IMG/VR virus record: IMGVR_UViG_3300005340_000007
Coordinates: 1 to 62,631 of that record
DNA length: 62,631 nt
Source: a virus
Strand: one strand, 5' to 3'
The notes beneath the pieces were generated by a model. It saw only the letters and a list, made by a program, of their open reading frames with translations. It was not told the DNA's origin and searched no databases. The position numbers were made by a program, and so were the translations under genes. This document shows, in pieces, positions 1 to 62,631 of the stretch. The stretch's first letter is position 1. Every line of letters starts with the position of its first letter.

Positions 1-80
1 CCCCGCCCCCGCTACAAGGTCGTCGCCGACGAACGGACTGGCGTGGCCCACTGCCCCGATCTTCCGTCGCTCGGTCACTT
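1..80. repeat. Terminal direct repeat, left copy (circular overlap)
   Basis: These 80 bases are identical to 62552-62631. A coding frame runs through the join without a stop, so the repeat is best read as the overlap left by assembly of a circular or circularly permuted molecule, not as two biological copies. Confidence 0.95.
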
Positions 81-279
81 CCCCGGGCCGATCGATGAGG
101 CCGATGGGCCCTGGGCCGACCCGCACCTCGAGGCCGCCCGCCTGCGCGCAGAACAGGACACACGAACGCGCATCACCGTCCTCCGCGAGGTTGTCGAGCA
201 CCTGCGCAACTGTGGCACTCCGCGCGACTACGGCGAGTACCAGGTCGAGCTCGAAGCCGAGATCGGGTTCTACTCATGA
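1..279 (+). CDS. Hypothetical protein, C-terminal part (gene crosses the circular join)
   Basis: This is the 3' part of a gene that begins with ATG at 62342. Joined across the overlap it encodes about 162 residues. The N-terminal half has Cys and His pairs (KCEANGC near residue 2, LVVLCPVH near residue 55) that could bind a metal. The C-terminal half is an acidic amphipathic helix rich in Glu and Arg. An internal ATG at 43 would give 78 residues, but the frame is open upstream, so I prefer the long form. Its stop overlaps the next start (ATGA at 276). No family recognised. Confidence 0.75.
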   Translation, partial: PRPRYKVVADERTGVAHCPDLPSLGHFPGPIDEADGPWADPHLEAARLRAEQDTRTRITVLREVVEHLRNCGTPRDYGEYQVELEAEIGFYS

Positions 280-521
280 ACCCCCACGGCACCCCCGGCC
301 ACACGCCGGAGCGGCACGCGCTCGACCAGGCCGAGGTGCGCGCCAGCATGCGCGTGGCTGCCATCGGCGCCCAGCGGGTGGGGCTCACGCGCGCGGCCTT
401 CGCGGCGCTGTCGCTGCGTGAGTGGGAGAGCGTCGAGAAGATCCAGACCGAGGCGGCGGCCGAGGCCGGGCGGCACGCGGCCCGCCGGCGCGGGCCGCGG
501 CGACAGAAGGGGGTGCGTTGA
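276..521 (+). CDS. Small basic hypothetical protein
   Basis: An 81-residue protein starting at an ATGA overlap with the preceding gene and ending in an overlap with the next (TGA/ATG at 519-523). The middle is predicted helical; the C-terminus is a basic tail (HAARRRGPRRQK). The tight overlaps on both sides are the main evidence that it is translated. Function unknown. Confidence 0.65.
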   Translation: MNPHGTPGHTPERHALDQAEVRASMRVAAIGAQRVGLTRAAFAALSLREWESVEKIQTEAAAEAGRHAARRRGPRRQKGVR

Positions 522-652
522 TGGACGGGTTTATCAGGCTGCTCGATTGGGTATCCGACCATTTCCTCGGGGTGGTCGCGGTCGGCGTGCTGGTCACCGG
601 AGGAGCGATCGAGATCATCAAGGCCTGCAAGGGCAGAGAGGACGGGCTATGA
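521..652 (+). CDS. 43-residue single-pass membrane protein
   Basis: ATG at 521 shares its A with the stop of the previous gene; the stop overlaps the next ATG at 649. The protein has an N-terminal amphipathic stretch, one hydrophobic helix at about residues 15-33 (FLGVVAVGVLVTGGAIEII) and a charged tail. One of several tiny one-TM proteins in this early operon. Function unknown. Confidence 0.6.
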   Translation: MDGFIRLLDWVSDHFLGVVAVGVLVTGGAIEIIKACKGREDGL

Positions 653-900
653 GCGCCCGCCTCCCCCGGACCGCCTCCGCGCTCCGCCGCCTTCTTCGCG
701 GCAAGGGCAACGCCTGGACGCGCGCAGTGGTCAAGCGCACCGCCGAGCAGCGCGCGGCCCGCCCGGGCGCCACCCCGGCCGAGGTGCTCGAAGCGATCCG
801 CCGGGAGCACGGCAAGCGCCTGGCCGATCCCGAGTACGACCAGCTGCGCGTGGCCTTGGAGATCGATCTGCCGGCGGCGCCGGCGGGAGGTGCGGCTTGA
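649..900 (+). CDS. Hypothetical protein, 83 aa, basic
   Basis: Starts at ATG 649 within an ATGA overlap and ends overlapping a TTG start. It is Arg-rich at the N-terminus (RTASALRRLLRGKG), then has two predicted helices and an Ala/Pro-rich tail. No recognised domain. The start is chosen for the overlap; a longer open frame upstream is antisense to codon usage. Confidence 0.6.
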   Translation: MSARLPRTASALRRLLRGKGNAWTRAVVKRTAEQRAARPGATPAEVLEAIRREHGKRLADPEYDQLRVALEIDLPAAPAGGAA

Positions 901-1148
901 GCCGGACTCTGCCGGATGCCGTTCAAAACGTCGCGAAATCCATCGCAGCCGTAGCCCGATCTCTAGAGACGCCGAACGAGACAGATTCCAACTGCGAGAG
1001 CCCGGCCGGTGTCACCGATGGGCTCTTTGAGATCGCTCGCGCAATTCAAGCGCTCGCCAGCGCTGTGGCTGAGGTGAACGACCCCGAGCATCGTGCCGCG
1101 ATGTCAGAGGTGCGTGCCGCCAGACGCGCCCAGAAGGGACGCCGATGA
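897..1148 (+). CDS. Hypothetical protein, 83 aa, TTG start
   Basis: A TTG start at 897 overlaps the TGA of the previous gene, the same 4-base overlap seen throughout this operon. The protein is mostly helical (IAAVARSLE, LFEIARAIQALASAVAEV) with a basic C-terminus. Base composition is slightly less GC-rich than its neighbours around 900-1050. Function unknown. Confidence 0.6.
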   Translation: MSRTLPDAVQNVAKSIAAVARSLETPNETDSNCESPAGVTDGLFEIARAIQALASAVAEVNDPEHRAAMSEVRAARRAQKGRR

Positions 1149-1702
1149 CTTCGGCTTGCTGGTCCCATGCCGACCTGGTCAAGATGGCCCGCGCCTGGTT
1201 GGCCAAGCGCTGCCCGGTCGTCATCACCGAGATGACCAGCGGCGCGTGGGAGGAGCCCGACGCCATCGGCTGGCGGGGCGCCGGCTCGATCCTGGTCGAG
1301 TGCAAGGCGAGCCGCGCGGACCTGCGCGCGGATAAGAACAAGCCCCACCGCCGGCGAGAGACGGTCTCTGACGGCCTCTCCTGGCCGGGTCTGGGCGATG
1401 AGCGCTTCTACCTGTTCCCGCAGGGGATGGTGGACGTCACCGACGACCTGGTGCTGCCGGGTTGGGGGGTGCTGTTCGCCTCGCCCATGGGGCAGGTCCG
1501 TCTCGCGCGCGCGGCCGTGCGCCGGCAGGGCGACCACCGCTCCGAGCGGGCGTTGCTCGTGTCGTGCCTGCGGCGCCTCGGCATCGCCTCCAGCGGTGGA
1601 ACGAGCGTGAAGATCTACACGATCCCGAACAAGCAGCGCGCGACCCTGACGGTGACGGCGCCACGCGAGCTGGCGGTCGAGGAAGTCGGAGGTGGGCCGT
1701 GA
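1145..1702 (+). CDS. Putative PD-(D/E)XK-fold nuclease (MmcB-like)
   Basis: A 185-residue protein. The N-terminal half carries a PD-(D/E)XK-type core: PD at residues 38-39, then SILVECK with Glu52 and Lys54, followed by SRADLRADKNKPHR. A similar EXK-SRADF-K-KPWR pattern occurs in small phage and bacterial putative endonucleases, including MmcB-type repair proteins. It could act on phage recombination or repair intermediates, or on host DNA. It lies in the early operon and overlaps the ASCH gene by 4 bases. The residue pattern is visible; the activity is inferred. Confidence 0.7.
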   Translation: MTSACWSHADLVKMARAWLAKRCPVVITEMTSGAWEEPDAIGWRGAGSILVECKASRADLRADKNKPHRRRETVSDGLSWPGLGDERFYLFPQGMVDVTDDLVLPGWGVLFASPMGQVRLARAAVRRQGDHRSERALLVSCLRRLGIASSGGTSVKIYTIPNKQRATLTVTAPRELAVEEVGGGP

Positions 1703-2136
1703 CTCCGCCCCGCAAGCTGCTCGGCCTCACTCTGCACCGCCCGTGGCCGATCCTCATCGCCAAGGGGATCAAGCGGATCGAGAACCGCACCTGGTCGCCT
1801 GAGCCGCGCCTGCAGGTCGGCGAGTGGTTCGCCGTCCACGCCGGCAAGAAGTACGACGAGCGCTGCAGCCCGATGGCCCAGCGCCTGGGCGTCGACATGG
1901 AGGTCTTCTTCGACAAGAAGCTCGGCGCCGAGGGCTGCATCGTGGCCGTCGCCCGCTACGCCGGGTGCGTGACCGAATCGACGGACCCGTGGTTCTTCGG
2001 TCCGGTGGGGTGGCTGCTGCCCGAGGTTGTGGCGCTCGAGCCCATCCCCTGCAAGGGCGCGCAGGGCCTCTGGTACGTGCCTGACGCCACCGCGGACCTG
2101 TGCCGCGCGGCCTACGGAAAAGCGAGGGCGGCATGA
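1699..2136 (+). CDS. ASCH-domain protein
   Basis: GTG at 1699 overlaps the previous TGA and gives 145 residues. Features of ASCH (PUA/EVE-like, RNA or modified-base binding) domains are visible: the opening strand with LHRPWPILIAKGIKRIENR (residues about 8-26), GEWFAVHAGKK, the central GCIVAVARYAGC strand, and the closing PCKGAQGLW motif. These domains are thought to bind RNA or modified nucleic acids; the role in phages is not known. Confidence 0.8.
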   Translation: MTPPRKLLGLTLHRPWPILIAKGIKRIENRTWSPEPRLQVGEWFAVHAGKKYDERCSPMAQRLGVDMEVFFDKKLGAEGCIVAVARYAGCVTESTDPWFFGPVGWLLPEVVALEPIPCKGAQGLWYVPDATADLCRAAYGKARAA

Positions 2137-2345
2137 AGCTGGACGAGGGGCGCAAGTGGGTGGGACGGGGCGGAGTGTTCGCCCGGGTCGTGAGGAGGTT
2201 CGCCATCGCTTGGCTGGACGGCGCGCGGCACATGGCGATCGGAGTTGCGATCGCGTTCGGGTGTGGCTGGGCCGCATCGCTGCTCTGGATGGCATGCCGG
2301 ACGGGCTGGCGGATCGGTTCGCAGCTCGGGCGGTGGCTCCCATGA
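2133..2345 (+). CDS. Small single-pass membrane protein, 70 aa
   Basis: ATG 2133 lies in an ATGA overlap. A basic N-terminal helix (about residues 1-35) precedes one hydrophobic helix (MAIGVAIAFGCGWAASLLWM, about residues 36-55) and a short basic tail. Topology suggests an inner-membrane protein. No family recognised. Confidence 0.6.
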   Translation: MKLDEGRKWVGRGGVFARVVRRFAIAWLDGARHMAIGVAIAFGCGWAASLLWMACRTGWRIGSQLGRWLP

Positions 2346-2533
2346 CCTTCGTCTACCGCGATCCCAACGCCCCCACGGTCCCGGCCTCGAACTATCTCGA
2401 GGCGATGGTCCGCGGCGGCCGCCTCTACGTGCCCAACGACCGCGGCCTGCTGGTCGAGTCGAACGACTGGGCGTTCTTCATCGGCCTTTGGCGCGGCAGT
2501 CGTGACCGCGCGCTCGACGGGAGGTGCCAGTGA
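2342..2533 (+). CDS. Hypothetical protein, 63 aa
   Basis: ATG 2342 overlaps the previous stop and the gene ends at the ATG of the next (2533). It is a compact soluble protein with short predicted strands (TFVYRD, GRLYVPN, LLVESNDWAFF). No family recognised. Support comes from overlaps and codon usage. Confidence 0.6.
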   Translation: MTFVYRDPNAPTVPASNYLEAMVRGGRLYVPNDRGLLVESNDWAFFIGLWRGSRDRALDGRCQ

Positions 2534-2679
2534 TGTCCGGACCCTTGTCTCTCGATGGAACCTCGCGCGCGGCGATCCGCATCTTCCTGCTCGGCTGCGC
2601 CATCGGCGTGGCCATGGTGCTGGGCGTGATTGGCTGGGGCATGTACCGGCTCGGCTCGGCGGTGTGGGGCAGCCAATGA
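2533..2679 (+). CDS. 48-residue single-pass membrane protein
   Basis: ATG 2533 overlaps the previous stop and TGA 2677-2679 overlaps the next ATG (2676). A single hydrophobic helix (IFLLGCAIGVAMVLGVIGW, about residues 17-35) is followed by MYRLGSAVWGSQ. The overlaps at both ends and the clean membrane helix support a real gene. Confidence 0.55.
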   Translation: MSGPLSLDGTSRAAIRIFLLGCAIGVAMVLGVIGWGMYRLGSAVWGSQ

Positions 2680-2924
2680 TGGGCGTGGCCGACAACCTGG
2701 AGCGCGCCGCCGAGCTGTACGCCCAGGGCGGGGGTCTCGCGGCGGCCCTGGCCGAGGTGGCGGGCCCGTCGAGCGCTGCATTCGTGGACGCCAAGGACGC
2801 GCTGCTGAAGGGCACCCGCTTCGTCACGCTGGGCGACTACGTGGCCCTGCGTGGGCAGCGGGAAACCATCGTCGAGGATCTGCGCCGGGCTGCTGCTGTG
2901 GCGCGGGGGCAGGTGCGGCCTTGA
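2676..2924 (+). CDS. Hypothetical helical protein, 82 aa
   Basis: Two ATG codons (2676, 2679) are in frame; the first gives the usual ATGA overlap. The protein is almost all helix (ERAAELYAQ, LAAALAEVAG, ETIVEDLRRAAAVAR). No known domain. Ends overlapping a TTG start. Confidence 0.6.
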   Translation: MMGVADNLERAAELYAQGGGLAAALAEVAGPSSAAFVDAKDALLKGTRFVTLGDYVALRGQRETIVEDLRRAAAVARGQVRP

Positions 2925-3013
2925 GCCCGCGGACGTCGGCAGACCTGTTCGTAATCTGGCTGGCCATCGCCCTCCTGCTCGGGGTCGGCGCTTCGTGGTG
3001 GTGGTGGTCATGA
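2921..3013 (+). CDS. 30-residue membrane peptide
   Basis: TTG 2921 overlaps the preceding TGA and the stop overlaps the next ATG at 3010. The peptide is nearly only a membrane helix (LFVIWLAIALLLGVGASWWWW). Very short, but both ends show the translational coupling typical of this operon, so it may be a real micro-membrane protein. Confidence 0.45.
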   Translation: MSPRTSADLFVIWLAIALLLGVGASWWWWS

Positions 3014-3522
3014 GCACCGTCCGCCAAGGCGGCGCCCGCGGCGAGGCGATCCTCAGCGAGTGCGGGACGTACCGTTACGTGCTCGAGCGCCACCTGGTCC
3101 CGGCTCGGCACCTGGAGCACCCGCTGCTGTTCGTGATGCTCAACCCGAGCACCGCCGATGCTGAGACGGACGACCCGACGATCCGGAAATGCATGGGGTT
3201 CGCCCGCCGGTGGGGCTGTACCGATCTGACCGTGGTCAACCTCTTCGCGCTGCGGGCCACGTCGCCGGCGGACTTGCGGGTCCACCACGATCCGGTCGGG
3301 CCGTGCAACGACCTCTTGATCCAGATGGCGGTGCGGCTCCACCGCGAGCGTCGCGCGCCGATGGTGGCGGCCTGGGGCGCGGACCCTTTCGCGAGGGCGC
3401 GGGCTCGCCACATCCTCCGATCGTTCGGCCCCTTCGACTGCCTCGGCGTGAACACCGACGGCTCGCCCCGGCATCCGCTCTACCTGCCGTATGACAGCCG
3501 GACCGAGGCGGTGCTCGGATGA
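3010..3522 (+). CDS. DUF1643 family protein
   Basis: A 170-residue protein with the marks of DUF1643: RYVLERHLV near the start, LLFVMLNPSTADAETDDPT (about residues 38-56), CMGFARRWG, LTVVNLFALRATSP, VAAWG, and the closing CLGVNTDGSPRHPLYLP. Members are found in phages and bacteria; their function is not established. It is embedded in the early operon by 4-base overlaps on both sides. Confidence 0.85.
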   Translation: MSTVRQGGARGEAILSECGTYRYVLERHLVPARHLEHPLLFVMLNPSTADAETDDPTIRKCMGFARRWGCTDLTVVNLFALRATSPADLRVHHDPVGPCNDLLIQMAVRLHRERRAPMVAAWGADPFARARARHILRSFGPFDCLGVNTDGSPRHPLYLPYDSRTEAVLG

Positions 3523-4049
3523 GCCTCGCCTCCACCGAGAAGCCGCGTCCCTCGCTGCCGCCGCGCCAGCGGAAGGTGCTCGAGTTCGTCGCCACGCACA
3601 TCCAGGGCAAGGGCTACGCCCCGAGTGTTCGGGAGATCGCGAAGCACTTCGGGATGAAGTCAACCAACGCGGTCGACAGCGTGCTCGGCGTCCTGGAGGT
3701 CAAGGGGTTCGTCCGTCGCGCGCCGAACAAGGCAAGGGGGATCCAAGTGCTGCACACCGAATCGGACGACGCCGCGACCAGCTACTCCGAGGTGGTCGAG
3801 GACATGATGCAAGAGCGCATCGCGAAGCTCGACGAGGCCATTGCGATCCTGCGCGCCGCCCTGGGGAAGGGCGTCCGCTTCGCCGAGGCCATCGGCGAGG
3901 AATTCAGCTGCGACCGTGAGGGCGCGAACGAAGGCGAGCCCGACGACCACCTGGGCCCGGATGACGATCCGTCCGATTGCTGGCGCTGCTGGTCGTTGTA
4001 CGTGAAGCGCGCCGCCGACGCCGCCCTGTCGCGGAGGGCCGGCACATGA
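3519..4049 (+). CDS. LexA-like winged-helix DNA-binding protein without protease domain
   Basis: Residues about 13-80 match the LexA N-terminal DNA-binding domain: LPPRQRKVLEFVATHI, GYAPSVREIAKHFGMKS, the recognition helix NAVDSVLGVLEVKGFVRR, and a wing ending in GIQVL. The remaining 95 residues hold a coiled-coil-like helix (MMQERIAKLDEAIAILRAALGKG) and an acidic Cys-containing tail (DCWRCW). No S24 Ser-Lys protease domain follows, so it should not be cleaved by RecA. It may bind SOS-like operators or regulate the phage early operon. Confidence 0.75.
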   Translation: MSLASTEKPRPSLPPRQRKVLEFVATHIQGKGYAPSVREIAKHFGMKSTNAVDSVLGVLEVKGFVRRAPNKARGIQVLHTESDDAATSYSEVVEDMMQERIAKLDEAIAILRAALGKGVRFAEAIGEEFSCDREGANEGEPDDHLGPDDDPSDCWRCWSLYVKRAADAALSRRAGT

Positions 4050-4351
4050 AGAAGCCGAAGCCGCGCTCCAAGAAGGTCGTCAAGTCGTCGTGGTCGGCCG
4101 ACGGCCCGGTGACCGTGACCTTCGAGGTCGCCGAGGGCTCGCTCCAGCACATGTGGCTGCGCTTCCGCCGCCCCGGCTTCGAGGGGCTCGTCTTCACGGA
4201 CCTGGCCGCCGCCGAGCGCCTGCACGACCAGCTCGGCGCCGCCGTCGTCGCCGCCAAGCAGGAGCTGGCGGAGATGAACGCCGCGCACGCCGCCGAGCTG
4301 ACGGAGCTGACGGAGCCAGCCGAGCCAGCGCATCCCAACGAATCCCAGTGA
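4046..4351 (+). CDS. Hypothetical protein, 101 aa
   Basis: ATG 4046 lies in an ATGA overlap. A Lys-rich N-terminus (KKPKPRSKK) is followed by beta-rich sequence (VTVTFEV, HMWLRFRRPGFEGLVFT) and a long Ala/Glu helix. The tail repeats short Glu-Leu-Thr and Glu-Pro-Ala units. No family recognised. Confidence 0.65.
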   Translation: MKKPKPRSKKVVKSSWSADGPVTVTFEVAEGSLQHMWLRFRRPGFEGLVFTDLAAAERLHDQLGAAVVAAKQELAEMNAAHAAELTELTEPAEPAHPNESQ

Positions 4352-4392
4352 ATCCCACGCCCAGCCGACCCACCGAGAGGAGATCCACGCCC

Positions 4393-4806
4393 ATGGCCAA
4401 AGACACCAAGACGCAGACCAAAGAGGAGGGGCCCCGCAGCTTCGGGGTGTTCCTCCACGACTTCGCCGGCGGGGCCGCCGAGAAGGAGCTTTCGCGCGAG
4501 CTGTACGAACTCATCAAAACGATGCGCGACGAGTCGCGGATGCGCGACGCCGACATGAGGGGCGAGCTGTCGCTCAAGCTGAAGTTCCTGGTGCCGCCCG
4601 CCGGCGTCGTGATCGGCAGCTTCGAGGTGGCCAAGAAGCTGCCCAAGCGCGCGGTGCCGAAGGGCTACTGCTACGTCACCGAGGGCGGCAACCTCACGCA
4701 CCAGAACCCCGAACAGAAGGAGCTGAAGTTCCGCGAGGTCAGCGCGCCGGCGCCTCGCGAGGCGTCCGACGACGAAGACGACGCCCGCGCACCGAGGGAG
4801 GCGTAG
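4393..4806 (+). CDS. Hypothetical phage protein, 137 aa, acidic tail
   Basis: ATG 4393 follows a purine-rich ribosome site (gagaggag). The protein has an N-terminal Lys/Glu-rich stretch, a helix (ELYELIKTMRDESRMRDADM), then a strand-rich part (LSLKLKFLVPPAGVVIGSFEVAKK) and an acidic tail (DDEDDAR). It lies 3 bases ahead of the DUF2303 gene and is probably co-expressed with it. Small acidic proteins of this sort near DUF2303 genes suggest a DNA-metabolism role, but that is inference. Confidence 0.65.
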   Translation: MAKDTKTQTKEEGPRSFGVFLHDFAGGAAEKELSRELYELIKTMRDESRMRDADMRGELSLKLKFLVPPAGVVIGSFEVAKKLPKRAVPKGYCYVTEGGNLTHQNPEQKELKFREVSAPAPREASDDEDDARAPREA

Positions 4807-4809
4807 ACC

Positions 4810-5718
4810 ATGCCCCCCGAAGCCACCAACCAGCAGAGCGACACCGCGCCGGTGATCGAGGCCATCGAACGCCTGGCCAGCGTCGAGCGGGTCGGCCTTG
4901 AGCGGGGCGACTGGGAGGGCGCCACCGTCATCGCCGTGCCGAAGGGCAAAGAGCTCAAGTCGATGAAGCCGTTCCTCGACGAGTACCTCGATGCGCCCGA
5001 GCGCCTGAAGGGCACCGCGCGTCTCACCACGCTCGACTCATTCATAGAGCACGTCCTGCGCTGCAAGGATGAAGACAGTGTCATCTTCGCGGACAGCCGG
5101 CAGGACAGCGCCAGCCTGACGGCGGTCTTCAACTACAACCAAAAGGACGGGTCGCCCCGCTTCGGGGACCACCGTGCCGTGTACTCGTTCCCGCTGTCCG
5201 AGGAATGGAAAGCCTGGAAGGCGAAGGCCGCCAAGGGCTTCATCGGGCAAGCGGAGTTCGCCGAGTTCCTCGAGGACCGCGTGGGCGACGTCGTCGACGC
5301 CGGCCTGGCCGGCGACATCGCCAGGAAGTTCGCCAGCGATCTGGGTCTCAAGCTGGCCGGGCCGCAGCGGCTGATGGAGCTGTCGCGCGGCCTCACCGTG
5401 CACGTCAACTCGCGGATCGTCGACTCGGTGAACCTGTCGAGCGGCGAGGTGCAGTTCTCGTACAGCGACGAGCACAAGGGCGAGGCGGGCCAGCCGCTCA
5501 ACGTGCCCGGCGGATTCGTGCTGGCGCTGCCAGTCTTCCGTGGCGGCGATCCGTTCCAGGTCCCGGTGCGGCTGCGCTACCGGACCAAAGACGGGATCTC
5601 GTGGGCCTTCCTGCTCCAGCGCACTGACGCCGTGTGGGACGTGTCGATCAAGGAGGCCTGCGACAAGGCCGCGTCCGAGACCAAGCTGCCGCTGTTCTAC
5701 GGCACGCCCGAAGGCTGA
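4810..5718 (+). CDS. DUF2303 family (YfdQ-like) protein
   Basis: A 302-residue protein matching DUF2303, the family of the E. coli prophage gene yfdQ. Recognisable parts are LKSMKPFLDEYLDAPERLKG (about residues 48-67), LDSFIEHVLR, SASLTAVFNYNQ, FGDHRAVYSFPLSEEWKAW, and the C-terminal RLRYRTKDGISWAFLLQR. The family is frequent in early regions of temperate phages; its function is unknown. Length is normal for the family. Confidence 0.85.
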   Translation: MPPEATNQQSDTAPVIEAIERLASVERVGLERGDWEGATVIAVPKGKELKSMKPFLDEYLDAPERLKGTARLTTLDSFIEHVLRCKDEDSVIFADSRQDSASLTAVFNYNQKDGSPRFGDHRAVYSFPLSEEWKAWKAKAAKGFIGQAEFAEFLEDRVGDVVDAGLAGDIARKFASDLGLKLAGPQRLMELSRGLTVHVNSRIVDSVNLSSGEVQFSYSDEHKGEAGQPLNVPGGFVLALPVFRGGDPFQVPVRLRYRTKDGISWAFLLQRTDAVWDVSIKEACDKAASETKLPLFYGTPEG

Positions 5719-5741
5719 CCCCGCGGAAAGGAGGAACCTCC

Positions 5742-6341
5742 ATGATGACGTACGAGACCAAAGCCGAGATCTTCACCCGCGCCCTCGCGGCCACGGGCAG
5801 CGTCGTGGAGGCCCTCCGCGAGGCCGATCGGATGGCGGCGATGGGATGCAAGGGCGGCCTCACCAAGTGCCAGCTCGAGGCCCTTCGCCGCGAACGAGCG
5901 GACGGCGTCACCCTGGCGACGCTGGCCGACCGCTACGGGTACACCGAGAGCTACATGAGCATGCTGTGTAGGGGCATCAAGCCGCGCCCGCGCCCGCGCC
6001 CGGCGTGCCCACTAGCAGCGCCGCTCGTGGCCGAGATCGGGCATCTGCTCGAGCTGCGCGAAGGGTGGGAGCGGTTTCATCCGCGCGGGCGCCGGCCGCC
6101 GCGGATCGCGCTCGGCCAGCGGACCCTCGTGCTGGCGCTGGCAGCCGGCCGCGCAACCAACGAACAGATCGCCGACGTCCTCGGGCAGGACGCCTGGCGG
6201 GTGACGCCGAAGATCGCCCAGGCACACGCGGACGCCCGCGCGCGCGATCTCGCTCAGGGCGCTCTGGCCGCCGTCCAGGCCGACGAAGTTTCGGCTTCCG
6301 TTCCCGCACAGCTGACCGCGCTCCCCAGCGTGGCCGCATAG
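5742..6341 (+). CDS. Helix-turn-helix protein with two HTH-like segments
   Basis: ATG 5742 follows a strong ribosome site (aaaggagg). A first HTH is visible at about residues 40-80 (CQLEALRRERADGVTLATLADRYGYTESYMSML) and a second at about 126-160 (RTLVLALAAGRATNEQIADVLG). They are separated by a stretch of Arg-Pro repeats. It precedes the replication initiator by 14 bases, so it may regulate replication genes or bind near the origin. Family not recognised. Confidence 0.6.
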   Translation: MMTYETKAEIFTRALAATGSVVEALREADRMAAMGCKGGLTKCQLEALRRERADGVTLATLADRYGYTESYMSMLCRGIKPRPRPRPACPLAAPLVAEIGHLLELREGWERFHPRGRRPPRIALGQRTLVLALAAGRATNEQIADVLGQDAWRVTPKIAQAHADARARDLAQGALAAVQADEVSASVPAQLTALPSVAA

Positions 6342-6355
6342 GAGCCCCACCCGTC

Positions 6356-7282
6356 ATGCCGCGCATCCGCCTCATCCACCCCGACGCCCCGAAGGACGAA
6401 GCTGTGGCCACGTTGAGCCCGCTGGCGCGCGTGGTGTGGGCATACCTGCCCTGCTACGCGGACCGCGTGGGGCGCCTCGAGGACAAGCCCTTCAAGCTGC
6501 GCCTGGAGATCCTGCCGCTCGACAACGTCAACATGGACGACATCCTCGCCGAGCTGGAGGCGGGGGCGCTGGTCGCGCGCTACGCCGTTGGGGGCCGGCG
6601 GTACATCCAGATCCGGAGCTTCGGCAAGTACCAGCACCCCCACAAGAACGAGGGGGACTCGGTCATCCCACCGCCGGATGGGACGCCGGCGCCTGAATGG
6701 CTGGAGCCCACCGGACATGTCGCGAGTCAGTCGGTAGCACTCGCGAAGGCTCCGGAGCCCTCGGACCAAATGCCGGTGGCACGGGCGGTATCTGATCCGG
6801 TTCCGGTTCCGGAGTCGGATCCGGTTTCAGAAAGTACGCCGCACGCACGCGATCCCAGCAGCACTGCACCCGGTGCACCAACGGCACGGCCCAGTTGGCG
6901 GTCGAGTTACGACTGGTGGTTCGCCTTTGGCTTGGCGTGGCGGGACGGCCCAGGAGAAGGGCACTTTTCCTACGGCAACGGCGGCGACACCAAGGCGCAG
7001 GGGGAACTCGACGGGGTGCTGGCGCGCATGACCGACGTCGAGCTCGAAGGGCTCTGGCATCGGCGCGGAGAGTTCTTCGACCGCTTCTTCGCCAGCAAGA
7101 GCCCGCGGCTCGTCGAGGGCCGGTACGCATTCGCGCTGTTCGTCGCCCGCTGGAGCGACTTCCGCCCAGACCTGCCCGCGCCCCGGGTTGCGCCGGCGCG
7201 CGCCTCTCCCCTCCGAAACGTCGCGGTCGGTTGGGCAGCTCCCTCGGGTGACTACGGCAAGCCAGGAGACCAGAAGCTATGA
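6356..7282 (+). CDS. Replication initiator, lambda O-like / DnaD-like
   Basis: A 308-residue protein. The N-terminal ~95 residues (PRIRLIHPDAPKDEAVATLSP, CYADRVGRLEDKPFKL, EILPLDNVNMDDILAELEAG, YIQIRSFGKYQHPHKNE) match the winged-helix domain at the start of many phage replication proteins. A low-complexity Pro/Ser/Asp linker (about 100-185) leads to a C-terminal domain with WWFAFGLAWRDG and RYAFALFVARWSDF. It overlaps the DnaC-like loader by 4 bases, the classic O-P arrangement. Predicted to bind the origin and recruit the loader and host DnaB. Repeats inside the linker are listed separately. Confidence 0.8.
   Translation: MPRIRLIHPDAPKDEAVATLSPLARVVWAYLPCYADRVGRLEDKPFKLRLEILPLDNVNMDDILAELEAGALVARYAVGGRRYIQIRSFGKYQHPHKNEGDSVIPPPDGTPAPEWLEPTGHVASQSVALAKAPEPSDQMPVARAVSDPVPVPESDPVSESTPHARDPSSTAPGAPTARPSWRSSYDWWFAFGLAWRDGPGEGHFSYGNGGDTKAQGELDGVLARMTDVELEGLWHRRGEFFDRFFASKSPRLVEGRYAFALFVARWSDFRPDLPAPRVAPARASPLRNVAVGWAAPSGDYGKPGDQKL
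6794..6826. repeat. CCGGTT-type repeats, candidate replication origin
   Basis: Inside the linker of the replication initiator gene lie closely spaced copies of (AT/TT)CCGGTT: 6796-6802, 6803-6808, a degenerate CCGGAGT at 6809, and ATCCGGTTT at 6819-6826. In lambda the origin iterons sit in the corresponding part of gene O. The repeats also encode a Pro-Val-Pro/Ser-Asp stretch, so they could reflect low-complexity coding only. Confidence 0.35.
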
Positions 7283-7911
7283 CCACCACCATCACGAGCG
7301 TCGAGGAGCTGCTGGCCGACATCGCCGCGCGCAAGCCCCAGGGGGATGTCGAGCCCGACTGGCTGGTCGAGGCCCAGCGCAAGGGGGCCGAGGCCGCCCG
7401 CCTTGCCGTCGCCGCGCTCGAGCTCCCCGAGCGGGCGCTGGCTCTGCTCACGGCCGGGGCCGCGCGGGACACGGAGGCCGTGCAGGCGTTGGCCAAGCCG
7501 TGCGCGATCACGGTCCTGTCGGGTGCCCCCGGCTGCGGCAAGACCGTCGCGGCGGCGAAGTGGCTGTTCGACCGTGCCCGTCAGACCCAGCGGTGTGACG
7601 GCAAGTGGCTGACCGCTGCGCGACTCGCGCGCTGGCCGCGGTACAGCGACGCGGACATGCAGCCGCTCATGCTCGCGGGCCGGCTGGTGCTGGACGATCT
7701 CGGCACCGAGTACCTCGACGAGAGGGGCTCGTTTATGGCGACGCTCGACGAGCTGCTCAACGAGCGCTACGCCCGCCAGCGGCCCACCGTCATCACGACC
7801 AACCTCAACGCCGATGCCTTCAAGGCTCGATACGCCGAACGCATCGTCGACCGGATTCGCGAGGACGGGCGGTTCGCGGCCCTGGCCTCGCCCAGCCTGC
7901 GATCGGCCTGA
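7279..7911 (+). CDS. DnaC-like helicase loader ATPase
   Basis: A 210-residue AAA+ protein. Walker A is GAPGCGKT at residues 82-89; Walker B is RLVLDDLG at 135-142; a sensor-like VITTNLN and the arginine-containing ERIVDRIREDGRF follow near 178-201, as in DnaC/IstB proteins. It probably loads the replicative helicase at the phage origin together with the upstream initiator. The N-terminal ~75 residues are helical and lack the zinc motif of some loaders. Confidence 0.85.
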   Translation: MTTTITSVEELLADIAARKPQGDVEPDWLVEAQRKGAEAARLAVAALELPERALALLTAGAARDTEAVQALAKPCAITVLSGAPGCGKTVAAAKWLFDRARQTQRCDGKWLTAARLARWPRYSDADMQPLMLAGRLVLDDLGTEYLDERGSFMATLDELLNERYARQRPTVITTNLNADAFKARYAERIVDRIREDGRFAALASPSLRSA

Positions 7912-7935
7912 CCAGGGAAGGGAGGGATCAAAGCC

Positions 7936-8406
7936 ATGACAAGAGCGGGCAAAGGGGTGGGCAAAGCATGGAGAGGCGGCATCGACAGCACGGCCGCGAG
8001 TCTGCGGGCATGCCTTTACCAGGTCGAGCGGAGCCGGATGGCGCTCAACGAGGCGCGCGCAACGCGGGATGCAAATGGGATCGGCACGGTCGAGCGCCAC
8101 ACAGCGACCTACCAGATGAGCAAGCTGCACGGCGAGTTGGCCGGCTGGACCCAGGCCGCGAAGGAATGGCAGGAGGAACTCGACGACCTGCACGCCGTCG
8201 CCGCGGAGGAGGCGGCAAAGGCCCAGCAGCAACTGGCGCTGAAGGACGAACAGCAGCGGCGGACGATGCTGGCGCTCAGCGCGCGACCGCCCACCGAGGT
8301 GGTCGAGCGTCCCGGTGCCGACGACGACGGCGATGCGGTGGAGCCGGAGCCCGAAGAGCGCGAGTCGGCGTGGGCCGACATCGGCGGCGCCGTGGGGGGC
8401 CGATGA
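7936..8406 (+). CDS. Hypothetical coiled-coil protein, 156 aa
   Basis: ATG 7936 follows a GGGAGG-type ribosome site. The central part (about residues 20-110) is a long charged helix likely to form a coiled coil (SLRACLYQVERSRMALNEAR; EEAAKAQQQLALKDEQQRR), and the C-terminus is acidic. Overlaps the sigma-like gene by 4 bases. Function unknown; position suggests a replication or transcription accessory role. Confidence 0.65.
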   Translation: MTRAGKGVGKAWRGGIDSTAASLRACLYQVERSRMALNEARATRDANGIGTVERHTATYQMSKLHGELAGWTQAAKEWQEELDDLHAVAAEEAAKAQQQLALKDEQQRRTMLALSARPPTEVVERPGADDDGDAVEPEPEERESAWADIGGAVGGR

Positions 8407-9101
8407 TGCTCCAGCTCCACTTCCCCTATCAGTGGGCCGACGTGCCGTCCGCCACCGGCAGGCGCCCGAAGCTGCCGGTGCGCCGGCGGATCCTCCACGG
8501 CGGGCCGCCGCCCGTCCAGACGGTGATCCCGACCGTGCGGCTTTGGGATGGCGGCACGACCGAGGGCAAGAGCACGCGCAAGTGCAGCCCGTTCGCGCGG
8601 GCCAAAACCATCAACGTCTCGAAGCTGTCGAAGCGCCAGCGCCAGGCGGCGCACAGCCGGAGCTTCTGGGACATCGACATCGAGGCGCTGCGGCCGCGCT
8701 TGCGCTCCGACTGCAAGGCGGGGCCGCGGCCGTGCCCATGGATCGGCTGCCGCCACCACACGGCGATCACGGTCGACCTCGAGCGCGGGTCGATCAAGGA
8801 GACATTCCCGCAGTTGCGGATCCTGGCCGAGCCGGACGGCGACGGGCTGCAGGTGCTCGAGCAGGTGGTGGGGACGTGCTCGCTCGACATCGCCGACAAG
8901 GCGGACGACGGGACGGAGGGCATCGGCGGGCTGCTGGCGCTCTACCAGTCGGCCAGCAGCGGCAAGCCGTTGGGCCAGGCGCCCGGCTTCACGATCGAGG
9001 AGACCGGCAAGGTGATGAACCTGTCGGTGGAGCGCGTGCGCCAGTTGGGCGGCCAGGCGATGCAGGAGGTCCGTGTGAAGCTGCGGGTGCTGGAACGATG
9101 A
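8403..9101 (+). CDS. Sigma-70 region-4-like HTH protein
   Basis: A 232-residue protein. The end (FTIEETGKVMNLSVERVRQLGGQAMQEVRVKLR, in two parts across residues 198-230) follows sigma-70 region 4 (E-E-V-G-x-x-L-x-V-S-x-E-R-V-R-Q). The middle has CPWIGCRHH (about 114-122) and a short strand-rich segment, then TCSLDIADK. This CPxxxCRHH plus HTH layout is common in myxobacterial proteins of unknown role. It may redirect RNA polymerase or act as a DNA-binding regulator; region 2 of a true sigma factor is absent. Confidence 0.7.
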   Translation: MMLQLHFPYQWADVPSATGRRPKLPVRRRILHGGPPPVQTVIPTVRLWDGGTTEGKSTRKCSPFARAKTINVSKLSKRQRQAAHSRSFWDIDIEALRPRLRSDCKAGPRPCPWIGCRHHTAITVDLERGSIKETFPQLRILAEPDGDGLQVLEQVVGTCSLDIADKADDGTEGIGGLLALYQSASSGKPLGQAPGFTIEETGKVMNLSVERVRQLGGQAMQEVRVKLRVLER

Positions 9102-9901
9102 CCACCCTCGTCCTGTCTCTATTCCCAGGCATCGGCCTGCTCGATCGCGCGTTCGAGGACGAGGGCTTCTGCGTGGTGCGCGGGCCCGACTTGTTATGGG
9201 GGGGGGACGTGCATAGGTTTCACCCGCCAGCGGGGCGTTTCGCCGGCGTGATCGGCGGCCCGCCATGCCAGCGGTTCAGTCGGCTGGCCGCGCTGGTCGT
9301 CCACAACGGCTTTGAGCTGGCGCCCGACTTGATCCCGGAGTTCGCGCGTGTCGTGCGTGAGGCGGAACCCGCGTGGTTCCTGATGGAGAACGTGCCGGCG
9401 GCGCCGATGCCGGTGCTCGAGCACTACCCGATGCGTTCGGTCCTCTTCAACAACCGGTGGGCCGGCGGCGAGCAGAACCGGGTGCGCCGCTTCACCTTCG
9501 GCGTTCGAGCGATGGGCCGGCTCATGGGGCCGGCGCTGCTGACCGCGTTCGAGCGCGAGCTGCGAGGGCAAGACGTTGGCTTCGAGAACATCGATTACAC
9601 ACCGGCGGTGTGCGCCAGCGGCTCGACTTGGCAGCCGGTTCGCGTCGGCGGTAGCGGCAAGCAGAAGCGCAAGGGGCGGGTTTACGGCGACAAGTCGACG
9701 ACGTTTCTGCGGCAGGCCATCAAGGCGCAGGGCTTGCCCGATGACTTCGACATCCCCGAGTTCACCGTCCGCGGCGCGATCAAGGCGGTCGGCAACGGCG
9801 TGCCGCTGCCTCTTGGGCGCGCGGTCGCCCGGGCGGTGAACGCTGCGCTCGCGCCCGGTGACGAGTCGCTACAACGCCCGGTCGTCCCGCCGGCCGCCTG
9901 A
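9098..9901 (+). CDS. C5-cytosine DNA methyltransferase
   Basis: A 267-residue m5C methyltransferase. Visible motifs: I, LSLFPGIGLLDRAFE (residues 6-20); IV, GGPPCQRFSR with catalytic Cys57; VI, FLMENVP (Glu97); VIII, QNRVRRF (126-132); X, GNGVPLPLGRAVA (232-244). The target-recognition region between VIII and X is short. No restriction enzyme gene is adjacent, so this is probably an orphan enzyme that protects phage DNA from host restriction or alters expression. The recognised sequence cannot be read from the gene. Confidence 0.93.
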   Translation: MTTLVLSLFPGIGLLDRAFEDEGFCVVRGPDLLWGGDVHRFHPPAGRFAGVIGGPPCQRFSRLAALVVHNGFELAPDLIPEFARVVREAEPAWFLMENVPAAPMPVLEHYPMRSVLFNNRWAGGEQNRVRRFTFGVRAMGRLMGPALLTAFERELRGQDVGFENIDYTPAVCASGSTWQPVRVGGSGKQKRKGRVYGDKSTTFLRQAIKAQGLPDDFDIPEFTVRGAIKAVGNGVPLPLGRAVARAVNAALAPGDESLQRPVVPPAA

Positions 9902-9911
9902 AGGTTGAACC

Positions 9912-10559
9912 ATGCAGCCGGATCGCAGTTACATCGTTTGGGGCTGGGCGCGGACGCTGATCTACGTCCCCGTGGGCATTGCCATCGCGTTCGCGACCGC
10001 GTGGTTCGTCTCCCACCCCACGCCCGAGTACACCACACGGGAGAAGCTGGCCTCAGTTTCCATCCCCATCGCCTGGTGGTTCGCGGGCTGGATGCTCTAC
10101 CGGTATCGGGAGGCCTGGGCCAGCAAGCTGATCCTCAACACCGCCGAGGGCGTCTCGATCTGGGGCGAGCCTGCCACGGGCGACTGGATGACCACCGCGC
10201 GCCGGGTGCAGGTCGACGCCATCACCGCGGAGGTCATCAACTGGTTCGCGCTGGATTTCATCCGCCGGGGGCACCTGGACGCCCGCGCCACCCTGGCGGA
10301 CTACTTCAACGGCACGAGCATCGAGGTGGTCATCACCGACGTGGGCGTGTCCGACCCGCGCCACGGCATCCGCAAGAAGGCGGGCTTGGCCTACCCCAAG
10401 CGGCTCGTGCTGACGCTCAAGCCCGTCGACATGGCCACAGGCGCGGCGTTCTTCCAGACGCTCGGGCACGAGGCGGGGCACGAATGCTGCTTCGCCTTCG
10501 GCATTCCCGACGGGGACCAGCACCGGTTCATGACAGAGGCGGGGTTCCCCTATGCCTGA
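9912..10559 (+). CDS. Membrane-anchored protein with HExxH zinc motif
   Basis: A 215-residue protein with two hydrophobic helices near the N-terminus (about residues 16-34 and 49-63) and a soluble C-terminal domain. That domain contains TLGHEAGHECCF, an HExxH motif with His186, Glu187 and His190, followed by DGDQHRFMTEAG, which offers further possible ligands. The layout suggests a membrane-tethered metallopeptidase-like protein. No established family recognised. Confidence 0.65.
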   Translation: MQPDRSYIVWGWARTLIYVPVGIAIAFATAWFVSHPTPEYTTREKLASVSIPIAWWFAGWMLYRYREAWASKLILNTAEGVSIWGEPATGDWMTTARRVQVDAITAEVINWFALDFIRRGHLDARATLADYFNGTSIEVVITDVGVSDPRHGIRKKAGLAYPKRLVLTLKPVDMATGAAFFQTLGHEAGHECCFAFGIPDGDQHRFMTEAGFPYA

Positions 10560-10884
10560 GCGGGTCGAATACCGGCCGCAACTGTGCGGACTGAAGAAGA
10601 AGGTCGACATCGCCGAGCAGCCTGGATGCTGGACCATGGCCACGTCGGGCCCGCAGGAGGAGGGCTACTGCCAGCACGCCCACCACGCGGGCGAGATGTT
10701 CTTTGCGGGCGGCTCGACCATCGGGTGGCGCTGCACCGAGGACACCAAGACGGCCAGGCCGTTTGACGGGGCCCCGGAGGAGCCCGGCTGGCGGCGCGTT
10801 CGCATCACGAACCAGCACGCGCTCGAGCGAACCAACGGGGCGAAGGGGTGGGAGTTCGTCACGCCGGACGGGGGCGACGCTTGA
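10552..10884 (+). CDS. Hypothetical protein, 110 aa, Cys/His-containing
   Basis: Overlaps the HExxH gene by 8 bases and the next TTG start by 4. Cys residues (LCGLKKK, PGCW, GYCQHAHHAGE, WRCTED) and a His cluster may bind metal. No recognised family. Its coupling to the HExxH protein suggests a shared role. Confidence 0.65.
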   Translation: MPERVEYRPQLCGLKKKVDIAEQPGCWTMATSGPQEEGYCQHAHHAGEMFFAGGSTIGWRCTEDTKTARPFDGAPEEPGWRRVRITNQHALERTNGAKGWEFVTPDGGDA

Positions 10885-11207
10885 ACCTCTGCGCCACCTG
10901 CGGGCTGAACACCGAGGCCTTGCCCGGCGTGCGCCTTTGCCGCCCCTGCCTCGAGGTGGGGCAGGTCGTCCTGCGCACGCTGCTCGCCGCGGAAGCCTCG
11001 AAGCACATCACGCCGGCCTTCATCCGCGACTGGTCGATCAAGGCGGTGGAGGACGTCAGGTCGCTCTCGCCGATGGCGCACATCATCCGCGGCATCATCC
11101 AGGGGCTCATCCTTGCCGAGGAGGTGGTGCTCGAGGGGCCCGAGCGCGGGCCGTTGATCGCGATGGAGCTGGCGGCCATGCAGGCGCTGCAGGAGGCGAA
11201 AGCGTGA
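10881..11207 (+). CDS. Small zinc-ribbon-like protein, TTG start
   Basis: TTG 10881 overlaps the previous TGA, giving 108 residues; a longer open frame from 10848 lacks this overlap. The N-terminus has CATCG and CRPC (about residues 3-6 and 19-22), a probable four-Cys zinc knuckle. The rest is helical. Its last 39 bases nearly equal the last 39 bases of the next gene. Confidence 0.65.
   Translation: MNLCATCGLNTEALPGVRLCRPCLEVGQVVLRTLLAAEASKHITPAFIRDWSIKAVEDVRSLSPMAHIIRGIIQGLILAEEVVLEGPERGPLIAMELAAMQALQEAKA
11169..11207 (+). repeat. 39-bp direct repeat, copy 1 (gene 3' end)
   Basis: The 3' end of the 10881 gene, including its stop, matches 11531-11569 with one mismatch (A/G). It encodes LAAMQALQEAKA. 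Copies lie 362 bp apart and end two successive genes. Confidence 0.85.
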
Positions 11208-11569
11208 GCGACTTCGACTACGAGAGCCTCGCCCCCGGGATCCGGGAGGTCGTCCGATGGGTCCACGCCCTCGGCTTCACCACCAGCGACTCGGGCGATG
11301 GCCGCACGAACCAGGAAGCCGGCATGGACTGCGCCCGGGGCTGGACGGAGCCGATGGTTGCGATCGAAGCGTCGGGGCCGTCGGAGGCGATGGCCAGCGC
11401 CGGGAGGCTGTGGGCCGCGTTGGATGCGCTCGCCGGGGGGCATCCGCCAGAGCGCGCCCGCGTTGAGATGAGCTACGCCTTTCCCGATGGCGTCGCGCTG
11501 GTGCTGCTGACTGGCGTCGGCGATGCCGAACTGGCGGCCATGCGGGCGCTGCAGGAGGCGAAAGCGTGA
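11204..11569 (+). CDS. Hypothetical protein, 121 aa
   Basis: GTG 11204 overlaps the previous TGA. The protein is an alpha/beta mix: IREVVRWVHALGFTTSDSGDG near the start, VAIEASGPSEAMASAGRLWAAL in the middle, then RVEMSYAFPDGVALVLLTG. The C-terminal 12 residues copy those of the preceding gene. No family recognised. Confidence 0.7.
   Translation: MSDFDYESLAPGIREVVRWVHALGFTTSDSGDGRTNQEAGMDCARGWTEPMVAIEASGPSEAMASAGRLWAALDALAGGHPPERARVEMSYAFPDGVALVLLTGVGDAELAAMRALQEAKA
11531..11569 (+). repeat. 39-bp direct repeat, copy 2 (gene 3' end)
   Basis: Second copy of the repeat at 11169-11207, with one mismatch. It encodes LAAMRALQEAKA and the stop of the 11204 gene. Confidence 0.85.
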
Positions 11570-11922
11570 CCTGCCCCAAGTGCGAGCGCCATTTCCTGAC
11601 GCCCGACCAGGTGGCGCGTGGCCTGCGCTGCCGGTGTGCCACGTCCTTCCATTGCCCGTGTGCTGGCGCCTGCACGCCCGGCTGCGCCTGCGAGGTCAAG
11701 CGGGAGGCGCCGCCGCCTCCCGGGCAGCACGACTTCAGCGTGCGCGCGGTGGGCGTCCGCATCGCCTACTGCCGGCGCTGCGCCCAGCCGGACCTCGAGG
11801 CCAACAAGCGGCGGCCCTGCACGCGCGCCCTGGCGCCGTCGGAGGCTGAGCGCCGGATCGCCCGCAAGCTCGAGATGCTGAAGGGGCTGCGCGGGGGAGG
11901 AGGGGCGACCAATGGGGGGTGA
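11566..11922 (+). CDS. Cys-rich zinc-binding protein, 118 aa
   Basis: GTG 11566 overlaps the previous stop. Many Cys residues: CPKC at 3-6, RCRCATSFHCPCAGACTPGCACE (about 21-43), and YCRRC (about 68-72). Two zinc ribbons are likely. The C-terminus is a basic helix and a Gly-rich tail. Possibly nucleic-acid binding; family not recognised. Confidence 0.65.
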   Translation: MTCPKCERHFLTPDQVARGLRCRCATSFHCPCAGACTPGCACEVKREAPPPPGQHDFSVRAVGVRIAYCRRCAQPDLEANKRRPCTRALAPSEAERRIARKLEMLKGLRGGGGATNGG

Positions 11923-12220
11923 GAACCCAGAGCGCGTCGCCTGGGCCAAGACGCTGCGATGCCTATGCCGCGGCCCGGGCGAGACCTGCGTCGGCCCCGT
12001 CGAGGCCCACCACGCCGGCCGCAGGGGCATGGGGCGCAAGGCCCACGACGACACGACGGTCCCCTTGTGCACCGGCCACCACCAGGCGCTGCACGCCAAC
12101 ACGGGGCCGTTCAAGGGCTGGACGAAGGCCCAATTGCGGGCGTGGGCGGCCGCCGCCATCGCGGCGACCCAGGCGGGTTGGGCGCAGCAGCAGCAGCAGA
12201 CGCTGCCGGACTGGGCGTGA
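11912..12220 (+). CDS. HNH-like (DUF968-type) putative nuclease
   Basis: A 102-residue protein whose core (LRCLCRGPGETC, VEAHHAGRRGMGRK, VPLCTGHHQALH) follows the HNH/DUF968 pattern of small phage proteins. Cys17, Cys19, Cys26, His33-His34, Cys53, His56-His57 and His61 are candidates for zinc and catalysis. It is preceded by a strong ribosome site and sits two genes before the terminase, where HNH proteins often assist DNA packaging. It could also be a recombination nuclease. Confidence 0.75.
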   Translation: MGGENPERVAWAKTLRCLCRGPGETCVGPVEAHHAGRRGMGRKAHDDTTVPLCTGHHQALHANTGPFKGWTKAQLRAWAAAAIAATQAGWAQQQQQTLPDWA

Positions 12221-12273
12221 GGGGCAAGAACACTGCAGACCTTGGCGCGGCCGCCGCGCCGGAAGGAGACATC

Positions 12274-13473
<1,200 letters not shown>

Positions 13474-13503
13474 CGGCCCTGCCGAAGCATGCAGGGAACA
13501 AGT

Positions 13504-14016
13504 ATGAGCACGCGAAAACCGAGTCTGGCCTCGCAGAACCGAGGCCAGAAGGGGAAGAACCGAGGCCAAAAGAAGCCCAGGAGGCGGCAGGGGGGAAAGG
13601 GGAAACCCTTCCAGAAGGGCCAGCCGGATCTCCCTGGGAAACGCTTCGAGCCGGGCAACAACGCGAACCCCGGCGGGCGCCCACGCTCGCTCAAGGAGGT
13701 GAAGGAGCGCCTGCAGGTGAGGGCGGTGGACCTCGCTGACCGGCTGCTCGACATCGCGCTCAGCACGCGGACCGAAGACAAGGATGCGGTGCACGCCATC
13801 AAAGAGTCGTGGGATCGGGCCTTCGGACGCAGCGTCCAGGCCGTCGAGATCTCCGGCCCGGGCGGCGGCGCCGTGGAGACGCGGACTATCGATGAGATGA
13901 CGTCGGCCGAGCGCGGACGTCGGGTGGTGCAACTCTTCCGCAAAGCTGGCGCCAAGGTGGTCGCCCCCACCACGCCCAGCGGCGAGGACGGCAATGGCGG
14001 CGCCGGGGGCCCGTGA
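13504..14016 (+). CDS. Small terminase subunit-like protein (DUF5681-type)
   Basis: ATG 13504 is preferred over 13489 for its AGGGA ribosome site. The 170-residue protein starts with a Lys/Arg/Gln-rich stretch that includes a repeated NRGQK unit, then FQKGQ and NPGGRPRSLKEVKERL, the DUF5681 signature seen in proteins encoded just before terminase large subunits. A helical middle and Ala/Gly-rich tail follow. Predicted to recognise the packaging start. It overlaps the large subunit by 23 bases. Confidence 0.75.
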   Translation: MSTRKPSLASQNRGQKGKNRGQKKPRRRQGGKGKPFQKGQPDLPGKRFEPGNNANPGGRPRSLKEVKERLQVRAVDLADRLLDIALSTRTEDKDAVHAIKESWDRAFGRSVQAVEISGPGGGAVETRTIDEMTSAERGRRVVQLFRKAGAKVVAPTTPSGEDGNGGAGGP

Positions 14017-15511
14017 AGCTCCGCCATCGCTCGAGGATCTCGACCTTTCAACGGCGGACGTATCGCAGCTTTCACCTGAGGAGCAGGATGAACTCGACCG
14101 TCTCCTGGGTTCGGTCGACAAGGTCGAAGGGCTGCGTGAGTTCATAGCCCGGACCACGCCACACCATCCGGCGCCAGCGCACGTCCAGCCGATCATCGAC
14201 TGCATCGAGGAGGGGCGCGCCCGGCAATTGGCCGGCGCCATGCCCTTACGCGTCTGCGTCTCGATGCCCCCACGGCACGCCAAGAGCGAGACCCTGTTCA
14301 ACGGGTTGGCATGGTGGCTCTCGGTCGTTCCCGGGGATACCCACGCGTATCTCAGCTACAGCGTCCAGCAGGCCCTCTCGCAGAGCCGCAAGATTCGTCG
14401 ACGAGCCGTTGGAGGAGGGGTTGCGTTGAGCGCGGAAATGGCAAACCTCGCTGAGTGGCGAACGACCAGCGGCGGGGGCGTCTTTGCCTCCGGCGTCGAT
14501 GGGCCGCTCACGGGCAAGGGACTCACCGGCATGGCGATCATCGACGACCCGTTCAAGGGTCGCAAAGACGCCGACTCGCCGACTGTTCGAGAAAACGTGT
14601 GGGACTGGTTCACCGGCGTCGTGATGACCCGGCTCGAGGCCGCCTCCGTGATCGTCGTGCATACCCGGTGGCACGAGGACGATCTCATAGGGCGGCTTGA
14701 GCAGGAGCCTGGCTGGACCATCGTCAACCTGCCGGCGATCGCGGAGCAGGAGGATCCGCTTGGCCGGGCGCCAGGTGAAGCGCTCTGGCCGGAGATGCGG
14801 CCGCTCGGAATGCTGCTCGAGCAGCGCGCCCTCGACGCCTTCAACTTCGATGCGCTATACCAGGGCCGGCCGCGTCCGCGCGGGGCGACCGTCTTCAAGG
14901 ACGCGACCTATTACGATCCGGACACGTTCGACCGGACCGGCTGGCGCATCGTCATCTACGCCGATCCCGCGGCCAGCAAGCGGACCACCGCCAACCACAG
15001 CGCGATCCTAGCGCTGGCCGTTCAGGGCTACGGCATCGAGATGCAGGGGCGCATCCTCGACGTCTATCGCAAGCAGGTGGAGATCCCGGAGTTCGTGCGC
15101 GACCTGAGGGACTTCCAGGCGCGGAACGGGAACGCCGAGGCGCTGGTCGAATCGGTGGCTGGCTTCAAAGCCGTGGCGCAGATGCTGCGAGAGATCGATC
15201 CCGACGTGATGGTCAGGGAGGTGCAGCCACTGGGGGACAAGTTCCAGCGGGCCCAGCCGGCGGCCAGCGCGTGGAATGGCGATCCGGGCAAGCCCGATGC
15301 CGTGCCACCCAAGCCCCCCGTCCCGCCGCGGTTGATGCCTCCGCTGAATGCGCCCTGGCTCAAGAAGTTCCTTGCCGAGGTGAAGGTCTTCACCGGTGTG
15401 AACGACGCTGCCGACGACCAGGTCGACTGCTTGTCGGGCGCATGGAACGAAGCGGCCAACGTCGTCGAGTACATCCCACGCGGCAAGGCGACGCTGCCCC
15501 GCCGGCGCTAG
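13994..15511 (+). CDS. terL: Terminase large subunit
   Basis: A 505-residue packaging motor. ATPase: Walker A-like SMPPRHAKSE (residues 90-99) and Walker B MAIIDDPF (180-187), then HTRWHEDDLIGRL coupling motif (223-234). Nuclease: YADPAAS (Asp324), EALVESV (Glu386) and DDQVD (474-478). It cuts and packages DNA into the prohead through the portal. It ends in a TAG that overlaps the stop of a convergent minus-strand gene. TerL is of the large Terminase_6 type, not the Mu gp28 type. Confidence 0.95.
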   Translation: MAAPGAREAPPSLEDLDLSTADVSQLSPEEQDELDRLLGSVDKVEGLREFIARTTPHHPAPAHVQPIIDCIEEGRARQLAGAMPLRVCVSMPPRHAKSETLFNGLAWWLSVVPGDTHAYLSYSVQQALSQSRKIRRRAVGGGVALSAEMANLAEWRTTSGGGVFASGVDGPLTGKGLTGMAIIDDPFKGRKDADSPTVRENVWDWFTGVVMTRLEAASVIVVHTRWHEDDLIGRLEQEPGWTIVNLPAIAEQEDPLGRAPGEALWPEMRPLGMLLEQRALDAFNFDALYQGRPRPRGATVFKDATYYDPDTFDRTGWRIVIYADPAASKRTTANHSAILALAVQGYGIEMQGRILDVYRKQVEIPEFVRDLRDFQARNGNAEALVESVAGFKAVAQMLREIDPDVMVREVQPLGDKFQRAQPAASAWNGDPGKPDAVPPKPPVPPRLMPPLNAPWLKKFLAEVKVFTGVNDAADDQVDCLSGAWNEAANVVEYIPRGKATLPRRR

Positions 15512-15657
15512 GCGTCCGGCCGCGGCTGGTGGTGCATCCAATAGATGACCTCGCCGGCGGCGTCCACCAGGCGCTGCGCCTCCTGCGGGCGGTGCCGCCA
15601 GAGGAGCGCGGCAAGGTTCAGGTCACGGCGGATGGCGGCGCGCAGTTGTTCGTGCAT
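15508..15657 (-). CDS. Hypothetical 49-aa protein
   Basis: ATG at 15657 on the minus strand; the TAG (15510-15508) overlaps the terL TAG on the other strand, forming ctag. The protein is helical (LRAAIRRDLNLAALLWRH, EAQRLVDAAGEVIYWMHH). It lies in the same frame as the gene upstream of it, separated by that gene's TAG and 12 codons. Codon usage is like its neighbours. Function unknown. Confidence 0.5.
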   Translation of the reverse strand: MHEQLRAAIRRDLNLAALLWRHRPQEAQRLVDAAGEVIYWMHHQPRPDA

Positions 15658-15693
15658 GCGGCGCTCTTCGGTGCGGGCCGTGAACGGTTGCGT

Positions 15694-15927
15694 CTATCGC
15701 ACCTCGTTCTTGGCCGCCCGCTCCGCGCGCACCTGCGCCAGCCGCGCCCTGATGCGCGGATCGTCCGGCCCGGCCTCCAGGCAGGCCTCACAATCGACGT
15801 AGCGCCAGAGCGCCGCGGAGGGGGCTCTCACGCCACAGGCCGTGGTGACCACGGGAAAAGTGGCCGAAAAGTGAACGACATCGTGGGTCACCCCGCCGCG
15901 CTGTTCGATGCCCTTGCCGTCGCTCAC
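15694..15927 (-). CDS. Hypothetical protein, 77 aa, CxxC
   Basis: GTG start at 15927. The middle has TACG and DCEAC (about residues 30 and 46-49), which could form a zinc site. The C-terminus is a basic helix (RIRARLAQVRAERAAKNEVR). It diverges from the toxin gene and shares the 54-bp intergenic promoter region. Function unknown. Confidence 0.6.
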   Translation of the reverse strand: MSDGKGIEQRGGVTHDVVHFSATFPVVTTACGVRAPSAALWRYVDCEACLEAGPDDPRIRARLAQVRAERAAKNEVR

Positions 15928-15942
15928 GAGGCGGACGTTATC

Positions 15943-15975
15943 ACGGTTGCACGGATACCGTTAATCCAGTATTCT
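15943..15975 (+). promoter_or_regulatory. Sigma-70-type promoter and inverted repeat for higBA
   Basis: TTGCAC at 15947-15952 and TATTCT at 15970-15975 are 17 bp apart. The start point would be near 15982, the toxin GTG itself, so the transcript may be leaderless. ACGGT (15943-15947) and ACCGT (15957-15961) form an inverted repeat over the -35 region, a plausible operator for the antitoxin. Confidence 0.6.
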
Positions 15976-15981
15976 TTCTGG

Positions 15982-16287
15982 GTGATCATCAGCTTCGACG
16001 ACGACGTCACGCGGGACCTTTTCAACGGGGTGAAGAACGCGCGGACCCGCCGCCTTCCGGCTGATGTCACCGTTCGCGCCCTCGACCGGCTGACGGCGCT
16101 CAACGTCGCCGCCTCGGTGTCAGACGTCAGCGTTCCGCCTTCGAACCGTCTCGAAAAGTTGGGCGGCAAGCTCGCCGCCTTCTGGTGCATCCGCGTCACC
16201 TTGCAATGGCGCCTCATCTTCCGCTGGGACGATGGCGCCGCCGGTCCGTCCGAGGTCCGGCTCGATAATCACAGCTATCGCGCCTGA
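15982..16287 (+). CDS. higB: HigB/RelE-type toxin (mRNA interferase)
   Basis: A 101-residue protein from GTG 15982. It shows the HigB fold pattern: VIISFDDDVTRDLFNG at the start, RALDRLTALNVAASVSDVSVPPSNRLEKLGGKLAAFW in the middle (the family usually has L-H-x-L-x-G-x-x-x-G-x-W), then IRVTLQWRLIFRWDDG and a C-terminal LDNHSY. Such toxins cut mRNA on the ribosome. The toxin precedes the antitoxin, the normal higBA order. In a temperate phage it may stabilise the prophage or act against competing phages. Confidence 0.85.
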   Translation: MIISFDDDVTRDLFNGVKNARTRRLPADVTVRALDRLTALNVAASVSDVSVPPSNRLEKLGGKLAAFWCIRVTLQWRLIFRWDDGAAGPSEVRLDNHSYRA

Positions 16288-16302
16288 AAAAGGAGACCCA
16301 CC

Positions 16303-16593
16303 ATGTTGCCCACCCATCGCGTATCGACTCACCCCGGGGAGCTGCTCAAGCGGCTGTTCCTCGAAGAAATGGAGATCACCCAGACCGCCTTGGCCGCGCA
16401 CACCGGCATGTCGGTGCAGCGGATCAACGAACTGTGTGCCGGCAAGCGTGGCGTGACGGCTGAGACCGCGTGGCTGCTGGCGCAGGCGCTGGGCACGTCG
16501 CCGGAGTTCTGGATGAATGCCCAGGTGGCGCACGATCTCACCAAGAGCCGGCCGGCCAAGAAATTGGCGCTGCTCAAAAGCCGGGCAGCGTGA
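16303..16593 (+). CDS. higA: HigA-type antitoxin, XRE-family HTH
   Basis: A 96-residue protein with a strong ribosome site (aaaaggag). It begins HRVSTHPGELLKRLFLEEM and has the HTH TQTALAAHTGMSVQRINELCAGKRG (about residues 26-50), then ETAWLLAQALGTSPEFWMNAQ, all typical of HigA/VapI antitoxins. It should neutralise the toxin and repress the shared promoter. The gene lies 15 bases after the toxin stop. Confidence 0.92.
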   Translation: MLPTHRVSTHPGELLKRLFLEEMEITQTALAAHTGMSVQRINELCAGKRGVTAETAWLLAQALGTSPEFWMNAQVAHDLTKSRPAKKLALLKSRAA

Positions 16594-16874
16594 TGGCACG
16601 GGGCGCGCTGATGGCACCGACGAACATCGACGAGGAGGGAGAGGTCCTGTCGCCCGCGCTCAAGGCGACGCCATCGTCCGCGGCGCTGGTGGACCACCTC
16701 AGCAACTGGAACTTCGCGGCTGCCCTCCAGCATTGCGACGGCCAGAGCGCGGAGGCCTGCACGCTGGTCCACGCCTTGGCCGACACCTTCGGGGATTGCG
16801 GCTGGTTCGAGGGCCGCATGGGAGCCATCGTCCACGCTGCCATGCAGGCCTTCGAGATCGAAGAGGTGGAGTGA
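16593..16874 (+). CDS. Hypothetical protein, 93 aa
   Basis: ATG 16593 shares its A with the antitoxin stop; a second ATG at 16611 is possible. The protein is acidic and helical with Cys residues (LQHCDGQSAEACTLVHALADTFGDCGWFEGRMG). Part of the higBA transcript. No family recognised. Confidence 0.6.
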   Translation: MARGALMAPTNIDEEGEVLSPALKATPSSAALVDHLSNWNFAAALQHCDGQSAEACTLVHALADTFGDCGWFEGRMGAIVHAAMQAFEIEEVE

Positions 16875-17102
16875 ATGCCAACCCGACCGACGGGCGGCGG
16901 CATGCGGGCCGTGAGCCTCTGGACCTTCTGTCGGGCAGAAGGAGACGAAACTCAGGCGATTCGGGCCGTGTTCGGCGCAGTCATGGCCGAGACTGAAGCC
17001 GAGGCGCGCCAGTTGTTGCCCCTCGACGAGCGCAACGTGGAGTTGCGCCTGCACGCCGGGCCGGTCGGCATCGTGGCTTGGGTTGAGCCGCCCAAGCTCT
17101 AA
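16875..17102 (+). CDS. Hypothetical protein, 75 aa
   Basis: ATG 16875 follows directly on the previous stop. A small alpha/beta protein (RAVSLWTFCRAEGDE; AIRAVFGAVMAETEAEARQLLP; GIVAWVEPPKL). Its TAA overlaps the TAG of the convergent gene (ctaa at 17099-17102). Function unknown. Confidence 0.6.
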   Translation: MPTRPTGGGMRAVSLWTFCRAEGDETQAIRAVFGAVMAETEAEARQLLPLDERNVELRLHAGPVGIVAWVEPPKL

Positions 17103-17353
17103 GCCAGCCTCCGCAGCTGGTCGAAGCAGCGGTGCACCCGCTCGGCAGCCTGGATCATGTCCGCCATGATCTCGAGTTCTTCCGGGCTCGCGTCCATCCG
17201 CAACGCCTCCAGGTTCGCGGTGATGATGCCGATCCCGTTGGCCAGCAAGTGAATCAGCGCCTGCCGGGCCATCGCCCGCGAGCGGCCGGTCAGCGTCCGG
17301 ATGAATGCCTGCCGGACCAGCCAGAAAAGTTCAACGTCGGGCGTGACCGGCAC
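17099..17353 (-). CDS. Hypothetical helical protein, 84 aa
   Basis: GTG start at 17353. Almost entirely helical: ELFWLVRQAFIRTLTGRSR, ARQALIHLLANGIGIITANLEAL, EIMADMIQAAERVHRCFDQLRRL. It is convergent with the higBA transcript and divergent from the portal gene, with about 100 bp of intergenic DNA between. Function unknown. Confidence 0.6.
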   Translation of the reverse strand: MPVTPDVELFWLVRQAFIRTLTGRSRAMARQALIHLLANGIGIITANLEALRMDASPEELEIMADMIQAAERVHRCFDQLRRLA

Positions 17354-17455
17354 GTGGGCACACCGTAGGTCGAGCGCGAAGGGCGCTCACCTATCCGCGA
17401 AAAAAAAGCAGGCACAAAAGTACGGGTTCGATGGGCTGAATGGTCACGCTACCCC

Positions 17456-19651
17456 GTGGCCAAACGCTCGACCAAGCAGCCCGCGAAGCCGGCACCAGCG
17501 CCAACAACGACGACCGAGCGGGCCCTGCCGGTCATCTCTGTTTATCGGCAGCACGACAAGGTCGAGCAGTTCCTGCAGCTGATGCGAGAGCACGACTTCG
17601 GCGTGTTCCAGCGCTCGGCGTCGCTGGTCGAAGAGACCATGACGGACGATCGGATCTACGGCGTCGCCAGCACCCGCATCGGCGCCATCCTATCGGCGCC
17701 GATGAAGTTCCAGCCCGCGTCGGAGGACACCCAGCCGCAAGAAATCGCAGATGAAATTGGCGGCACCAACGACCGCCGCGGCATCTGGGAGCAGATGTTC
17801 TCGACGTCCGCTGCCGCCGAGATCTTGAAATGGGGGCAGCACCTCGGGATCGGCTTCGGCAAGTTCGCCTGGGAGAAGACCGCCGAGCGATGGCAGCCAC
17901 GCCTCGTGCCGTGGCACCCGAGCTGCGTGCGATGGGATTGGCAGTCGCGCCGGTTCGTGGCGCAGACCGAGAGCGGGCGCTTCGTCGTTCTGCCCCGGCC
18001 CGATGAGCAGCCGCGCGGCGATGGCCAATGGTTCGTGTACTGCCCCTATGGGGTGGAGTACGGGTGGCGGTCGGCACTGATCAGGTCGTTGGCGTTCAAA
18101 TACTTGTCAAGGCAATGGACGGAGCGCGACCACGATCGCCTCAACGAGCGGCAGGGCATGGGGATCCTGAAAGCGATCGTCCCGCCGGGCAATTCGCAGC
18201 CTGCCCAGCGCGAGGAATTCTTCAGGACCCTCGAGGCGGTCGGCAATGAGGCCGTGGTGATGTGTCCCCAGAACGAGAAGGGGGAAGGCTACGACGTCGA
18301 GATCGCCGAGTTCACCGCGCGGACCTGGGAAAGCTTCAACACTCGCCGCCAGAACCTCGACACAGACATCGCCATCGTGATCCTCGGGCAGAACCTCACA
18401 ACCGAGGTGAAAGCAGGCTCGCGCGCGGCCGCCATGGTCCACGAGGTCCTGCGCATCGACAAAGCCCTGCAGGACGCGAAGCTCGGCCTGGCGCTGCGGG
18501 CGCAGATGCTGACCTGGTATTGCGAGTACAACCACGGCGATCCCGAGCTGGCGCCCACGCCCATCTACGAGGTGGAGCCGCCGACCGACGACAAGGGCGA
18601 GGCCGAAGCGCTCAAGCTGCTGGGCGAGGCAGGCAGCGCCCTCAAGACCGCCAACCCGCGGACCGACCTCGATGCAGTGTGGGAGTCCAACGGCATCCCG
18701 ATGATCTCCGAGGAGGAGTTCGCCGCCCAGCAGGCGGAGCGGGCTGAGCAGGCCGCTGCAGCGGCGGCGGAGGCTGCGAGGAACGCGCCGCCTGAAGGGG
18801 AGGGCGGCGGCGGGGGCGCCGGCGGCGAGGGTGGCCCGCCCAAGGGCGGCGGCTTCCCGTTCGCGAAGAAGAAGCCCGAGGCGCTGAGTGCCTTCGAGAT
18901 CAAGAAGCGCTACGAGTTCGCCGGCCTGCCCATCGCCGTCGAGAACGTCGCCGGATCGATCCGCCTCTGGACCGACGCCGATGGAAAAGAGACCGGCAGC
19001 ACGAAGATGCTGTGCGATTACGGCTTCATCGAGGGGCACCTGTCGGGTGACGGCGAAGAGCTCGATTGCTATGTGGGGCCCTTTGCCGAAGCGGCGGACG
19101 TCTACGTCGTGCACCAGCTCAAAGCGCCCGACTACCGCGGGCACGACGAGGACAAGGTGATGCTCGGCTTCTACAGCGCGGACGAGGCCAAGGCGTGCTT
19201 CCTTGCCCACCGCAGCGATGCACGCGCCTTCGGCAGCATGTCGGTGATCCCGCTCGAGCGGTTCAAGACCGCGCTCAACCGGCGGCCCGAAGGCTCGACC
19301 AGAAAGATCCGCGCGTCGATCGACACCGATCGGCTCGCGACCGCGCGGGCGTTGGTCGCGCTGGCCTCTCGCGGAAAGGGCGCTGCCCGGACCGCGGCGG
19401 GCAAGGCGCGCGCGGCGAGGTACCAGGACGCCCTCACCCAAAAGGCGATCGATGCCGGGGCGCGCGCGCTGGCCCCTGACCTCGAGCACCTGTTCGAGCA
19501 TGTCAGCAGGGCCAAGAGCCTGGCCGATCTGCGCAAGAAGCTCCCCGGTTTGCAGCACGGCATGGACCTCAAGAGGCTGGCGAAAGTGATCCAGCAGACC
19601 AACGTGCTGAGCAAGCTGGCCGGCATGGACGCGGCGACGAAAGAGACCTGA
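17456..19651 (+). CDS. Mu gp29-like portal (DUF935) with pyrophosphatase-like domain
   Basis: A 731-residue protein from GTG 17456. Residues about 35-410 match DUF935/Mu gp29 portal proteins (MREHDFGVFQRSASLVEETM, SAAAEILKWGQHLGIGFGKFAWEK, WTERDHDRLNERQGMGILKA, AIVILGQNLTTEVKAGSRAAAMVHEVL). A Glu/Ala helix and Gly-rich linker (420-468) follow. Residues about 487-608 look like an inorganic pyrophosphatase domain: GLPIAVENVAGSIR, DYGFIEG, GDGEELDCYVGP, DEDKVMLGF. Residues 620-731 are helical and resemble the usual DUF935 C-terminus (LEHLFEHVSRAKSLADLRKKLPGL). The extra domain thus sits between core and tail of the portal; the family is normally about 500 residues. Confidence 0.9.
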   Translation: MAKRSTKQPAKPAPAPTTTTERALPVISVYRQHDKVEQFLQLMREHDFGVFQRSASLVEETMTDDRIYGVASTRIGAILSAPMKFQPASEDTQPQEIADEIGGTNDRRGIWEQMFSTSAAAEILKWGQHLGIGFGKFAWEKTAERWQPRLVPWHPSCVRWDWQSRRFVAQTESGRFVVLPRPDEQPRGDGQWFVYCPYGVEYGWRSALIRSLAFKYLSRQWTERDHDRLNERQGMGILKAIVPPGNSQPAQREEFFRTLEAVGNEAVVMCPQNEKGEGYDVEIAEFTARTWESFNTRRQNLDTDIAIVILGQNLTTEVKAGSRAAAMVHEVLRIDKALQDAKLGLALRAQMLTWYCEYNHGDPELAPTPIYEVEPPTDDKGEAEALKLLGEAGSALKTANPRTDLDAVWESNGIPMISEEEFAAQQAERAEQAAAAAAEAARNAPPEGEGGGGGAGGEGGPPKGGGFPFAKKKPEALSAFEIKKRYEFAGLPIAVENVAGSIRLWTDADGKETGSTKMLCDYGFIEGHLSGDGEELDCYVGPFAEAADVYVVHQLKAPDYRGHDEDKVMLGFYSADEAKACFLAHRSDARAFGSMSVIPLERFKTALNRRPEGSTRKIRASIDTDRLATARALVALASRGKGAARTAAGKARAARYQDALTQKAIDAGARALAPDLEHLFEHVSRAKSLADLRKKLPGLQHGMDLKRLAKVIQQTNVLSKLAGMDAATKET

Positions 19652-19695
19652 CCGGGAAGTGGGGACGGCGCGCACGGGCGCGCACAATCGGACCC

Positions 19696-19923
19696 ATGGC
19701 ACAGACCGCAGAGGGCAATGCGCTGACCCCGCAAGAGCGCGCGCGGATGTGCACGTCGAAGAGGCGTTTCGTCAAGGAGGGCCTGGCGATGGATTTCGTC
19801 GTGAAGTGCATCCAGCGCCGCGTCTTCCCTCGTGGGCGCGTCTACAAGTGCCCCGTGTGCGCCGGCTGGCATGTGACCTCGCAGGCCACGGCGGCACCCT
19901 CACGGCTCGCGGCCCACGGCTGA
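19696..19923 (+). CDS. Small zinc-ribbon protein, 75 aa
   Basis: A 75-residue protein with CTSKRRF near residue 19 and YKCPVCAGWHVTSQ near 50. This layout (Cys-x-SK-x-x-F, then C-x-x-C-x-GWH-x-TS) is common in small phage and actinobacterial proteins of unknown role. Located between portal and minor head genes. Confidence 0.65.
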   Translation: MAQTAEGNALTPQERARMCTSKRRFVKEGLAMDFVVKCIQRRVFPRGRVYKCPVCAGWHVTSQATAAPSRLAAHG

Positions 19924-19929
19924 TCCACC

Positions 19930-20616
19930 ATGGCGCCGCCCGATCCGCCCGCCGACCCCGATCGGTTCGAGGAGGCGATCCGCGCATTCCGCGCGCGCGT
20001 GCCAATGACCGACGCCGCGTTCGCGCAGCTGGTGGATGGCGAGGAGCAGAAGGCCTTTCGCGTCGCCGGGCTCACGCAGGCGCGCGCGGTGCAGGAGGTG
20101 ATGGACGCACTTGACCGCGCCATCGCCGACGGCACCACGCTCGAAGACTTCCAGGCAGAGGTCGGCGGCATGCTGGCCGAGGCCTGGGGCGGGGAGGATG
20201 CGCCGCGGGTCGAGACCCTATTTCGCACCAACGTGATGCAGGCCTACAACGACGGCCGCGCCGAGGTGTTCGCCGATCCGGAGGTCAGAAAGTCTCGGCC
20301 TTACCTGCGTTTCGATGCGGTGGGAGACTCGCGCACCTCGGAGATCTGCGAGGCGCTCGACGGCAGGGTGTTGCCCGCCGACGACCCGTTCTGGCGCACG
20401 CACTCGCCGCCGCTGCACCCGAACTGCCGCTCGATCCTGACGCCGCTGACGGACGAGGAGGCGGCCGACGAGGGCATCACGCGCGGCAAGCCGGACGTCG
20501 GTGACGCCGCGCCGGCCGAGGGCTTCGGCAAGACCGCCGACAACGACAATTGGGAGCCGGACACCAGTGGCCTCGACCCCGCCGTGCGCAAGGTCTTCAA
20601 GGAGCGCATCGAATAG
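19930..20616 (+). CDS. Minor head protein, Mu gpF/gp30-like (SPP1 gp7 family)
   Basis: A 228-residue protein ending in the head-morphogenesis domain: ETLFRTNVMQAYNDGRAEVF (about residues 95-114), YLRFDAVGDSRTSEICEALDG, and HSPPLHPNCRSILTPLTDEE. These are hallmark motifs of the SPP1 gp7 / Mu gp30 family, which works with the portal during prohead assembly and may be injected with DNA. Placement right after the portal fits. Confidence 0.92.
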   Translation: MAPPDPPADPDRFEEAIRAFRARVPMTDAAFAQLVDGEEQKAFRVAGLTQARAVQEVMDALDRAIADGTTLEDFQAEVGGMLAEAWGGEDAPRVETLFRTNVMQAYNDGRAEVFADPEVRKSRPYLRFDAVGDSRTSEICEALDGRVLPADDPFWRTHSPPLHPNCRSILTPLTDEEAADEGITRGKPDVGDAAPAEGFGKTADNDNWEPDTSGLDPAVRKVFKERIE

Positions 20617-20630
20617 TTGGGGCCTGCCAG

Positions 20631-20647
20631 GACGAAAATAGTTCGTC
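20631..20647. promoter_or_regulatory. Inverted repeat GACGAA-N5-TTCGTC
   Basis: A perfect 6-bp inverted repeat with a 5-base centre lies in the 76-bp gap between the minor head and protease genes. No T-run follows, so it is not an obvious terminator. Could be a regulator site or mRNA hairpin. Confidence 0.35.
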
Positions 20648-20692
20648 GAAAACTGGAACCGCTTTTTCTGAGGGGCACGGTGGGCAAGCTAG

Positions 20693-21856
20693 ATGCCCGC
20701 GAAACCGGCAAAGAACCTCCGCACCGCCGCCCTCGGCCTCGTCGATCTATTCGACGGGGTCGGCGCCGGCGCGGACGCCAAGGCGCCGCCGTCTGAGTTC
20801 CGCATCTTCAAGCGGGGCGTCAACTCGTCGGTCAAGGGTGACTTCCTCTTCGACGACCAGGCCGCCGAGCTGGTGATGGCTGCGTACGCCGAGCACGGGG
20901 TCGAGCTCACGATCGACTACGACCACCACACCCTGCTGACCGGGTCCGGCGTCAAGGCGATCTCGGCCGGCTGGTTCGGCCTCGAGCTGCGCGACGGCGA
21001 TCTCTGGGCGTGCAACGTCCGCTGGACGCCCGCAGCCACGGCCCACCTGGAGGCCGGCGAATACCGATACATGTCGCCGCTGTTCAACAGCGACATGCAG
21101 ACGGGACGCATCGAGAAGGTTCTCGACGTCGCCCTCACCAACACCCCTGCGCTCTTTGACATCGATGCCCTTGTGGCGGCCAGCGCCCACACCAACACGG
21201 ACGGAGGAGACCCAATGGATCCCAAGCTGAAAGAGGCGCTCGACCGCATCGCCGAGCTCGAACGCCAGACCGCCGCCAAGGACGCGCAGATTCGATCGCT
21301 GGAGGGGCAGACCGCCGCGGTCGCGCTTTCGGCCACCGTGGGGCTCGCGACCAACGCGACGCCCGAGGAGGTCCGCGCCCGCGTGGTGGCGCTGTCCACG
21401 TTCCGAAAGGACGTGCTCGCCATCGCTGGCAAGGACCAGGATCACCTCGCCATCGGAGCGCTCAGTGCGATGAAGGAGCAGGCCGGAGAAGTCGTCGCCC
21501 TGCGGACGCAGGTCGAGACAGCCGAAACCGCGGCCCTGAGCGCCGAGTTCAAGTCTTACCTCGACGGCCTGTCGACCAAGGGCGCCGACGGAAAGTCCTT
21601 GCCGCCCGCGGCACGACAAGCGGCAGAGAAGATGGCCCTGTCGATCGGCGGCGGAAAACTCACCAAGAACGGCATCGAAGCTGCCAAGGAGTTCATCCCT
21701 CCGATGATGCGCGTGGCTGACGGTGCAGGCGACGGCGAGAAGCCTGCCAAGGGCACGGTCGCACTCTCGGCCGAGATGCCCAAGATGCTCAAGAACATGG
21801 GCATCAATCGAGACGCCTTCATCAAGGACCAGGAAAAGCGGCTGGCCGGCGGGTAA
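20693..21856 (+). CDS. Head maturation protease/scaffold, Mu gpI-like
   Basis: A 387-residue protein. The N-terminal part matches the Mu-like I protein: FRIFKRGVNSSVKGDFLFDD, ELTIDYDHHTLL, AISAGWFGLELRDGDLWA, TAHLEAGEYRYMSPLF, VALTNTPALFDIDALVAAS. The C-terminal half is a coiled-coil, Ala/Glu-rich scaffold. Predicted to guide capsid assembly and then cleave the scaffold. An internal start for the scaffold part is listed separately. Confidence 0.9.
   Translation: MPAKPAKNLRTAALGLVDLFDGVGAGADAKAPPSEFRIFKRGVNSSVKGDFLFDDQAAELVMAAYAEHGVELTIDYDHHTLLTGSGVKAISAGWFGLELRDGDLWACNVRWTPAATAHLEAGEYRYMSPLFNSDMQTGRIEKVLDVALTNTPALFDIDALVAASAHTNTDGGDPMDPKLKEALDRIAELERQTAAKDAQIRSLEGQTAAVALSATVGLATNATPEEVRARVVALSTFRKDVLAIAGKDQDHLAIGALSAMKEQAGEVVALRTQVETAETAALSAEFKSYLDGLSTKGADGKSLPPAARQAAEKMALSIGGGKLTKNGIEAAKEFIPPMMRVADGAGDGEKPAKGTVALSAEMPKMLKNMGINRDAFIKDQEKRLAGG
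21215..21856 (+). CDS. Nested scaffold protein from internal start (Mu gpZ-like)
   Basis: An in-frame ATG at 21215 is preceded by ACGGAGGAGA, one of the strongest ribosome sites in the window, inside the gpI-like gene. It would give a 213-residue product consisting only of the coiled-coil scaffold (MDPKLKEALDRIAELERQ onward). Mu and lambda both make a scaffold from an internal start within the protease gene. Confidence 0.7.
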   Translation: MDPKLKEALDRIAELERQTAAKDAQIRSLEGQTAAVALSATVGLATNATPEEVRARVVALSTFRKDVLAIAGKDQDHLAIGALSAMKEQAGEVVALRTQVETAETAALSAEFKSYLDGLSTKGADGKSLPPAARQAAEKMALSIGGGKLTKNGIEAAKEFIPPMMRVADGAGDGEKPAKGTVALSAEMPKMLKNMGINRDAFIKDQEKRLAGG

Positions 21857-21910
21857 CCGCGACGGTCGAACAACTGACACCCGCCACTTTTACCAAGGAG
21901 ACCAGAAGCC

Positions 21911-22318
21911 ATGTCCGCACTTGCCGCCGCTCGAAATACCGACCAGATGGCCGACACCCAGCGCGCAGCGTTGCCGTGGAAGGTGAAGGGAGCCACCACC
22001 ATTTACCAAGGGTCGCTGGTCATGCTCAGCGCGGGATATGCCATCCCGGGCGCAACGGCCACCGGCAAGGTCGCCGCCGGTCGCGCCAAGAAGACCGTGG
22101 CCAATGCTGGCGCCGACGGAGCCCTCACCATCGAGGTCGAGGAAGGCATCTTCAAGTGGGCGAACGACGGCGGTGATCCAGTCGTCGCCGCCGACATGGG
22201 CGCCACCGTCTACATCACCGACGACCAAACGGTGAGCCACACGTCGACCGGCAAGAGCGCCGCGGGCAAGGCCATCCAGCTCGATTCCGACGGGGTCTGG
22301 GTCAAGACGGTCGTCTGA
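21911..22318 (+). CDS. Head decoration / capsid cement protein (DUF2190-like)
   Basis: A 135-residue beta-rich protein. TTIYQGSLVMLSAGYAIPGATATG, VAAGRAKKTV, LTIEVEEGIFKWAND, GATVYITDDQTVSHTS and AGKAIQLDSDGVWVKT follow the pattern of small decoration proteins encoded between protease and capsid genes in Mu-like phages. It likely stabilises the shell. Confidence 0.8.
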   Translation: MSALAAARNTDQMADTQRAALPWKVKGATTIYQGSLVMLSAGYAIPGATATGKVAAGRAKKTVANAGADGALTIEVEEGIFKWANDGGDPVVAADMGATVYITDDQTVSHTSTGKSAAGKAIQLDSDGVWVKTVV

Positions 22319-22362
22319 GCCATCACCCATCACCCATACGGACGCAGAGGAGAACACAGGCC

Positions 22363-23307
22363 ATGGACATCATTCCGGCAAATCTCGACAGCTTCTTCAA
22401 GACCCTCGACTTCCGCTTCCGCATGGGGCAGGCGGCGCCCGACACCTTCTATCGGGAGCTAGCCACCATCGTGCCGTCGAGCACGAGCGCCAACATCTAT
22501 CCCTGGTTGGCGAAGATCCCGCAGTTGCGGGAGTGGGTGGGCCCGCGGGTCATTCACAACATCTCGGTGCGGAGCTATGAGCTGCGCAACAAGAAGTTCG
22601 AAGACACGATCGCGGTCGAAAAGGACCACCTGGCCGACGACCAGTATGGCTTCTATGGCGACGTCGCGGGGATGCTGGGGTCCGAGGTGGAAGAGTTCCC
22701 GGACCGCAAGATCGCTGAGGCGCTCGAGGCGGGCACCACGGAGCTGTGCTGGGATGGCCAGTTCTTCTTCGACACCGATCATCCGATCGATCCCGACGGC
22801 ATCGTCTCTGGCACCAACAGCAACAAGCTGGTGGGCGCCGGTTACGACATCGCCGTCGCTGACCCGCTCGTGCCCTTCAGCGCGGCCCGCTCCGCGATGA
22901 TGCTGTGGAAGCGAGAGGACGGCCAACAGATGGGCACCGTTGGCGACACCATCATGGTGCACCCCAACGAGGAGAAGTATGGCCTGCAGATCGCCAACGC
23001 GATCAACCTCGGTCAGGCGATCGGTTCGGCGGCCGCCGCCAACACCAACGTCTACCAGGGAAAGGTGCGGGTCATCGTGAACCCCTACCTGAGGGTCACG
23101 AGCGGTCGTCCTTGGTACTTGTTGGCGACGAAGAAGGCGGTCAAGCCGCTGCTCTGGCAGGTGCGCCAAGAGGCGGTCCTCACCGCCAAGACCAACCTCA
23201 CCGACGACAACGTCTTCTGGCAGCAGCAGTTCATCTGGGGCGTCGACCTGCGGGCGGCCGCCGGGTACTCGTTCCCGTTCCTCGCCTTCCGCATGTCGGC
23301 CTCGTAA
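22363..23307 (+). CDS. Major capsid protein, Mu gpT-like
   Basis: A 314-residue protein of the Mu gpT family: LDSFFKTLDFRFRMGQ, ANIYPWLAKIPQLREWVGPRVI, SYELRNKKFEDTIAVEKDHLADDQYG, CWDGQFFFDTDHPI, and QQFIWGVDLRAAAGYSFPFLAF near the C-terminus. It forms the icosahedral head with an HK97-type fold. A strong ribosome site (gaggag) and a stem-loop just downstream fit high expression. Confidence 0.95.
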   Translation: MDIIPANLDSFFKTLDFRFRMGQAAPDTFYRELATIVPSSTSANIYPWLAKIPQLREWVGPRVIHNISVRSYELRNKKFEDTIAVEKDHLADDQYGFYGDVAGMLGSEVEEFPDRKIAEALEAGTTELCWDGQFFFDTDHPIDPDGIVSGTNSNKLVGAGYDIAVADPLVPFSAARSAMMLWKREDGQQMGTVGDTIMVHPNEEKYGLQIANAINLGQAIGSAAAANTNVYQGKVRVIVNPYLRVTSGRPWYLLATKKAVKPLLWQVRQEAVLTAKTNLTDDNVFWQQQFIWGVDLRAAAGYSFPFLAFRMSAS

Positions 23308-23345
23308 GCCGACCCGCTCATAACCCAACCCATCCACCAGATCCC

Positions 23346-23369
23346 GCGGCCCCTGAAACACGGGGCCGC
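23346..23369 (+). terminator. GC-rich stem-loop after major capsid gene
   Basis: GCGGCCCC (23346-23353) and GGGGCCGC (23362-23369) form a perfect 8-bp stem with an 8-base loop in the gap after the capsid gene. No U-run follows, so it may be a partial terminator, attenuator or mRNA-stabilising hairpin. Confidence 0.6.
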
Positions 23370-23398
23370 CTCACTCGCTGCGCAGGGGGCAAACGAAG

Positions 23399-23761
23399 AT
23401 GCGATACATGGTGTCAGGTCGACCGCAGATCGGAGGGCGCGACGCCGTCTCGCGCGGTGGCCACAGTTGGCCGCGGACGGGCACGCTTGTCGAGCTGGTG
23501 GACGGCGACGACGATCCACCGGCCGACCCGGCAGCCAAGCCCGGAGCGCCCAAGCGCATTGGCAAGCGGACGTGGGAGGCGATCAAGGCCGACACGATCC
23601 TCATGTCGGTCACGCCCGAGGGTGAGGTCGAGAAGGACGGGCTCGCCCTGCGCGAGGAGAACGCGCGGCTCCGCGCGAGGCTCGCCGAACTGGAGGGCGG
23701 AAAACCTGGCGCGGACGACGACGAGGGCGGGCCGAAGAAGCAGCCGCACACGCGCAAGTAG
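23399..23761 (+). CDS. Head-region hypothetical protein, Mu gp35 position
   Basis: A 120-residue protein: a short N-terminal domain (MRYMVSGRPQIGGRDAV), a Pro/Asp-rich linker, a conserved-looking KRIGKRTWEAIKADTILMSV, and a C-terminal coiled coil (LALREENARLRARLAELEGG). It lies between capsid and gp36-like genes, where Mu has gp35. Function unknown, probably structural. Confidence 0.65.
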   Translation: MRYMVSGRPQIGGRDAVSRGGHSWPRTGTLVELVDGDDDPPADPAAKPGAPKRIGKRTWEAIKADTILMSVTPEGEVEKDGLALREENARLRARLAELEGGKPGADDDEGGPKKQPHTRK

Positions 23762-23767
23762 GAGCCC

Positions 23768-24241
23768 ATGGCCCAGCTCGAATACTGCACCGCCAACGAC
23801 CTCGGGGTTTTCGGCGTCAACGCCGAAGCCCTCGAGGCGCTGCCGATCCAGGACAACGAGCAGGGGCCGATCGCGGCCGCCTCCGCCAGGATCGACAGCT
23901 ACCTGCGGCAGCAGTACGTCCTGCCGCTGACCCGGGTGGGGCAGGACATCCGGGAGGCATGTGCGATCATCGCGGCCTACCGGGTGCTCAGCGTTCGCGG
24001 CCTCAAGCCGGGGGAGAACCCGGAGGACGCGAACATCCGGCTGCAGTACGAGGACACCATCCGGTGGCTCGAGAAGATCGCTGCGGGCTCCGTGTCGCCG
24101 GACATCGACGACTCGGACCCGGGCACGCCGGCCGCGGGTGAGCAGGCGGGCGCCCCGCGGGTGTCGAGCAACGCCCAGCGCGGCTGGTACACGGAGGGCG
24201 GGGCGAGGATGGCACTGCCGTTCCAGGGGGGCAGGCGCTGA
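23768..24241 (+). CDS. Head-tail connector, Mu gp36-like (DUF1320)
   Basis: A 157-residue protein with the DUF1320 pattern: LEYCTANDLGVFGVNAEAL, IAAASARIDSYLRQQYVLPLTRVGQDIREACAIIAAYRVLS, and RLQYEDTIRWLEKIAAG. These proteins form the head-tail connector or adaptor ring. The stop overlaps the next ATG at 24241. Confidence 0.88.
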   Translation: MAQLEYCTANDLGVFGVNAEALEALPIQDNEQGPIAAASARIDSYLRQQYVLPLTRVGQDIREACAIIAAYRVLSVRGLKPGENPEDANIRLQYEDTIRWLEKIAAGSVSPDIDDSDPGTPAAGEQAGAPRVSSNAQRGWYTEGGARMALPFQGGRR

Positions 24242-24726
24242 TGGCTCTCGTGGTTCGGAACCTCCGCGAGTTCGAGCAGTTCCGCGCCAAGGTGGCCGAG
24301 GCGCCATACCTCCTCCCGGCTCTCGCCAAGCGCATCGGCGCGGCGTTCGTCAAGCAGGTCGCGGACGAGTTCAGGGAAAGCCGAGATCCCTACGGCAATG
24401 CGTGGGCGCCGGTGGTGCGCGATCGTCTCAAGGACCGGCGCGCCCGCGCGCGGAGGATCAAGCAGGGCAAGGCACCCAAGGCCGACAAGCCGCTCATCGA
24501 CACCGGCCGGCTGCGGGCGTCGGTTGTCGCGCGCACCGACGGTGAAACGGTCCGCATCGCCTTGCCGGTCGAGTACGCGTCGTACCACCAGTACGGCACG
24601 CGTGCCATCAAGCGAAGGCAGATCCTGCCCGAGAGCGACACGGGTGGCCTTGGCCCCAGGTGGTCGGCCGCGGCCAGCAAAGAGGCGGTCGCGGTTCTCA
24701 ACGAGCACTTCGCGAAGGGCGGGTGA
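24241..24726 (+). CDS. Virion morphogenesis protein, Mu gpG-like (tail completion)
   Basis: A 161-residue protein of the phage virion morphogenesis family: RIGAAFVKQVADEFRESRDPYGNAWAPV, PLIDTGRLRASV, and VEYASYHQYGTRAIKRRQILP. It joins heads and tails or completes the tail. One-base overlap with the gp36-like gene and a GTGA overlap with the next. Confidence 0.9.
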   Translation: MALVVRNLREFEQFRAKVAEAPYLLPALAKRIGAAFVKQVADEFRESRDPYGNAWAPVVRDRLKDRRARARRIKQGKAPKADKPLIDTGRLRASVVARTDGETVRIALPVEYASYHQYGTRAIKRRQILPESDTGGLGPRWSAAASKEAVAVLNEHFAKGG

Positions 24727-25193
24727 TCGTGTCGCTCCAGGAGATCTTCGACCGCTTCAAGGCACCGGGCTCCGACTGGCTTCCTGATGATGTTCCCTTG
24801 ATCGGCCCCGACGATGCCCAGGACACGGGCCGGGCTCCGCGGATCACCTGGACCCCTGCGGAAGCCGTGCACACCGCGCCTCGCCGGCTGGGCGGCGGCC
24901 CGGGCGACGACGGCGAGATCATGCAGCGCCAGTGGTCGATCAAGGTCGAGGTCTGGGGCATCGACCTCACCGCCACCGAGAAGCTGACCGATCAGTTCCT
25001 GGCGAGCGCACACGAGTTGCTCTCGGCGGCTGGATACAAAGGCGGCCGCGAGATCTGGAACCCGGGCGGGCGCACGGCCAGCGGATCGCTCTGCGTGATC
25101 GTCTTTCAGCTCCAGACGCCCGTGCGGCGCATGCCGAAGCCCGCGCGCCCGGTCACCCAGATCAACGCGACCCCCACGCTGGTCACGTCGTAG
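24723..25193 (+). CDS. Putative tail terminator (Mu gp37 position)
   Basis: GTG 24723 overlaps the previous stop and gives 156 residues. A small alpha/beta protein with RQWSIKVEVWGIDLTATEKLTDQFLASAHELLSAAG and GSLCVIVFQLQTPVRR, typical in shape of tail-terminator proteins that cap the tail tube. No direct family match by eye; the call rests on position before the sheath and on secondary-structure pattern. Confidence 0.6.
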   Translation: MIVSLQEIFDRFKAPGSDWLPDDVPLIGPDDAQDTGRAPRITWTPAEAVHTAPRRLGGGPGDDGEIMQRQWSIKVEVWGIDLTATEKLTDQFLASAHELLSAAGYKGGREIWNPGGRTASGSLCVIVFQLQTPVRRMPKPARPVTQINATPTLVTS

Positions 25194-25215
25194 CCCTTCG
25201 AAGAGAGGACCTCCC

Positions 25216-25491
25216 ATGTCAAAGAACGATTGGAACGAAGCGCCCACGCCCCCGCCCGTGCCGGCCGAGGCGCCCGCCGAGACCAGCACGGTCTCGGCTT
25301 GGGGCGAGTCGAAGGGTTTTCTGCCGCAGTGGCTGGGCGGCAGCGGGCCGGGCGGGGAGCGTCGGCTCAACCCGGAATACTGGAAGCTCGCCGCAGCGGT
25401 GGCATTCAAGAAGTGGGAACTGACGGAGCAGGTGTCCGAGGCGGACTTCGACGCCGCCGTCTCCGAAGTCCAGCAACACGTGCATCGCTGA
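25216..25491 (+). CDS. Hypothetical protein, 91 aa, ahead of the sheath
   Basis: ATG 25216 follows agagagg. A Pro-rich N-terminus precedes SAWGESKGFLPQWLGG, LNPEYWKLAAAVAFKKWELTEQVSEADFDAAV. It occupies the place of the short Mu gp38-type gene before the sheath, but no similarity is visible. Probably a tail component. Confidence 0.55.
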   Translation: MSKNDWNEAPTPPPVPAEAPAETSTVSAWGESKGFLPQWLGGSGPGGERRLNPEYWKLAAAVAFKKWELTEQVSEADFDAAVSEVQQHVHR

Positions 25492-25502
25492 AGGGGTGAC
25501 GG

Positions 25503-27194
25503 ATGAGCCTTCCAAATGTCGAGATGACCATCCGCGATCCCGGTCTCGGGATCGTCGCCGCGAGCGCCGGCAAGATCCAGGTCAAGGCGGGGCCGACCCA
25601 GAGGGGCACCGTCAACACCCGGATGTCAGCCGGCTCGGTGAATGCCGCGCGGGCTGCGATCGGCTCCGGGCCAGTGCTCGAGGCCGCGGCGCAGGTGCTG
25701 TCGGTCGCCGGCGGGCCGGTCTACCTCGTCCCGCTGCTGGTCACCTCGCTGGGAAGCGTGACGGGCGCGTTCACGCTGTCCGGCTCGGGCACCGGGACCG
25801 TGACGGGCTCGAAGGGCCCCGAGCAGATCGTCAAGGTGAAGATCATCCTCGGCGGCACGCTGACCACTGCGACCTTCCAGGTGGCCGTGGGGTCGGGCGC
25901 CTACGGCTCGACCGTCACCACCGGCGCGGGGCCCTTCACGTACCAGCCGCCCGCCCAGCAGTTCACGAACGTGATCTTCTCGGCCGGCACCTACGTGGCC
26001 AACGACGTCTACACCATCAACCTCGATGGCACCGTCACCCGCGTGGGATCGGGGACCGCGACCCTGCTCGACACCAGCACCCACAGCCCGGTCGACGCCT
26101 ACGACATCAGGGTGCAGATCATGACCGCCGGTGGCCTCGGCGCGGGCGCGTTCCGCTACTCGCTCGACGGCGGCAACAACTGGGGGGGATCGATCGGGAT
26201 CCCGTCCGGCGGCAAATACGTGCTGCCCGAGACCGGGGTGGTGTTGACCTTCGCGGGAACCTTCACGGTCGACGACGTCTACACCGGTGTGACGACCCCG
26301 CCGGGCTTCTCCAACAGCGACCTGACCACTGCGCTGGTGGCCCTGCGCGCCGACGCCGCGGCCTGGGGCTTCGTCCACGTGGTGGGCACCCCATCGAGCG
26401 CGGCCAACGCGGTCACCCTGGCGGGCGTGGTCGGCGTCCAGATGACCGCGGCTGAGGCGGAGTTCCGCTACGTCTTCGGCCTGGTCGAGTGCCCGCAGAG
26501 CGAGAGCGACGCCACCATCTCGGCCGCCGCCGCGTCCTACACGGACGCCCGCATCGGCATCGTGGTGGGGGATGTCGATCTCATCTCGCCGCTCAACGGC
26601 CGGAAGCAAAGGCGAAACCTGGCATGGGCGTATGCCGCGCGCCTGTCGGCCATCAAGCTGTCGAGCCACCCCGGCCAGGCCTCGGCCGAGAACAACGGAG
26701 GGCCGCTCAAGAACGTGGCGGCTCTCTACCGCGACGAGCGGGCGACCCCGGGCCTGGACGCGGCCCGGTTCGTCACGGCCGGCAACGTGGTGGGCGAGGG
26801 GTACTTCATCACCCGCGGCAAGATGATGGCCTCGACGAGCTCGGACTATCAGCAGGTCATGGCCCGTCGGGTGATGGATCGCGCGATGACCGTCGCGAGG
26901 TCGGGCTTCTTCCAGTACGTCAACAAGGACGTCCGCATCGATCGGACCACCGGTCACATCGACGAGCGCGACGCCCAGGGGATCGAGGCCAACGTCAACG
27001 CCAAGCTCGAGGCGGCTCTCATCTCCGAGGACGAGGCCTCATCGGTGGCGACTGTCGTCTCGCGCGACGACAACCTGCTGTCCACGTCGATCCTCAACGC
27101 CGAAGTGGAGGTCACCCCCAAGGGGTACTCCGAGACCATCCGGGTGGGCATCGGCTTTCGCAACCCAGCCCTGCAGACGGCGGCCGCGGCGTAG
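25503..27194 (+). CDS. Contractile tail sheath protein (DUF2586-like)
   Basis: A 563-residue sheath protein. The C-terminal half has sheath features: LVALRADAAAWGFVHVVG, RYVFGLVECP, ARIGIVVGDVDLISPLNGRKQRRNLAWAYAARLS, VAALYRDERATPGLDAARFVTAG, GYFITRGKMMA, and VMARRVMDRAMTVARSGFFQYVNKDVR. The N-terminal half holds two similar beta-rich modules (about residues 110-180 and 198-265) that are probably surface domains. It makes this a myovirus. Confidence 0.88.
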   Translation: MSLPNVEMTIRDPGLGIVAASAGKIQVKAGPTQRGTVNTRMSAGSVNAARAAIGSGPVLEAAAQVLSVAGGPVYLVPLLVTSLGSVTGAFTLSGSGTGTVTGSKGPEQIVKVKIILGGTLTTATFQVAVGSGAYGSTVTTGAGPFTYQPPAQQFTNVIFSAGTYVANDVYTINLDGTVTRVGSGTATLLDTSTHSPVDAYDIRVQIMTAGGLGAGAFRYSLDGGNNWGGSIGIPSGGKYVLPETGVVLTFAGTFTVDDVYTGVTTPPGFSNSDLTTALVALRADAAAWGFVHVVGTPSSAANAVTLAGVVGVQMTAAEAEFRYVFGLVECPQSESDATISAAAASYTDARIGIVVGDVDLISPLNGRKQRRNLAWAYAARLSAIKLSSHPGQASAENNGGPLKNVAALYRDERATPGLDAARFVTAGNVVGEGYFITRGKMMASTSSDYQQVMARRVMDRAMTVARSGFFQYVNKDVRIDRTTGHIDERDAQGIEANVNAKLEAALISEDEASSVATVVSRDDNLLSTSILNAEVEVTPKGYSETIRVGIGFRNPALQTAAAA

Positions 27195-27224
27195 TCGCCG
27201 AGGGCAAAGGAAGGAACCACTGCC

Positions 27225-27689
27225 ATGCCTCCCACGTATCCCGACGTCAACGGAAACCGCACTGCCTACTGCTCGATCGAGCTGGGCATCAACGGCAACA
27301 TCACCAAGGGCGTCAAGGCGATCAACTACAAGGAGATGCACGAGATCCCCAAGATGCGGGGGACCAGCGCCAAACCCCAGGGGCGCGGCCGCGGCACCGT
27401 CGACTTCGAAGGGGACATCGAATTCTACCAAGGCGACTGGAAGGCGCTGCTGTTCCTCCTGACCCGCGGCGGAACCATCGGGTTCGCGGAGCTCGGCCAC
27501 TCGTTGACGATCTCCTACGCCGAGCTGCTGTCGCCGGCGGACACGGTGACGGACCGCCTGGTCTCGGTGCGCCTGCACTCGCCGGAGGTCAGCCAGAGCG
27601 AGGGCGGCGATCTCTCGACGGTGAAGGTCGCCCTGTCCATCATGGACATCATCTGGTGCAACACGTTCAAGGGGCTCCGCACCCTCTGA
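27225..27689 (+). CDS. Tail tube protein
   Basis: A 154-residue protein directly after the sheath. CSIELGINGNITKGVKAINYKE, GRGTVDFEGDIEFYQGDWKALLFLL and DRLVSVRLHSPEVSQSEGGDLSTVKVALSIMDIIW fit the beta-barrel tube proteins of myoviruses. It should form the inner tube surrounded by the sheath. Confidence 0.82.
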   Translation: MPPTYPDVNGNRTAYCSIELGINGNITKGVKAINYKEMHEIPKMRGTSAKPQGRGRGTVDFEGDIEFYQGDWKALLFLLTRGGTIGFAELGHSLTISYAELLSPADTVTDRLVSVRLHSPEVSQSEGGDLSTVKVALSIMDIIWCNTFKGLRTL

Positions 27690-27730
27690 AAAGTCCCGGG
27701 GCCCGCTGATGCTGCAGCAATCATCCCGGC

Positions 27731-28045
27731 ATGCCCATTGACGAAAACGACCTCGCGAAACTCCGCGCCGAGCACGGCGAGATCTCTCACCTCGAGACGA
27801 AGTGGGGCGACACCGTGGTCTTCCGGGTCGCGACGCCGGAGGAATACACGCGATGGCAGGTCGAGGCGGCGGACGCGCAGACGCGCCCCAGCGCCAACCG
27901 CACGCTGGTCACTGCCTGCTGCGTCTACCCTGAGCGAGCTCGGCTCGAAGCGATCCTGCGGGCCAAGCCCGCGTTGCTCGTCAGGTTCGGCGACCGCCTC
28001 ATCGAGCTGTGCGGTGCTGAGGAAGACGCCGTCCGAAAAAAATAG
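27731..28045 (+). CDS. Tail assembly chaperone, short (0-frame) form
   Basis: A 104-residue protein between tube and tape measure, the position of lambda gpG-type chaperones. EYTRWQVEAADAQTRPSANRTLVTACCVYPER and ALLVRFGDRLIELCGA resemble such chaperones. It ends with CGA AAA AAA TAG, a slippery run immediately before the stop. Confidence 0.8.
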   Translation: MPIDENDLAKLRAEHGEISHLETKWGDTVVFRVATPEEYTRWQVEAADAQTRPSANRTLVTACCVYPERARLEAILRAKPALLVRFGDRLIELCGAEEDAVRKK

Positions 28046-28239
28046 TCCGCGCTTCCGAGAGGGCGTCTCGCGATCTCTTGGAGGGGGCGCATGCGATTGC
28101 GGCCCTGTTGCGCGGTGACACGAGCGAGCGGGCGATGGCGGGGGCCGTCTTGATCGCAGACGGCCTGCGCTGCGCCCGGGTCCTTGCGGGCTTCGTCGAA
28201 GGCATGGGGAAGCGGAAAGGAGGCAGGCGACATGGCTGA
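27731..28239 (+). CDS. Tail assembly chaperone, -1 frameshift (gpGT-like) form
   Basis: A -1 slip on the seven A at 28036-28042 continues translation as ATA GTC CGC and on to TGA at 28237-28239, adding 65 residues (SERASRDLLEGAHAIAALLR, MAGAVLIADGLRCARVLAGF) for a 169-residue fusion. The extension has no good start of its own and overlaps the tape-measure ATG by 8 bases. It mirrors gpG/gpGT of lambda and gp41/gp42-type genes of Mu-like phages. Confidence 0.75.
28036..28070 (+). promoter_or_regulatory. Programmed -1 frameshift site: A AAA AAA, stop and hairpin
   Basis: The heptamer A AAA AAA fits X XXY YYZ in the 0 frame, with TAG at 28043. Thirteen bases downstream CGAGA (28056-28060) and TCTCG (28066-28070) can form a small hairpin. 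Confidence 0.75.
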
Positions 28240-29962
28240 TGCTGGCGGCGTCGAGTTCCACATGGAGCTGTCGGCCAAGCTCGACGAGGCCGCCAAGCTC
28301 GTCCGCGAGATGAGCAAGGTCGAGGCCGAAGCCGCAAAGCTCGACAAGGCCCTCCGCAACGCCGGCAAGAGCACGACCCTGCTGGCGGACATCACCGGCA
28401 AGGCGGGCGGCTCCTTCAAGGCTGTGGGCGGCGACATGCTTGGCCACCTCACGGCCTTGGCCACGTTCGAGGGCCTCAAGCGCCTGGGAGAAGGCTTCTT
28501 CGATCTAGGCAAGGAGGCCCTTCAGGCAGCAGGTGAAGCCGAACGGACGCGCCGCTCGTTCGAGATCCTGCTTGGCGACGAGCCGGCCGACCAACTGCTG
28601 GGGTTCATGGACCGACTGGCGGAGAAGACGGAGTTCACCGACGGGGCCCTCAAAGGGTTCGCCGGAGCCCTGGTCAAGGCCGGCATCTCGGGGGAGCGCC
28701 TCGAGCGTGCCATGGCCGCGACCATCGATCTGGCGGCGATGACGCCCGACAAGATGGCCGGCGCTGCCAACGCCGTTGGGCTCATCTCGAAGATCCAGCT
28801 CAAGGGCGGGATCTCCGAGCGGGAGCTGGTGGGCGCGGGCATCAGTGGCGAGAAGTTCTTCAAGCGGGTGGCGGAGGAGACCGGCATCGGCATCAAGGAC
28901 GTCGAGAAGAAGATCGGGGAGGGCAAGGTCAAGGCCAACGTCCTGATCGAGGCGCTCTACTCGCAGATCGCCGAGAAGACCGGCAAGCCCCTCGGCGGCG
29001 CCGGCATCGCGATGTCGCAGACGTTCCTGGCCCAGTTGGAGAAGACCAAGGACATCGTCCCCAACCTGTTCGAGGAGCTGGAAAAGAGCGGCGGGTTCAC
29101 GGAGGTCACCAAGGGGCTCAACCGCCTGGTGACCGGCCTGTCCCCCGACTCGCCCGCGGGGGGGCGGATCATCCGGGGACTCGAGGGGATGATCGACCAC
29201 TTCGGCAAGCTGGTGTCAGAGATCGACTTCGATGCGTGGTCCAAGCGCCTGGTCACCGCGATCGAGATCTTCACCGTCCTGGTGGACGTGGGCGCCAAGG
29301 TGGGCGGCGAGCTCGGGATGCTCTTCGGAAAGTTCACTGCGTTCGGCGAGGCGCTGGGCGAGAGCCTTTACGAGACGACCCAGTTGGTCGGCGACTTCTT
29401 CAACGCCGCCTACGAGATCGGGACCGCGGTCTGGGAGGGCCTCCAGAACGGCATCGTCAAAGGGATCACGTTCGTGGTCGACGCCGTCGAGGGCATGGGG
29501 ACCGCGGTGGCGGACAAGCTGAAGGCGGTACTGGGGATCCATTCGCCTTCCAGCGTCTTCGCCGACTTCGGCATGATGACGTCGCGCGGGTTCGAACTCG
29601 GCATCGAGCGGGCGCTTCCCAGCGTGGCGGACACGGTGGCGGCCGCCTTCGGGCCGCGCATGCTGCTGCCTGCTATCGGCGGCGCCGCCGCCGGTCGCGA
29701 GATGGCGGGCCCCGCGCTGGCGGGCGTGGCGGCCGGCCCTGGCGCGCAGCCTGTCCTGGCGGGGGCGTTCCTGGGCGCCTACGAGCCGCCGCCGGCGCGG
29801 GGCGGCGGGCCGCGCATCGAGGCCAGCATCACGATCAACATCGGTGCGCCGGCCGGCAACGAGGCTGCCGCGCGCGAGCAGGCTGACGAGGTGGCGTTCT
29901 CGGTACGCCGTGCGATCGAGAGCCTTTACGAGGAATGGGCGGCCGAGGGGGGAGCGGTCTGA
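28232..29962 (+). CDS. Tape measure protein
   Basis: ATG 28232 has a strong site (aaaggagg) and gives 576 residues. Coiled-coil N-terminus (ELSAKLDEAAKLVREMSKVEAEAAKLDKAL), a tape-measure core (RRSFEILLGDEPADQLLGFMDRLAEKTEFTDGALKG), hydrophobic segments in the middle, and the typical HSPSSVFADFGMMTSRGFELGI near residue 430. It sets tail length; at 576 residues it predicts a rather short tail. The chaperone frameshift extension overlaps its start. Confidence 0.9.
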   Translation: MADAGGVEFHMELSAKLDEAAKLVREMSKVEAEAAKLDKALRNAGKSTTLLADITGKAGGSFKAVGGDMLGHLTALATFEGLKRLGEGFFDLGKEALQAAGEAERTRRSFEILLGDEPADQLLGFMDRLAEKTEFTDGALKGFAGALVKAGISGERLERAMAATIDLAAMTPDKMAGAANAVGLISKIQLKGGISERELVGAGISGEKFFKRVAEETGIGIKDVEKKIGEGKVKANVLIEALYSQIAEKTGKPLGGAGIAMSQTFLAQLEKTKDIVPNLFEELEKSGGFTEVTKGLNRLVTGLSPDSPAGGRIIRGLEGMIDHFGKLVSEIDFDAWSKRLVTAIEIFTVLVDVGAKVGGELGMLFGKFTAFGEALGESLYETTQLVGDFFNAAYEIGTAVWEGLQNGIVKGITFVVDAVEGMGTAVADKLKAVLGIHSPSSVFADFGMMTSRGFELGIERALPSVADTVAAAFGPRMLLPAIGGAAAGREMAGPALAGVAAGPGAQPVLAGAFLGAYEPPPARGGGPRIEASITINIGAPAGNEAAAREQADEVAFSVRRAIESLYEEWAAEGGAV

Positions 29963-30618
29963 TGGCGGTCAACCCCATCCTCGTCGGCATCGTCGCCGCC
30001 CCCGGCGTGCCCTTCTGGGACTCAGCGGGCGATGGCCTCGATGGGTACGAGGGCCCCGACTACGCCACGAACGCGTGGGATCTCGCCACCTTCAACGGCT
30101 TCAAGGTCCCCGGGATCACGCGGGTCAAGTGCGTGCCCAAGAAGAAGATCGACATCCCGAAGTCGACTGGGAGGGACGGCGGCCCGACCACGGATCGGGG
30201 GCACGAGGCGGCGCGCCTCGACATCACCATCAGCGTCTGGACGCCCTCGCAGTGGCAGAAGCTCCAGGTCTTGCTGCGCGCGATCTGGCGGCCGCCGGGC
30301 GCGCCCCTGGGCGCCCTCGACATGAAGGCGATCACGATCGAGCACCCGTCGTGCAGCAGCCCGCCCTGGAGCGTGTCCTCGATCCTGCTCGAGACCATGG
30401 AGTCGGTGGACTACACGCCGGCCAAGGGCGCGGTCCTTCGCATCAAAGCCGTCCAGTACATCCCGCCCAAGGCCGTCGACGTGAGCCGCAAGGCCTCCGG
30501 CTCTGGCCCGCCGCTGGCCAAGGAGATCACGCAGGCCCGCGGCTCGGCCCCTCCCAAGCCCTCCACCACCGACGCCGTGCCGGTCCTGCCGCCGGCGCCG
30601 AGCGGGGGCGGTACGTGA
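29962..30618 (+). CDS. Tail/baseplate protein of unknown type
   Basis: ATG 29962 overlaps the tape-measure stop; 218 residues. Beta-rich (ARLDITISVWTPSQWQKLQVLLRAIWRP, KAITIEHPSCSSPPWSV, GAVLRIKAVQYIPP) with a Pro-rich tail. It occupies the place where Mu has gp43 and other phages have LysM-type adaptor proteins between tube and hub, so a baseplate-adaptor role is likely. No direct match recognised. Confidence 0.65.
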   Translation: MAVNPILVGIVAAPGVPFWDSAGDGLDGYEGPDYATNAWDLATFNGFKVPGITRVKCVPKKKIDIPKSTGRDGGPTTDRGHEAARLDITISVWTPSQWQKLQVLLRAIWRPPGAPLGALDMKAITIEHPSCSSPPWSVSSILLETMESVDYTPAKGAVLRIKAVQYIPPKAVDVSRKASGSGPPLAKEITQARGSAPPKPSTTDAVPVLPPAPSGGGT

Positions 30619-30622
30619 CCCC

Positions 30623-31801
30623 ATGTCTGCGCTGACCCTCTCGGCCGCTGGCGCCGGCGCCGGCTTCGCGGTGGTGGGCGGGAAGGTCAACCTGCCCCGG
30701 ATCGGCGCTTGGACCGCCGACCTGGCGGTGGCCAACGACGCCGCGATGACCGGCAAGGTCGAGCTGCAACTGGCGGCCGGCCTCGTCCTCAAGGGCAGCG
30801 TCGCGCGCGGCTCGGTGCTCGAGAAGGTCTTCCACGCCCGGATCGTGGCCGGCGCCAACGGCCTGCGCTCGTTCGTGCGGCCCAAGCACTACACCGCCCC
30901 GACGCTGCGGGTGGTGCTCTCGGACGTGCTGGCCGACGTCGGCGAGGTCCTCTCGAGCACCGCAGACCGAGAGGTGCTCAACCGGCAGTTCGAGCACTGG
31001 ACCACGGCCGTCATGCCGGCGGCGCGCGCCATCAGATGCCTGCTCGAGCGCGCCGGATCGGGCATCTCATGGCGTCACCTGCCAGACGGCTCGGTCTGGG
31101 TGGGCAAGGAGACGTGGCCTGAGTCGACGGTCACGGACTTTGCCGAGTCGGGGGCCGTGCCCGAAAGCGCGGTCATCGATCTGAGCATGCTGGCGCCCGG
31201 GTTGCTGCCCGGCACAGCCATCGGGGGCCGTCGCATCGATCACCTCGAATACGAGCCCAAGGGAGCGAGCCTGCGGGCCACGGCGTGGCTCTTGCCTGAA
31301 AGTGGGTCCGCGTCCTCCGCTGGCCCGAATGTGGCCGGGATGATGCCAGCGCTCGATCGGCCGAAGGGCTCGCTCGCCGCCCTGTCCGGCGTCTGCCCGA
31401 CGCTCGACTATCAGCGCGTCTACCGCTGCAAGGTGCTCCGGCAGCACGCGAACCTGCGGCGCGTGGACGTCCAGCCCGACGATCCGCGGCTGCCGCCGAT
31501 GTCGAACATCCCCCTGCGCGTGGGCGTCCCTGGCCTCGATGTCACAATCACCGCCGGGCACCGGCTGTCGGTGGGCTGGGACGATGGGCAGCCGGATCTT
31601 CCGTTCGCCGCACTCTGGGAGCCAGGAACGCAGGGCACTACACCGGTCAAGGCGACGTTCAACGCCCAGGTCCTCGAGCTCGGCGGGCCGGTCACCCCCC
31701 TCAAGGACGGCGTGGTTACGGGGCAGGGCAACGATCCCTACACCGGAATGCCGTATTGGATGCTCGGCAGTTCGAGCACGGTCGTGGGGGCGAAGAAGTA
31801 A
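30623..31801 (+). CDS. Baseplate hub protein
   Basis: A 392-residue protein. The N-terminal two thirds resemble a gpD/gp44-like hub (LRVVLSDVLADVGEVLSS, RQFEHWTTAVMPAARAIRCLLERAGSGISWRHLPDGSVWVG). The C-terminus has an OB-like segment (VTITAGHRLSVGWDDGQPDLPFAALWE) as in spike-complex proteins. It may combine functions of Mu gp44 and gp45. The stop abuts the next ATG. Confidence 0.7.
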   Translation: MSALTLSAAGAGAGFAVVGGKVNLPRIGAWTADLAVANDAAMTGKVELQLAAGLVLKGSVARGSVLEKVFHARIVAGANGLRSFVRPKHYTAPTLRVVLSDVLADVGEVLSSTADREVLNRQFEHWTTAVMPAARAIRCLLERAGSGISWRHLPDGSVWVGKETWPESTVTDFAESGAVPESAVIDLSMLAPGLLPGTAIGGRRIDHLEYEPKGASLRATAWLLPESGSASSAGPNVAGMMPALDRPKGSLAALSGVCPTLDYQRVYRCKVLRQHANLRRVDVQPDDPRLPPMSNIPLRVGVPGLDVTITAGHRLSVGWDDGQPDLPFAALWEPGTQGTTPVKATFNAQVLELGGPVTPLKDGVVTGQGNDPYTGMPYWMLGSSSTVVGAKK

Positions 31802-32050
31802 ATGGCGTTCGTGGGCACCGGCGCCGTGGCGGCTCAAGCCCAGAAGACGGCGGGCGACGCCGTGAAGGCCACGTGGCTCGCCAAGCAGCGGGTGCTTTCG
31901 CCCGCCGACCAGGAGCAGATGATGCTCGAGGTGCGGGCCGCGGAGCTCAATGCGCTTTTCCTGCACCTCGCTGGAACCACGGTCGTGACGGGCGTGGCCA
32001 CGGTGACCAGCGCACCGGGCGCGGCGCCGGTGGTAGGAACGATCGCGTAG
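31802..32050 (+). CDS. Small tail-region protein, 82 aa
   Basis: ATG directly follows the hub stop. Ala-rich helices (AAQAQKTAGDAVKATWLAKQR, QEQMMLEVRAAELNALFLHLAG) then a Val/Thr/Gly tail. Probably a minor baseplate component; not recognised. Confidence 0.6.
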   Translation: MAFVGTGAVAAQAQKTAGDAVKATWLAKQRVLSPADQEQMMLEVRAAELNALFLHLAGTTVVTGVATVTSAPGAAPVVGTIA

Positions 32051-32053
32051 GCC

Positions 32054-33565
32054 ATGCCCCTCCCTCGCATCGAAGGCTCCTGGCAGTGGCTGACCGGGAT
32101 CAACCTCGGCCCCCGGTTGGACATGGCGGTCGATCCCAGGGGCAACGAGATCGTCCTCGCGATCGTCAACGCATGGCTGGGATTTCCGCTGAAACCGTGG
32201 GAGGTGATGGGCTCGAGCAACTCGGTTTCGGCAGGCATGGACCGGGTCAACCGGTGGCTGGCTCCAACGGACATCGTCTGGACGCACGACTCCGACGAGG
32301 ATTCGGTCGTCCCTCGATCCTGGATCGTGATGCGGAACGCCGCCGGCTTGCACCTCCTGCTGGAGTGCATCCTCGATGAAGACGATCTCCGGTTCATGAT
32401 CTCGAGGATCGGGTTCACCGGGGGGAGCCCCACGGCCCGACCGACGGCGGTCGATGAGGTGGAATTCGGGAACGCCGTTCCGGGCTCTGTGCCCGCAACG
32501 GTGTGGCTCACGGATTTCGACGACTACGGCGCCGACGTCTTCAACTGGATGCACATCCTGCATGCCCGCGATGGCCGAGCCACCTATATGTTTTTCACCG
32601 GAACGGGGGCCGGGTCGGTCAGCGGGACGCCTCAGGGAGGCCAGGGTTACCAAGGCAGCTTGATGATCGGCGAGATGGCGGAGGCTCCACCTGCGGTGTC
32701 AAAGCCGTTCTTCGCGTTGCTCGACCGCACCGGCAGCTTGGGCTCGATGTTCCAAAACGCGTGGAATTCGATGGTTGGGTGCTTCCTGCCAACTGGAGCT
32801 ACCCAGGCGACCATCGCGATCGAGAACGGGTACGACGTGCCCACCGTCAATGGCTCGCCATACCTCGGAGTCGCCCCCTGTCTCAACGAGGCGAACCAGA
32901 TCTCCGGTGAGCGGCCGATGCAGCCCGTCTTCGTCTACCACGCGACCACCGGGGCGTGGCTCGGCAGAATTAAAGACGCCTGGCTGGCCGGCGGCTCCGC
33001 GGGCGGCGGGACCGTCTCCGGCACGACGTTTCCGGCTGGCGGGCCAGCGCGGCTCGCTCAGTTCGGGCCGTGGGTGGTCCCTTGGTCGGCGTCCCTCGGG
33101 CCGCCACTGGTGGGCAAGGATGAGCTGCTTTATCTGTCAAAGTCGCCATCGACTTCGACATACGGCCTTCCAAACCCCTCGCCATACGCGTCTTCGGGCT
33201 TCACGGCGCCGATCGTTCTGACGTTCAGCGACGTGATCGACCCATCCACGGTGGTGCTCGATTACAAGCGCCAAAACAGCCTGCCCGCGATGAGCGCCTA
33301 CAACCCAGCGTCCACCATCCGCATCTGGATCAAAGCGCCAGGCGGGCCGGCGCTCGTGCCGACGGTCGAGGTGTCTTTGGCCCAATTGAAGATCCACAAC
33401 ACCGGGGATGGGCCCGCCGACACGTGGCAAACCCCCGGCGGCAACTCGATAGACGTTCGCATCTATCTGACCGAGGGAATCAAGAATTTAAGCGGTGTGG
33501 CGCTCACTCTGCCGGTCGCGTTGCCCGCGGCCACCGCCACGTACCACTGGCAGGACGACGACTAA
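32054..33565 (+). CDS. Baseplate/tail accessory protein, paralogue A
   Basis: A 503-residue protein. The first ~370 residues are similar to the next gene product: SWQW near the start, MGSSNSVSAGMDRVNRW, FTGGSPTARPTAVDEV, VFVYHATTGAWLGRIKDAWL. A further ~120 residues form an Ig-like beta domain (APIVLTFSDVIDPSTVVLDYKRQ; VSLAQLKIHNTGDG; DVRIYLTEGIKNLSGVAL). Position between hub and baseplate wedge suggests a baseplate decoration or host-contact protein. Function not known. Confidence 0.65.
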   Translation: MPLPRIEGSWQWLTGINLGPRLDMAVDPRGNEIVLAIVNAWLGFPLKPWEVMGSSNSVSAGMDRVNRWLAPTDIVWTHDSDEDSVVPRSWIVMRNAAGLHLLLECILDEDDLRFMISRIGFTGGSPTARPTAVDEVEFGNAVPGSVPATVWLTDFDDYGADVFNWMHILHARDGRATYMFFTGTGAGSVSGTPQGGQGYQGSLMIGEMAEAPPAVSKPFFALLDRTGSLGSMFQNAWNSMVGCFLPTGATQATIAIENGYDVPTVNGSPYLGVAPCLNEANQISGERPMQPVFVYHATTGAWLGRIKDAWLAGGSAGGGTVSGTTFPAGGPARLAQFGPWVVPWSASLGPPLVGKDELLYLSKSPSTSTYGLPNPSPYASSGFTAPIVLTFSDVIDPSTVVLDYKRQNSLPAMSAYNPASTIRIWIKAPGGPALVPTVEVSLAQLKIHNTGDGPADTWQTPGGNSIDVRIYLTEGIKNLSGVALTLPVALPAATATYHWQDDD

Positions 33566-34539
33566 TGCCCATGCCGCTGACCCCCGTGATCGAGCGATCG
33601 TGGCAATGGGTCCGCAACGACGCGGTCCTTGCCCAAGGTTCGGCGACGGCCACCGCCAAGGCGCTGTTTCTGCGCGTGGTGCTGCGGCTCACGGGAGTGG
33701 CCGGGCTGCCGTTCACGTCGATCGGGTCGAGTGATTCGGTGACGGCGGGGCTCGATGCGGTGAACCGGTTGAGCGATCCGACCAAGATCGTGTTCGCCAC
33801 GAGCGGCGCGCATTCGTGGCTCGTGCTTGGCCAGGCAGCAACGGGCATGCAACTTTGCTGGGACTGGAACACTTCGAGCGCGAACCAGGCGACGCTCGTG
33901 GTGTCGTTGGCTGGGTTCACCGGAGGATCGACCACGGCCCGGCCGACCGCGTCCGACGAGCGTGTGTTGATCAATGCAGCCGAGTGGACGTGCGCCAGCG
34001 ACGTCCAGCAGGTCCTGCAAGTCTTGCACAGCGTGGATGGGATGCAGACGATGCTCCTGATTTGCCAGGGCGGAGACGCCAAGACGATGGTCGTCCTGGG
34101 AAAGGCCGTCGAGCCCGTCTCTGGCTGGACCACCCCCTATTTCGCGTTCGCGGCCGGGAACTCTTCGGCGGGGAGCGGCAACCACGCCACCGAATGGCAG
34201 CGGCTCTATCAGTCACCGGGGCTCAAGTCCTGGGGGCCGCTGGGCGCGATGGACTTTCTGGTGTCGAGCCATTCCGATCGCGTCGCTGCCAACGCCTCGA
34301 GGCCGTCATGCGTGGATGCCGATGTCGTGGACCCTCTGACGGGCAAGTACCCCGCGCAGCCGATGGCGCTGGTGTCGATGACGTCGGGAATGCGCGGGCG
34401 GCACGGCCGATTGCCCGATCTGTGGTTCGTGGCGCCGTCGCTCGCCAACGGCTTGTTCCCCGGGCGCCCCGACATCGCGAAGTTCGGTGACTACCTCATT
34501 CCATGGGAGGCGGGGGCGGACGCCCCCCTGTATGCCTGA
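33565..34539 (+). CDS. Baseplate/tail accessory protein, paralogue B
   Basis: ATG 33565 overlaps the previous TAA; 324 residues. Paralogous to the preceding gene (SWQWVRND, IGSSDSVTAGLDAVNRL, FTGGSTTARPTASDERV, MALVSMTSGMRGRHGRLPDLWFV) but lacks the extra C-terminal beta domain. The pair likely arose by tandem duplication. Function unknown. Confidence 0.65.
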   Translation: MPMPLTPVIERSWQWVRNDAVLAQGSATATAKALFLRVVLRLTGVAGLPFTSIGSSDSVTAGLDAVNRLSDPTKIVFATSGAHSWLVLGQAATGMQLCWDWNTSSANQATLVVSLAGFTGGSTTARPTASDERVLINAAEWTCASDVQQVLQVLHSVDGMQTMLLICQGGDAKTMVVLGKAVEPVSGWTTPYFAFAAGNSSAGSGNHATEWQRLYQSPGLKSWGPLGAMDFLVSSHSDRVAANASRPSCVDADVVDPLTGKYPAQPMALVSMTSGMRGRHGRLPDLWFVAPSLANGLFPGRPDIAKFGDYLIPWEAGADAPLYA

Positions 34540-35030
34540 TGCCAACCGACGACGGCTACCTGCTCGATTTTCCCGCCACGCCCGCGCTGGTCTCACAGCC
34601 GCGCACTGCGAAGCCACCGGCGCGCGCCGACGAGCAGCTGCTCGGCATCGACATCGACGTCATCGACGATCTACCGCCGACGTTCCGCCTGGCCTACGGC
34701 CCGAAGGTCATCGCGAATTATCTCGCGCGCGAGCTCATCACGCCCGAGGGCGCGCTGGCTGTGCACTTCGACGGCGATCCCAACTACGGCTACTCGGTGC
34801 GCGGCCGGCTCAATAGCGCATGGTCCCTGCAGGAACTGGCGTCCCTGGGTGGGGCCATCGAGGCCAAATGCCGGCGGCACGATCGCATCGAGTCGGCGAC
34901 GGTGGCGGTGTCGCATGACATGGCGACATCTACGTTGACAGTCGACATCACCATCGAGACCGCCGCAGGACCATTCAGGTTTTTGCTGTCCGTCACGGCT
35001 TTGACGGTGGAGCTGCTGCGCGCGGAGTAG
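34539..35030 (+). CDS. Baseplate wedge, W/gp25-like (Mu gp46 position)
   Basis: ATG 34539 lies in an ATGA overlap; 163 residues. DVIDDLPPTFRLAYGPKVIANYLARELITPEGALAVHFDGDPNYGYSVRG resembles the start of wedge proteins that precede gp47/J-like baseplate genes, and TVAVSHDMATSTLTVDITIET fits their beta-rich end. It is separated from the J-like gene by the lipoprotein gene. Confidence 0.68.
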   Translation: MPTDDGYLLDFPATPALVSQPRTAKPPARADEQLLGIDIDVIDDLPPTFRLAYGPKVIANYLARELITPEGALAVHFDGDPNYGYSVRGRLNSAWSLQELASLGGAIEAKCRRHDRIESATVAVSHDMATSTLTVDITIETAAGPFRFLLSVTALTVELLRAE

Positions 35031-35075
35031 TCCGTTTGCCCAGCTTGAGCGGGGCGAACCGTTCACAATTAAGGG

Positions 35076-35771
35076 GTGATTATCAGGAGTCTCATTTTCC
35101 GCGCGCTGGTGTTGGTCACCCTGACCGTGGGCTGTGGCTCCGAAGGTGGCCTCGGTCCGATGGATGCCGTCGATGCGGGCGGCAGTGCGGACATGCTGGC
35201 GACCGGTTCTGGGGGCGCCAGCGGCGCAGCGGGACCGGACGGCGGAGCAGGCGCCGGCGGCTCCGTCGCAGCGGACGCAGGACGGGGCGGATCGGGCGGC
35301 GCGCTGGCAGGGACGGGCGGCGCGGGCCAGGGTGGCGCCGGCGGCAGCGTGGGCACCGGCGGCGCCGGCGGCGCGCCGGGAACTGGGGGCGGCAGCACGC
35401 CCGGCACGGGCGGCGCCGGTGGCAGCATGCCGCAGCCGGAGACTCTCCGCTGCGATTCCAGCACCCACGTCACGGCGGCGGGCTGCGGTTTCCTCGTCAC
35501 CGCGGGCCAGTGGGAATACCTGTGGAAGGGCGACATGGCGTGCGGCACGTGCACGCTGAACAACAAGCCGCTCGTGGGCTGCAAGATCCCGCCGGCCCCG
35601 CAGACGACCAGCAGCCCCGTGCCGCTCCCGGAGTACATGCTTTGCGTGGCCGATTGCCGAGCGGAGTGCTGCTTCAAGCGCCCTGGCGCCACCTGCACGT
35701 CGGACGCGAACTGCTGCGCGCCCATGCACTGTGCAGACAACGGCCCGGGCAAGAGCAAGACCTGCAAGTAG
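35076..35771 (+). CDS. Lipoprotein with Gly-rich linker and Cys-rich domain
   Basis: A 231-residue protein from GTG 35076. Signal peptide with lipobox LTVGC (Cys20). Residues about 25-125 are a Gly/Ala/Thr-rich linker (repeated GTGGAGG-like units) of the type common in myxobacterial surface lipoproteins. The C-terminal ~110 residues have 14 or so Cys (CGTCTL, CVADCRAECCFKR, TCTSDANCCAPMHC), resembling small disulfide-knotted domains. Expected in the outer membrane. It interrupts the baseplate cluster, so it looks like a moron, perhaps for superinfection exclusion or lysogenic conversion. Confidence 0.8.
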   Translation: MIIRSLIFRALVLVTLTVGCGSEGGLGPMDAVDAGGSADMLATGSGGASGAAGPDGGAGAGGSVAADAGRGGSGGALAGTGGAGQGGAGGSVGTGGAGGAPGTGGGSTPGTGGAGGSMPQPETLRCDSSTHVTAAGCGFLVTAGQWEYLWKGDMACGTCTLNNKPLVGCKIPPAPQTTSSPVPLPEYMLCVADCRAECCFKRPGATCTSDANCCAPMHCADNGPGKSKTCK

Positions 35772-35821
35772 CTGCGTCCGGAAAGTAGGGGCGTTCACGC
35801 GCGCGCCGATACGCTGCGCGG

Positions 35822-37306
35822 GTGGCTGCCACACTTTCCGAGCTTCTTCCCACGCGCACGGCGCAGGACGAAGAGGCGAGCCTGCTCTCGGTCCTCAAGA
35901 CCGCGGGCTTTCCGGTCACCGACTGGGAAGCGGGCGGGGTGGCGCAGACGATGGTCAAGGCAATCGCCGCAGCCCTCGGCGACCTTAGCGCTTTGCTTTC
36001 GGCGGTCGCGGCGGGCGGGTACACGGGCCTTGCCAAGGAACTCGACCCCACCTGGCTCGACCTGCTTGGTGAGCAGTTCTACGACCTCGAGCGCGCCCGA
36101 GCGACCTACACCAAGCAGCTTTGCCGCGTGAGCTGCAGCGCGGGCCTCGGACCCCAGACCATCAACTCGGGCTTTCGAGCCGCCGCGGGAGCGAACGTCT
36201 ACGAATACCAGGGCGGGCCGGTGGCGGTGCCCGATGGTGGGACTGTGGATGTCGAGATGCGAGCCGAATCCCCTGGCTCCTCGTACGACGATCCGGCCAA
36301 CACCATCAACACGCTGATCACTCCTCTGCCTGGCCTGAGCATCAACAATCCGCCGACCGATTTCGGTGGCCTCGAAGGTGGCGTCGGCACGTCGGCCAAG
36401 CGCAATCCTGCGAATCAAGGCTCAGGCAGCGTCACGCCGAGCGGCGTGCCGGTGCTGCTCCGGCATTACACAGTCACGGTGCTCGCGTCGGGCTCGCAGC
36501 CCTCTACCGGCAAGGTGGTGATCGACTACGAGCAGGACGGGGTGCCCGGTTCCATCGCGACTCTGACGCCGATCCCGGCCAGCTACGGCATCGGTGACGG
36601 CATCACGCTCACCTTCGCGAACGGCGCCGGCGTCGGGTTCGTGAAGGGCGACCGTCACACGTTCGAGTCGATCGGCTCGCCGATCACGGCCAACGGCGTG
36701 GACGACGAGACCCAGGAGGCCTACGCCGCGCGATGCCTGGGCCGTTGGCCTTCGCTGAGCCTCAACATCGTGGCGGACAAATACGTCGCGTGGGTCCGCC
36801 AGGCCAGTCTCGATGGCGCGTTCGGAATCGAGAAGATCACGACGCGTCCCTCTGCCGACGTGGCCGGGCAGACCGACGTGCTGGTGGCGACCGCGACAGG
36901 AGCTCCGTCTGGGCCGATCGTCTCAGCGCTTCAGACCTACCTCAACGCCCGCGACGGAATCACGGACACGGCACTCGTGACCGCCGCGGCCAACGTGAAC
37001 ATCACGCCCTCGGGTTCGGTCACTGTGAAGCTGGCCAAACTGGTCGCGGCCCAGGCGGCCGCCGACGAGGCGTGGCGGCTCTACATCGCGGACCTGCCGA
37101 TCGGCGGGGATCTCTCCACCGGCTCGCCGGGCGTGGTGCGCCTCTCCGAGCTCGTGCAGGTGCTGATGGACGCCGGCGCCATCGACTACAGCGGCCTGCA
37201 GCTCAACGGCTTCGCGATCAATCGCGCTTTGAACACCAACGAGGTGGCGGTGATCCCCGCGGGTTCGGAGCCGTCGGCAGCGCTCACCTGGGTGACGGTG
37301 GCCTGA
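35822..37306 (+). CDS. Baseplate J-like protein (Mu gp47-like)
   Basis: A 494-residue protein from GTG 35822. It shows the J-like plan: WLDLLGEQFYDLERARATYT near residue 77, GFRAAAGANVYEYQGGPVAVPDGGTVDVEMRAESPGSSYDDPANTINTLITPLPG, then ETQEAYAARCLGRWPSLS and ADKYVAWVRQASLDGAFGIEKITTRP. Wedge component of contractile tails. Its start has only a weak ribosome site. Confidence 0.88.
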   Translation: MAATLSELLPTRTAQDEEASLLSVLKTAGFPVTDWEAGGVAQTMVKAIAAALGDLSALLSAVAAGGYTGLAKELDPTWLDLLGEQFYDLERARATYTKQLCRVSCSAGLGPQTINSGFRAAAGANVYEYQGGPVAVPDGGTVDVEMRAESPGSSYDDPANTINTLITPLPGLSINNPPTDFGGLEGGVGTSAKRNPANQGSGSVTPSGVPVLLRHYTVTVLASGSQPSTGKVVIDYEQDGVPGSIATLTPIPASYGIGDGITLTFANGAGVGFVKGDRHTFESIGSPITANGVDDETQEAYAARCLGRWPSLSLNIVADKYVAWVRQASLDGAFGIEKITTRPSADVAGQTDVLVATATGAPSGPIVSALQTYLNARDGITDTALVTAAANVNITPSGSVTVKLAKLVAAQAAADEAWRLYIADLPIGGDLSTGSPGVVRLSELVQVLMDAGAIDYSGLQLNGFAINRALNTNEVAVIPAGSEPSAALTWVTVA

Positions 37307-38085
37307 TGCCGTTCGAGGAGTACCTCCCCAAAACGCTGCCGCCATGGCTGCGCAAGCAGTGGGGCCAGGCGTTCCACGCGGCGGTGGGCAGGCGGATGGA
37401 CGTCATCACAGAGCGGCACCGGCAGGCGGTCTTCGCCAGGCTGCCGGTCTATGCCGCCGCGAATGGGGACGCGGCCGCGCTGGAGGAGATCGGCCACGAT
37501 CGCGGGCTTCCTCGGGGGCCGTTCGAGTCTGACGCGGCTTATGGCGATCGGCTCTTCGGAGCATGGGATGCATGGGCCGGCGACAACACGCCTGTGACGG
37601 GTGTCGGAGGCGGGGCCGGATCTCCGCTCGGGATGCTGAATGCCATCAAGGCCGCCGGCATTCCGACGGGTCCGGGCGGCGCCACCATCGTGCAGCAGAG
37701 TGGCCGGTATGCGCAGCTCGACGCCGGCGGCGCGCTGGTGCTGGGCACGCTCATGGACTGCCTGAACCGCCAAACCCTCGATGGCGGGACGCTCACCCGG
37801 CCGGGCTGGACCTTCGACGGGCGCGACAATTTCTATTCGGTCTTCGGCATCGTGTTTCCCGATCCGGCGGTATTCGAGGCGTCGCTGCTCAACGGTGCGG
37901 TCCAAAAGTGGCGACCATCCAAGGCGCTCTACGTCGGGGCGTGGATCATTCAGTCGGGCGCGCTGCTGGGGTGGCCGCTGGTCGGCCGGACGCTCGGGAC
38001 CGAGCCGGCGCTTGGCGGCAACGTCGCGACGTTCGTGCCGGGTGCATCGGGCGACGACAAACGAATCGGGTACTACGCGATCTAG
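37306..38085 (+). CDS. Baseplate protein, Mu gp48-like
   Basis: ATG 37306 overlaps the J-like stop; 259 residues. FEEYLPKTLPPWLRKQWGQAFHAAVGRRMDVITERHRQAVFARLP is a typical N-terminus of proteins following J in contractile tails; later parts are beta-rich. Predicted to link baseplate and fibres. Confidence 0.72.
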   Translation: MPFEEYLPKTLPPWLRKQWGQAFHAAVGRRMDVITERHRQAVFARLPVYAAANGDAAALEEIGHDRGLPRGPFESDAAYGDRLFGAWDAWAGDNTPVTGVGGGAGSPLGMLNAIKAAGIPTGPGGATIVQQSGRYAQLDAGGALVLGTLMDCLNRQTLDGGTLTRPGWTFDGRDNFYSVFGIVFPDPAVFEASLLNGAVQKWRPSKALYVGAWIIQSGALLGWPLVGRTLGTEPALGGNVATFVPGASGDDKRIGYYAI

Positions 38086-38094
38086 GAGGCCCCG

Positions 38095-39075
38095 GTGCCG
38101 ACGACTTACACAGGCGACCAGACAAACACGCAGCTGCCTTCGGATCCGCCGGAAGGTGAGAACACCATCCAGGTTTCGCTGCCGGCCGATGGCGATCTGC
38201 CCAACGCGGCCACCTTCGAGCAGGCCTTCAAGGTCCTCGCCGACTTCATCGATTGGCTCAAGCGTCCCCGGGCGACCGCCAGCGTCTGGGACAAGTGCAT
38301 TATCGCGTTCCGTGCGGCCATCGGGCACCGACGGTTCGCAGTAGACCACCTGGGCTTTCCCACCGGCCAGGTGGTGGTCAAGGACGTCAACTGGGTTTAT
38401 TCGGCGCTGACCGGCTACTCGTCCAAGTTCAACACGGGCGAGTCGGCATTCGGCGCCATGCCCGAGTGGCGCTACAAGGCCGTCGGCACCACCGGCACCG
38501 CCATCGCCTACATGGCGCCGTCGGCGTACGGGCCCGCCCTCGGAGTCCTCGTCGGTCGGACGCTCAACGACTACGTTACCGTGGCGTGCGGCCCTTTCGG
38601 CGTCCTGCGGGCCGACAACCACGTGGTGCTCGAGTTCACGGCGGTGGCGCCCGTCTATAGCTCCATCACCTCTCACATCGGGCTCTGCGACGATCCCAGC
38701 ACCACAGTGGCCGGCGGAAACAACTTCATCGGCTTTCGTGTTGGCGGCGGGGGCAGCTGGCGGTGTGTGACCAAGAGCGGCGGTGTGGAGACCGCGACTG
38801 ACAGCGCCGTAGCGGCCGCGATCGGTGCGGCGCGTGGCGATCGGCTGCGCGTCGAGTGGAGCGGCGAGACAGTGGCGGACGATGCCACGCGGGCCGTTCG
38901 TTTCTACATCAACGGGACGCTGATCGCGACCCACACCACCAACTTGCCGCTCTCGTCGAACGTGGGCATTGGGATCGGCGTGGTGAAGACGACGGCCGAC
39001 GCCAACGACGAATACCTGATTGTCGGGCCCATGCGCTTCCGTATGTCGCTCAGCGAGGTGGACACGGTCCTATGA
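38095..39075 (+). CDS. Tail fibre-associated protein with lectin-like domain
   Basis: GTG 38095; 326 residues. After an N-terminal helical part (FEQAFKVLADFIDWL) residues about 165-320 look like a concanavalin/laminin-G type beta sandwich: NHVVLEFTAVAPVYSSITSHIGLCDD, GGNNFIGFRVGGGGSWRCVT, DRLRVEWSG, VRFYINGTLIATHT, NVGIGIGVVKT. Probably contacts host surface glycans. Overlaps the fibre gene by 4 bases. Confidence 0.68.
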   Translation: MPTTYTGDQTNTQLPSDPPEGENTIQVSLPADGDLPNAATFEQAFKVLADFIDWLKRPRATASVWDKCIIAFRAAIGHRRFAVDHLGFPTGQVVVKDVNWVYSALTGYSSKFNTGESAFGAMPEWRYKAVGTTGTAIAYMAPSAYGPALGVLVGRTLNDYVTVACGPFGVLRADNHVVLEFTAVAPVYSSITSHIGLCDDPSTTVAGGNNFIGFRVGGGGSWRCVTKSGGVETATDSAVAAAIGAARGDRLRVEWSGETVADDATRAVRFYINGTLIATHTTNLPLSSNVGIGIGVVKTTADANDEYLIVGPMRFRMSLSEVDTVL

Positions 39076-42000
39076 TCCGCACCCTCCAGGTCGTCATCGA
39101 CGATGGCAGCGTCCCAGCGGGGACGATCGAGCCGTTGCGGCCGTTCACGCAGCGGATCGACATCCCTCGCGGCGAGGACTCGGTCATCCGGCTGGTCATC
39201 CGCAAGTCGGACTACACGCGGCCAAACCTGGCGACCTTCCCGACAATCAGGTTGGCGGTGCGGCGCCAGCTGGCGGACGCCAGTGCGATGTTCACGCGCG
39301 AGGCGGTGCTGCGGCCTCCGACGTTTCCCAACGACGCCGGTGAATGGACGGCTTCGGTCACGCTCGACTCGGCCGACACCCTCGGCCTCATCGAGAAGAA
39401 GAACTATCACCTCGACGTCCAGCTCACGGACAGCGACGGCAACCGCTGGCAGGGCGTACCTGACTCGGTCTTCCACATCCTGCCCATCGTCGGCCAGGTC
39501 GCCGAGCCGATCCTGCCGCCGCTGGTGGACGAGGGAGCGCCGATCGCGATCGGGCCAGCCGGTCTCTCGGTTCTCCATGGAGATCGGCCGCCTCTCGAGA
39601 CCGACGGCCGCGAGGGGGAGTTCTGGATCGATGACAGCTCGCCCACGCGAGACCTCTATGGCCCGAAGACGGACGGCGACTGGGGCGCCGGGTTCTCGAT
39701 GCGAGGCCCGCCAGGCACCGCGGGGAGCGGTCTGTCCGACGACGATCCCTTGCCGGATGCGCTGACCGCAGATCCGGGAACCGATGACAAGGCGGCGCGG
39801 GGAAAACACGTCCACCCCTACAAAATCGCCGTCGCGGGCGGCGCCGACGGCTGGATGTCGGGCACCATGGCCCAGCAGCTGGCCGATCTCGTGGCCGCAG
39901 ACTTCGGCGCGCAGATCGCCGATCTCGTGGCTGATGTCGACGACATCGACACCGCCGTCGCCGCCCTCACGAGCTCGGTGGCCTCCCACACCTCGTCGAT
40001 CGCCACGCTGACCAGCGATCTGGCGAGCCTGACGACGACGGTCGGGGGGCACACCACCACCCTGGCAGCGCACACGTCTTCGATCGGCACTCTGACCAGC
40101 GACCTATCGGCGCTGACCGCGACCGTCGGCGGCCACACCACCACGCTCGCGTCGCACACCTCGTCAATCTCCGCCAACGCTTCGGCGATCTCGACGCTGC
40201 AGGGGATCGATCTCATCGCGGGCGACGGCCTCAGCGGCGGCGGCACTCTAAGCGGGGTCAACCGCACGTTCAATGTCGGCCAGAACGCCGACAACAGCAT
40301 CACGGTCAACGCCAACGACATCCAGCTGAGCACGACCCTCCAGACCGCGATCAGCACCAACACGTCGGACATCGCGAGCCTGACCAGCACCGTGGCGGGC
40401 CTGTCCGCGGTCTACGTGCCCCAGACCCGGACCATCACCGCTGGGGCGGGCCTCACGGGCAGTGGAGATCTCAGCGCCAATCGAACGCTGGCGGTGGGCG
40501 CGAACGGCGACGGATCGATCACCGTCAACGCCGACGACATCCAGGTGGGCGTTCTCGCCACGGACGCCCAGCACGGCAACCGCGGCGGCGGAGGCTTGCA
40601 TTTGGACGTCGTGACGGGCGGGGCCTCTGGCTTCATGACCGGGACGCAGGCCACCCAACTGGCCACCGCGGTCACCGACATCTCGACCGCGCTCAGCAGC
40701 ATCTCGACCTTGCAGGGTCGCACGCTCACCACCACGGCCCCGCTGGGCGGTGGCGGAACCATCGGCACCACCAACCTGACGCTGACCATCTCGGCGGCGT
40801 CCGGCTCGGCGGCGGGCACCATGTCGGCGGCTGACTTCACCAAGGTGGCCGGCGTCGCCGCTCTGACCACCAAGGGCGACCTGCTGGGCTTCTCGACCGT
40901 GCCCCTGCGAATCGGTGTCGGATCCGACGGCCAGGTGCTCACGGCGGACGCGGCCTCGGCGGCCGGGTGGAAGTGGGCGGCGGCCGCCGGCGGCGGCGGC
41001 GGCTACGCGACCATCGAGAACAACGGGACCCCGGTCACCCAGCGGACCACGGTCAACCTGGGGACCGAGTTCACTGCCTCGGACGTCAGCTCGAAAACCG
41101 CCCTCGCGCTCACCACGGCGGGGGTCGCCTTCGCCAAGATCGCGAGCGGCTCGGCCAATTCGGTCCTGGGTGTGGCCGCCAACGCTGGCGGCGTGATGGC
41201 CTCGATCGCCACCAGCACCGACGGCCACGTGCTGCGCCTCTCGGGCACCACCCTCGGTTTTGGGACGTTGGCGGCGGGTGCCTTCGCGGCAAGCACGATC
41301 GCCGGCACGGTCTTGACGGGCTTCACCGACACCACGCTGCCCGTGGCGAACAGCAGCGGGCAGCTCACCTCGAGCGCAATCACGCTGGCGTCGAACGTTC
41401 TGACCCACGCGGCGTCGAGCTCCGGGGGCAACGTCGGCCTCACCGTCTCGAACACCAGCAACACGGCAAGTTCCACCGCCTCCTTCACCGTCAAGGTGGC
41501 CGGCTCCACGGCGGCGAGCCCGAAGATCAACCTCGACACCGGGACCTCGGGGCATATCTGGTCCTTCGAGAACCTGAACTCCTCCGCCAACGATCCGCTT
41601 CAGATCTCGTGGGACGGCTTCCGCGGCATCTTCTACGACATGTTGGGGGTCGGTTTCAACGTACGCCCCACCGGCAGCTCGTCGTTGGAGCTCAACGTCG
41701 GAGGCGTCTCCGCCGGCGGTGGCCTTGTCGCTGGTATTCACCTGAAAAACAACAGCACCGCCGCGGGTGCGATGCTGACTTTGGGTACCAACTTCACCAA
41801 CACAACCGGCGGCACCTGCGTCGTGATCTACGACACGGTAGCGGCCGTTTACAAAAACGCCCTTTCCGCCGCGAACCGAGCCGGCAGCCCGCTCCTCAAG
41901 CTGGTCGAGGCCGGCGGCCAGGTCACGGCCCTGGGCACCAACACGCTCGCCTCGGCAGCGGGCCTTGTCTGGGACGCCATCGACATGCAGGCGGCGACCC

Positions 42001-42335
42001 TGACCATGTCGGGCTCGACCAACGTCACCACCGCGACGGGCCTCAACCTGGTGGACATCAAGCAGCCGACGATCACCTCGGGCAGCGCCATCACGGTCTC
42101 CCACGCGGCGACGATGCGAATCGCCGGGGCGCCGGTGGCGGCCGGGTCGACGACCATCACGAAGGGCTACTCGCTCTGGATCGACGCCGGCCTTCCCCGC
42201 ATCGATTCATCCGAAGCCAACGGAACGGTCGCGACCGTTCTCGGATCCCTGGGGCCCGCAGGCGCGAACACCACGGTGCAGGAATGGCTCCTGCTCAACA
42301 TCAACGGCAACGACCGACGCATCCCCTGCTTCTGA
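39072..42335 (+). CDS. Long tail fibre protein
   Basis: A 1087-residue protein, the largest in the genome. Residues 1-140 form a beta sandwich like the BppU N-terminal anchor domain (QRIDIPRGEDSVIRLVIRKSD, TASVTLDSADTLGLIEKKNYHLDVQLTD). Residues about 285-378 are a Thr/Ser-rich trimeric coiled coil with 28-residue repeats. Then come fibre-type beta repeats (ITAGAGLTGSGDLSANRTLAVG, TKGDLLGFSTVPLRIGVGSDGQVL, FNVRPTGSSSLELNVGG) and a C-terminal tip. It is the probable receptor-binding fibre. Confidence 0.9.
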   Translation: MIRTLQVVIDDGSVPAGTIEPLRPFTQRIDIPRGEDSVIRLVIRKSDYTRPNLATFPTIRLAVRRQLADASAMFTREAVLRPPTFPNDAGEWTASVTLDSADTLGLIEKKNYHLDVQLTDSDGNRWQGVPDSVFHILPIVGQVAEPILPPLVDEGAPIAIGPAGLSVLHGDRPPLETDGREGEFWIDDSSPTRDLYGPKTDGDWGAGFSMRGPPGTAGSGLSDDDPLPDALTADPGTDDKAARGKHVHPYKIAVAGGADGWMSGTMAQQLADLVAADFGAQIADLVADVDDIDTAVAALTSSVASHTSSIATLTSDLASLTTTVGGHTTTLAAHTSSIGTLTSDLSALTATVGGHTTTLASHTSSISANASAISTLQGIDLIAGDGLSGGGTLSGVNRTFNVGQNADNSITVNANDIQLSTTLQTAISTNTSDIASLTSTVAGLSAVYVPQTRTITAGAGLTGSGDLSANRTLAVGANGDGSITVNADDIQVGVLATDAQHGNRGGGGLHLDVVTGGASGFMTGTQATQLATAVTDISTALSSISTLQGRTLTTTAPLGGGGTIGTTNLTLTISAASGSAAGTMSAADFTKVAGVAALTTKGDLLGFSTVPLRIGVGSDGQVLTADAASAAGWKWAAAAGGGGGYATIENNGTPVTQRTTVNLGTEFTASDVSSKTALALTTAGVAFAKIASGSANSVLGVAANAGGVMASIATSTDGHVLRLSGTTLGFGTLAAGAFAASTIAGTVLTGFTDTTLPVANSSGQLTSSAITLASNVLTHAASSSGGNVGLTVSNTSNTASSTASFTVKVAGSTAASPKINLDTGTSGHIWSFENLNSSANDPLQISWDGFRGIFYDMLGVGFNVRPTGSSSLELNVGGVSAGGGLVAGIHLKNNSTAAGAMLTLGTNFTNTTGGTCVVIYDTVAAVYKNALSAANRAGSPLLKLVEAGGQVTALGTNTLASAAGLVWDAIDMQAATLTMSGSTNVTTATGLNLVDIKQPTITSGSAITVSHAATMRIAGAPVAAGSTTITKGYSLWIDAGLPRIDSSEANGTVATVLGSLGPAGANTTVQEWLLLNINGNDRRIPCF
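40008..40175 (+). repeat. Two 84-bp tandem repeats in the tail fibre coiled coil
   Basis: Units 40008-40091 and 40092-40175 encode near-identical 28-residue heptad blocks (LTSDL, then GGHTTTLA, then SHTSSI). A partial unit precedes them. Four heptads per unit fit a trimeric shaft. Confidence 0.8.
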
Positions 42336-42348
42336 GGAGAGGTCCGCA

Positions 42349-42762
42349 ATGTCAAACTCGATCGACCTCAACGCCCAGATTCTGATCCCCAACCTCGCTA
42401 AAATCGTCATCTCGGACTTTCTACCCAATGACGCTCTGGTGCGCGCCACGATGAAGCTCACTCTTCGCACCGGCAACGCCAGTGACTCCAAGGTGTGCGA
42501 GTTTGCCCCGTTCACGATCTTCGACACCACCACCACCGACACGTTCAGTGATCAGTGGGAACGGCAGACGTCGCCGGCGCTCGGCCTCAACATCGAAGAC
42601 ATAAACCGTTACATCATCCGCGCCACGCGAAGCACCCCAACGGGATACACCGATCTCATGAACGCCTGGAAAGCTGGGGCAACCCCCGCCGCTCGCATGA
42701 CCGCCCTCAAAGCCCATCTGATGTCGGCCTTGCACCTCGGTTCCACGCTGGCCGGCACCTGA
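42349..42762 (+). CDS. Hypothetical protein, 137 aa, after tail fibre
   Basis: ATG 42349 with gaggagag ribosome site. A beta-rich N-terminal part (ATMKLTLRTGNASDSKVCEFAPFTIFDTTTTDTF) and helical C-terminus. Directly follows the fibre gene, so it may be a fibre assembly or tip protein. Not recognised. Confidence 0.6.
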   Translation: MSNSIDLNAQILIPNLAKIVISDFLPNDALVRATMKLTLRTGNASDSKVCEFAPFTIFDTTTTDTFSDQWERQTSPALGLNIEDINRYIIRATRSTPTGYTDLMNAWKAGATPAARMTALKAHLMSALHLGSTLAGT

Positions 42763-42803
42763 GAATTCCCGCCCGGATCTGGAACGGCGGCACGGTCGGT
42801 GCC

Positions 42804-43427
42804 ATGGCAAACGAACCCACGCCGCCCCATCAGATCATCGCAACCCCGAAGGACCGCTGGCACCTCGCAATCTTCCTTCTCCGCAAGGGCCTCTCGTTCA
42901 AGACGCGAGCCGAGCAGAAGGTCCTCCACCGCGCCAAGAACGTGCTCGACCTGCACGGTCCGACGATCGGCTTCATGGCCGAGAGCAAGGGCACGATGCA
43001 CCAGGCGGACGACGAGACGCCGAGTCTTTTCGAGGTGACTGCCGAGGTCGCCGAGTTCTTCCCCCGCCTGGTCGGCAGCATCACAGAGCCGCCGATGATG
43101 GCGCACGAGCTCGCCGGGCTCGAGCCGGTGTTGCAGCAGCTCGAGGAGAAGTCTTGGGCGGCGAAGGTGGTGGCCGAGCATCCCGAGGCCAAGCCGCTCG
43201 ATCCGAAGTCGGAGAACTGGGTTCGAGCCAGCGCGCCTATCCTCGAGAACCCTGCGCGCTTCGTCGAGGTGCTCAACGAGCTGTTCCGCCGGCACCGCGC
43301 CGACCCGCGGGTAGAGCCAGCCTTGGCAGCCTTCCAGGAGGCGTTCGCCGAGGAGTCCGAGCCGCCCAAGCCCGGCAAGCAGAAGGCCGGCCGGCTGGTC
43401 CCCGAAGCGGACCAGCCACCGTCGTAG
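42804..43427 (+). CDS. Hypothetical protein, 207 aa
   Basis: ATG 42804. Helical, charged protein (RAEQKVLHRAKNVLDLHGPTIGFMAE, SLFEVTAEVAEFFPRLVGSI, ILENPARFVEVLNELFRRHRAD) with a Lys/Pro-rich tail. It ends one base before the stop of the convergent gene. Last gene of the structural transcript. Function unknown. Confidence 0.65.
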   Translation: MANEPTPPHQIIATPKDRWHLAIFLLRKGLSFKTRAEQKVLHRAKNVLDLHGPTIGFMAESKGTMHQADDETPSLFEVTAEVAEFFPRLVGSITEPPMMAHELAGLEPVLQQLEEKSWAAKVVAEHPEAKPLDPKSENWVRASAPILENPARFVEVLNELFRRHRADPRVEPALAAFQEAFAEESEPPKPGKQKAGRLVPEADQPPS

Positions 43428-43428
43428 A

Positions 43429-43923
43429 TCACTTCGGGGCGGGCGGCGGGGGCGCCGCCTCGGGCGACTTCTGTTGTCGCTGGATCTGTTCGAGGGCTTT
43501 GTCTAGGGTGGGCGCGATCGGAGCCGATGGCAGCGGTGGGGGAGGGGTGGGCGCGGGGACCGCTGCCACGGCGGCGGTCTTCGTCGACTCCTTGCGCTTG
43601 ACCGGGCGGATCTGGCGGCGCTTGAGCTCGGCGATCTCGGTCTTGAGCTTCTGCAGCTCGTCGCGGATGTCCGCGTTGAACGAGCGCTGCTCGGCGAGGA
43701 AGTTCTTGTTCTGCTGGAAGCCCGCCTCGGCCTGGTTCTTGACCTCGCTGGCCTGCTCCTGCGAGTCGGCGTGATTCTTGGTCCAGCCGGCGACGGACGT
43801 CAGCACGGCCAGGACGACCGGCACGACGTAGTTGATCGTCCAACGCTTCGCCGTCGCGATCTGCGTCGAGGACTCCGATTCGGTTTTGACCTCTTCCTCG
43901 ACCTTGCCGTGTTCTTCGCTCAT
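43429..43923 (-). CDS. One-TM coiled-coil protein, possible holin or spanin-type
   Basis: ATG at 43923 gives 164 residues. An acidic N-terminus, one TM helix (WTINYVVPVVLAVLTSVAGW, residues 28-47), a coiled coil (about 55-105) and a Pro-rich, Lys-containing tail. It lies beyond the endolysin gene on the same strand, so a lysis role is possible. A holin would usually have a shorter C-terminus, so the assignment is open. Confidence 0.6.
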   Translation of the reverse strand: MSEEHGKVEEEVKTESESSTQIATAKRWTINYVVPVVLAVLTSVAGWTKNHADSQEQASEVKNQAEAGFQQNKNFLAEQRSFNADIRDELQKLKTEIAELKRRQIRPVKRKESTKTAAVAAVPAPTPPPPLPSAPIAPTLDKALEQIQRQQKSPEAAPPPPAPK

Positions 43924-44005
43924 GGTGACCCCATGTTCCGCCGGCGCGCGAGCGGACCGGGCAAGACCGCCCGGCGCCTGCTCCGCGGTAAGGTGGGACA
44001 AAGCC

Positions 44006-44275
44006 ATGCAGGGGCCCGACGAAGTCACAGAGCCTGGTGGTCCTATCTTGCTCGACGGGCCCGAGGAGGCGCGGGCGCTGGCGAACCTCGCCGTGATGCT
44101 GAGGTTCTACGCCGCCCAGATGGAGCAGATGGCGGGCGAGGCCAGGCGGGCGCCGCTCGAGGACGAGGTCCGATCCGCGATGTGGCATCGGCTGCGTGGC
44201 CTGGCGAACGACTTCGCCCAGACCGCCAACACGATGGCCCCCTGGAACCGCCCGCGCGCGGGCGACAAACCCTAG
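44006..44275 (+). CDS. Hypothetical protein, 89 aa
   Basis: ATG 44006, + strand, between two minus genes. Helical (EEARALANLAVMLRFYAAQMEQMAGEARR, MWHRLRGLANDFAQTANTM). The TAG overlaps the endolysin stop on the other strand (ctag at 44272-44275). Function unknown. Confidence 0.55.
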   Translation: MQGPDEVTEPGGPILLDGPEEARALANLAVMLRFYAAQMEQMAGEARRAPLEDEVRSAMWHRLRGLANDFAQTANTMAPWNRPRAGDKP

Positions 44276-45135
44276 GACGTCAAGCCGGGCAGGCTGCCCT
44301 GGTCGCCCGGCCGGGTCACCCAGAGGCCGTGGGGACGGCCGTGGCGGTCGCCAGGCCGGCCCTTGGCTTCGAGCGCGTCGCAGGTGCTGGGACCCGGGAC
44401 GCCGTCCACCTTCGGTAGGCCCAGTTTGCTCTGGCGGCGGCGCCATTCCGCCATGTCCTCCCGCAGGTCGAAGTTCATGGGCTCGTATCCGGCCAGGCCC
44501 AGCAAGTTGATGATCTTGTCGCCGGGATCGCCGAAGCCGCGGCGCTTGGTGAGGTCGCGGTGGCCCAGCACCCCGACCACATCGGCGATCTCCTTGGCGC
44601 TCTCGAGGCGGTGCACGGGTCCGATGTACTTGTGGGGGATCTGCCGCTGAATGCGAAACCGCCTCGTGAGAAAGTCGACCAGGCGGACGACGGCGTCGAG
44701 CTGGCCGAGGTACATCTCGGCGTCCCTCCCCTGGAAGATCTCGATCCCGATGCTGGTCTGGTTGGCGTGCGCGGCGTGCTGGGCCGCCTCAGTGGCGAGG
44801 TCGCAGCAGCACGACACCTGGCCGTCGTGGTCGACCACCAGGTGGGCGCCGGCGGGGGTGGGGTCTTTGGTCCACCAGCGGTTGCAGGCGACGGCCGCGT
44901 CCATGAAGGGGCCCACGCCCTCGCGGAAGACCTGCTTGCGCTGGTCGTCACCCCCGGGGATGCCTTTGGTCGTGTGCAAGACAACCTGGCGGATCCACGT
45001 CGTCAGCCTCGGGCGGGCGTCCTCGGGTCGCAGGCGCAGCGCGGGGGCGTCCAGCCAGTTGTTGATCCGCAACCCGGCCACAAGCTCGGGAACCCCGTTG
45101 ATGACGACTCCAGTGCCAGCCACGGCGCCAAGCAT
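44272..45135 (-). CDS. N-acetylmuramoyl-L-alanine amidase endolysin
   Basis: A 287-residue Amidase_2/PGRP-type enzyme. Zinc ligands are predicted at His54 (VVLHTTKG), His192 (GHRDLTKRRGFGDPG) and Asp203. GAHLVVDHDGQVSCCCDLATEAAQHAAHANQTSIGIEI is the substrate-groove region. A C-terminal segment (LGLPKVDGVPGPSTCDAL) resembles a peptidoglycan-binding repeat. It cleaves the amide between MurNAc and the peptide stem. No signal peptide is visible, so export needs a holin. Confidence 0.92.
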   Translation of the reverse strand: MLGAVAGTGVVINGVPELVAGLRINNWLDAPALRLRPEDARPRLTTWIRQVVLHTTKGIPGGDDQRKQVFREGVGPFMDAAVACNRWWTKDPTPAGAHLVVDHDGQVSCCCDLATEAAQHAAHANQTSIGIEIFQGRDAEMYLGQLDAVVRLVDFLTRRFRIQRQIPHKYIGPVHRLESAKEIADVVGVLGHRDLTKRRGFGDPGDKIINLLGLAGYEPMNFDLREDMAEWRRRQSKLGLPKVDGVPGPSTCDALEAKGRPGDRHGRPHGLWVTRPGDQGSLPGLTS

Positions 45136-45171
45136 CGCGGGCGCACGCGGGGCGCGCGTAGTTCCCGCGGG

Positions 45172-45414
45172 TCAGTTGGCTGGGCCCGTGCGGCCGTGGC
45201 TCGCCACCCTCACGGCGAACACCGGCGCCTCGCAGGCATTGCAGAGGACGCCGAGGATGCCGTTGTCGTAGGCCACGCGCACCTGCGCGCGCGGGTGGCA
45301 GCCGGGGCGGACGAAACGAAGATGGTGCTCGCCACAGGCGCAGCTGGGCAGCATGGCTTCGAGGTCTTCGCGGTGGACGAGGGTGATCAGGTCGGGCTCG
45401 GTCGTGTCGGGCAT
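45172..45414 (-). CDS. Small Cys/His protein, 80 aa
   Basis: SCACGEHHLRF and LCNACEAP give CxC...CxxC with nearby His residues, a probable zinc ribbon. Upstream of the endolysin on the same strand. Function unknown. Confidence 0.6.
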   Translation of the reverse strand: MPDTTEPDLITLVHREDLEAMLPSCACGEHHLRFVRPGCHPRAQVRVAYDNGILGVLCNACEAPVFAVRVASHGRTGPAN

Positions 45415-45469
45415 GGCGCTCCCCGGGTTGGTGGGGCATCGTGAGCCCGCGGGCGCGGCAGCAGGTGGT

Positions 45470-45907
45470 TTACGGCGGGTCTTTGTCCTTGGGTTCCCAG
45501 ACGGGCAGGCCGTCAGGGACCTCGCTTAGAAAGCCAACTACCCACCAAACTTTGCCGCCGTCGAACTCGGCCATCAGACGAGTCCTGTCGCTCACGCTGA
45601 AGCGGTGGAAGTTTGGATCGTCGGTCCAGGCGGCGACCCAGGGCACCTGCAGCAGCTCAGGCAAGGAACGAAATGTCCCCTTCTTGGGATCGACGCCATC
45701 GACGAACGGAGGGATGTGCTGGCGGATAGATGCCGGTCGACCTGCACGCGCGAGAGCGTGGAGCGCCTTGGTGTCCAGCTCGCCTTCTTTGTAGAGCCCA
45801 GCCTCTCGCAACTCTTCGAGAATTGTCGGCGGCATGATGATGGTGCCGTTCTGGGCGATGGACTGGCAGATGCCATCCCACAGCACCTGAGCGCGCTCGC
45901 TGGTCAT
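45470..45907 (-). CDS. Hypothetical protein, 145 aa
   Basis: ATG 45907 overlaps the stop of the upstream gene by 4 bases. A helical N-terminus (LWDGICQSIAQNGTIIMPPTILEELREAGLY) and a Trp-rich C-terminal part (VWWVVGFLSEVPDGLPVWEP). Not recognised. Confidence 0.6.
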   Translation of the reverse strand: MTSERAQVLWDGICQSIAQNGTIIMPPTILEELREAGLYKEGELDTKALHALARAGRPASIRQHIPPFVDGVDPKKGTFRSLPELLQVPWVAAWTDDPNFHRFSVSDRTRLMAEFDGGKVWWVVGFLSEVPDGLPVWEPKDKDPP

Positions 45908-46419
45908 CGGTTCTCCGGGTGGCAGGCGCAGTTGCACGGATCGCCCTGGGGACCGAATTGATGGCACTCTAGGTCCGATCCGCCAGTGCAGCCGCAGCGT
46001 CGCAGGGCGGGCGCCTTGGGATGCCCCAGCGCCGGCGCCGAAGCCCTCGCGTCGTACCGGGCCACCAGCTTGGAAACGCCAGTCACCATGGCTCGCACGT
46101 CCTCCATCGGAGTCATGTCGTTCGGCGTCCGCCACAGGTCCATGAAGGCATCCCAGAACTCGGCCTTGCGGACGACTTCGTCGCGGATGACCACGTCGAG
46201 CACCTGGCCCGCAAATGGCGGCACCACCTTGACCTTTGCGCAGGCCAAGTAGTCTTCCGGCGCCACGTCCTCGCCGCAGGCTGGGCAATAGACGGTGCCG
46301 CTGCCCGCGCGATCCTGCTTCATGAATTCCTCCGCAACCTGATGGGCCTTGCGCATGACCTCACGCTCCAGGCAAACCTTGCAGCGGCATCCAATTCGGT
46401 GCTCTTCAGCTGACATCAA
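45904..46419 (-). CDS. Zinc-finger-rich hypothetical protein, 171 aa
   Basis: Three Cys clusters: GCRCKVCLE (about residues 10-18), VYCPACGED (43-51), and a C-terminal CGCTGG, CHQFGPQGDPCNCACH. Between them is a helical region. Probably binds several zinc ions; function unknown. Overlaps neighbours by 4 bases on both ends. Confidence 0.6.
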   Translation of the reverse strand: MMSAEEHRIGCRCKVCLEREVMRKAHQVAEEFMKQDRAGSGTVYCPACGEDVAPEDYLACAKVKVVPPFAGQVLDVVIRDEVVRKAEFWDAFMDLWRTPNDMTPMEDVRAMVTGVSKLVARYDARASAPALGHPKAPALRRCGCTGGSDLECHQFGPQGDPCNCACHPENR

Positions 46420-46739
46420 AGCGCCGTCCCTTCAATCCGTGCGATCAACGACAGGGCCGTCCACGTCGGGCATGCCACCTCGTGCTCGCCATCGTCGAGC
46501 GCCGGGTCGCCGGTCCAATGCCTCCCGCTGTTGTCCTCTCCTCTGCATCCGGTGCAGCGGCTGGCCACGATGCGAGCCAGGTCAAGAAGGTCGGGCGCCA
46601 GCAGGACGAGCGCGCGGTTCTCGCCCTCGCAGGTGACCCAACGCTGGCCATCCCGACTCTCGGCGCCGATCACCTCGCTCCCGTCGTGGGCGCGGATGCT
46701 GCCGTACCGCCACACCCAAGGTCCCGCCGAAATGGGCAT
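46416..46739 (-). CDS. Hypothetical protein, 107 aa
   Basis: ATG 46739 overlaps the regulator gene's stop. Beta-rich start (WVWRYGSIRAHDGSEVIGAES, RWVTCEGENRALVLLAPDLLDLARIVA) and Cys pairs (RCTGCRGED, VACPTW). Not recognised. Confidence 0.6.
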   Translation of the reverse strand: MPISAGPWVWRYGSIRAHDGSEVIGAESRDGQRWVTCEGENRALVLLAPDLLDLARIVASRCTGCRGEDNSGRHWTGDPALDDGEHEVACPTWTALSLIARIEGTAL

Positions 46740-46978
46740 CAGCGTCCTTCCTTCCGCTTCCCCTTCGCCCGCGCCGCCGCCTCTGCCTCCATCGCCTGAT
46801 TGAGCGCGCGCCGGGCCCATTCGGAGAAGTCCAGATCGTCGCTGTCCTCGAAGGCCTTGGCCTTCTCGGCCGCCGCCTTCCAGCGCTCCAGGCGTTCGGC
46901 GGTTACACGCACCTTCAGAAAGGTGCTCTTCACGTCGTCGGGGTCCTTCTTTGCCGGTGCCATCGGGTTGTGACGCAT
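46739..46978 (-). CDS. Ribbon-helix-helix regulator
   Basis: ATG 46978 gives 79 residues; an ATG at 46963 is possible. STFLKVRVTAERLERWKAAAEKA and DLDFSEWARRALNQAMEAEA follow the RHH plan: a short DNA-contacting strand and two helices. Arc/CopG/MobC-type proteins bind as dimers to repeated short sites. CCCACG elements and a palindrome lie directly upstream, so it is probably an autoregulated repressor of both divergent transcripts. Confidence 0.72.
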   Translation of the reverse strand: MRHNPMAPAKKDPDDVKSTFLKVRVTAERLERWKAAAEKAKAFEDSDDLDFSEWARRALNQAMEAEAAARAKGKRKEGR

Positions 46979-46981
46979 GGT

Positions 46982-47056
46982 GTACCCACGAAAGGCCCAC
47001 GTCAAGGGGCGTTGTTTTCAGATCGACTTGCGTACCCACGAACGTGGGTACAGAAT
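46982..47056 (+). promoter_or_regulatory. Divergent operator-promoter with CCCACG repeats
   Basis: GTACCCACG-AA-CGTGGGTAC (47032-47051) is a perfect palindrome. A half site GTACCCACGAA is at 46982-46992 and another CCCACG at 46996-47001. For the + strand, TTGCGT (47028-47033) and CAGAAT (47051-47056) are 17 bp apart, so the palindrome fills the spacer. TTGACG on the minus strand (47005-47000) is a weak -35 candidate. Confidence 0.65.
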
Positions 47057-47068
47057 AATACAACGACC

Positions 47069-47212
47069 ATGACGACGAACCAGACCCAGAACGACAAATC
47101 CCTCGAACGCGGCATCGAAATCGCCGACGCGGTGGCCCTCGTCATCATCACCGTCCTGCCGATCGCGTTGACTGCCTTCTTCTTCCTCACCCGCCAGGGA
47201 GCGCCCTCGTGA
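47069..47212 (+). CDS. 47-aa single-pass membrane protein
   Basis: ATG 47069 lies just after the CAGAAT -10 element. A polar N-terminus (TTNQTQNDKSLERGIEIAD) and one TM helix (AVALVIITVLPIALTAFFFL). First gene of the + transcript; overlaps the next GTG by 4 bases. Function unknown. Confidence 0.6.
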   Translation: MTTNQTQNDKSLERGIEIADAVALVIITVLPIALTAFFFLTRQGAPS

Positions 47213-47565
47213 TCGGCCTGGCGCTTCCGCAACTGCACATGCCCGCCGACGCTAGCGCCCGCCTGCTGGCGGCCCTTCGCATGGCTGGGCTCGACGCCTG
47301 GACGGTGGCCCACCACCAGCCCGAGATGCAGCCCCTGATGACGGTCGAGCGCGCTGGCACCCCCGGCGTGGTCTGGCTCCGACCCCACTTCACCCCCCGC
47401 TTTGCCCAGGTGGCGCTGCCCATCGAAGACGCCATCGCGGCGCTCTACGTGGCCGCCAAGCGCCGCATCGACGCCGGCGCCGATCCGGAGGCCTACGCCA
47501 CCGAGGACGAGGCGCTGGCCGCCTGGGATTGCCTGCGGGCTGCGGCCGAGGGGGTCTGGCATTGA
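47209..47565 (+). CDS. Hypothetical protein, 118 aa
   Basis: GTG 47209. An alpha/beta protein (ARLLAALRMAGLDAWTVAHHQ, PGVVWLRPHFTPRFAQVALPIEDAIAALYVAAKRRIDAG). Not recognised. Coupled to neighbours by 4-base overlaps. Confidence 0.65.
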   Translation: MIGLALPQLHMPADASARLLAALRMAGLDAWTVAHHQPEMQPLMTVERAGTPGVVWLRPHFTPRFAQVALPIEDAIAALYVAAKRRIDAGADPEAYATEDEALAAWDCLRAAAEGVWH

Positions 47566-48053
47566 GCCCCAAGATCGGCATCGTGGTTGACGTCCGCCCC
47601 TACGCGGCGGCGTCCGGGCGCCCCATCGATCGCGCGCGCGTGGCGGTCAACGTCGTGGAATCGCAGGGCATGCGCATCGCGCTCGACGGCGAGCACGGCG
47701 TGAGCCGCGGGTTCACTGGTGGGTGGAGCGCCGACGGGCGTCAGCACCCGCGGCGCCTATCCCTGCTTGGCGCCATCTGCTTCGTCTTCCAGCCGCTCGG
47801 AGGCGGGGACGTGGTGGAAGACGGCGCGGTCGAGGCGCTCGAAACGTCGCGAGACTGGGTCGTTGGTCTGGCGGACGGGTTCCGCGGCGACATCAGCGTG
47901 CCGCAACTCGCGTTCCCGAGCCGCCGTCTCTACGAGGTCGGGCTGCGCGCGGGGCACCTGATCTTCGCCGAGGTGACGGTGGAGTGCGCCGAATGCGGCG
48001 AGCGGCGCTACCGACGCGACGAGCACTGCCGCTGCTCCGCTATTCGCGGTTGA
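47562..48053 (+). CDS. Hypothetical protein, 163 aa, C-terminal zinc motif
   Basis: TTG 47562 overlaps the previous TGA. Beta-rich body (IGIVVDVRPYAAASG, ICFVFQPLGGGDVVEDGA) and a C-terminal four-Cys site (VECAECGERRYRRDEHCRC). Not recognised. Confidence 0.6.
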   Translation: MSPKIGIVVDVRPYAAASGRPIDRARVAVNVVESQGMRIALDGEHGVSRGFTGGWSADGRQHPRRLSLLGAICFVFQPLGGGDVVEDGAVEALETSRDWVVGLADGFRGDISVPQLAFPSRRLYEVGLRAGHLIFAEVTVECAECGERRYRRDEHCRCSAIRG

Positions 48054-48122
48054 GCTTGAGTCAGCGACTGAAGGTCATTTGTCTTTTTCATGAGGACGAA
48101 GTGCGTACAAAAGGACATCGGA

Positions 48123-48329
48123 ATGAAGACATCAGCAGCACCGGTCACGTCACTGAGGGAGGCGGACATCCGCAAGGTCTCGGTGGAAGCCTCGGCCGAT
48201 CCGCGCACGGTGCGACGGGTCCTGCGCGGCGACGGGACGCAGAGCATGGCGTCCGATCGGGTGCGCACGGCTCTGCGACGAATGGGCATCGAGCCGCCGA
48301 CGCCGGCGGCGAAAGGAGCGCGACGGTGA
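48123..48329 (+). CDS. Small HTH DNA-binding protein
   Basis: ATG 48123, after AAAGGA, gives 68 residues; an in-frame ATG at 48090 is possible. EADIRKVSVEASADPRTVRRVLRGD and MASDRVRTALRRMGI resemble a LacI/phage-type HTH with hinge helix. Overlaps the recombination gene by 4 bases; likely an autoregulator of it. Confidence 0.65.
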   Translation: MKTSAAPVTSLREADIRKVSVEASADPRTVRRVLRGDGTQSMASDRVRTALRRMGIEPPTPAAKGARR

Positions 48330-49456
48330 GCACGGTGAAGAAGCTGCGGATCGAGGACGACAAGGGGAACCCACTGATTGGCGAGACGACTCTCGTTCCC
48401 GCCAGCGCTCAGCGGCAGCTCGAGATTGCCAATCCGTACCACATGGACGTGCAGCGAGTCGTGCAGCAGACCCGCGCGATCCAGGAGGTGATGCGCGATC
48501 TGATGAAGCCGGGCGTCCACTACGGCGTCATCCCCGGCACCGAGAAGACGGACAAGGCTGGCAACGACATCTCGAAGCCCTCGCTGTGGCAGCCGGGCGC
48601 CGACATGCTCTGCATGCTGTTTCGCCTGCGTCCGGAATACAAAGAGACCATCACGGAGCGCGAGGGCTTCTTTGGCGTCATGGTGCGGACCCACCTCATT
48701 CACATCCCCACCGGGGAGGTCTGGGGCGAAGGCCTCGGGTCCGCCAACAGTCGCGAGACGCGATATCTCAGCCAGGTCATGCGACGGGTCTGCCCGAACT
48801 GCGGCAAGGCGACGATCTTCAAGTCGAGGGACGAAGGTGGAGGCTGGTATTGCTGGAAGGCAAAGGAGGGGTGTGGCGCAAGGTTCCCCGAAGGCGATCC
48901 GGCGATGAGCCTGGACCGGGCCCAGCTCAACCCAGACAAGGTCTGCGACCTGCACAACACGATCCTCAAGATCAGCTGCAAGCGCTCAAAGGTGGGCGGG
49001 GTGCTCACGTGCACGGCGGCCAGCGAGATCTTCACGCAGGACCTGGAGGACATGGAACTGGACGACCCAACCGGCGAGGGGAAGCACGGTAGCCCTCCGC
49101 CGGCTCGAACGGCTGGCCCGACGCCCGCGGCAAAGCCGGCCGTCGCGGCTACCGGCGCCGCGCCGAAACGCGCAAGCCCCATCCAGGTGCGCAAGTTGAA
49201 CATCGCGCTCATGAACCTGGAGGTCGGCGTCAAGGACGCGAACGACATGGATCTGCGCGCGCGTGACAGAGAAGAGGCAATCGCGAAGTCGAGACTCCAC
49301 TGGGTATCCAAGATGCTGGACCGCCAAGTTTCCTCTATGACCGAACTGTCCTCCACCGATGCCGAGAGTCTGATCGGCGCCGCCGAAGCGGGCGAGATGC
49401 CGCCCGCCACCACCAAGCCTGCAGACGACAAGCAGGACACGGGAGGGATCTCGTAA
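48326..49456 (+). CDS. Putative single-strand annealing-type recombination protein
   Basis: GTG 48326; 376 residues. AIQEVMRDLMKPGVHYGVIPGT (51-72), SLWQPGADMLCMLFRLRPEY, VRTHLIHIPTGEVWGEGLGSANSRE, a zinc site CPNCG...WYCWKAKEGCG (Cys156, 159, 176, 183), and DLHNTILKISCKRSKVGGVLTCTAASEIFTQDLED form a pattern shared by many phage proteins encoded next to RecB-like nucleases. It is probably the annealing or DNA-binding partner in a two-component recombination system. The biochemical role is inferred. Confidence 0.72.
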   Translation: MSTVKKLRIEDDKGNPLIGETTLVPASAQRQLEIANPYHMDVQRVVQQTRAIQEVMRDLMKPGVHYGVIPGTEKTDKAGNDISKPSLWQPGADMLCMLFRLRPEYKETITEREGFFGVMVRTHLIHIPTGEVWGEGLGSANSRETRYLSQVMRRVCPNCGKATIFKSRDEGGGWYCWKAKEGCGARFPEGDPAMSLDRAQLNPDKVCDLHNTILKISCKRSKVGGVLTCTAASEIFTQDLEDMELDDPTGEGKHGSPPPARTAGPTPAAKPAVAATGAAPKRASPIQVRKLNIALMNLEVGVKDANDMDLRARDREEAIAKSRLHWVSKMLDRQVSSMTELSSTDAESLIGAAEAGEMPPATTKPADDKQDTGGIS

Positions 49457-50436
49457 TGCCGCCGGTCCGGCCGTCCGGGCTGCAGATCGCGGAGAAGTGC
49501 AGCCGCGGGCCGTGGCTGTCGCACCGCTACCCCGAGGAAAACCCCGCCACGCTGCACGGCAAGGCGGTCGACGATGACGTGTCCCGCGTCCTGGTCCAGG
49601 GTGGCGAGGCATCCACCAAGGAGGGCGCGGCGCTGGCCGCCTGGGCCCGCGGGCGCTTCTCCCCCGCGGCGAAGTTCTTCGTGCAGCACAAGGTGCAGTT
49701 GCTCGACCCGATCACGGGCGAGCTCATCACCGAAGGCACGCCCGACCTGCTGGTGCTGGACGGCACCCGTCTCATCGACGTCGACTGGAAGAAGAAGGGG
49801 CAGCTCTACGCGGGGTACCTCGAGATGCCCGACAACAACCTGCAGCAGATGGCGTACGCCGTCGCGGCGGGCATGGAGTTCAACGTCGAGGAGGTGCAGA
49901 TCATCCTGGCCTGCTTCGACGACAGGGGCATCACGCCGATCGAAGGTCCGGTGCTGGAGGGCAGCACGTGGTGGCCGCTCATCGACCGCATCAAAGCGAT
50001 CCCTCACGTCGACCTGGAGGGCGCCGAGCCGCAGGCGACCAAGGGTGACCACTGCGACAGTTGCTACCAGCGGATGCATTGCTCGGCCTACCTGCTTCCG
50101 GCAACGCTGGAGAGCGTGCCGGTGGCGCTGGTCCCGTTCGCGGAGCCCGGCACCGGCCTGACGGGCAAGGAGGTGCTGGCGGCGCTCGATTGGTTGGAGA
50201 AGGCTGACGAGGCCATCAAGCTGGCCAAGTCGCTCCGCGACCTGTGCGAGGGGCAGGTCGAGACCTTCGCGCGGATCCACGGACCCATCCGCAAGGGCGA
50301 CAAGGAATGGGGGCCGTCGCCATCCAACGGCCAGCGTCGCGGCCCCACGCTCGGAGAGCTCGAAGCGCAGGGCCTCGGTCACCTCATCAAGCCGGGGAAG
50401 CCGGGGGTGAAGTTCGGCTGGAAGAAGGTGGCGTGA
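49456..50436 (+). CDS. RecB/Cas4-like PD-(D/E)XK nuclease with predicted Fe-S cluster
   Basis: A 326-residue protein similar to DUF2800 and Cas4-like nucleases. Active site: EGTPDLLVLDG (Asp97) and LIDVDWKKKG (Asp110, Lys112), then QMAYAVAAGM. Cys15 in the N-terminal part and Cys200, Cys203, Cys209 (HCDSCYQRMHC) match the split four-Cys layout that binds [4Fe-4S] in AddB and Cas4. It likely resects DNA ends for the upstream annealing protein. Confidence 0.82.
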   Translation: MPPVRPSGLQIAEKCSRGPWLSHRYPEENPATLHGKAVDDDVSRVLVQGGEASTKEGAALAAWARGRFSPAAKFFVQHKVQLLDPITGELITEGTPDLLVLDGTRLIDVDWKKKGQLYAGYLEMPDNNLQQMAYAVAAGMEFNVEEVQIILACFDDRGITPIEGPVLEGSTWWPLIDRIKAIPHVDLEGAEPQATKGDHCDSCYQRMHCSAYLLPATLESVPVALVPFAEPGTGLTGKEVLAALDWLEKADEAIKLAKSLRDLCEGQVETFARIHGPIRKGDKEWGPSPSNGQRRGPTLGELEAQGLGHLIKPGKPGVKFGWKKVA

Positions 50437-51026
50437 TGGCGACCCTTTGCACGTGTCGCCACGAGTGGCTCGTCCATGCGAAGGGCGGCTTGGGCGGAGG
50501 CTGTTCCATCGAGGACTGCCCATGCGCCGGGTTCAAGGCTGGGGCGCCGTCGCATATCTTCACACCTGGCTCCAGCAAGGAGGATCTCGTCGCCAAGGCG
50601 GAGGCCGCTCGGGCCGTCGACCTCTGGGCCCGCGTGGTCACCATCTGGGAATCGGACGACGGGCCCACCAAGGCGCACGACCCCGAGATCCTCGAGCGCA
50701 TCGCCGGCGTGATCGACGAGTGGCATGGTTTCGCGGGCGTGCCCAAGGCGGACGCGGCGAGCGCGGAGGAGGAGGACGACGACTCGGCTTTCGCGTTCAT
50801 CGCGCACGAGGGGCTGGTCGATGAATACAACGCGTGGTGCGAACGAGCGCCAGAGCGCGAGCAGCAGAACGCCCTCTTCAAAGTCTGGTGGGCGGAGCGC
50901 AAAGCCGCCCAGGCTGCAGCCGGCTGCACCCACCCCGATGGAGAGAAGTGCCTGAACTGCGACGACGGCGGCTTCGCCGCGTGGTTGGCGAAGCGGAACA
51001 AGCAGGCGATGCAGGAGGGCACATGA
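50436..51026 (+). CDS. Hypothetical protein with Cys clusters at both ends, 196 aa
   Basis: ATG 50436 overlaps the previous stop by one base. N-terminal CTCRHEWLVHAKGGLGGGCSIEDCPCAGF is a zinc-binding type often seen in phage and actinobacterial proteins; C-terminal GCTHPDGEKCLNCDDGGF is a second site. A helical middle lies between. Function unknown. Confidence 0.65.
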   Translation: MATLCTCRHEWLVHAKGGLGGGCSIEDCPCAGFKAGAPSHIFTPGSSKEDLVAKAEAARAVDLWARVVTIWESDDGPTKAHDPEILERIAGVIDEWHGFAGVPKADAASAEEEDDDSAFAFIAHEGLVDEYNAWCERAPEREQQNALFKVWWAERKAAQAAAGCTHPDGEKCLNCDDGGFAAWLAKRNKQAMQEGT

Positions 51027-51313
51027 AGCCCGCCGAGTTCGTCTACTGCAACGAGAGCATCCCCCATCACATGTGGGAGCCGCTCACCGGGTACATCGAG
51101 CGGCACGAGCCCGTGGGCCACTTCCTGACGGCGCTGTTGTCCAACGATTTGCGTGGCGCGGTCGGCTTCGCGGACAACTCCAACGTCCGCGTGCTGCACG
51201 TGTATGTCGCCTATCTCAACATGCACGCTCCGGCCGTGTGCTGGGGCAATCGCGAGGCGGTGGCGTGGTGGCTCGCGCGCGCCGTGAAGCCGGAGGCACC
51301 CACGCCCGGCTGA
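51023..51313 (+). CDS. Hypothetical protein, 96 aa
   Basis: ATG 51023 in an ATGA overlap. FVYCNESIPHHMWEPLTGYIERHEPVGHFLTALLSNDLRGAVGFADNSN and YVAYLNMHAPAVCWGNREAV form a compact, mostly helical protein. Similar short proteins with N-D-L-x-x-A-x-x-x-A-D motifs occur in phages; role unknown. Confidence 0.65.
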   Translation: MKPAEFVYCNESIPHHMWEPLTGYIERHEPVGHFLTALLSNDLRGAVGFADNSNVRVLHVYVAYLNMHAPAVCWGNREAVAWWLARAVKPEAPTPG

Positions 51314-51322
51314 CCCAACAGT

Positions 51323-51361
51323 TTTCCCCATCCGGCCGGCCGAACATCCAGCCCGGGGAAA
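51323..51361 (+). other. Stem-loop in a 180-bp intergenic stretch
   Basis: TTTCCCC (51323-51329) and GGGGAAA (51355-51361) are complementary and enclose an inner palindrome GGCCGGCC. The whole gap 51314-51493 shows no convincing gene. Could be an mRNA structure or small RNA element. Confidence 0.3.
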
Positions 51362-51493
51362 GCGCCATCCAGGAAGGGGGAGGTCTGCGGCGAACACTCA
51401 GCCCCCGCAAAAGGCATGAACCCTGGCCACGCCGAGGACCGGCCGAGTGGCTCCCGTAAGGGGCCAACCAACCACCGACACCAGGAGCGCAGG

Positions 51494-51862
51494 ATGAGCG
51501 GGATCGACATGAAGGACGTGGTCAAGGAGGCGATGTTCAACGCCCTCGACCAGGCGAAGCGCGATGAGCTGGTGAAGGGCGCGCTGGCGGCGTTGCTCAA
51601 GGAGCCTGCGCTGGGCTACGGCCAGAAAGCTGCGTCGCCCCTGCAGGATGCTTTTGAGAACGAGGCGCGGCAGATCTGCCGCGCGTTGGTGAAGGAGTTC
51701 CTGAGTGGCGAATCGCCCGAGGCCGCGAAGCTGCGCGAGGGCATCCGCGACCTCGTGGTTAGAGGCTGGGAGAAGGCGTTGAGCCGGGGCGACGATATCG
51801 TCGACAAGCTGGCCAACTCGATCGCCTACAACATATCGATGTCGTCGTCCCGGGATCGGTGA
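51494..51862 (+). CDS. Hypothetical helical protein, 122 aa
   Basis: ATG 51494 follows CAGGAG; an upstream in-frame ATG (51416) lacks a ribosome site. Helical throughout (DMKDVVKEAMFNALDQAKRDELVKGALAALL; EARQICRALVKEFL). Not recognised. Confidence 0.65.
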   Translation: MSGIDMKDVVKEAMFNALDQAKRDELVKGALAALLKEPALGYGQKAASPLQDAFENEARQICRALVKEFLSGESPEAAKLREGIRDLVVRGWEKALSRGDDIVDKLANSIAYNISMSSSRDR

Positions 51863-52254
51863 TGGCCACCCCATTCGAAGGCTGGGCCATCGTCGAAATC
51901 TTCGGCCACCGGCGCCTCGCCGGCTTCGTCCGCGAGGTCGAGATCTTCGGCGCGAAGATGGCGCAGGTGGAGGTGCCGGCGCTGCCGGAGATGCAGCTCA
52001 TCTTCGGCACCGCGCCCGCGCTGCCGCCGTTCGTCCAGCGCCTCGCTGGCGCGGCCATCTTCAGCATCACCGAGGTGACCGAAGAGGCGGCGCTGCAGGC
52101 CGCGGCGAACATCCGCGCCAAGGCGCCGCTCGAGATCACGGGTGAGTTCGCGCCGACGGTGCGCCGGCTGGAGGCTGCGCGGGACGAGTCGTCCGAGGTG
52201 GAGATCGGTCCCCGCGACGACGACGCGTCCGGGTACGACGGGAAGCCCTGGTGA
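51862..52254 (+). CDS. Hypothetical beta-rich protein, 130 aa
   Basis: ATG 51862 (GTG 51859 is an alternative). FEGWAIVEIFGHRRLAGFVREVEIFGAKMAQVEVPALPEMQLIFG resembles a recurrent phage protein type of unknown function that begins G-W-x-I-V-E-I-x-G-H. The C-terminus is charged. Overlaps the next gene. Confidence 0.68.
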   Translation: MATPFEGWAIVEIFGHRRLAGFVREVEIFGAKMAQVEVPALPEMQLIFGTAPALPPFVQRLAGAAIFSITEVTEEAALQAAANIRAKAPLEITGEFAPTVRRLEAARDESSEVEIGPRDDDASGYDGKPW

Positions 52255-52550
52255 TGGCCAGCCTGCAACTCGATCGCGTGACTGCACTTATCCGAACCGC
52301 GGGGCAGGCCGGGTTCGTCGCCGTCCGCGGCGATGGCGGGCCATCCGTCGACCTCTTCATCAAGAATGGCGCCCTCTGCCTGGGCCTGAAGGGGCGGATG
52401 AACGGCGGGCGACGCAACCCCGGTGATGTCGATGGCGGTGTGATCGAGATCAGCGTGGCAGTGCCGGCCGGTAAGGATGGGCCGGCCGTCGCGTTGGCCC
52501 ACGTGCAGCACGCGGTCGACGCTCTTGCTCTGCGAAAGGCTGGAGGATGA
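52254..52550 (+). CDS. Hypothetical protein, 98 aa
   Basis: ATG 52254 (GTG 52251 possible). Small alpha/beta protein (VTALIRTAGQAGFVAVRGDGGPSVDLFIKNGALCLGLKGRM; VIEISVAVPAG). Overlaps neighbours by 1-4 bases. Not recognised. Confidence 0.6.
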   Translation: MASLQLDRVTALIRTAGQAGFVAVRGDGGPSVDLFIKNGALCLGLKGRMNGGRRNPGDVDGGVIEISVAVPAGKDGPAVALAHVQHAVDALALRKAGG

Positions 52551-53200
52551 CGGACGACATCGACGCCTACCCCCTCGCGTGGCCCGTCGGCTGGCACCGG
52601 GCGACGACCCGGGAGCGGGCTCGCTTCGGGGTGGTGGGTGTCCGTCGCAGCGAGAGTGGCGCGGCCTGGAAGCAGCGGCGCGAGATCACACTTGCGGAAG
52701 GCCGCGACCGTCTGCTCGAGCAGCTCAACATGATGGGGGTGGCGAACATCGTCATCTCCAGCAACGCGCGTCTGCGCAAGGATGGCGGGCTCTACAGCGA
52801 CCAGCGCAACCCCGACGACCCGGGCGCGGCGGTCTACTTTCGGATGCCTGACGAACGGGGCAATACTCAGCCGCGCGTGCTTGCATGCGACAAGTGGGAT
52901 CGGCTGGCTGACAACCTCGCGGCGCTTGCGGCGCACGTCGCGGCCCTGCGCGGGATCGACCGCTGGGGCGTGGGCTCCCTGGCCCAGGCCTTCGCCGGGT
53001 ACAAGGCACTGGCCGCGGTGGGCGAGCGGCCCAGGTGGTGGCAGGTGATGGGGTTCAAGCAGCGTCCCGGTGCCACTGCTGCCGAGGCCAAGTACCTCGA
53101 GCTGATGCAGAAGCACCACCCGGACAAAGGTGGCAACCCGAACCAAGCCGCCGAGATAAACGCCGCCTGGCAAGAGGGGCGGGAGGAGATGGGCCTTTGA
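52547..53200 (+). CDS. Phage protein with C-terminal J-domain-like segment
   Basis: A 217-residue protein. Residues 1-150 form an unknown domain (YPLAWPVGWHRA, MGVANIVISSNARLRKDGGLYSDQR, YFRMPDERG, LACDKWDRLADNLAALAAHVAALRGIDRWG). Residues 164-212 carry WWQVMGF, a helix, and KHHPDKGGN with the HPD motif at 191-193, then AAEINAAWQEG, as in J domains. It may recruit host DnaK to a phage complex, such as replication or recombination. The strand-rich part has relatives in many phages. Confidence 0.82.
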   Translation: MTDDIDAYPLAWPVGWHRATTRERARFGVVGVRRSESGAAWKQRREITLAEGRDRLLEQLNMMGVANIVISSNARLRKDGGLYSDQRNPDDPGAAVYFRMPDERGNTQPRVLACDKWDRLADNLAALAAHVAALRGIDRWGVGSLAQAFAGYKALAAVGERPRWWQVMGFKQRPGATAAEAKYLELMQKHHPDKGGNPNQAAEINAAWQEGREEMGL

Positions 53201-53289
53201 TCGCTCTTGTCGAACCGCTCCGCGGTGAGCACCCTTACAGCAGGGAAAGGCGCCCCCCGGTTCCGCGGGAGGCGAAAAGGTGGGGTTCC

Positions 53290-53547
53290 ATGAACTACGC
53301 GCAGCACGAAACCCGGTCCACGATACTGCCTCACGCCATGGACTGGATCCGCACCACGCCCGCCGACAACGCGGAGTTGCGCAAGTCACCGCGACCGGTG
53401 ATCGCGCAGTGGCATGGCGAGCTGCCGACCTGCCTCGTCATCCTCTTCGAAGACGGGACGATCCACGCCGACGGTGGCGTGCCGGTCGAGCTGCTGCCCT
53501 ACGTGCAGGCGGAGTGGCACGTGTTCTTGCGGGGGAAGATCGCGTGA
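53290..53547 (+). CDS. Hypothetical protein, 85 aa
   Basis: ATG 53290, after a purine-rich stretch. MDWIRTTPADNAELRKSPRPVIAQWHGELPTCLVILFEDGTIHADGG, a small alpha/beta protein. GTGA overlap with the next gene. Not recognised. Confidence 0.6.
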   Translation: MNYAQHETRSTILPHAMDWIRTTPADNAELRKSPRPVIAQWHGELPTCLVILFEDGTIHADGGVPVELLPYVQAEWHVFLRGKIA

Positions 53548-53789
53548 GCGAGGTCCGTTGTCCCTATTGCGGGTTCAGGTTCGGAGCATTCGCGGTGAAC
53601 GCCGACGAGTTCCCCGCTCTCGCGCCTATCGTGTGCGAGAGCTGCGGCCAGGTGGGCCTGCTGGAGAACCGCGTGGCCCGCAAGCTTGCCGATGGTGAGC
53701 TCGAACAGTTGAAGCTGGCGCCGGTGTGGAAGGAGTTCCTCGAGCCGGCCCTTGAGATCATCGAGCGCGAGAAGGGGAAGCGGTCGTGA
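53544..53789 (+). CDS. Zinc-ribbon protein, 81 aa
   Basis: GTG 53544. CPYCG (6-10) and CESCG (about 31-35) form a four-Cys zinc ribbon of the type found in phage helper proteins; a helical C-terminus follows (ARKLADGELEQLKLAP). Function unknown. Confidence 0.68.
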   Translation: MSEVRCPYCGFRFGAFAVNADEFPALAPIVCESCGQVGLLENRVARKLADGELEQLKLAPVWKEFLEPALEIIEREKGKRS

Positions 53790-54148
53790 CCCGGCCCGAG
53801 GACGTTGAGTCCCTCGCCCGGGTTTTACACGCCGCCGGCAAAGAGGCCGTCGAGAAGGGCGCGGTGGTCAACCGCGTGCCGGGCCAGCCGTTCCTCGAAT
53901 GGGATGAGCTGCCCACCCACGCCCAGGAAGGGCGGCGAATCCAGGCGCGCTACCTCCTCGAGCGAGGGATGGTTTTCGACCCGCATCCCTGGGACGCGTT
54001 CCTGAAGGCTCGGCTGCGCGCGATCGACTGGATGAGCGAGGACGGGCAGTCGGCCGAATACATCGTCCACGCGCTGTCGCTCGACCCGGGCCAGCTGCAG
54101 CTCCTGCTCATGACCATCGCGAGCCACAAGGCCGAAGGCGTCTGGTGA
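53786..54148 (+). CDS. Hypothetical protein, 120 aa
   Basis: GTG 53786. Helical (DVESLARVLHAAGKEAVEKG, AQEGRRIQARYLLERGM, LRAIDWMSEDGQSAEYIVHALSLDPGQLQLLLMTI). Not recognised; coupled to its neighbours by overlaps. Confidence 0.62.
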   Translation: MTRPEDVESLARVLHAAGKEAVEKGAVVNRVPGQPFLEWDELPTHAQEGRRIQARYLLERGMVFDPHPWDAFLKARLRAIDWMSEDGQSAEYIVHALSLDPGQLQLLLMTIASHKAEGVW

Positions 54149-54318
54149 TGGGCAAGCGCGAGGAGCTGATCGGGACGGTGTTCGTGCGGCTGTCGCGGCA
54201 CCACCCTGAGCGCTGCCTGCGCCTGCTGGCCAGGATGTGGGCCATGCTGGTCGAGGCCGAGCCCGACCTTTACGAGCCGCTGATGGCGGCGTTGGCCCGA
54301 GCGGAGGCGCGTCGGTGA
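54148..54318 (+). CDS. 56-aa hypothetical protein
   Basis: ATG 54148 shares its A with the previous TGA, and the stop overlaps the next GTG (54315). A helical basic peptide (REELIGTVFVRLSRHHPERC, LARMWAMLVEAEPDLYEPLM). Overlaps support translation. Confidence 0.55.
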   Translation: MGKREELIGTVFVRLSRHHPERCLRLLARMWAMLVEAEPDLYEPLMAALARAEARR

Positions 54319-54563
54319 GCTGCCAGCGCCTCGACCTGGGCGGGGGCGTCTCCGCCTGGATCTGCGGCGTCCGCGCCCCACGGCGCGCGGCATGCTCGGT
54401 CCCTCACTGCGAGCGGCCGGCGGCCGCGCTCTGCGACTTCCCCCTCAAAACCAAGACCTGCGACGCCAAGCTGTGCGAGACCCACCGGGTGAAGGTGGGC
54501 GATGACCGGGATCACTGCCCGGCCCACGCGCGGGCGGGGCAGCTGGCCTTGGGGGTGCGATGA
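54315..54563 (+). CDS. Cys-rich zinc-binding protein, 82 aa
   Basis: GTG 54315. CSVPHCERPAAALCDFPL, TCDAKLCETHRVKVG and HCPAHA match a recurrent phage Cys-rich family (C-x4-C ... C-D ... T-C-D-x-x-L-C-x-x-H). Probably binds two zinc ions. Function unknown. Confidence 0.68.
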   Translation: MSCQRLDLGGGVSAWICGVRAPRRAACSVPHCERPAAALCDFPLKTKTCDAKLCETHRVKVGDDRDHCPAHARAGQLALGVR

Positions 54564-54946
54564 CGCTCCCCGCGCTCACCGGCGAGACGCCCGTCATCAT
54601 CAGCGCGTATCTCGAGCACGACGGCAAGATCCACGTGGCCGCCGGCCAACTCTTCGCCCATTGCGCCGCCTGCGCGAAGACGTACCTCGACAGCTTCAAC
54701 AGCCGGTTCGCGATCGTGCAGACCGAGCCCACGTGTCTGCTCGACAAAGCCCGTGGCGAGTTGATCGAGTTGCCGCCGGTTTCTGCCGCCCCTCCTCCAT
54801 CTTGGGCACCATGGCGTTCTCCGTTCCGCTTGCCATACCAGGAGATGACCATGCTCAACGCCACCGACGATCCGCCGCCCGCCGACCCCAAGCCCACCGA
54901 CGATCCGCCCAAGGACGACGACAAGAAGCCGCCGGTCGACGAGTAG
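54560..54946 (+). CDS. Hypothetical protein, 128 aa
   Basis: ATG 54560 overlaps the previous stop. The first ~70 residues have FAHCAACAKTYLDSF (a CxxC site); the last ~30 are Pro/Asp/Lys-rich. An in-frame ATG at 54851 with AGGAG ahead could start a separate 31-residue acidic peptide. Confidence 0.58.
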   Translation: MTLPALTGETPVIISAYLEHDGKIHVAAGQLFAHCAACAKTYLDSFNSRFAIVQTEPTCLLDKARGELIELPPVSAAPPPSWAPWRSPFRLPYQEMTMLNATDDPPPADPKPTDDPPKDDDKKPPVDE

Positions 54947-54994
54947 GCGCGGCGCTGCAGGCGGGGGCGAGGTTGCGGCCGCAGGTTGGGGAGC

Positions 54995-55141
54995 ATGAGC
55001 AACCCGAAGCCCGCGCCGCCGCCCGCCCCCGTGGTCGTCGCTCCGCCGAACTTGCCGCCCGGCACACCGCCGGTCGAGCCGCCGCCTGCGCCGCTGCCCA
55101 TCAACCCGAGCGGAGCCGGCAAGCCTTTCGCGCCACCTTAG
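54995..55141 (+). CDS. 48-aa proline-rich peptide
   Basis: ATG 54995 after GGGGAG. About 40 percent Pro with Val and Ala; ends in TAG at 55139-55141. Such peptides occur in phages but have no known role. The next gene's ribosome site overlaps its stop. Confidence 0.45.
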   Translation: MSNPKPAPPPAPVVVAPPNLPPGTPPVEPPPAPLPINPSGAGKPFAPP

Positions 55142-55150
55142 GAGGTCCCC

Positions 55151-55330
55151 TTGTCTGCAACCGCGCTGCTCATCCTCGTCATCGTGGTCCTGCTCATCTG
55201 GGGCGGGCGCTGGTACGGCCCGGCGCCCCTGCGGGGCAACGACAACCTGCACTGGCTTCTCGTGCTGCTGGTGGTGTTGTTCGTGCTGCACGTGCTGGGT
55301 GTCATCCACATCAGTGGGCTGCGGAGGTAG
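55151..55330 (+). CDS. Two-TM membrane protein, 59 aa (DUF3309-like)
   Basis: TTG 55151, with GGAGG five bases upstream, gives ATALLILVIVVLLIWGG and WLLVLLVVLFVLHVLGVI, two hydrophobic helices with a short polar loop (RWYGPAPLRGNDN). The layout resembles DUF3309 proteins and also small class II-type holins. Confidence 0.6.
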   Translation: MSATALLILVIVVLLIWGGRWYGPAPLRGNDNLHWLLVLLVVLFVLHVLGVIHISGLRR

Positions 55331-55336
55331 GGTGCG

Positions 55337-55597
55337 GTGGCCGCGCCACCCGGCGCCGTGGTCGGCATCTACTACGACGCCCGGGTGGCAGTCGAGCCAG
55401 GCCATGCGATCGTGACCACCACCGGCCGGGTCTATGTGGTGATGGTAGCGCGCCGGCAGACTCGCGGCGCGCACCGCGGGCGCTGGCACCTGCGCTGTCT
55501 GGTGGGCGACGAGCCGCCGCCGGCGGGGACGGTCGTCCACCCGCTGCGGTGGTACAAGCGGGGTCGCAAAACTGAACGACTGAACGTCAGGCGTTAA
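55337..55597 (+). CDS. Hypothetical basic beta-rich protein, 86 aa
   Basis: GTG 55337. AVVGIYYDARVAVEPGHAIVTTTGRVYVVMVARRQTRG and RWHLRCLVGDEPP form a small beta barrel-like sequence with a basic C-terminus. Probably nucleic-acid binding; not recognised. End of the long + transcript. Confidence 0.62.
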   Translation: MAAPPGAVVGIYYDARVAVEPGHAIVTTTGRVYVVMVARRQTRGAHRGRWHLRCLVGDEPPPAGTVVHPLRWYKRGRKTERLNVRR

Positions 55598-55672
55598 GTT
55601 CTGGTCTTTCTGCTGGCCGGGGCCCGACGCCACGTCGCGCCAGTCCTGGCTGACGTGGTAGGAAGGCGACTC

Positions 55673-56560
55673 ATGCGAGCCGCCGCATTCTGCCTCCTCC
55701 TGGCCTCGGGCTGCCTCAACCTCAACGCGGGCCCGATCCCCGCCTGCGACGAGCCCGACGCCGATCCGGTCAGCTGCAGGGGGCTGAACCATCTCGATGC
55801 GACCGTCGATGTCGCGCGCGCGGGCTCCGCGCCCGACGCTGATGCCGGCGCGCCGCCGGTGGTCACGGTCGACGCTGAAGCGCCGCCAGCCGATCTGGCG
55901 CCCGTGGCCGAGGCGGCCGCGCCGGCCGTGGACACCGCCCCGGTCGTGGACGTCCCCGTCGATGCTCCCGCGCCCCTGCCAGACGTCGCGCCCGCGATCG
56001 ACATGGCGCCGGCGGCGCCCCACTGCCCGGCGCCGGGGTTCCTCAGCTGCTCGGCCGGTGAATGCGTCAGCCGCGCGCACGCGTTCGAAGGCGGCAGCCT
56101 CGAGGGCGCCCACGTGAACGCCGCGGTGACGTCCGACTTCTCGAAGGCGCTGCGCGGGCCAGTCGAGATCCGCCCCTTCCAGGGCGGCCACTGGCTGGCG
56201 GCCGACGTGCATTTCACGACCGACATCGCCGCGATCTCGTTCATCGTGCCCATCTGCCCGGCGGCCAGCTCGGCGGCGCTGCGGGGGAAGACCTTCTCGG
56301 CGAAGCTGTGGGTGGCCGGGCCGCCGCTGTCGAACGGATCGCTGCTGTCGGCCGCCACCAGCATCCCGATCGGCTTCCTGATCGCCTCGCGCCAGAACGT
56401 CGCCCAGGGCGTTGAGATCCCGGTGGTGGGCCAGTTCCCGGACAGCGACGTCTCGGACAAGGTGGTCGAGGTCGAGATCGGCGTGGCCGTGCGGGACACC
56501 AAGATGCTGGCGCCGTGGGACGGCACGGTCTACTTGGACGAGATCGTCGTCGGCGAGTAG
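55673..56560 (+). CDS. Lipoprotein with Asp/Ala/Pro linker
   Basis: ATG 55673 (after aggaagg); 295 residues. Signal peptide with lipobox LASGC (Cys14). A long low-complexity linker (about 45-118, Asp-Ala-Pro-Val) as in myxobacterial lipoproteins, then CPAPGFLSCSAGECV and a beta-rich domain (FEGGSLEGAHVNAA, VEIGVAVRDTKM, GTVYLDEIVVGE) that looks like a carbohydrate-binding-type sandwich. Predicted outer-membrane protein expressed by the lysogen. Tail overlaps the convergent gene by 31 bases. Confidence 0.8.
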   Translation: MRAAAFCLLLASGCLNLNAGPIPACDEPDADPVSCRGLNHLDATVDVARAGSAPDADAGAPPVVTVDAEAPPADLAPVAEAAAPAVDTAPVVDVPVDAPAPLPDVAPAIDMAPAAPHCPAPGFLSCSAGECVSRAHAFEGGSLEGAHVNAAVTSDFSKALRGPVEIRPFQGGHWLAADVHFTTDIAAISFIVPICPAASSAALRGKTFSAKLWVAGPPLSNGSLLSAATSIPIGFLIASRQNVAQGVEIPVVGQFPDSDVSDKVVEVEIGVAVRDTKMLAPWDGTVYLDEIVVGE

Positions 56561-56955
56561 GGCGTCTTCTCCTGCCCGGCCGCGCGCCGGGCGTCGACCT
56601 CGAACCAGTTCGCCCGATACCCACGCAGCGCCAGCTGCACCAGATACGCGAGCGGGTAGAAGACCCCCAGCACCAGCGCCTGGTCGACGTGCCGGTGCTC
56701 GTGCTTCTGGATCGTCGAGTACGGGGGCTGCCAGAAGAAAATCGTCCAGCCCAGCGTGAAGGCGCCCCAGTTCCGCGTCGTCATCCAGACGGCGAAACGG
56801 CCGCGGCAGACCAGCTCGAGCGCGCCGCCCGTCCATTCGGCGTGTTGGACCCAGCCCATGGTGACGAAGAGCCAGGCGGCCGCCAGTCCCACCATGGCGT
56901 ACGGCATCGACCACACGTAACCCAGGAAGCGCAGCGCCCGATGGAGACGGGTCAT
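56530..56955 (-). CDS. Membrane protein with HEHRH (HExxH) motif
   Basis: A 141-residue protein. TM helices at about 16-34, 64-76 and 93-110. QKHEHRHVDQALVLG has His85, Glu86, His89, and RANWFEVDARRAAG offers Glu119 as a third ligand. The HExxH-V-x-Q ... N-x-F-E-V-x-A-R pattern resembles membrane or secreted zinc-peptidase-like proteins. Start overlaps the stop of a tiny ORF. Downstream of the spanin-like pair. Confidence 0.68.
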   Translation of the reverse strand: MTRLHRALRFLGYVWSMPYAMVGLAAAWLFVTMGWVQHAEWTGGALELVCRGRFAVWMTTRNWGAFTLGWTIFFWQPPYSTIQKHEHRHVDQALVLGVFYPLAYLVQLALRGYRANWFEVDARRAAGQEKTPYSPTTISSK

Positions 56956-57020
56956 CGCGCCCCCTGGGCGGGCAGGAGAGCCTCGTGCGCCCGTTTTGTG
57001 CCACGGCGCCGGGCGATCAT
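56952..57020 (-). CDS. 22-aa micro-ORF
   Basis: ATG 57020 overlaps the stop of the gene upstream, and its TGA overlaps the ATG of the HEHRH gene. It encodes a basic peptide starting MIARRRGTKRAHE. It may serve for translational coupling rather than as a working protein. Confidence 0.4.
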   Translation of the reverse strand: MIARRRGTKRAHEALLPAQGAR

Positions 57021-57478
57021 TGACCGACTCGGTTCAGCGCCCAGGCGCCGGACAAGATGGCGCCCGCGCCAACCACGATCCCCAGCCAAAGTCGCAGCTC
57101 CGCTCGCCGGTCGGCCAACCCCAGCGCCTGGCGCGCATCCCGCTCGAGCTGCTCGGCGGCGTCGCGCTCGACGATGCGGAGCTTGCGGTAGGCGCCCACC
57201 TCCGACCGCAGCCGATCGCGCTCCGCGACCGCGGCGATCCGCTCGGCGAAGCGGCGCTCGGACACCCAGAACCCCGCGGGCAGCCCTTTGCACTGTGCCG
57301 CGCCCACGGTGCGATCGGCGCCGTCGGGCAGCCCGGGCGGGATCTCGGGCAGCGGCGGCCGCGGCGTGATCAGGGACTCGACGTCGGTCGGCGGCGGCAG
57401 GCCCGGCGGGGGCGGAGCGCTCGCGCAGGCGGCGGCCAGGGCCAGGGCGAATGTACCGAAACCCAGACTTCGGTACAT
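57017..57478 (-). CDS. Spanin-like lipoprotein with C-terminal TM helix
   Basis: ATG 57478; 153 residues. A signal peptide with Cys18 in an Ala-rich lipobox-like site (LAAAC), a Pro-rich stretch (21-49), a coiled coil (about 72-127) and a C-terminal TM helix (LWLGIVVGAGAILSGAWAL, 130-148). An outer-membrane lipid anchor plus an inner-membrane helix is the layout of unimolecular spanins. Overlaps the preceding i-spanin-like gene. Confidence 0.65.
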   Translation of the reverse strand: MYRSLGFGTFALALAAACASAPPPPGLPPPTDVESLITPRPPLPEIPPGLPDGADRTVGAAQCKGLPAGFWVSERRFAERIAAVAERDRLRSEVGAYRKLRIVERDAAEQLERDARQALGLADRRAELRLWLGIVVGAGAILSGAWALNRVGQ

Positions 57479-57807
57479 CACGACTTGCCGCCTTCTACGC
57501 GCGCGGCCAGCTCGAGCAGGCGCTGGCGTCGGCGATCCCCGTCCGGATCTCGGACGATGTCCGCCAGCTCGGTGCGCACGCCCGCCTCCTTGGTGGCGGC
57601 CACGTGGATCTCGATCGCCGCCTGGGCGTTGGCTGCGGCGACCCGCTCGGTGTATTTCGTCTGGCTGCGCGCGAAGGCGGCCTCGGTCTCGCGGTGCTTC
57701 TCCCGCCAGACGTAGACGGCCAGGACCGCGGCGGCGCCGGCGATGCTGGCTATGACCGCCCAGCCGACCTTCAGGCGGCGCTTGACCTCGATCCAGAACG
57801 CCAGCAT
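57478..57807 (-). CDS. i-spanin-like (Rz-type) protein
   Basis: ATG 57807; 109 residues. N-terminal TM helix (GWAVIASIAGAAAVLAVYVW, 15-34) then a long charged periplasmic coiled coil (REKHRETEAAFARSQTKYTERVAAANAQ). This is the plan of Rz. It shares an ATGA overlap with the downstream lipoprotein gene, as Rz/Rz1 pairs often do. Confidence 0.65.
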   Translation of the reverse strand: MLAFWIEVKRRLKVGWAVIASIAGAAAVLAVYVWREKHRETEAAFARSQTKYTERVAAANAQAAIEIHVAATKEAGVRTELADIVRDPDGDRRRQRLLELAARVEGGKS

Positions 57808-57882
57808 GCAGCCAGCGTGCGGGAGGCGAGGGCAGCGTCCCCACTTCCCAGCGACGCCGGCGGGCTTCGCCTTTCGCGTACC

Positions 57883-57901
57883 TAACTAGTTAACTAGCTA
57901 G
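57883..57901. promoter_or_regulatory. AT-rich palindrome with stops in all six frames
   Basis: TAACTAGTTAACTAGCTAG contains a stop in every frame on both strands. CTAGTTAACTAG (57886-57897) is a perfect 12-bp palindrome. It lies in the 125-bp gap between the RHH gene and the spanin-like gene, an AT-rich island in GC-rich DNA. Could be an operator or translation insulator. Confidence 0.5.
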
Positions 57902-57932
57902 CTCGGAGCGGCCAAGACGCATCAATGGGCGT

Positions 57933-58187
57933 TCAGACTCGAGAACGCGTCTTCTTCACTGGTGGAGCCTTCTCTGGGTCGAATCCTGCCGCGATGATGG
58001 CGTTTCGAGCCGCTAGGACGACCATGCGTCTCGCCCAGTTGTATGGCTTGTCCTGTGCAAGGCTCGAAGCCCAATACACAATGCGCTCGTCGAGCCCGGA
58101 TATCTTCAACCCGAAAGGCACGCTTTTCAGCTCGGCCTTTGGCAGTGGTTTGCGGCCGCGTTTTTTGGAGACGGGCTTCTTGGACAT
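57933..58187 (-). CDS. AT-hook/ribbon-helix-helix regulator, possible phage repressor
   Basis: ATG 58187 gives 84 residues; an ATG at 58214 is possible. KKRGRKPLPKAE at 8-19 resembles an AT-hook. SVPFGLKISGLDERIVYWASSLAQDKPYNWARRMVVLAARNAII (22-65, in pieces) fits an RHH: a beta strand then two helices. It lies opposite the integrase/early transcript, next to palindromes and repeats, the usual place of an immunity repressor. Base composition is less GC-rich than neighbours. Confidence 0.6.
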   Translation of the reverse strand: MSKKPVSKKRGRKPLPKAELKSVPFGLKISGLDERIVYWASSLAQDKPYNWARRMVVLAARNAIIAAGFDPEKAPPVKKTRSRV

Positions 58188-58248
58188 TTGGATTGACGCA
58201 ACGATTCGTATCACAGCCCGCCGAGAACGGCCAAAAAAGAGTGTCCGC

Positions 58249-58263
58249 CGCTACATTGTAGCG
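58249..58263. promoter_or_regulatory. Palindromic operator containing a -10 element
   Basis: CGCTACATTGTAGCG is a 15-bp palindrome. On the minus strand it contains TACAAT, a good -10 for the RHH gene about 60 bp downstream. A further GCTAC half site lies at 58283-58287. Suggests autoregulation by the RHH protein. Confidence 0.55.
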
Positions 58264-58380
58264 TGCTAACTACCTGCTATCCGCTACCTATTGGATGCTG
58301 GAAAATGACTCCTCGCCCGCTCGCATGAAACCAAGCAAGCAACCTTTCAACGCTTCAGCGCTCCACCGCTCTGGAGGCTG

Positions 58381-58420
58381 TCGGACGGTCAGACGCTCGG
58401 ACGTTCGGACGTTCGGACAC
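58381..58420. repeat. Five tandem 8-bp repeats (TCGGACGT-type)
   Basis: Units TCGGACGG, TCAGACGC, TCGGACGT, TCGGACGT and TCGGACAC follow one another without gaps. A regular iteron array in non-coding DNA between divergent transcripts suggests binding sites for a regulator or recombinase arm sites. Confidence 0.7.
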
Positions 58421-58476
58421 CTGGTTTCCTCGGATTCCTTGGCTAAAGACAGTGTCCAATTTCCAGCATGCTAATA

Positions 58477-58495
58477 GCAACTTTGCGCAAGTTGC
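58477..58495. promoter_or_regulatory. Inverted repeat GCAACTT-N5-AAGTTGC
   Basis: A perfect 7-bp inverted repeat with centre TGCGC. No T-run follows. It is the second dyad in the switch region and may be an operator or a recombinase site. Confidence 0.45.
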
Positions 58496-58560
58496 GCGGT
58501 CACGCTGCCGGAACATCGGACCCGTGCAAGAACAAAAGTCAAATAACCGTCGCTTTGCTG

Positions 58561-58590
58561 TTGTCAGGTGGAACGCGCGGAGCGTACAAC
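58561..58590 (+). promoter_or_regulatory. Candidate promoter for the integrase/early transcript
   Basis: TTGTCA (58561-58566) and TACAAC (58585-58590), 18 bp apart. About 120 bases ahead of the first + gene, with operators upstream. Confidence 0.4.
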
Positions 58591-58712
58591 AAGGGCGCTC
58601 GGCGTCCGCAACCGCAAGCCGCTCTCCTGCGCAGCGATGCAAGAGGAGGGAGGAAGCGCTCCGCCGAACCGTTCGTGGCGATAGCTTTGCCCGGCGAAAA
58701 TTTGGGGGTCGT

Positions 58713-59114
58713 ATGCGCGCGATGACAAGGATGGCAGCAATGGACGAGCCGCCACAGAAACCGACCGACGAGCCCAGCGAAGAGCTCGTCGAGGCGTGGA
58801 CGATTCACAATCTCGTCATGGCGACTCGCCAGCTCGCCGAGATGCAGGCCCGCTCGGGCCGCCTCCCTCCCGTTCGCTCCGTGACGCCCGCTCCTCGTAT
58901 CCTCACACCAACCCAAGAGCCTCGCGTCGCGGAAGCGCCGCAGGGAAAGGATCGATCGTGGACCTCCGACGAACCGGCAACCCCAGACGATCGGGAGGCG
59001 GCCCCCGCGGGCGCGAACGACGAGGAGTCGGATTCCACGGCGGACGAGCCATCGAGAGGTGTCGCCACGATCCGCGCGGCGCGCGCGGCGCGCGCCAGCG
59101 GCAAGCAGTCGTAA
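58713..59114 (+). CDS. Hypothetical protein, 133 aa, ahead of integrase
   Basis: ATG 58713 follows GGGGG; an ATG at 58740 is also possible. A short helical core (SEELVEAWTIHNLVMATRQLAEMQAR) and a low-complexity Asp/Glu/Ala/Pro C-terminus ending in Arg/Ala repeats. It sits where excisionases often lie, but no HTH is visible. Function unknown. Confidence 0.55.
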   Translation: MRAMTRMAAMDEPPQKPTDEPSEELVEAWTIHNLVMATRQLAEMQARSGRLPPVRSVTPAPRILTPTQEPRVAEAPQGKDRSWTSDEPATPDDREAAPAGANDEESDSTADEPSRGVATIRAARAARASGKQS

Positions 59115-59139
59115 GCCCCTCGCTCAACGGAGGGCGCTG

Positions 59140-60564
59140 ATGGGGCGCCACAAGAGCGACCAGGAGCGCGTCCTTGGTCCGTACCCCAAGGATCCGCGGG
59201 CGGCGGGGCCGTTCCGGCTGATCTTCCGCGATCCGGTCACCGACCTTCGCAAGGTGATCGGAGGGTTTGCCACGTTCGCCGCCGCTCTGAAGGAGCGCGG
59301 CAAGATGCTCGGCGAGATCAAGGCCGGGCAAGACTCGACGGTCGAGCAGATCCTCGGCGTATACGAGGATCAGCACCTGCGCCTCGTGAAGGCGAACCGC
59401 CCGCTGTCGTTGACCAGCACGGTTTACCGGCTGCGGCTGTTCTTCGGGCCGGTGCTGCAGATCCCGATCGGCACGCTCGACAGCCGCACGTGCCAAGACC
59501 TGCGGACCGGCCGCTGGAAGACGGTGCCCGGCAAGCCGAAGCCCGTCGTGGTCATCGATGGCATCGCCACCCGCATCCTGCGCACCGGGAAGCCTGCGAC
59601 TCCGACGTCGCAGCTGAACATCCTCAACGCGGTTCGGACGTTCACCGAGTGGTGCTTGCTCAAGGGCTACTTGCGCAAGGATCCGATGGACTGGTTCAAC
59701 CCGAAGATGGAGCCCGAGCGCGAGAAGGGGCGCATGGGTAACTCGCCGCTGTCACTCACGCAGGCGGAGAAGGTCATGCGGGTGACGTTCGAGACGGCGC
59801 TCGAGACCAAGGGCCAGGGCGACATCGGCATCCGAGCGACCGCGGTCGCTTTGACGTTCGCGACCGGGTTGCGCGCCACGACCATCATCAGCCTGAACGT
59901 CGGCAGCGTTGAGCGCCGCGCGGGCATGGGGCGACTGGACAACGAAGGCGCGCCCGATCCCGATCCGTGGCTGCTGTGGTACATGCGCGCCAAGAAGCGA
60001 TCGCAGGCGGCGAAGACCGCGATGCAACTCGAAGAGGTCATGGAGGTCGTGCTGGGGCCCCTGCTCGACGGGCGCAAGCAGGACGAGCCCCTCTTCACCA
60101 CCACCCGGCACCGGCGTGGCTCGTCCGTCGGGACCTCGCGGCTGACCGAGCAGCAGGTGGCCATCATCCGCGCGCAGGCCACGCCCAACCAGTTCCAGCA
60201 GGGGCGGACCAGCATCGCTGACCTGGCCCGGCGCTTCGGTGTCTCCTGGACGGCGGTCAGTCGCATCGTCAAGGGCGAGACCTGGAACGACGAGGACGTC
60301 GAGCGCAAGCGCCCGATGCGCGACTGGCTCCGCGACAGCGTCGCCAAGATGTGCGAGCTGGCCGAAGTGCCCACCGCCACCGCCCACCAGATCCGCGGGA
60401 TGATCGCCACGCAGTACGCGGCCGACGGCAACATCCAGCTCGCGCAAAAGAAGCTGGCCCACGGTCGCGTCTCGACCACCAAGGACAGCTACGCGAGCCG
60501 CCAGGCGGTGTCGCTGGGCGAGCAGCGGAACATCCTCAAGTCGTTGAAGGGGGGGCGGCAGTAA
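59140..60564 (+). CDS. int: Tyrosine-recombinase integrase with inserted HTH
   Basis: ATG 59140 has a good site (acggaggg); 474 residues. N-terminal arm and SAM-like core-binding parts (about 25-185). Catalytic domain: ATGLRATTIISLNV with Arg245, Lys285 or Lys286 in the beta hairpin, HQIRGMIATQYAADG with His416 and Arg419, LAHGRVSTT with His441, and Tyr451 in DSYAS. Between the Lys and the HxxR boxes, residues about 335-383 hold an extra HTH (SIADLARRFGVSWTAVSRIVKGETW). It probably integrates the phage at the tRNA-Ala site. Confidence 0.87.
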   Translation: MGRHKSDQERVLGPYPKDPRAAGPFRLIFRDPVTDLRKVIGGFATFAAALKERGKMLGEIKAGQDSTVEQILGVYEDQHLRLVKANRPLSLTSTVYRLRLFFGPVLQIPIGTLDSRTCQDLRTGRWKTVPGKPKPVVVIDGIATRILRTGKPATPTSQLNILNAVRTFTEWCLLKGYLRKDPMDWFNPKMEPEREKGRMGNSPLSLTQAEKVMRVTFETALETKGQGDIGIRATAVALTFATGLRATTIISLNVGSVERRAGMGRLDNEGAPDPDPWLLWYMRAKKRSQAAKTAMQLEEVMEVVLGPLLDGRKQDEPLFTTTRHRRGSSVGTSRLTEQQVAIIRAQATPNQFQQGRTSIADLARRFGVSWTAVSRIVKGETWNDEDVERKRPMRDWLRDSVAKMCELAEVPTATAHQIRGMIATQYAADGNIQLAQKKLAHGRVSTTKDSYASRQAVSLGEQRNILKSLKGGRQ

Positions 60565-60752
60565 TGCGCGGCCGGCGGATTCCCCAGCGGCTGAAGAACC
60601 TCACCCCCGTCCTGGACCCGCGGGAGTTCGACGAGCCCAAGCCGGTCGATCTCCTGTTGCTCGGGCGCGACCTGTGGCGGCAACTCGCCGCCGAGGAAGA
60701 GATCGTCACCGGGCCGGTCGTGAACGTCCTGCTGTCGGAGGTGCGGGCATGA
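60564..60752 (+). CDS. Hypothetical protein, 62 aa
   Basis: ATG 60564 shares its A with the integrase TAA. A basic start (RGRRIPQRLKNL) and a helical acidic end (LLLLGRDLWRQLAAEEEIV). Overlaps the next gene by 4 bases. Not recognised; a small excisionase or integrase partner is conceivable from position only. Confidence 0.55.
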   Translation: MRGRRIPQRLKNLTPVLDPREFDEPKPVDLLLLGRDLWRQLAAEEEIVTGPVVNVLLSEVRA

Positions 60753-61033
60753 TCCCGGTCGTCTGCATCTGCGCATCGTGCGAGTTCGAGGTCGAGCAGC
60801 CGGTCGCCCAGCCGGTCAACGATGGCCCTCCGCTCGAAGGCGACTTTTGGCTCTGCTCCATGTGCGGGCGCGTGCACGTCTTCAGCCCGTCGATCATGGT
60901 GCTGTCGGGCGCGTTGCTGGTGCCGGTGCTGGCCGCGGTTCCGCTGACGCTCGACGAACTCGACGAGATCCCGCCCGAGCACCCGATGCTCGCCAAGCGA
61001 CATGAGATCCTTCGGTCGCGGGGGCTGGTTTGA
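60749..61033 (+). CDS. Zinc-ribbon protein, 94 aa
   Basis: ATG 60749 overlaps the previous stop. CICASCEFEVEQP and LCSMCGRVHVF form a four-Cys site; a short hydrophobic stretch (IMVLSGALLVPVLAAVPL) and helical end follow. Function unknown. Confidence 0.62.
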   Translation: MIPVVCICASCEFEVEQPVAQPVNDGPPLEGDFWLCSMCGRVHVFSPSIMVLSGALLVPVLAAVPLTLDELDEIPPEHPMLAKRHEILRSRGLV

Positions 61034-61394
61034 TGCCGCCCGCGATGCAACATATCGTTCCCGTTTCGTTCCCTGGGACTTCGCCGGCCGTGAATGGCGA
61101 AGTCGTTGATGTCCGAAAACAGGAGGGAATTCGGATGCTTACTTGTGGAGCTGATGAGGATCGAACTCACGGCCTCCAGAGTGCGATTCTGGCCGGAAAG
61201 CTGGAATCCTCGGCTGGAACGATAAATACCGTTCCTGGAGGCCCGTTTTCGGGGCCCCTCACCGACGGGGGAACGAAACAAAAAGACGCACCGCCCTCGT
61301 TCTTGCGGGCGGCCCGTGGAGGCGCCCCCGCGCTGCTGGCTGAGGTGTTCCAGGCGTGGGCCAGCCTGGCCGCGCCGGCGGCCGGAGGTGCCCG
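61034..61394. other. attP-containing intergenic region (361 bp)
   Basis: Mostly non-coding in character: lower GC, weak codon bias, and a tRNA 3' half at 61146-61192. An open frame (61030-61398, + strand) spans it and overlaps genes on both sides, so a split coding region cannot be excluded. GGAACG/CGTTCC and AGGCCC/GGGCC dyads lie at about 61215-61260. Confidence 0.5.
61146..61192 (-). other. Putative attP core: 3' half of a tRNA-Ala gene
   Basis: Reading the minus strand from 61192: CCAGA-ATCGCAC-TCTGG is an anticodon arm with anticodon CGC after U33; AGGCC is a 5-base variable loop; GTGAG-TTCGATC-CTCAT is a T arm; CAGCTCC with U at position 70 and then A73 is the 3' acceptor strand of tRNA-Ala (G3:U70 type). 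The 5' acceptor and D arm are missing. Such 3' halves are typical integration cores. It lies 582 bp after the integrase stop. Confidence 0.72.
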
Positions 61395-62345
61395 GTGAAG
61401 CCTCGGCGGGTGCTGTCGTTCGATGACGCCATCGACGAGCTGATGGTCCTTCTGCAAATCCAGCGTCCTGATCCCAAGTGGTCGACCGTGCCCCTGTCGC
61501 ACTTCGTTCGGACGGAGGCGTCGTTCTCAACGCGATACGAGGCGCTACACCAAGCCGGGTCTGTCTATCTCGACGACGTGACTCCACGGGTAGTGCCTGC
61601 GGCAGATGTGTCGCTGGTGCGCGACGTCGTTGGGCAGGACGAGTTCGCCTTGATGCGGTTCAGGTTCCTCCGGCCGGACGAGTACAGGGGCCGGGTTTGG
61701 AAGCAGTTGAACTACATGGCAGAGGCGGCCTTCGCATTGGCCAGCGTGGATGGGCGGTTCGAATCGACGTCTCGGATCATCGGCTCGAACAACGCGTTCG
61801 ATTGGTGGCAGGTGGACAACCGCTGGGGTCTGCGGCGCTTTTGCACAGCGCCGCGGCGGACAGGCGAAGAGGTCTTCTCAACGGACACCGACTCCGACGC
61901 GTCCTTCTTCGGCGCGACCCTTCAGGGGATGCTGTGTGTTGCGCTTACCAACGAATACGAGTGGGCAGTCAATATCGGGTATGGCGGCGGCGCAACGGTT
62001 CGCGTCCCGGTGTCGCCGCCGGCGGTCAAGGATCTCTTTCGGCTTCGAGACATGCCGGAGGGCCGCTCGCGGAGGGCCGCTCTCAGGCATTGGGTCTCGT
62101 CGCATTGGCGCAAGAAGCACAGCGATCCCAAGGCAGAGGTCGAAGTCCGCCGGCACTTCCGTGGCGTCGAGCGCTTCAACTGGAACGGGCTGATCTGCGA
62201 GGTCGTGCCTTCGAAGCACGACAAGGGGCGTGTCGAGGCCGCGATGGAGGAGCCGCCGAGGCATCGGGTGGTCGAGCCTGACGGCACCTATCGGATGGTT
62301 GATCTCGCCATCGCGAGAGCAGCTGCCCTCGGGGCCGTTCCATGA
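61395..62345 (+). CDS. Hypothetical protein, 316 aa
   Basis: GTG 61395. A mixed alpha/beta protein with Trp- and Phe-rich segments (WKQLNYMAEAAFALASVDGRFE, NNAFDWWQVDNRWGLRRF, EYEWAVNIGYGGG) and a basic C-terminal part (ALRHWVSSHWRKKHSDPKAEVEVRRHFRGVERFNWNGLICEV). This last block looks nucleic-acid binding. Overlaps the junction gene by 4 bases. No family recognised. Confidence 0.7.
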   Translation: MKPRRVLSFDDAIDELMVLLQIQRPDPKWSTVPLSHFVRTEASFSTRYEALHQAGSVYLDDVTPRVVPAADVSLVRDVVGQDEFALMRFRFLRPDEYRGRVWKQLNYMAEAAFALASVDGRFESTSRIIGSNNAFDWWQVDNRWGLRRFCTAPRRTGEEVFSTDTDSDASFFGATLQGMLCVALTNEYEWAVNIGYGGGATVRVPVSPPAVKDLFRLRDMPEGRSRRAALRHWVSSHWRKKHSDPKAEVEVRRHFRGVERFNWNGLICEVVPSKHDKGRVEAAMEEPPRHRVVEPDGTYRMVDLAIARAAALGAVP

Positions 62346-62631
62346 AGTGCGAGGCCAACGGCTGCACCGCCGCCCTCGAACCCAAGTCCCTCCCCGGCAG
62401 CGCCATGGGCGGCCCTTCGCCCTGGGTGGTGACCGACATCCCCCCCGGCTGGTGCGTGCGTTTGGTGGAGAACGTCGACATCGGCAGCGGCCGGCTGGTG
62501 GTGCTCTGCCCGGTGCACAGCGCGGGCATCGTGCCGGCGCCGCCGGCCAAGCCCCGCCCCCGCTACAAGGTCGTCGCCGACGAACGGACTGGCGTGGCCC
62601 ACTGCCCCGATCTTCCGTCGCTCGGTCACTT
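62342..62631 (+). CDS. Hypothetical protein, N-terminal part (gene crosses the circular join)
   Basis: ATG 62342 overlaps the previous stop (ATGA). The frame stays open to the window end and continues in phase at base 1 after removing the 80-base overlap, ending at 279. It has Cys at residues 3 and 8 (KCEANGC) and LCPVH near 56, a possible zinc site. See the entry at 1-279. Confidence 0.75.
   Translation, partial: MKCEANGCTAALEPKSLPGSAMGGPSPWVVTDIPPGWCVRLVENVDIGSGRLVVLCPVHSAGIVPAPPAKPRPRYKVVADERTGVAHCPDLPSLGH
62552..62631. repeat. Terminal direct repeat, right copy (circular overlap)
   Basis: Identical to bases 1-80. The unique genome is therefore 1-62551. Confidence 0.95.

Follow-up and report, generated by a model that had tools for sequence, protein, structure and literature searches.

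The InPase domain (PF18823) of phage and plasmid polyvalent proteins is found in virion-linked proteins and lacks a hairpin segment of the cellular inorganic pyrophosphatases (PPases). Its fusion to a portal protein, in phage BcepF1, its injection and its action on nucleotides or pyrophosphate (PPi) were all proposed by Iyer et al. in 2017 (PMC5512222). The BcepF1 portal belongs to the DUF1073 family, as do those of Wifcevirus F13, Luteibacter phage Pluto and the other named-phage portal fusions that we checked. The portal structures of Pa193 and E217 (gp19, 765 amino acids) contain no modelled residue beyond 528 (PMC11042391, PMC10329688), which fits either flexibility or removal, and the E217 portal barrel is ordered only when DNA is present (PMC10329688). 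We find the InPase match of Pa193 gp19 at residues 636–751. In Mu, the virion portal lacks its last 124 residues, an absence that its discoverers put down to protease I (PMC11915804).

Here we describe a Mu-type (DUF935) portal in which an InPase domain is nested ahead of the C-terminal helices. It is encoded in the IMG/VR virus record IMGVR_UViG_3300005340_000007, the whole of which (62,631 nucleotides, 62.6 kb) was analysed and is called the window below. The head genes and the parts of the portal are arranged as follows.

13994..15511, plus strand: terminase large subunit (Pfam)
17456..19651, plus strand: DUF935 (Mu-type) portal with nested InPase domain, 731 amino acids (Pfam; PDB fold match to the JBD30 and Mu portals)
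17621..18640, plus strand: portal core, residues 56–395 (Portal_Mu, PF06074; Pfam)
18653..18655, plus strand: residue 400, counterpart of Mu portal residue 388 in a gappy local alignment (placement ± about 10 residues); beyond 388 the Mu virion portal is missing
18797..18901, plus strand: disordered Gly-rich linker, residues 448–482 (AlphaFold2 (AF2) pLDDT < 50)
18902..19276, plus strand: InPase domain, PF18823, residues 483–607 (Pfam; profile searches; AF2 fold)
18941..18943, plus strand: E496, aligned with E. coli PPase E20 (present in 82/83 family members)
19019..19066, plus strand: Y522 to D537, reading YGF...D532-G-E534-E-L-D537, aligned with PPase Y55, D65, D67 and D70 (profile alignments)
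19145..19156, plus strand: D564-E565-D566-K567, likely counterpart of PPase D102/K104, exact register not settled (profile alignment)
19319..19387, plus strand: second disordered linker, residues 622–644 (AF2 pLDDT, most < 50)
19394..19645, plus strand: C-terminal helices, residues 647–730, common to Mu-type portals without InPase (alignment; AF2)
19930..20616, plus strand: MuF-like minor head protein (PF04233; Pfam)
20693..21856, plus strand: Mu I-like maturation protease/scaffold (PF10123; Pfam), candidate cutter of the portal tail by inference from Mu
22363..23307, plus strand: Mu gpT-like major head protein (Pfam)

Further downstream, matches to DUF2586 and baseplate-wedge families suggest a contractile tail. 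A HigBA-type toxin-antitoxin pair sits inside the head gene cassette, between terminase and portal (15982–16593): a HigB-like toxin (PF05015, E 8.8e-15) and, behind it, an ORF resembling HTH antitoxins (16303–16593). About 280 bases between portal and MuF (19652–19929) hold no clear gene, which is unusual in a tight head operon, and upstream of the head genes an ORF at 8315–9901 has a partial match to C-5 cytosine methylases. The first 20 kb of the window retrieved no useful close DNA relatives from the phage collection.

The portal had drawn attention, from sequence alone, as an oversized DUF935 protein with pyrophosphatase-like motifs, and both points hold. Translated from a GTG start codon, it has 731 residues against 512 in Mu, 487 in MMP7 and 559 in Mx4; it matches PF06074 (E 9.5e-46, 157.1 bits against a cut-off of 23.9), has no match to PF06381 (Phage_portal_3, DUF1073), and its AF2 model finds the JBD30 and Mu portals as closest PDB folds. 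DYGFIEG, GDGEELDCYV and DEDKVML lie at residues 521–527, 531–540 and 564–570. The resemblance to InPase is confirmed by PF18823, which covers residues 483–607, close to the 487–608 first suggested, with 97.5 bits against a curated gathering cut-off of 26.8 (E 7.8e-28). In the whole-portal AF2 model this folded domain follows a disordered stretch (448–482), whose Gly-rich part, at about 448–470, is the linker noted by the sequence-only reading, and is followed by a mostly disordered segment (622–644) and the helices (647–730).

The portals of Mu, Mx4 (a Myxococcus phage) and MMP7 (a Meiothermus phage) align with this protein in two stretches, one up to about residue 440 and one spanning about 640–731, and they lack the block between. 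The domain is therefore a true internal insertion between portal core and C-terminal helices, where the sequence-only reading had placed it. The same comparison rules out the alternative that it had named as fatal, an ordinary clip or crown segment general to DUF935 portals, since related portals lack the block. A frameshift or assembly artefact is excluded by the recurrence of the nested form in separate contigs, and a chance motif match by the PF18823 score together with the PDB profile and fold searches.

Comparison with type I pyrophosphatases, the check proposed at the outset, gave matches by PDB profile search, profile–profile comparison and AF2 fold search. Searched against the PDB, a profile of 83 InPase sequences retrieved only the portal of phage Pa193 (E 6.5e-33) and 32 inorganic pyrophosphatase sequences (best E about 7e-4; one of the 32 labelled only by its target code). 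Against a profile of six cellular PPases, the InPase profile scored a probability of 96% (E 2e-9). An AF2 model of the isolated domain (pLDDT 91.8) found inorganic pyrophosphatases at all of the best 50 PDB fold matches listed. The superposition was moderate, at a TM of about 0.5 and an rmsd of about 7 Å. The classical PPase profile PF00719 reached 12.8 bits on the portal, below its gathering cut-off of 23.5. In the profile alignment a gap of 8–10 residues faces the PPase VDRF segment, judging from sequence; this agrees with the missing hairpin by which Iyer et al. define the InPase group, and a β-hairpin between the first and second core strands appears to be lacking here too. Identity and fold thus come from four independent routes, and both the assignment of the block as a genuine pyrophosphatase-fold domain of the InPase family and its placement are well supported.

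Much of the active site is recognisable. Y522, G523, D532, D537, D564 and E565 are invariant in the 83 InPase sequences, and E496 (82/83), R503 and K567 nearly so, while position 534 is D or E in 80/83; the patterns used for retrieval through InPase were built on DG-x-x-x-D and DE-x-K, a choice that tends to select for those acids. D532, D537, D564 and E565 are also present in the portals found with a portal query (L093, L094, L095 and L098; 4/4). The four acids expected of the family for two metals are these same residues, with E496 close behind. In alignment with E. coli PPase, with the residue numbers and functions generally given for type I PPases, E496 corresponds to E20, Y522 to Y55, D532 to D65, E534 to D67 and D537 to D70; R43 falls in the alignment gap, and K29, Y141 and K142 could not be placed reliably. 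With the acids conserved and these other residues missing or unplaced, the metal site looks intact and the phosphate-binding set may differ from that of classical PPases. Such residues, and the sub-threshold PF00719 score, could also mean that catalysis has been lost and that InPase now serves the portal tail for binding or as a spacer. We think this very unlikely: few positions in the family are as conserved as the presumed metal-binding acids, and the domain appears to be more strongly constrained than its portal.

That constraint emerges from the 55 pairs of InPase-bearing portals, which are not independent of one another. InPase identity exceeded that of the portal in 55/55, with medians of 62% (InPase), 46% (core) and 38% (C-terminal helices); in the nearest pair, the window and L093, InPase stands at 74% against 50%. 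pS is alike for InPase and core (0.49 and 0.50, near saturation), and pN/pS is 0.51 for InPase against 0.77 for the core. Six of the eleven InPase portals were retrieved through InPase, which biases the comparison towards its conservation, and those retrieved through the portal query point in the same direction. InPase thus appears, from these alignments, to be more conserved and under stronger constraint than its carrier. Recent acquisition is not favoured as the cause, because the synonymous divergence of InPase equals that of the core.

A search for other DUF935 portals with the same insertion, likewise suggested from the sequence, was productive. Portal-based and InPase-based scans of uncultured viral contigs yielded ten distinct further nested portals (L093, L094, L095 with identical copies, L098, L173, L174, L175, L178, L180 and L181). 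The C-terminal helices were recognised too in 8/10; the contigs of L098 and L180 stop before reaching them. A tree of portal cores groups the nested portals with seven domain-less ones in a 19-row clade (support 100/99), an arrangement that one gain and one loss, or two gains, of InPase would explain. L104, unlabelled in this clade, was considered as a domain loss and rejected, as it is merely cut by the contig end. Because the seven portals without the domain form a sister clade, InPase is not essential; a sister phage record of 57 kb, which may be incomplete, has no InPase match anywhere. Among genome contigs, a scan with a single portal protein found nothing, and one with the portal alignment found DUF935 portals, and among the 80 retained no portal carried InPase. 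In 385 genomes of one class, chosen via an alphaproteobacterial locus, one InPase scored above the cut-off, in a 198-residue frame. The tails of some contig portals have other features. By eye, those of L178 (340–3132) and L106 (3962–5755) share a similar NEVRAxxGLPPL...DGELTVADYQAKHA-like segment, which L178 has in addition to InPase. DUF935 portal and MuF are fused in one chain in L164 (245–2890), L025 (3947–6268), L029 (3935–6127), L046 (3803–6121) and L165 (3977–6160). The L164 chain ends in a PBECR2 nuclease domain, so that here too a portal tail carries an enzyme.

InPase also rides on other proteins. In the InPase tree, which rests on few columns and whose fine branching is unsure, one 13-row clade (support 99) holds all DUF935-portal domains together with two others. 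One, from L179, is on a DUF1073 portal; the other, L177 (3995–6289), is fused ahead of a Mu I-like protease region (22.4 bits, just under the 25.2 cut-off). The L177 phage also has a DUF935 portal; the contig edge truncates its start, and its long tail is of a different kind. More distant InPase domains are fused to a clear Mu I-like protease (PF10123) in L157 (3800–7624) and to an XkdF-type protease (PF14550) in L005 (1967–3922). In L002 (5947–7782) InPase stands at the N-terminus of a 611-residue ORF whose remainder looks glycosyltransferase-like by eye. The portals and proteases among these carriers are all expected inside the procapsid, and the presence of one subfamily on a DUF1073 portal and a Mu-type protease suggests that the InPase cargo moves among head-interior carriers.

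We consider a cargo inside the head the most likely role of InPase. Since the portal is dodecameric, twelve copies would be built into each procapsid. The residue that aligns with Mu 388 lies upstream of InPase, so the domain falls wholly within the part corresponding to the removable tail of Mu. The Mu I-like protease probably cuts here inside the head, as the tail lies beyond the point where protease I is thought to cut the Mu portal, and would release an InPase-plus-helices fragment. This fragment could then leave the head with the DNA and hydrolyse a phosphoanhydride, either a low-abundance nucleotide signal or PPi, in the newly infected cell. Taken together, a metal-dependent phosphohydrolase carried in the flexible portal tail, released by the protease, ejected with DNA and cleaving phosphoanhydrides has, in our judgement, an even chance of being right; its activity, substrate, cleavage, ejection and benefit to the phage are all inferred. 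A bolder version is doubtful: InPase would be a mobile capsid cargo exchanged among unrelated carriers (DUF935 portals, DUF1073 portals and maturation proteases) and, once the protease had released it, would be injected to degrade a nucleotide that serves host defence as an alarm.

Several observations weigh against the cargo reading. As a portal is normally retained in the capsid, ejection would require the presumed cut, and missing portal density can reflect mere flexibility; the PF00719 score, the absent or unplaced R43, K29, Y141 and K142, the moderate superposition and the domain-less sister clade count in the same direction. The enzyme might instead stay tethered to the portal and work in assembly or packaging, for example on procapsid nucleotides or PPi, without being injected. 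Portal tails point into the head, the ordering of the E217 barrel depends on the presence of DNA, and InPase is kept even where a protease is the carrier (L177, L157). We nevertheless hold this to be quite improbable, given that mature Mu virions no longer have the tail region and that a sister group with a near-identical head-gene type does without InPase. An active pyrophosphatase could also clear PPi around the phage polymerases, whether soon after infection starts or in the cell that makes the virions, and so aid transcription and replication instead of counteracting defence, an option already raised by Iyer et al. (PMC5512222) and compatible with the fold and the conserved metal-site acids. 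This too seems unlikely. By our estimate twelve copies amount to about 20 nM in a 1-fL cell, which would add little to host PPase and seems too little for bulk PPi, but enough for a rare nucleotide signal, and some classical PPi-binding residues are missing or unplaced.

Should the cargo reading be true, the removable tail of Mu-type portals would be a ready-made slot that loads twelve enzyme copies per phage head, and InPase an enzyme that has changed carriers and yet kept its sequence well conserved. The phage records with an InPase match number 408, most of them Pseudomonas phages; the 13 named phage records matching this DUF935 portal are absent from the InPase matches listed. Our searches also retrieved InPase-portal phages that grow on E. 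coli (Wifcevirus and several Bas-numbered phages), which puts an old prediction within reach of a direct test. In the openly accessible literature we found nothing on the nested DUF935–InPase form, on its overlap with the removable tail or on a subfamily common to several carriers, and none on the biochemistry of PF18823.

Compared with known systems, the portal has the core of Mu gp29, Mx4, MMP7 and JBD30 gp32, the C-terminal helices of the Mu, Mx4 and MMP7 portals and, as in their cassettes, a Mu I-type protease close by; those four proteins have no InPase and a much shorter tail from core to helices. The inserted domain shares with type I inorganic pyrophosphatases (PF00719) the fold, the YGF/DGDxxD motif and several metal-binding acids, but lacks the R43 segment, scores under the PF00719 cut-off and leaves some substrate residues unplaced. 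It belongs to the same family as the InPase of polyvalent proteins; those proteins combine several disparate activities in one packaged polypeptide, and here one portal and one enzyme domain share a chain that is presumably packaged. The DUF1073 portals (Phage_portal_3, PF06381) of the Pbunavirus phages Pa193 and E217, of Wifcevirus F13 and of Pluto likewise join portal and InPase in one chain, with InPase in the head-facing part and probably twelve copies per virion. Their family is unrelated to DUF935 by Pfam, and in named phages InPase lies near the C-terminus; in L243, an exception among the DUF1073 fusions, about 115 residues follow it. In BcepF1, InPase comes after the portal region, whereas here it is nested before conserved helices. 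T4 Alt, which is injected, phage P1 DarB and MuF-PBECR head cargo (PMC5512222) are also enzymes carried by or packed with head proteins, although enzymes and carriers differ from portal and InPase. That a portal might bring an InPase into the cell has thus been suggested before (PMC5512222). What this analysis adds is an InPase nested in a DUF935 portal, its overlap with the stretch presumably removed in Mu, and signs that the domain changes carriers.
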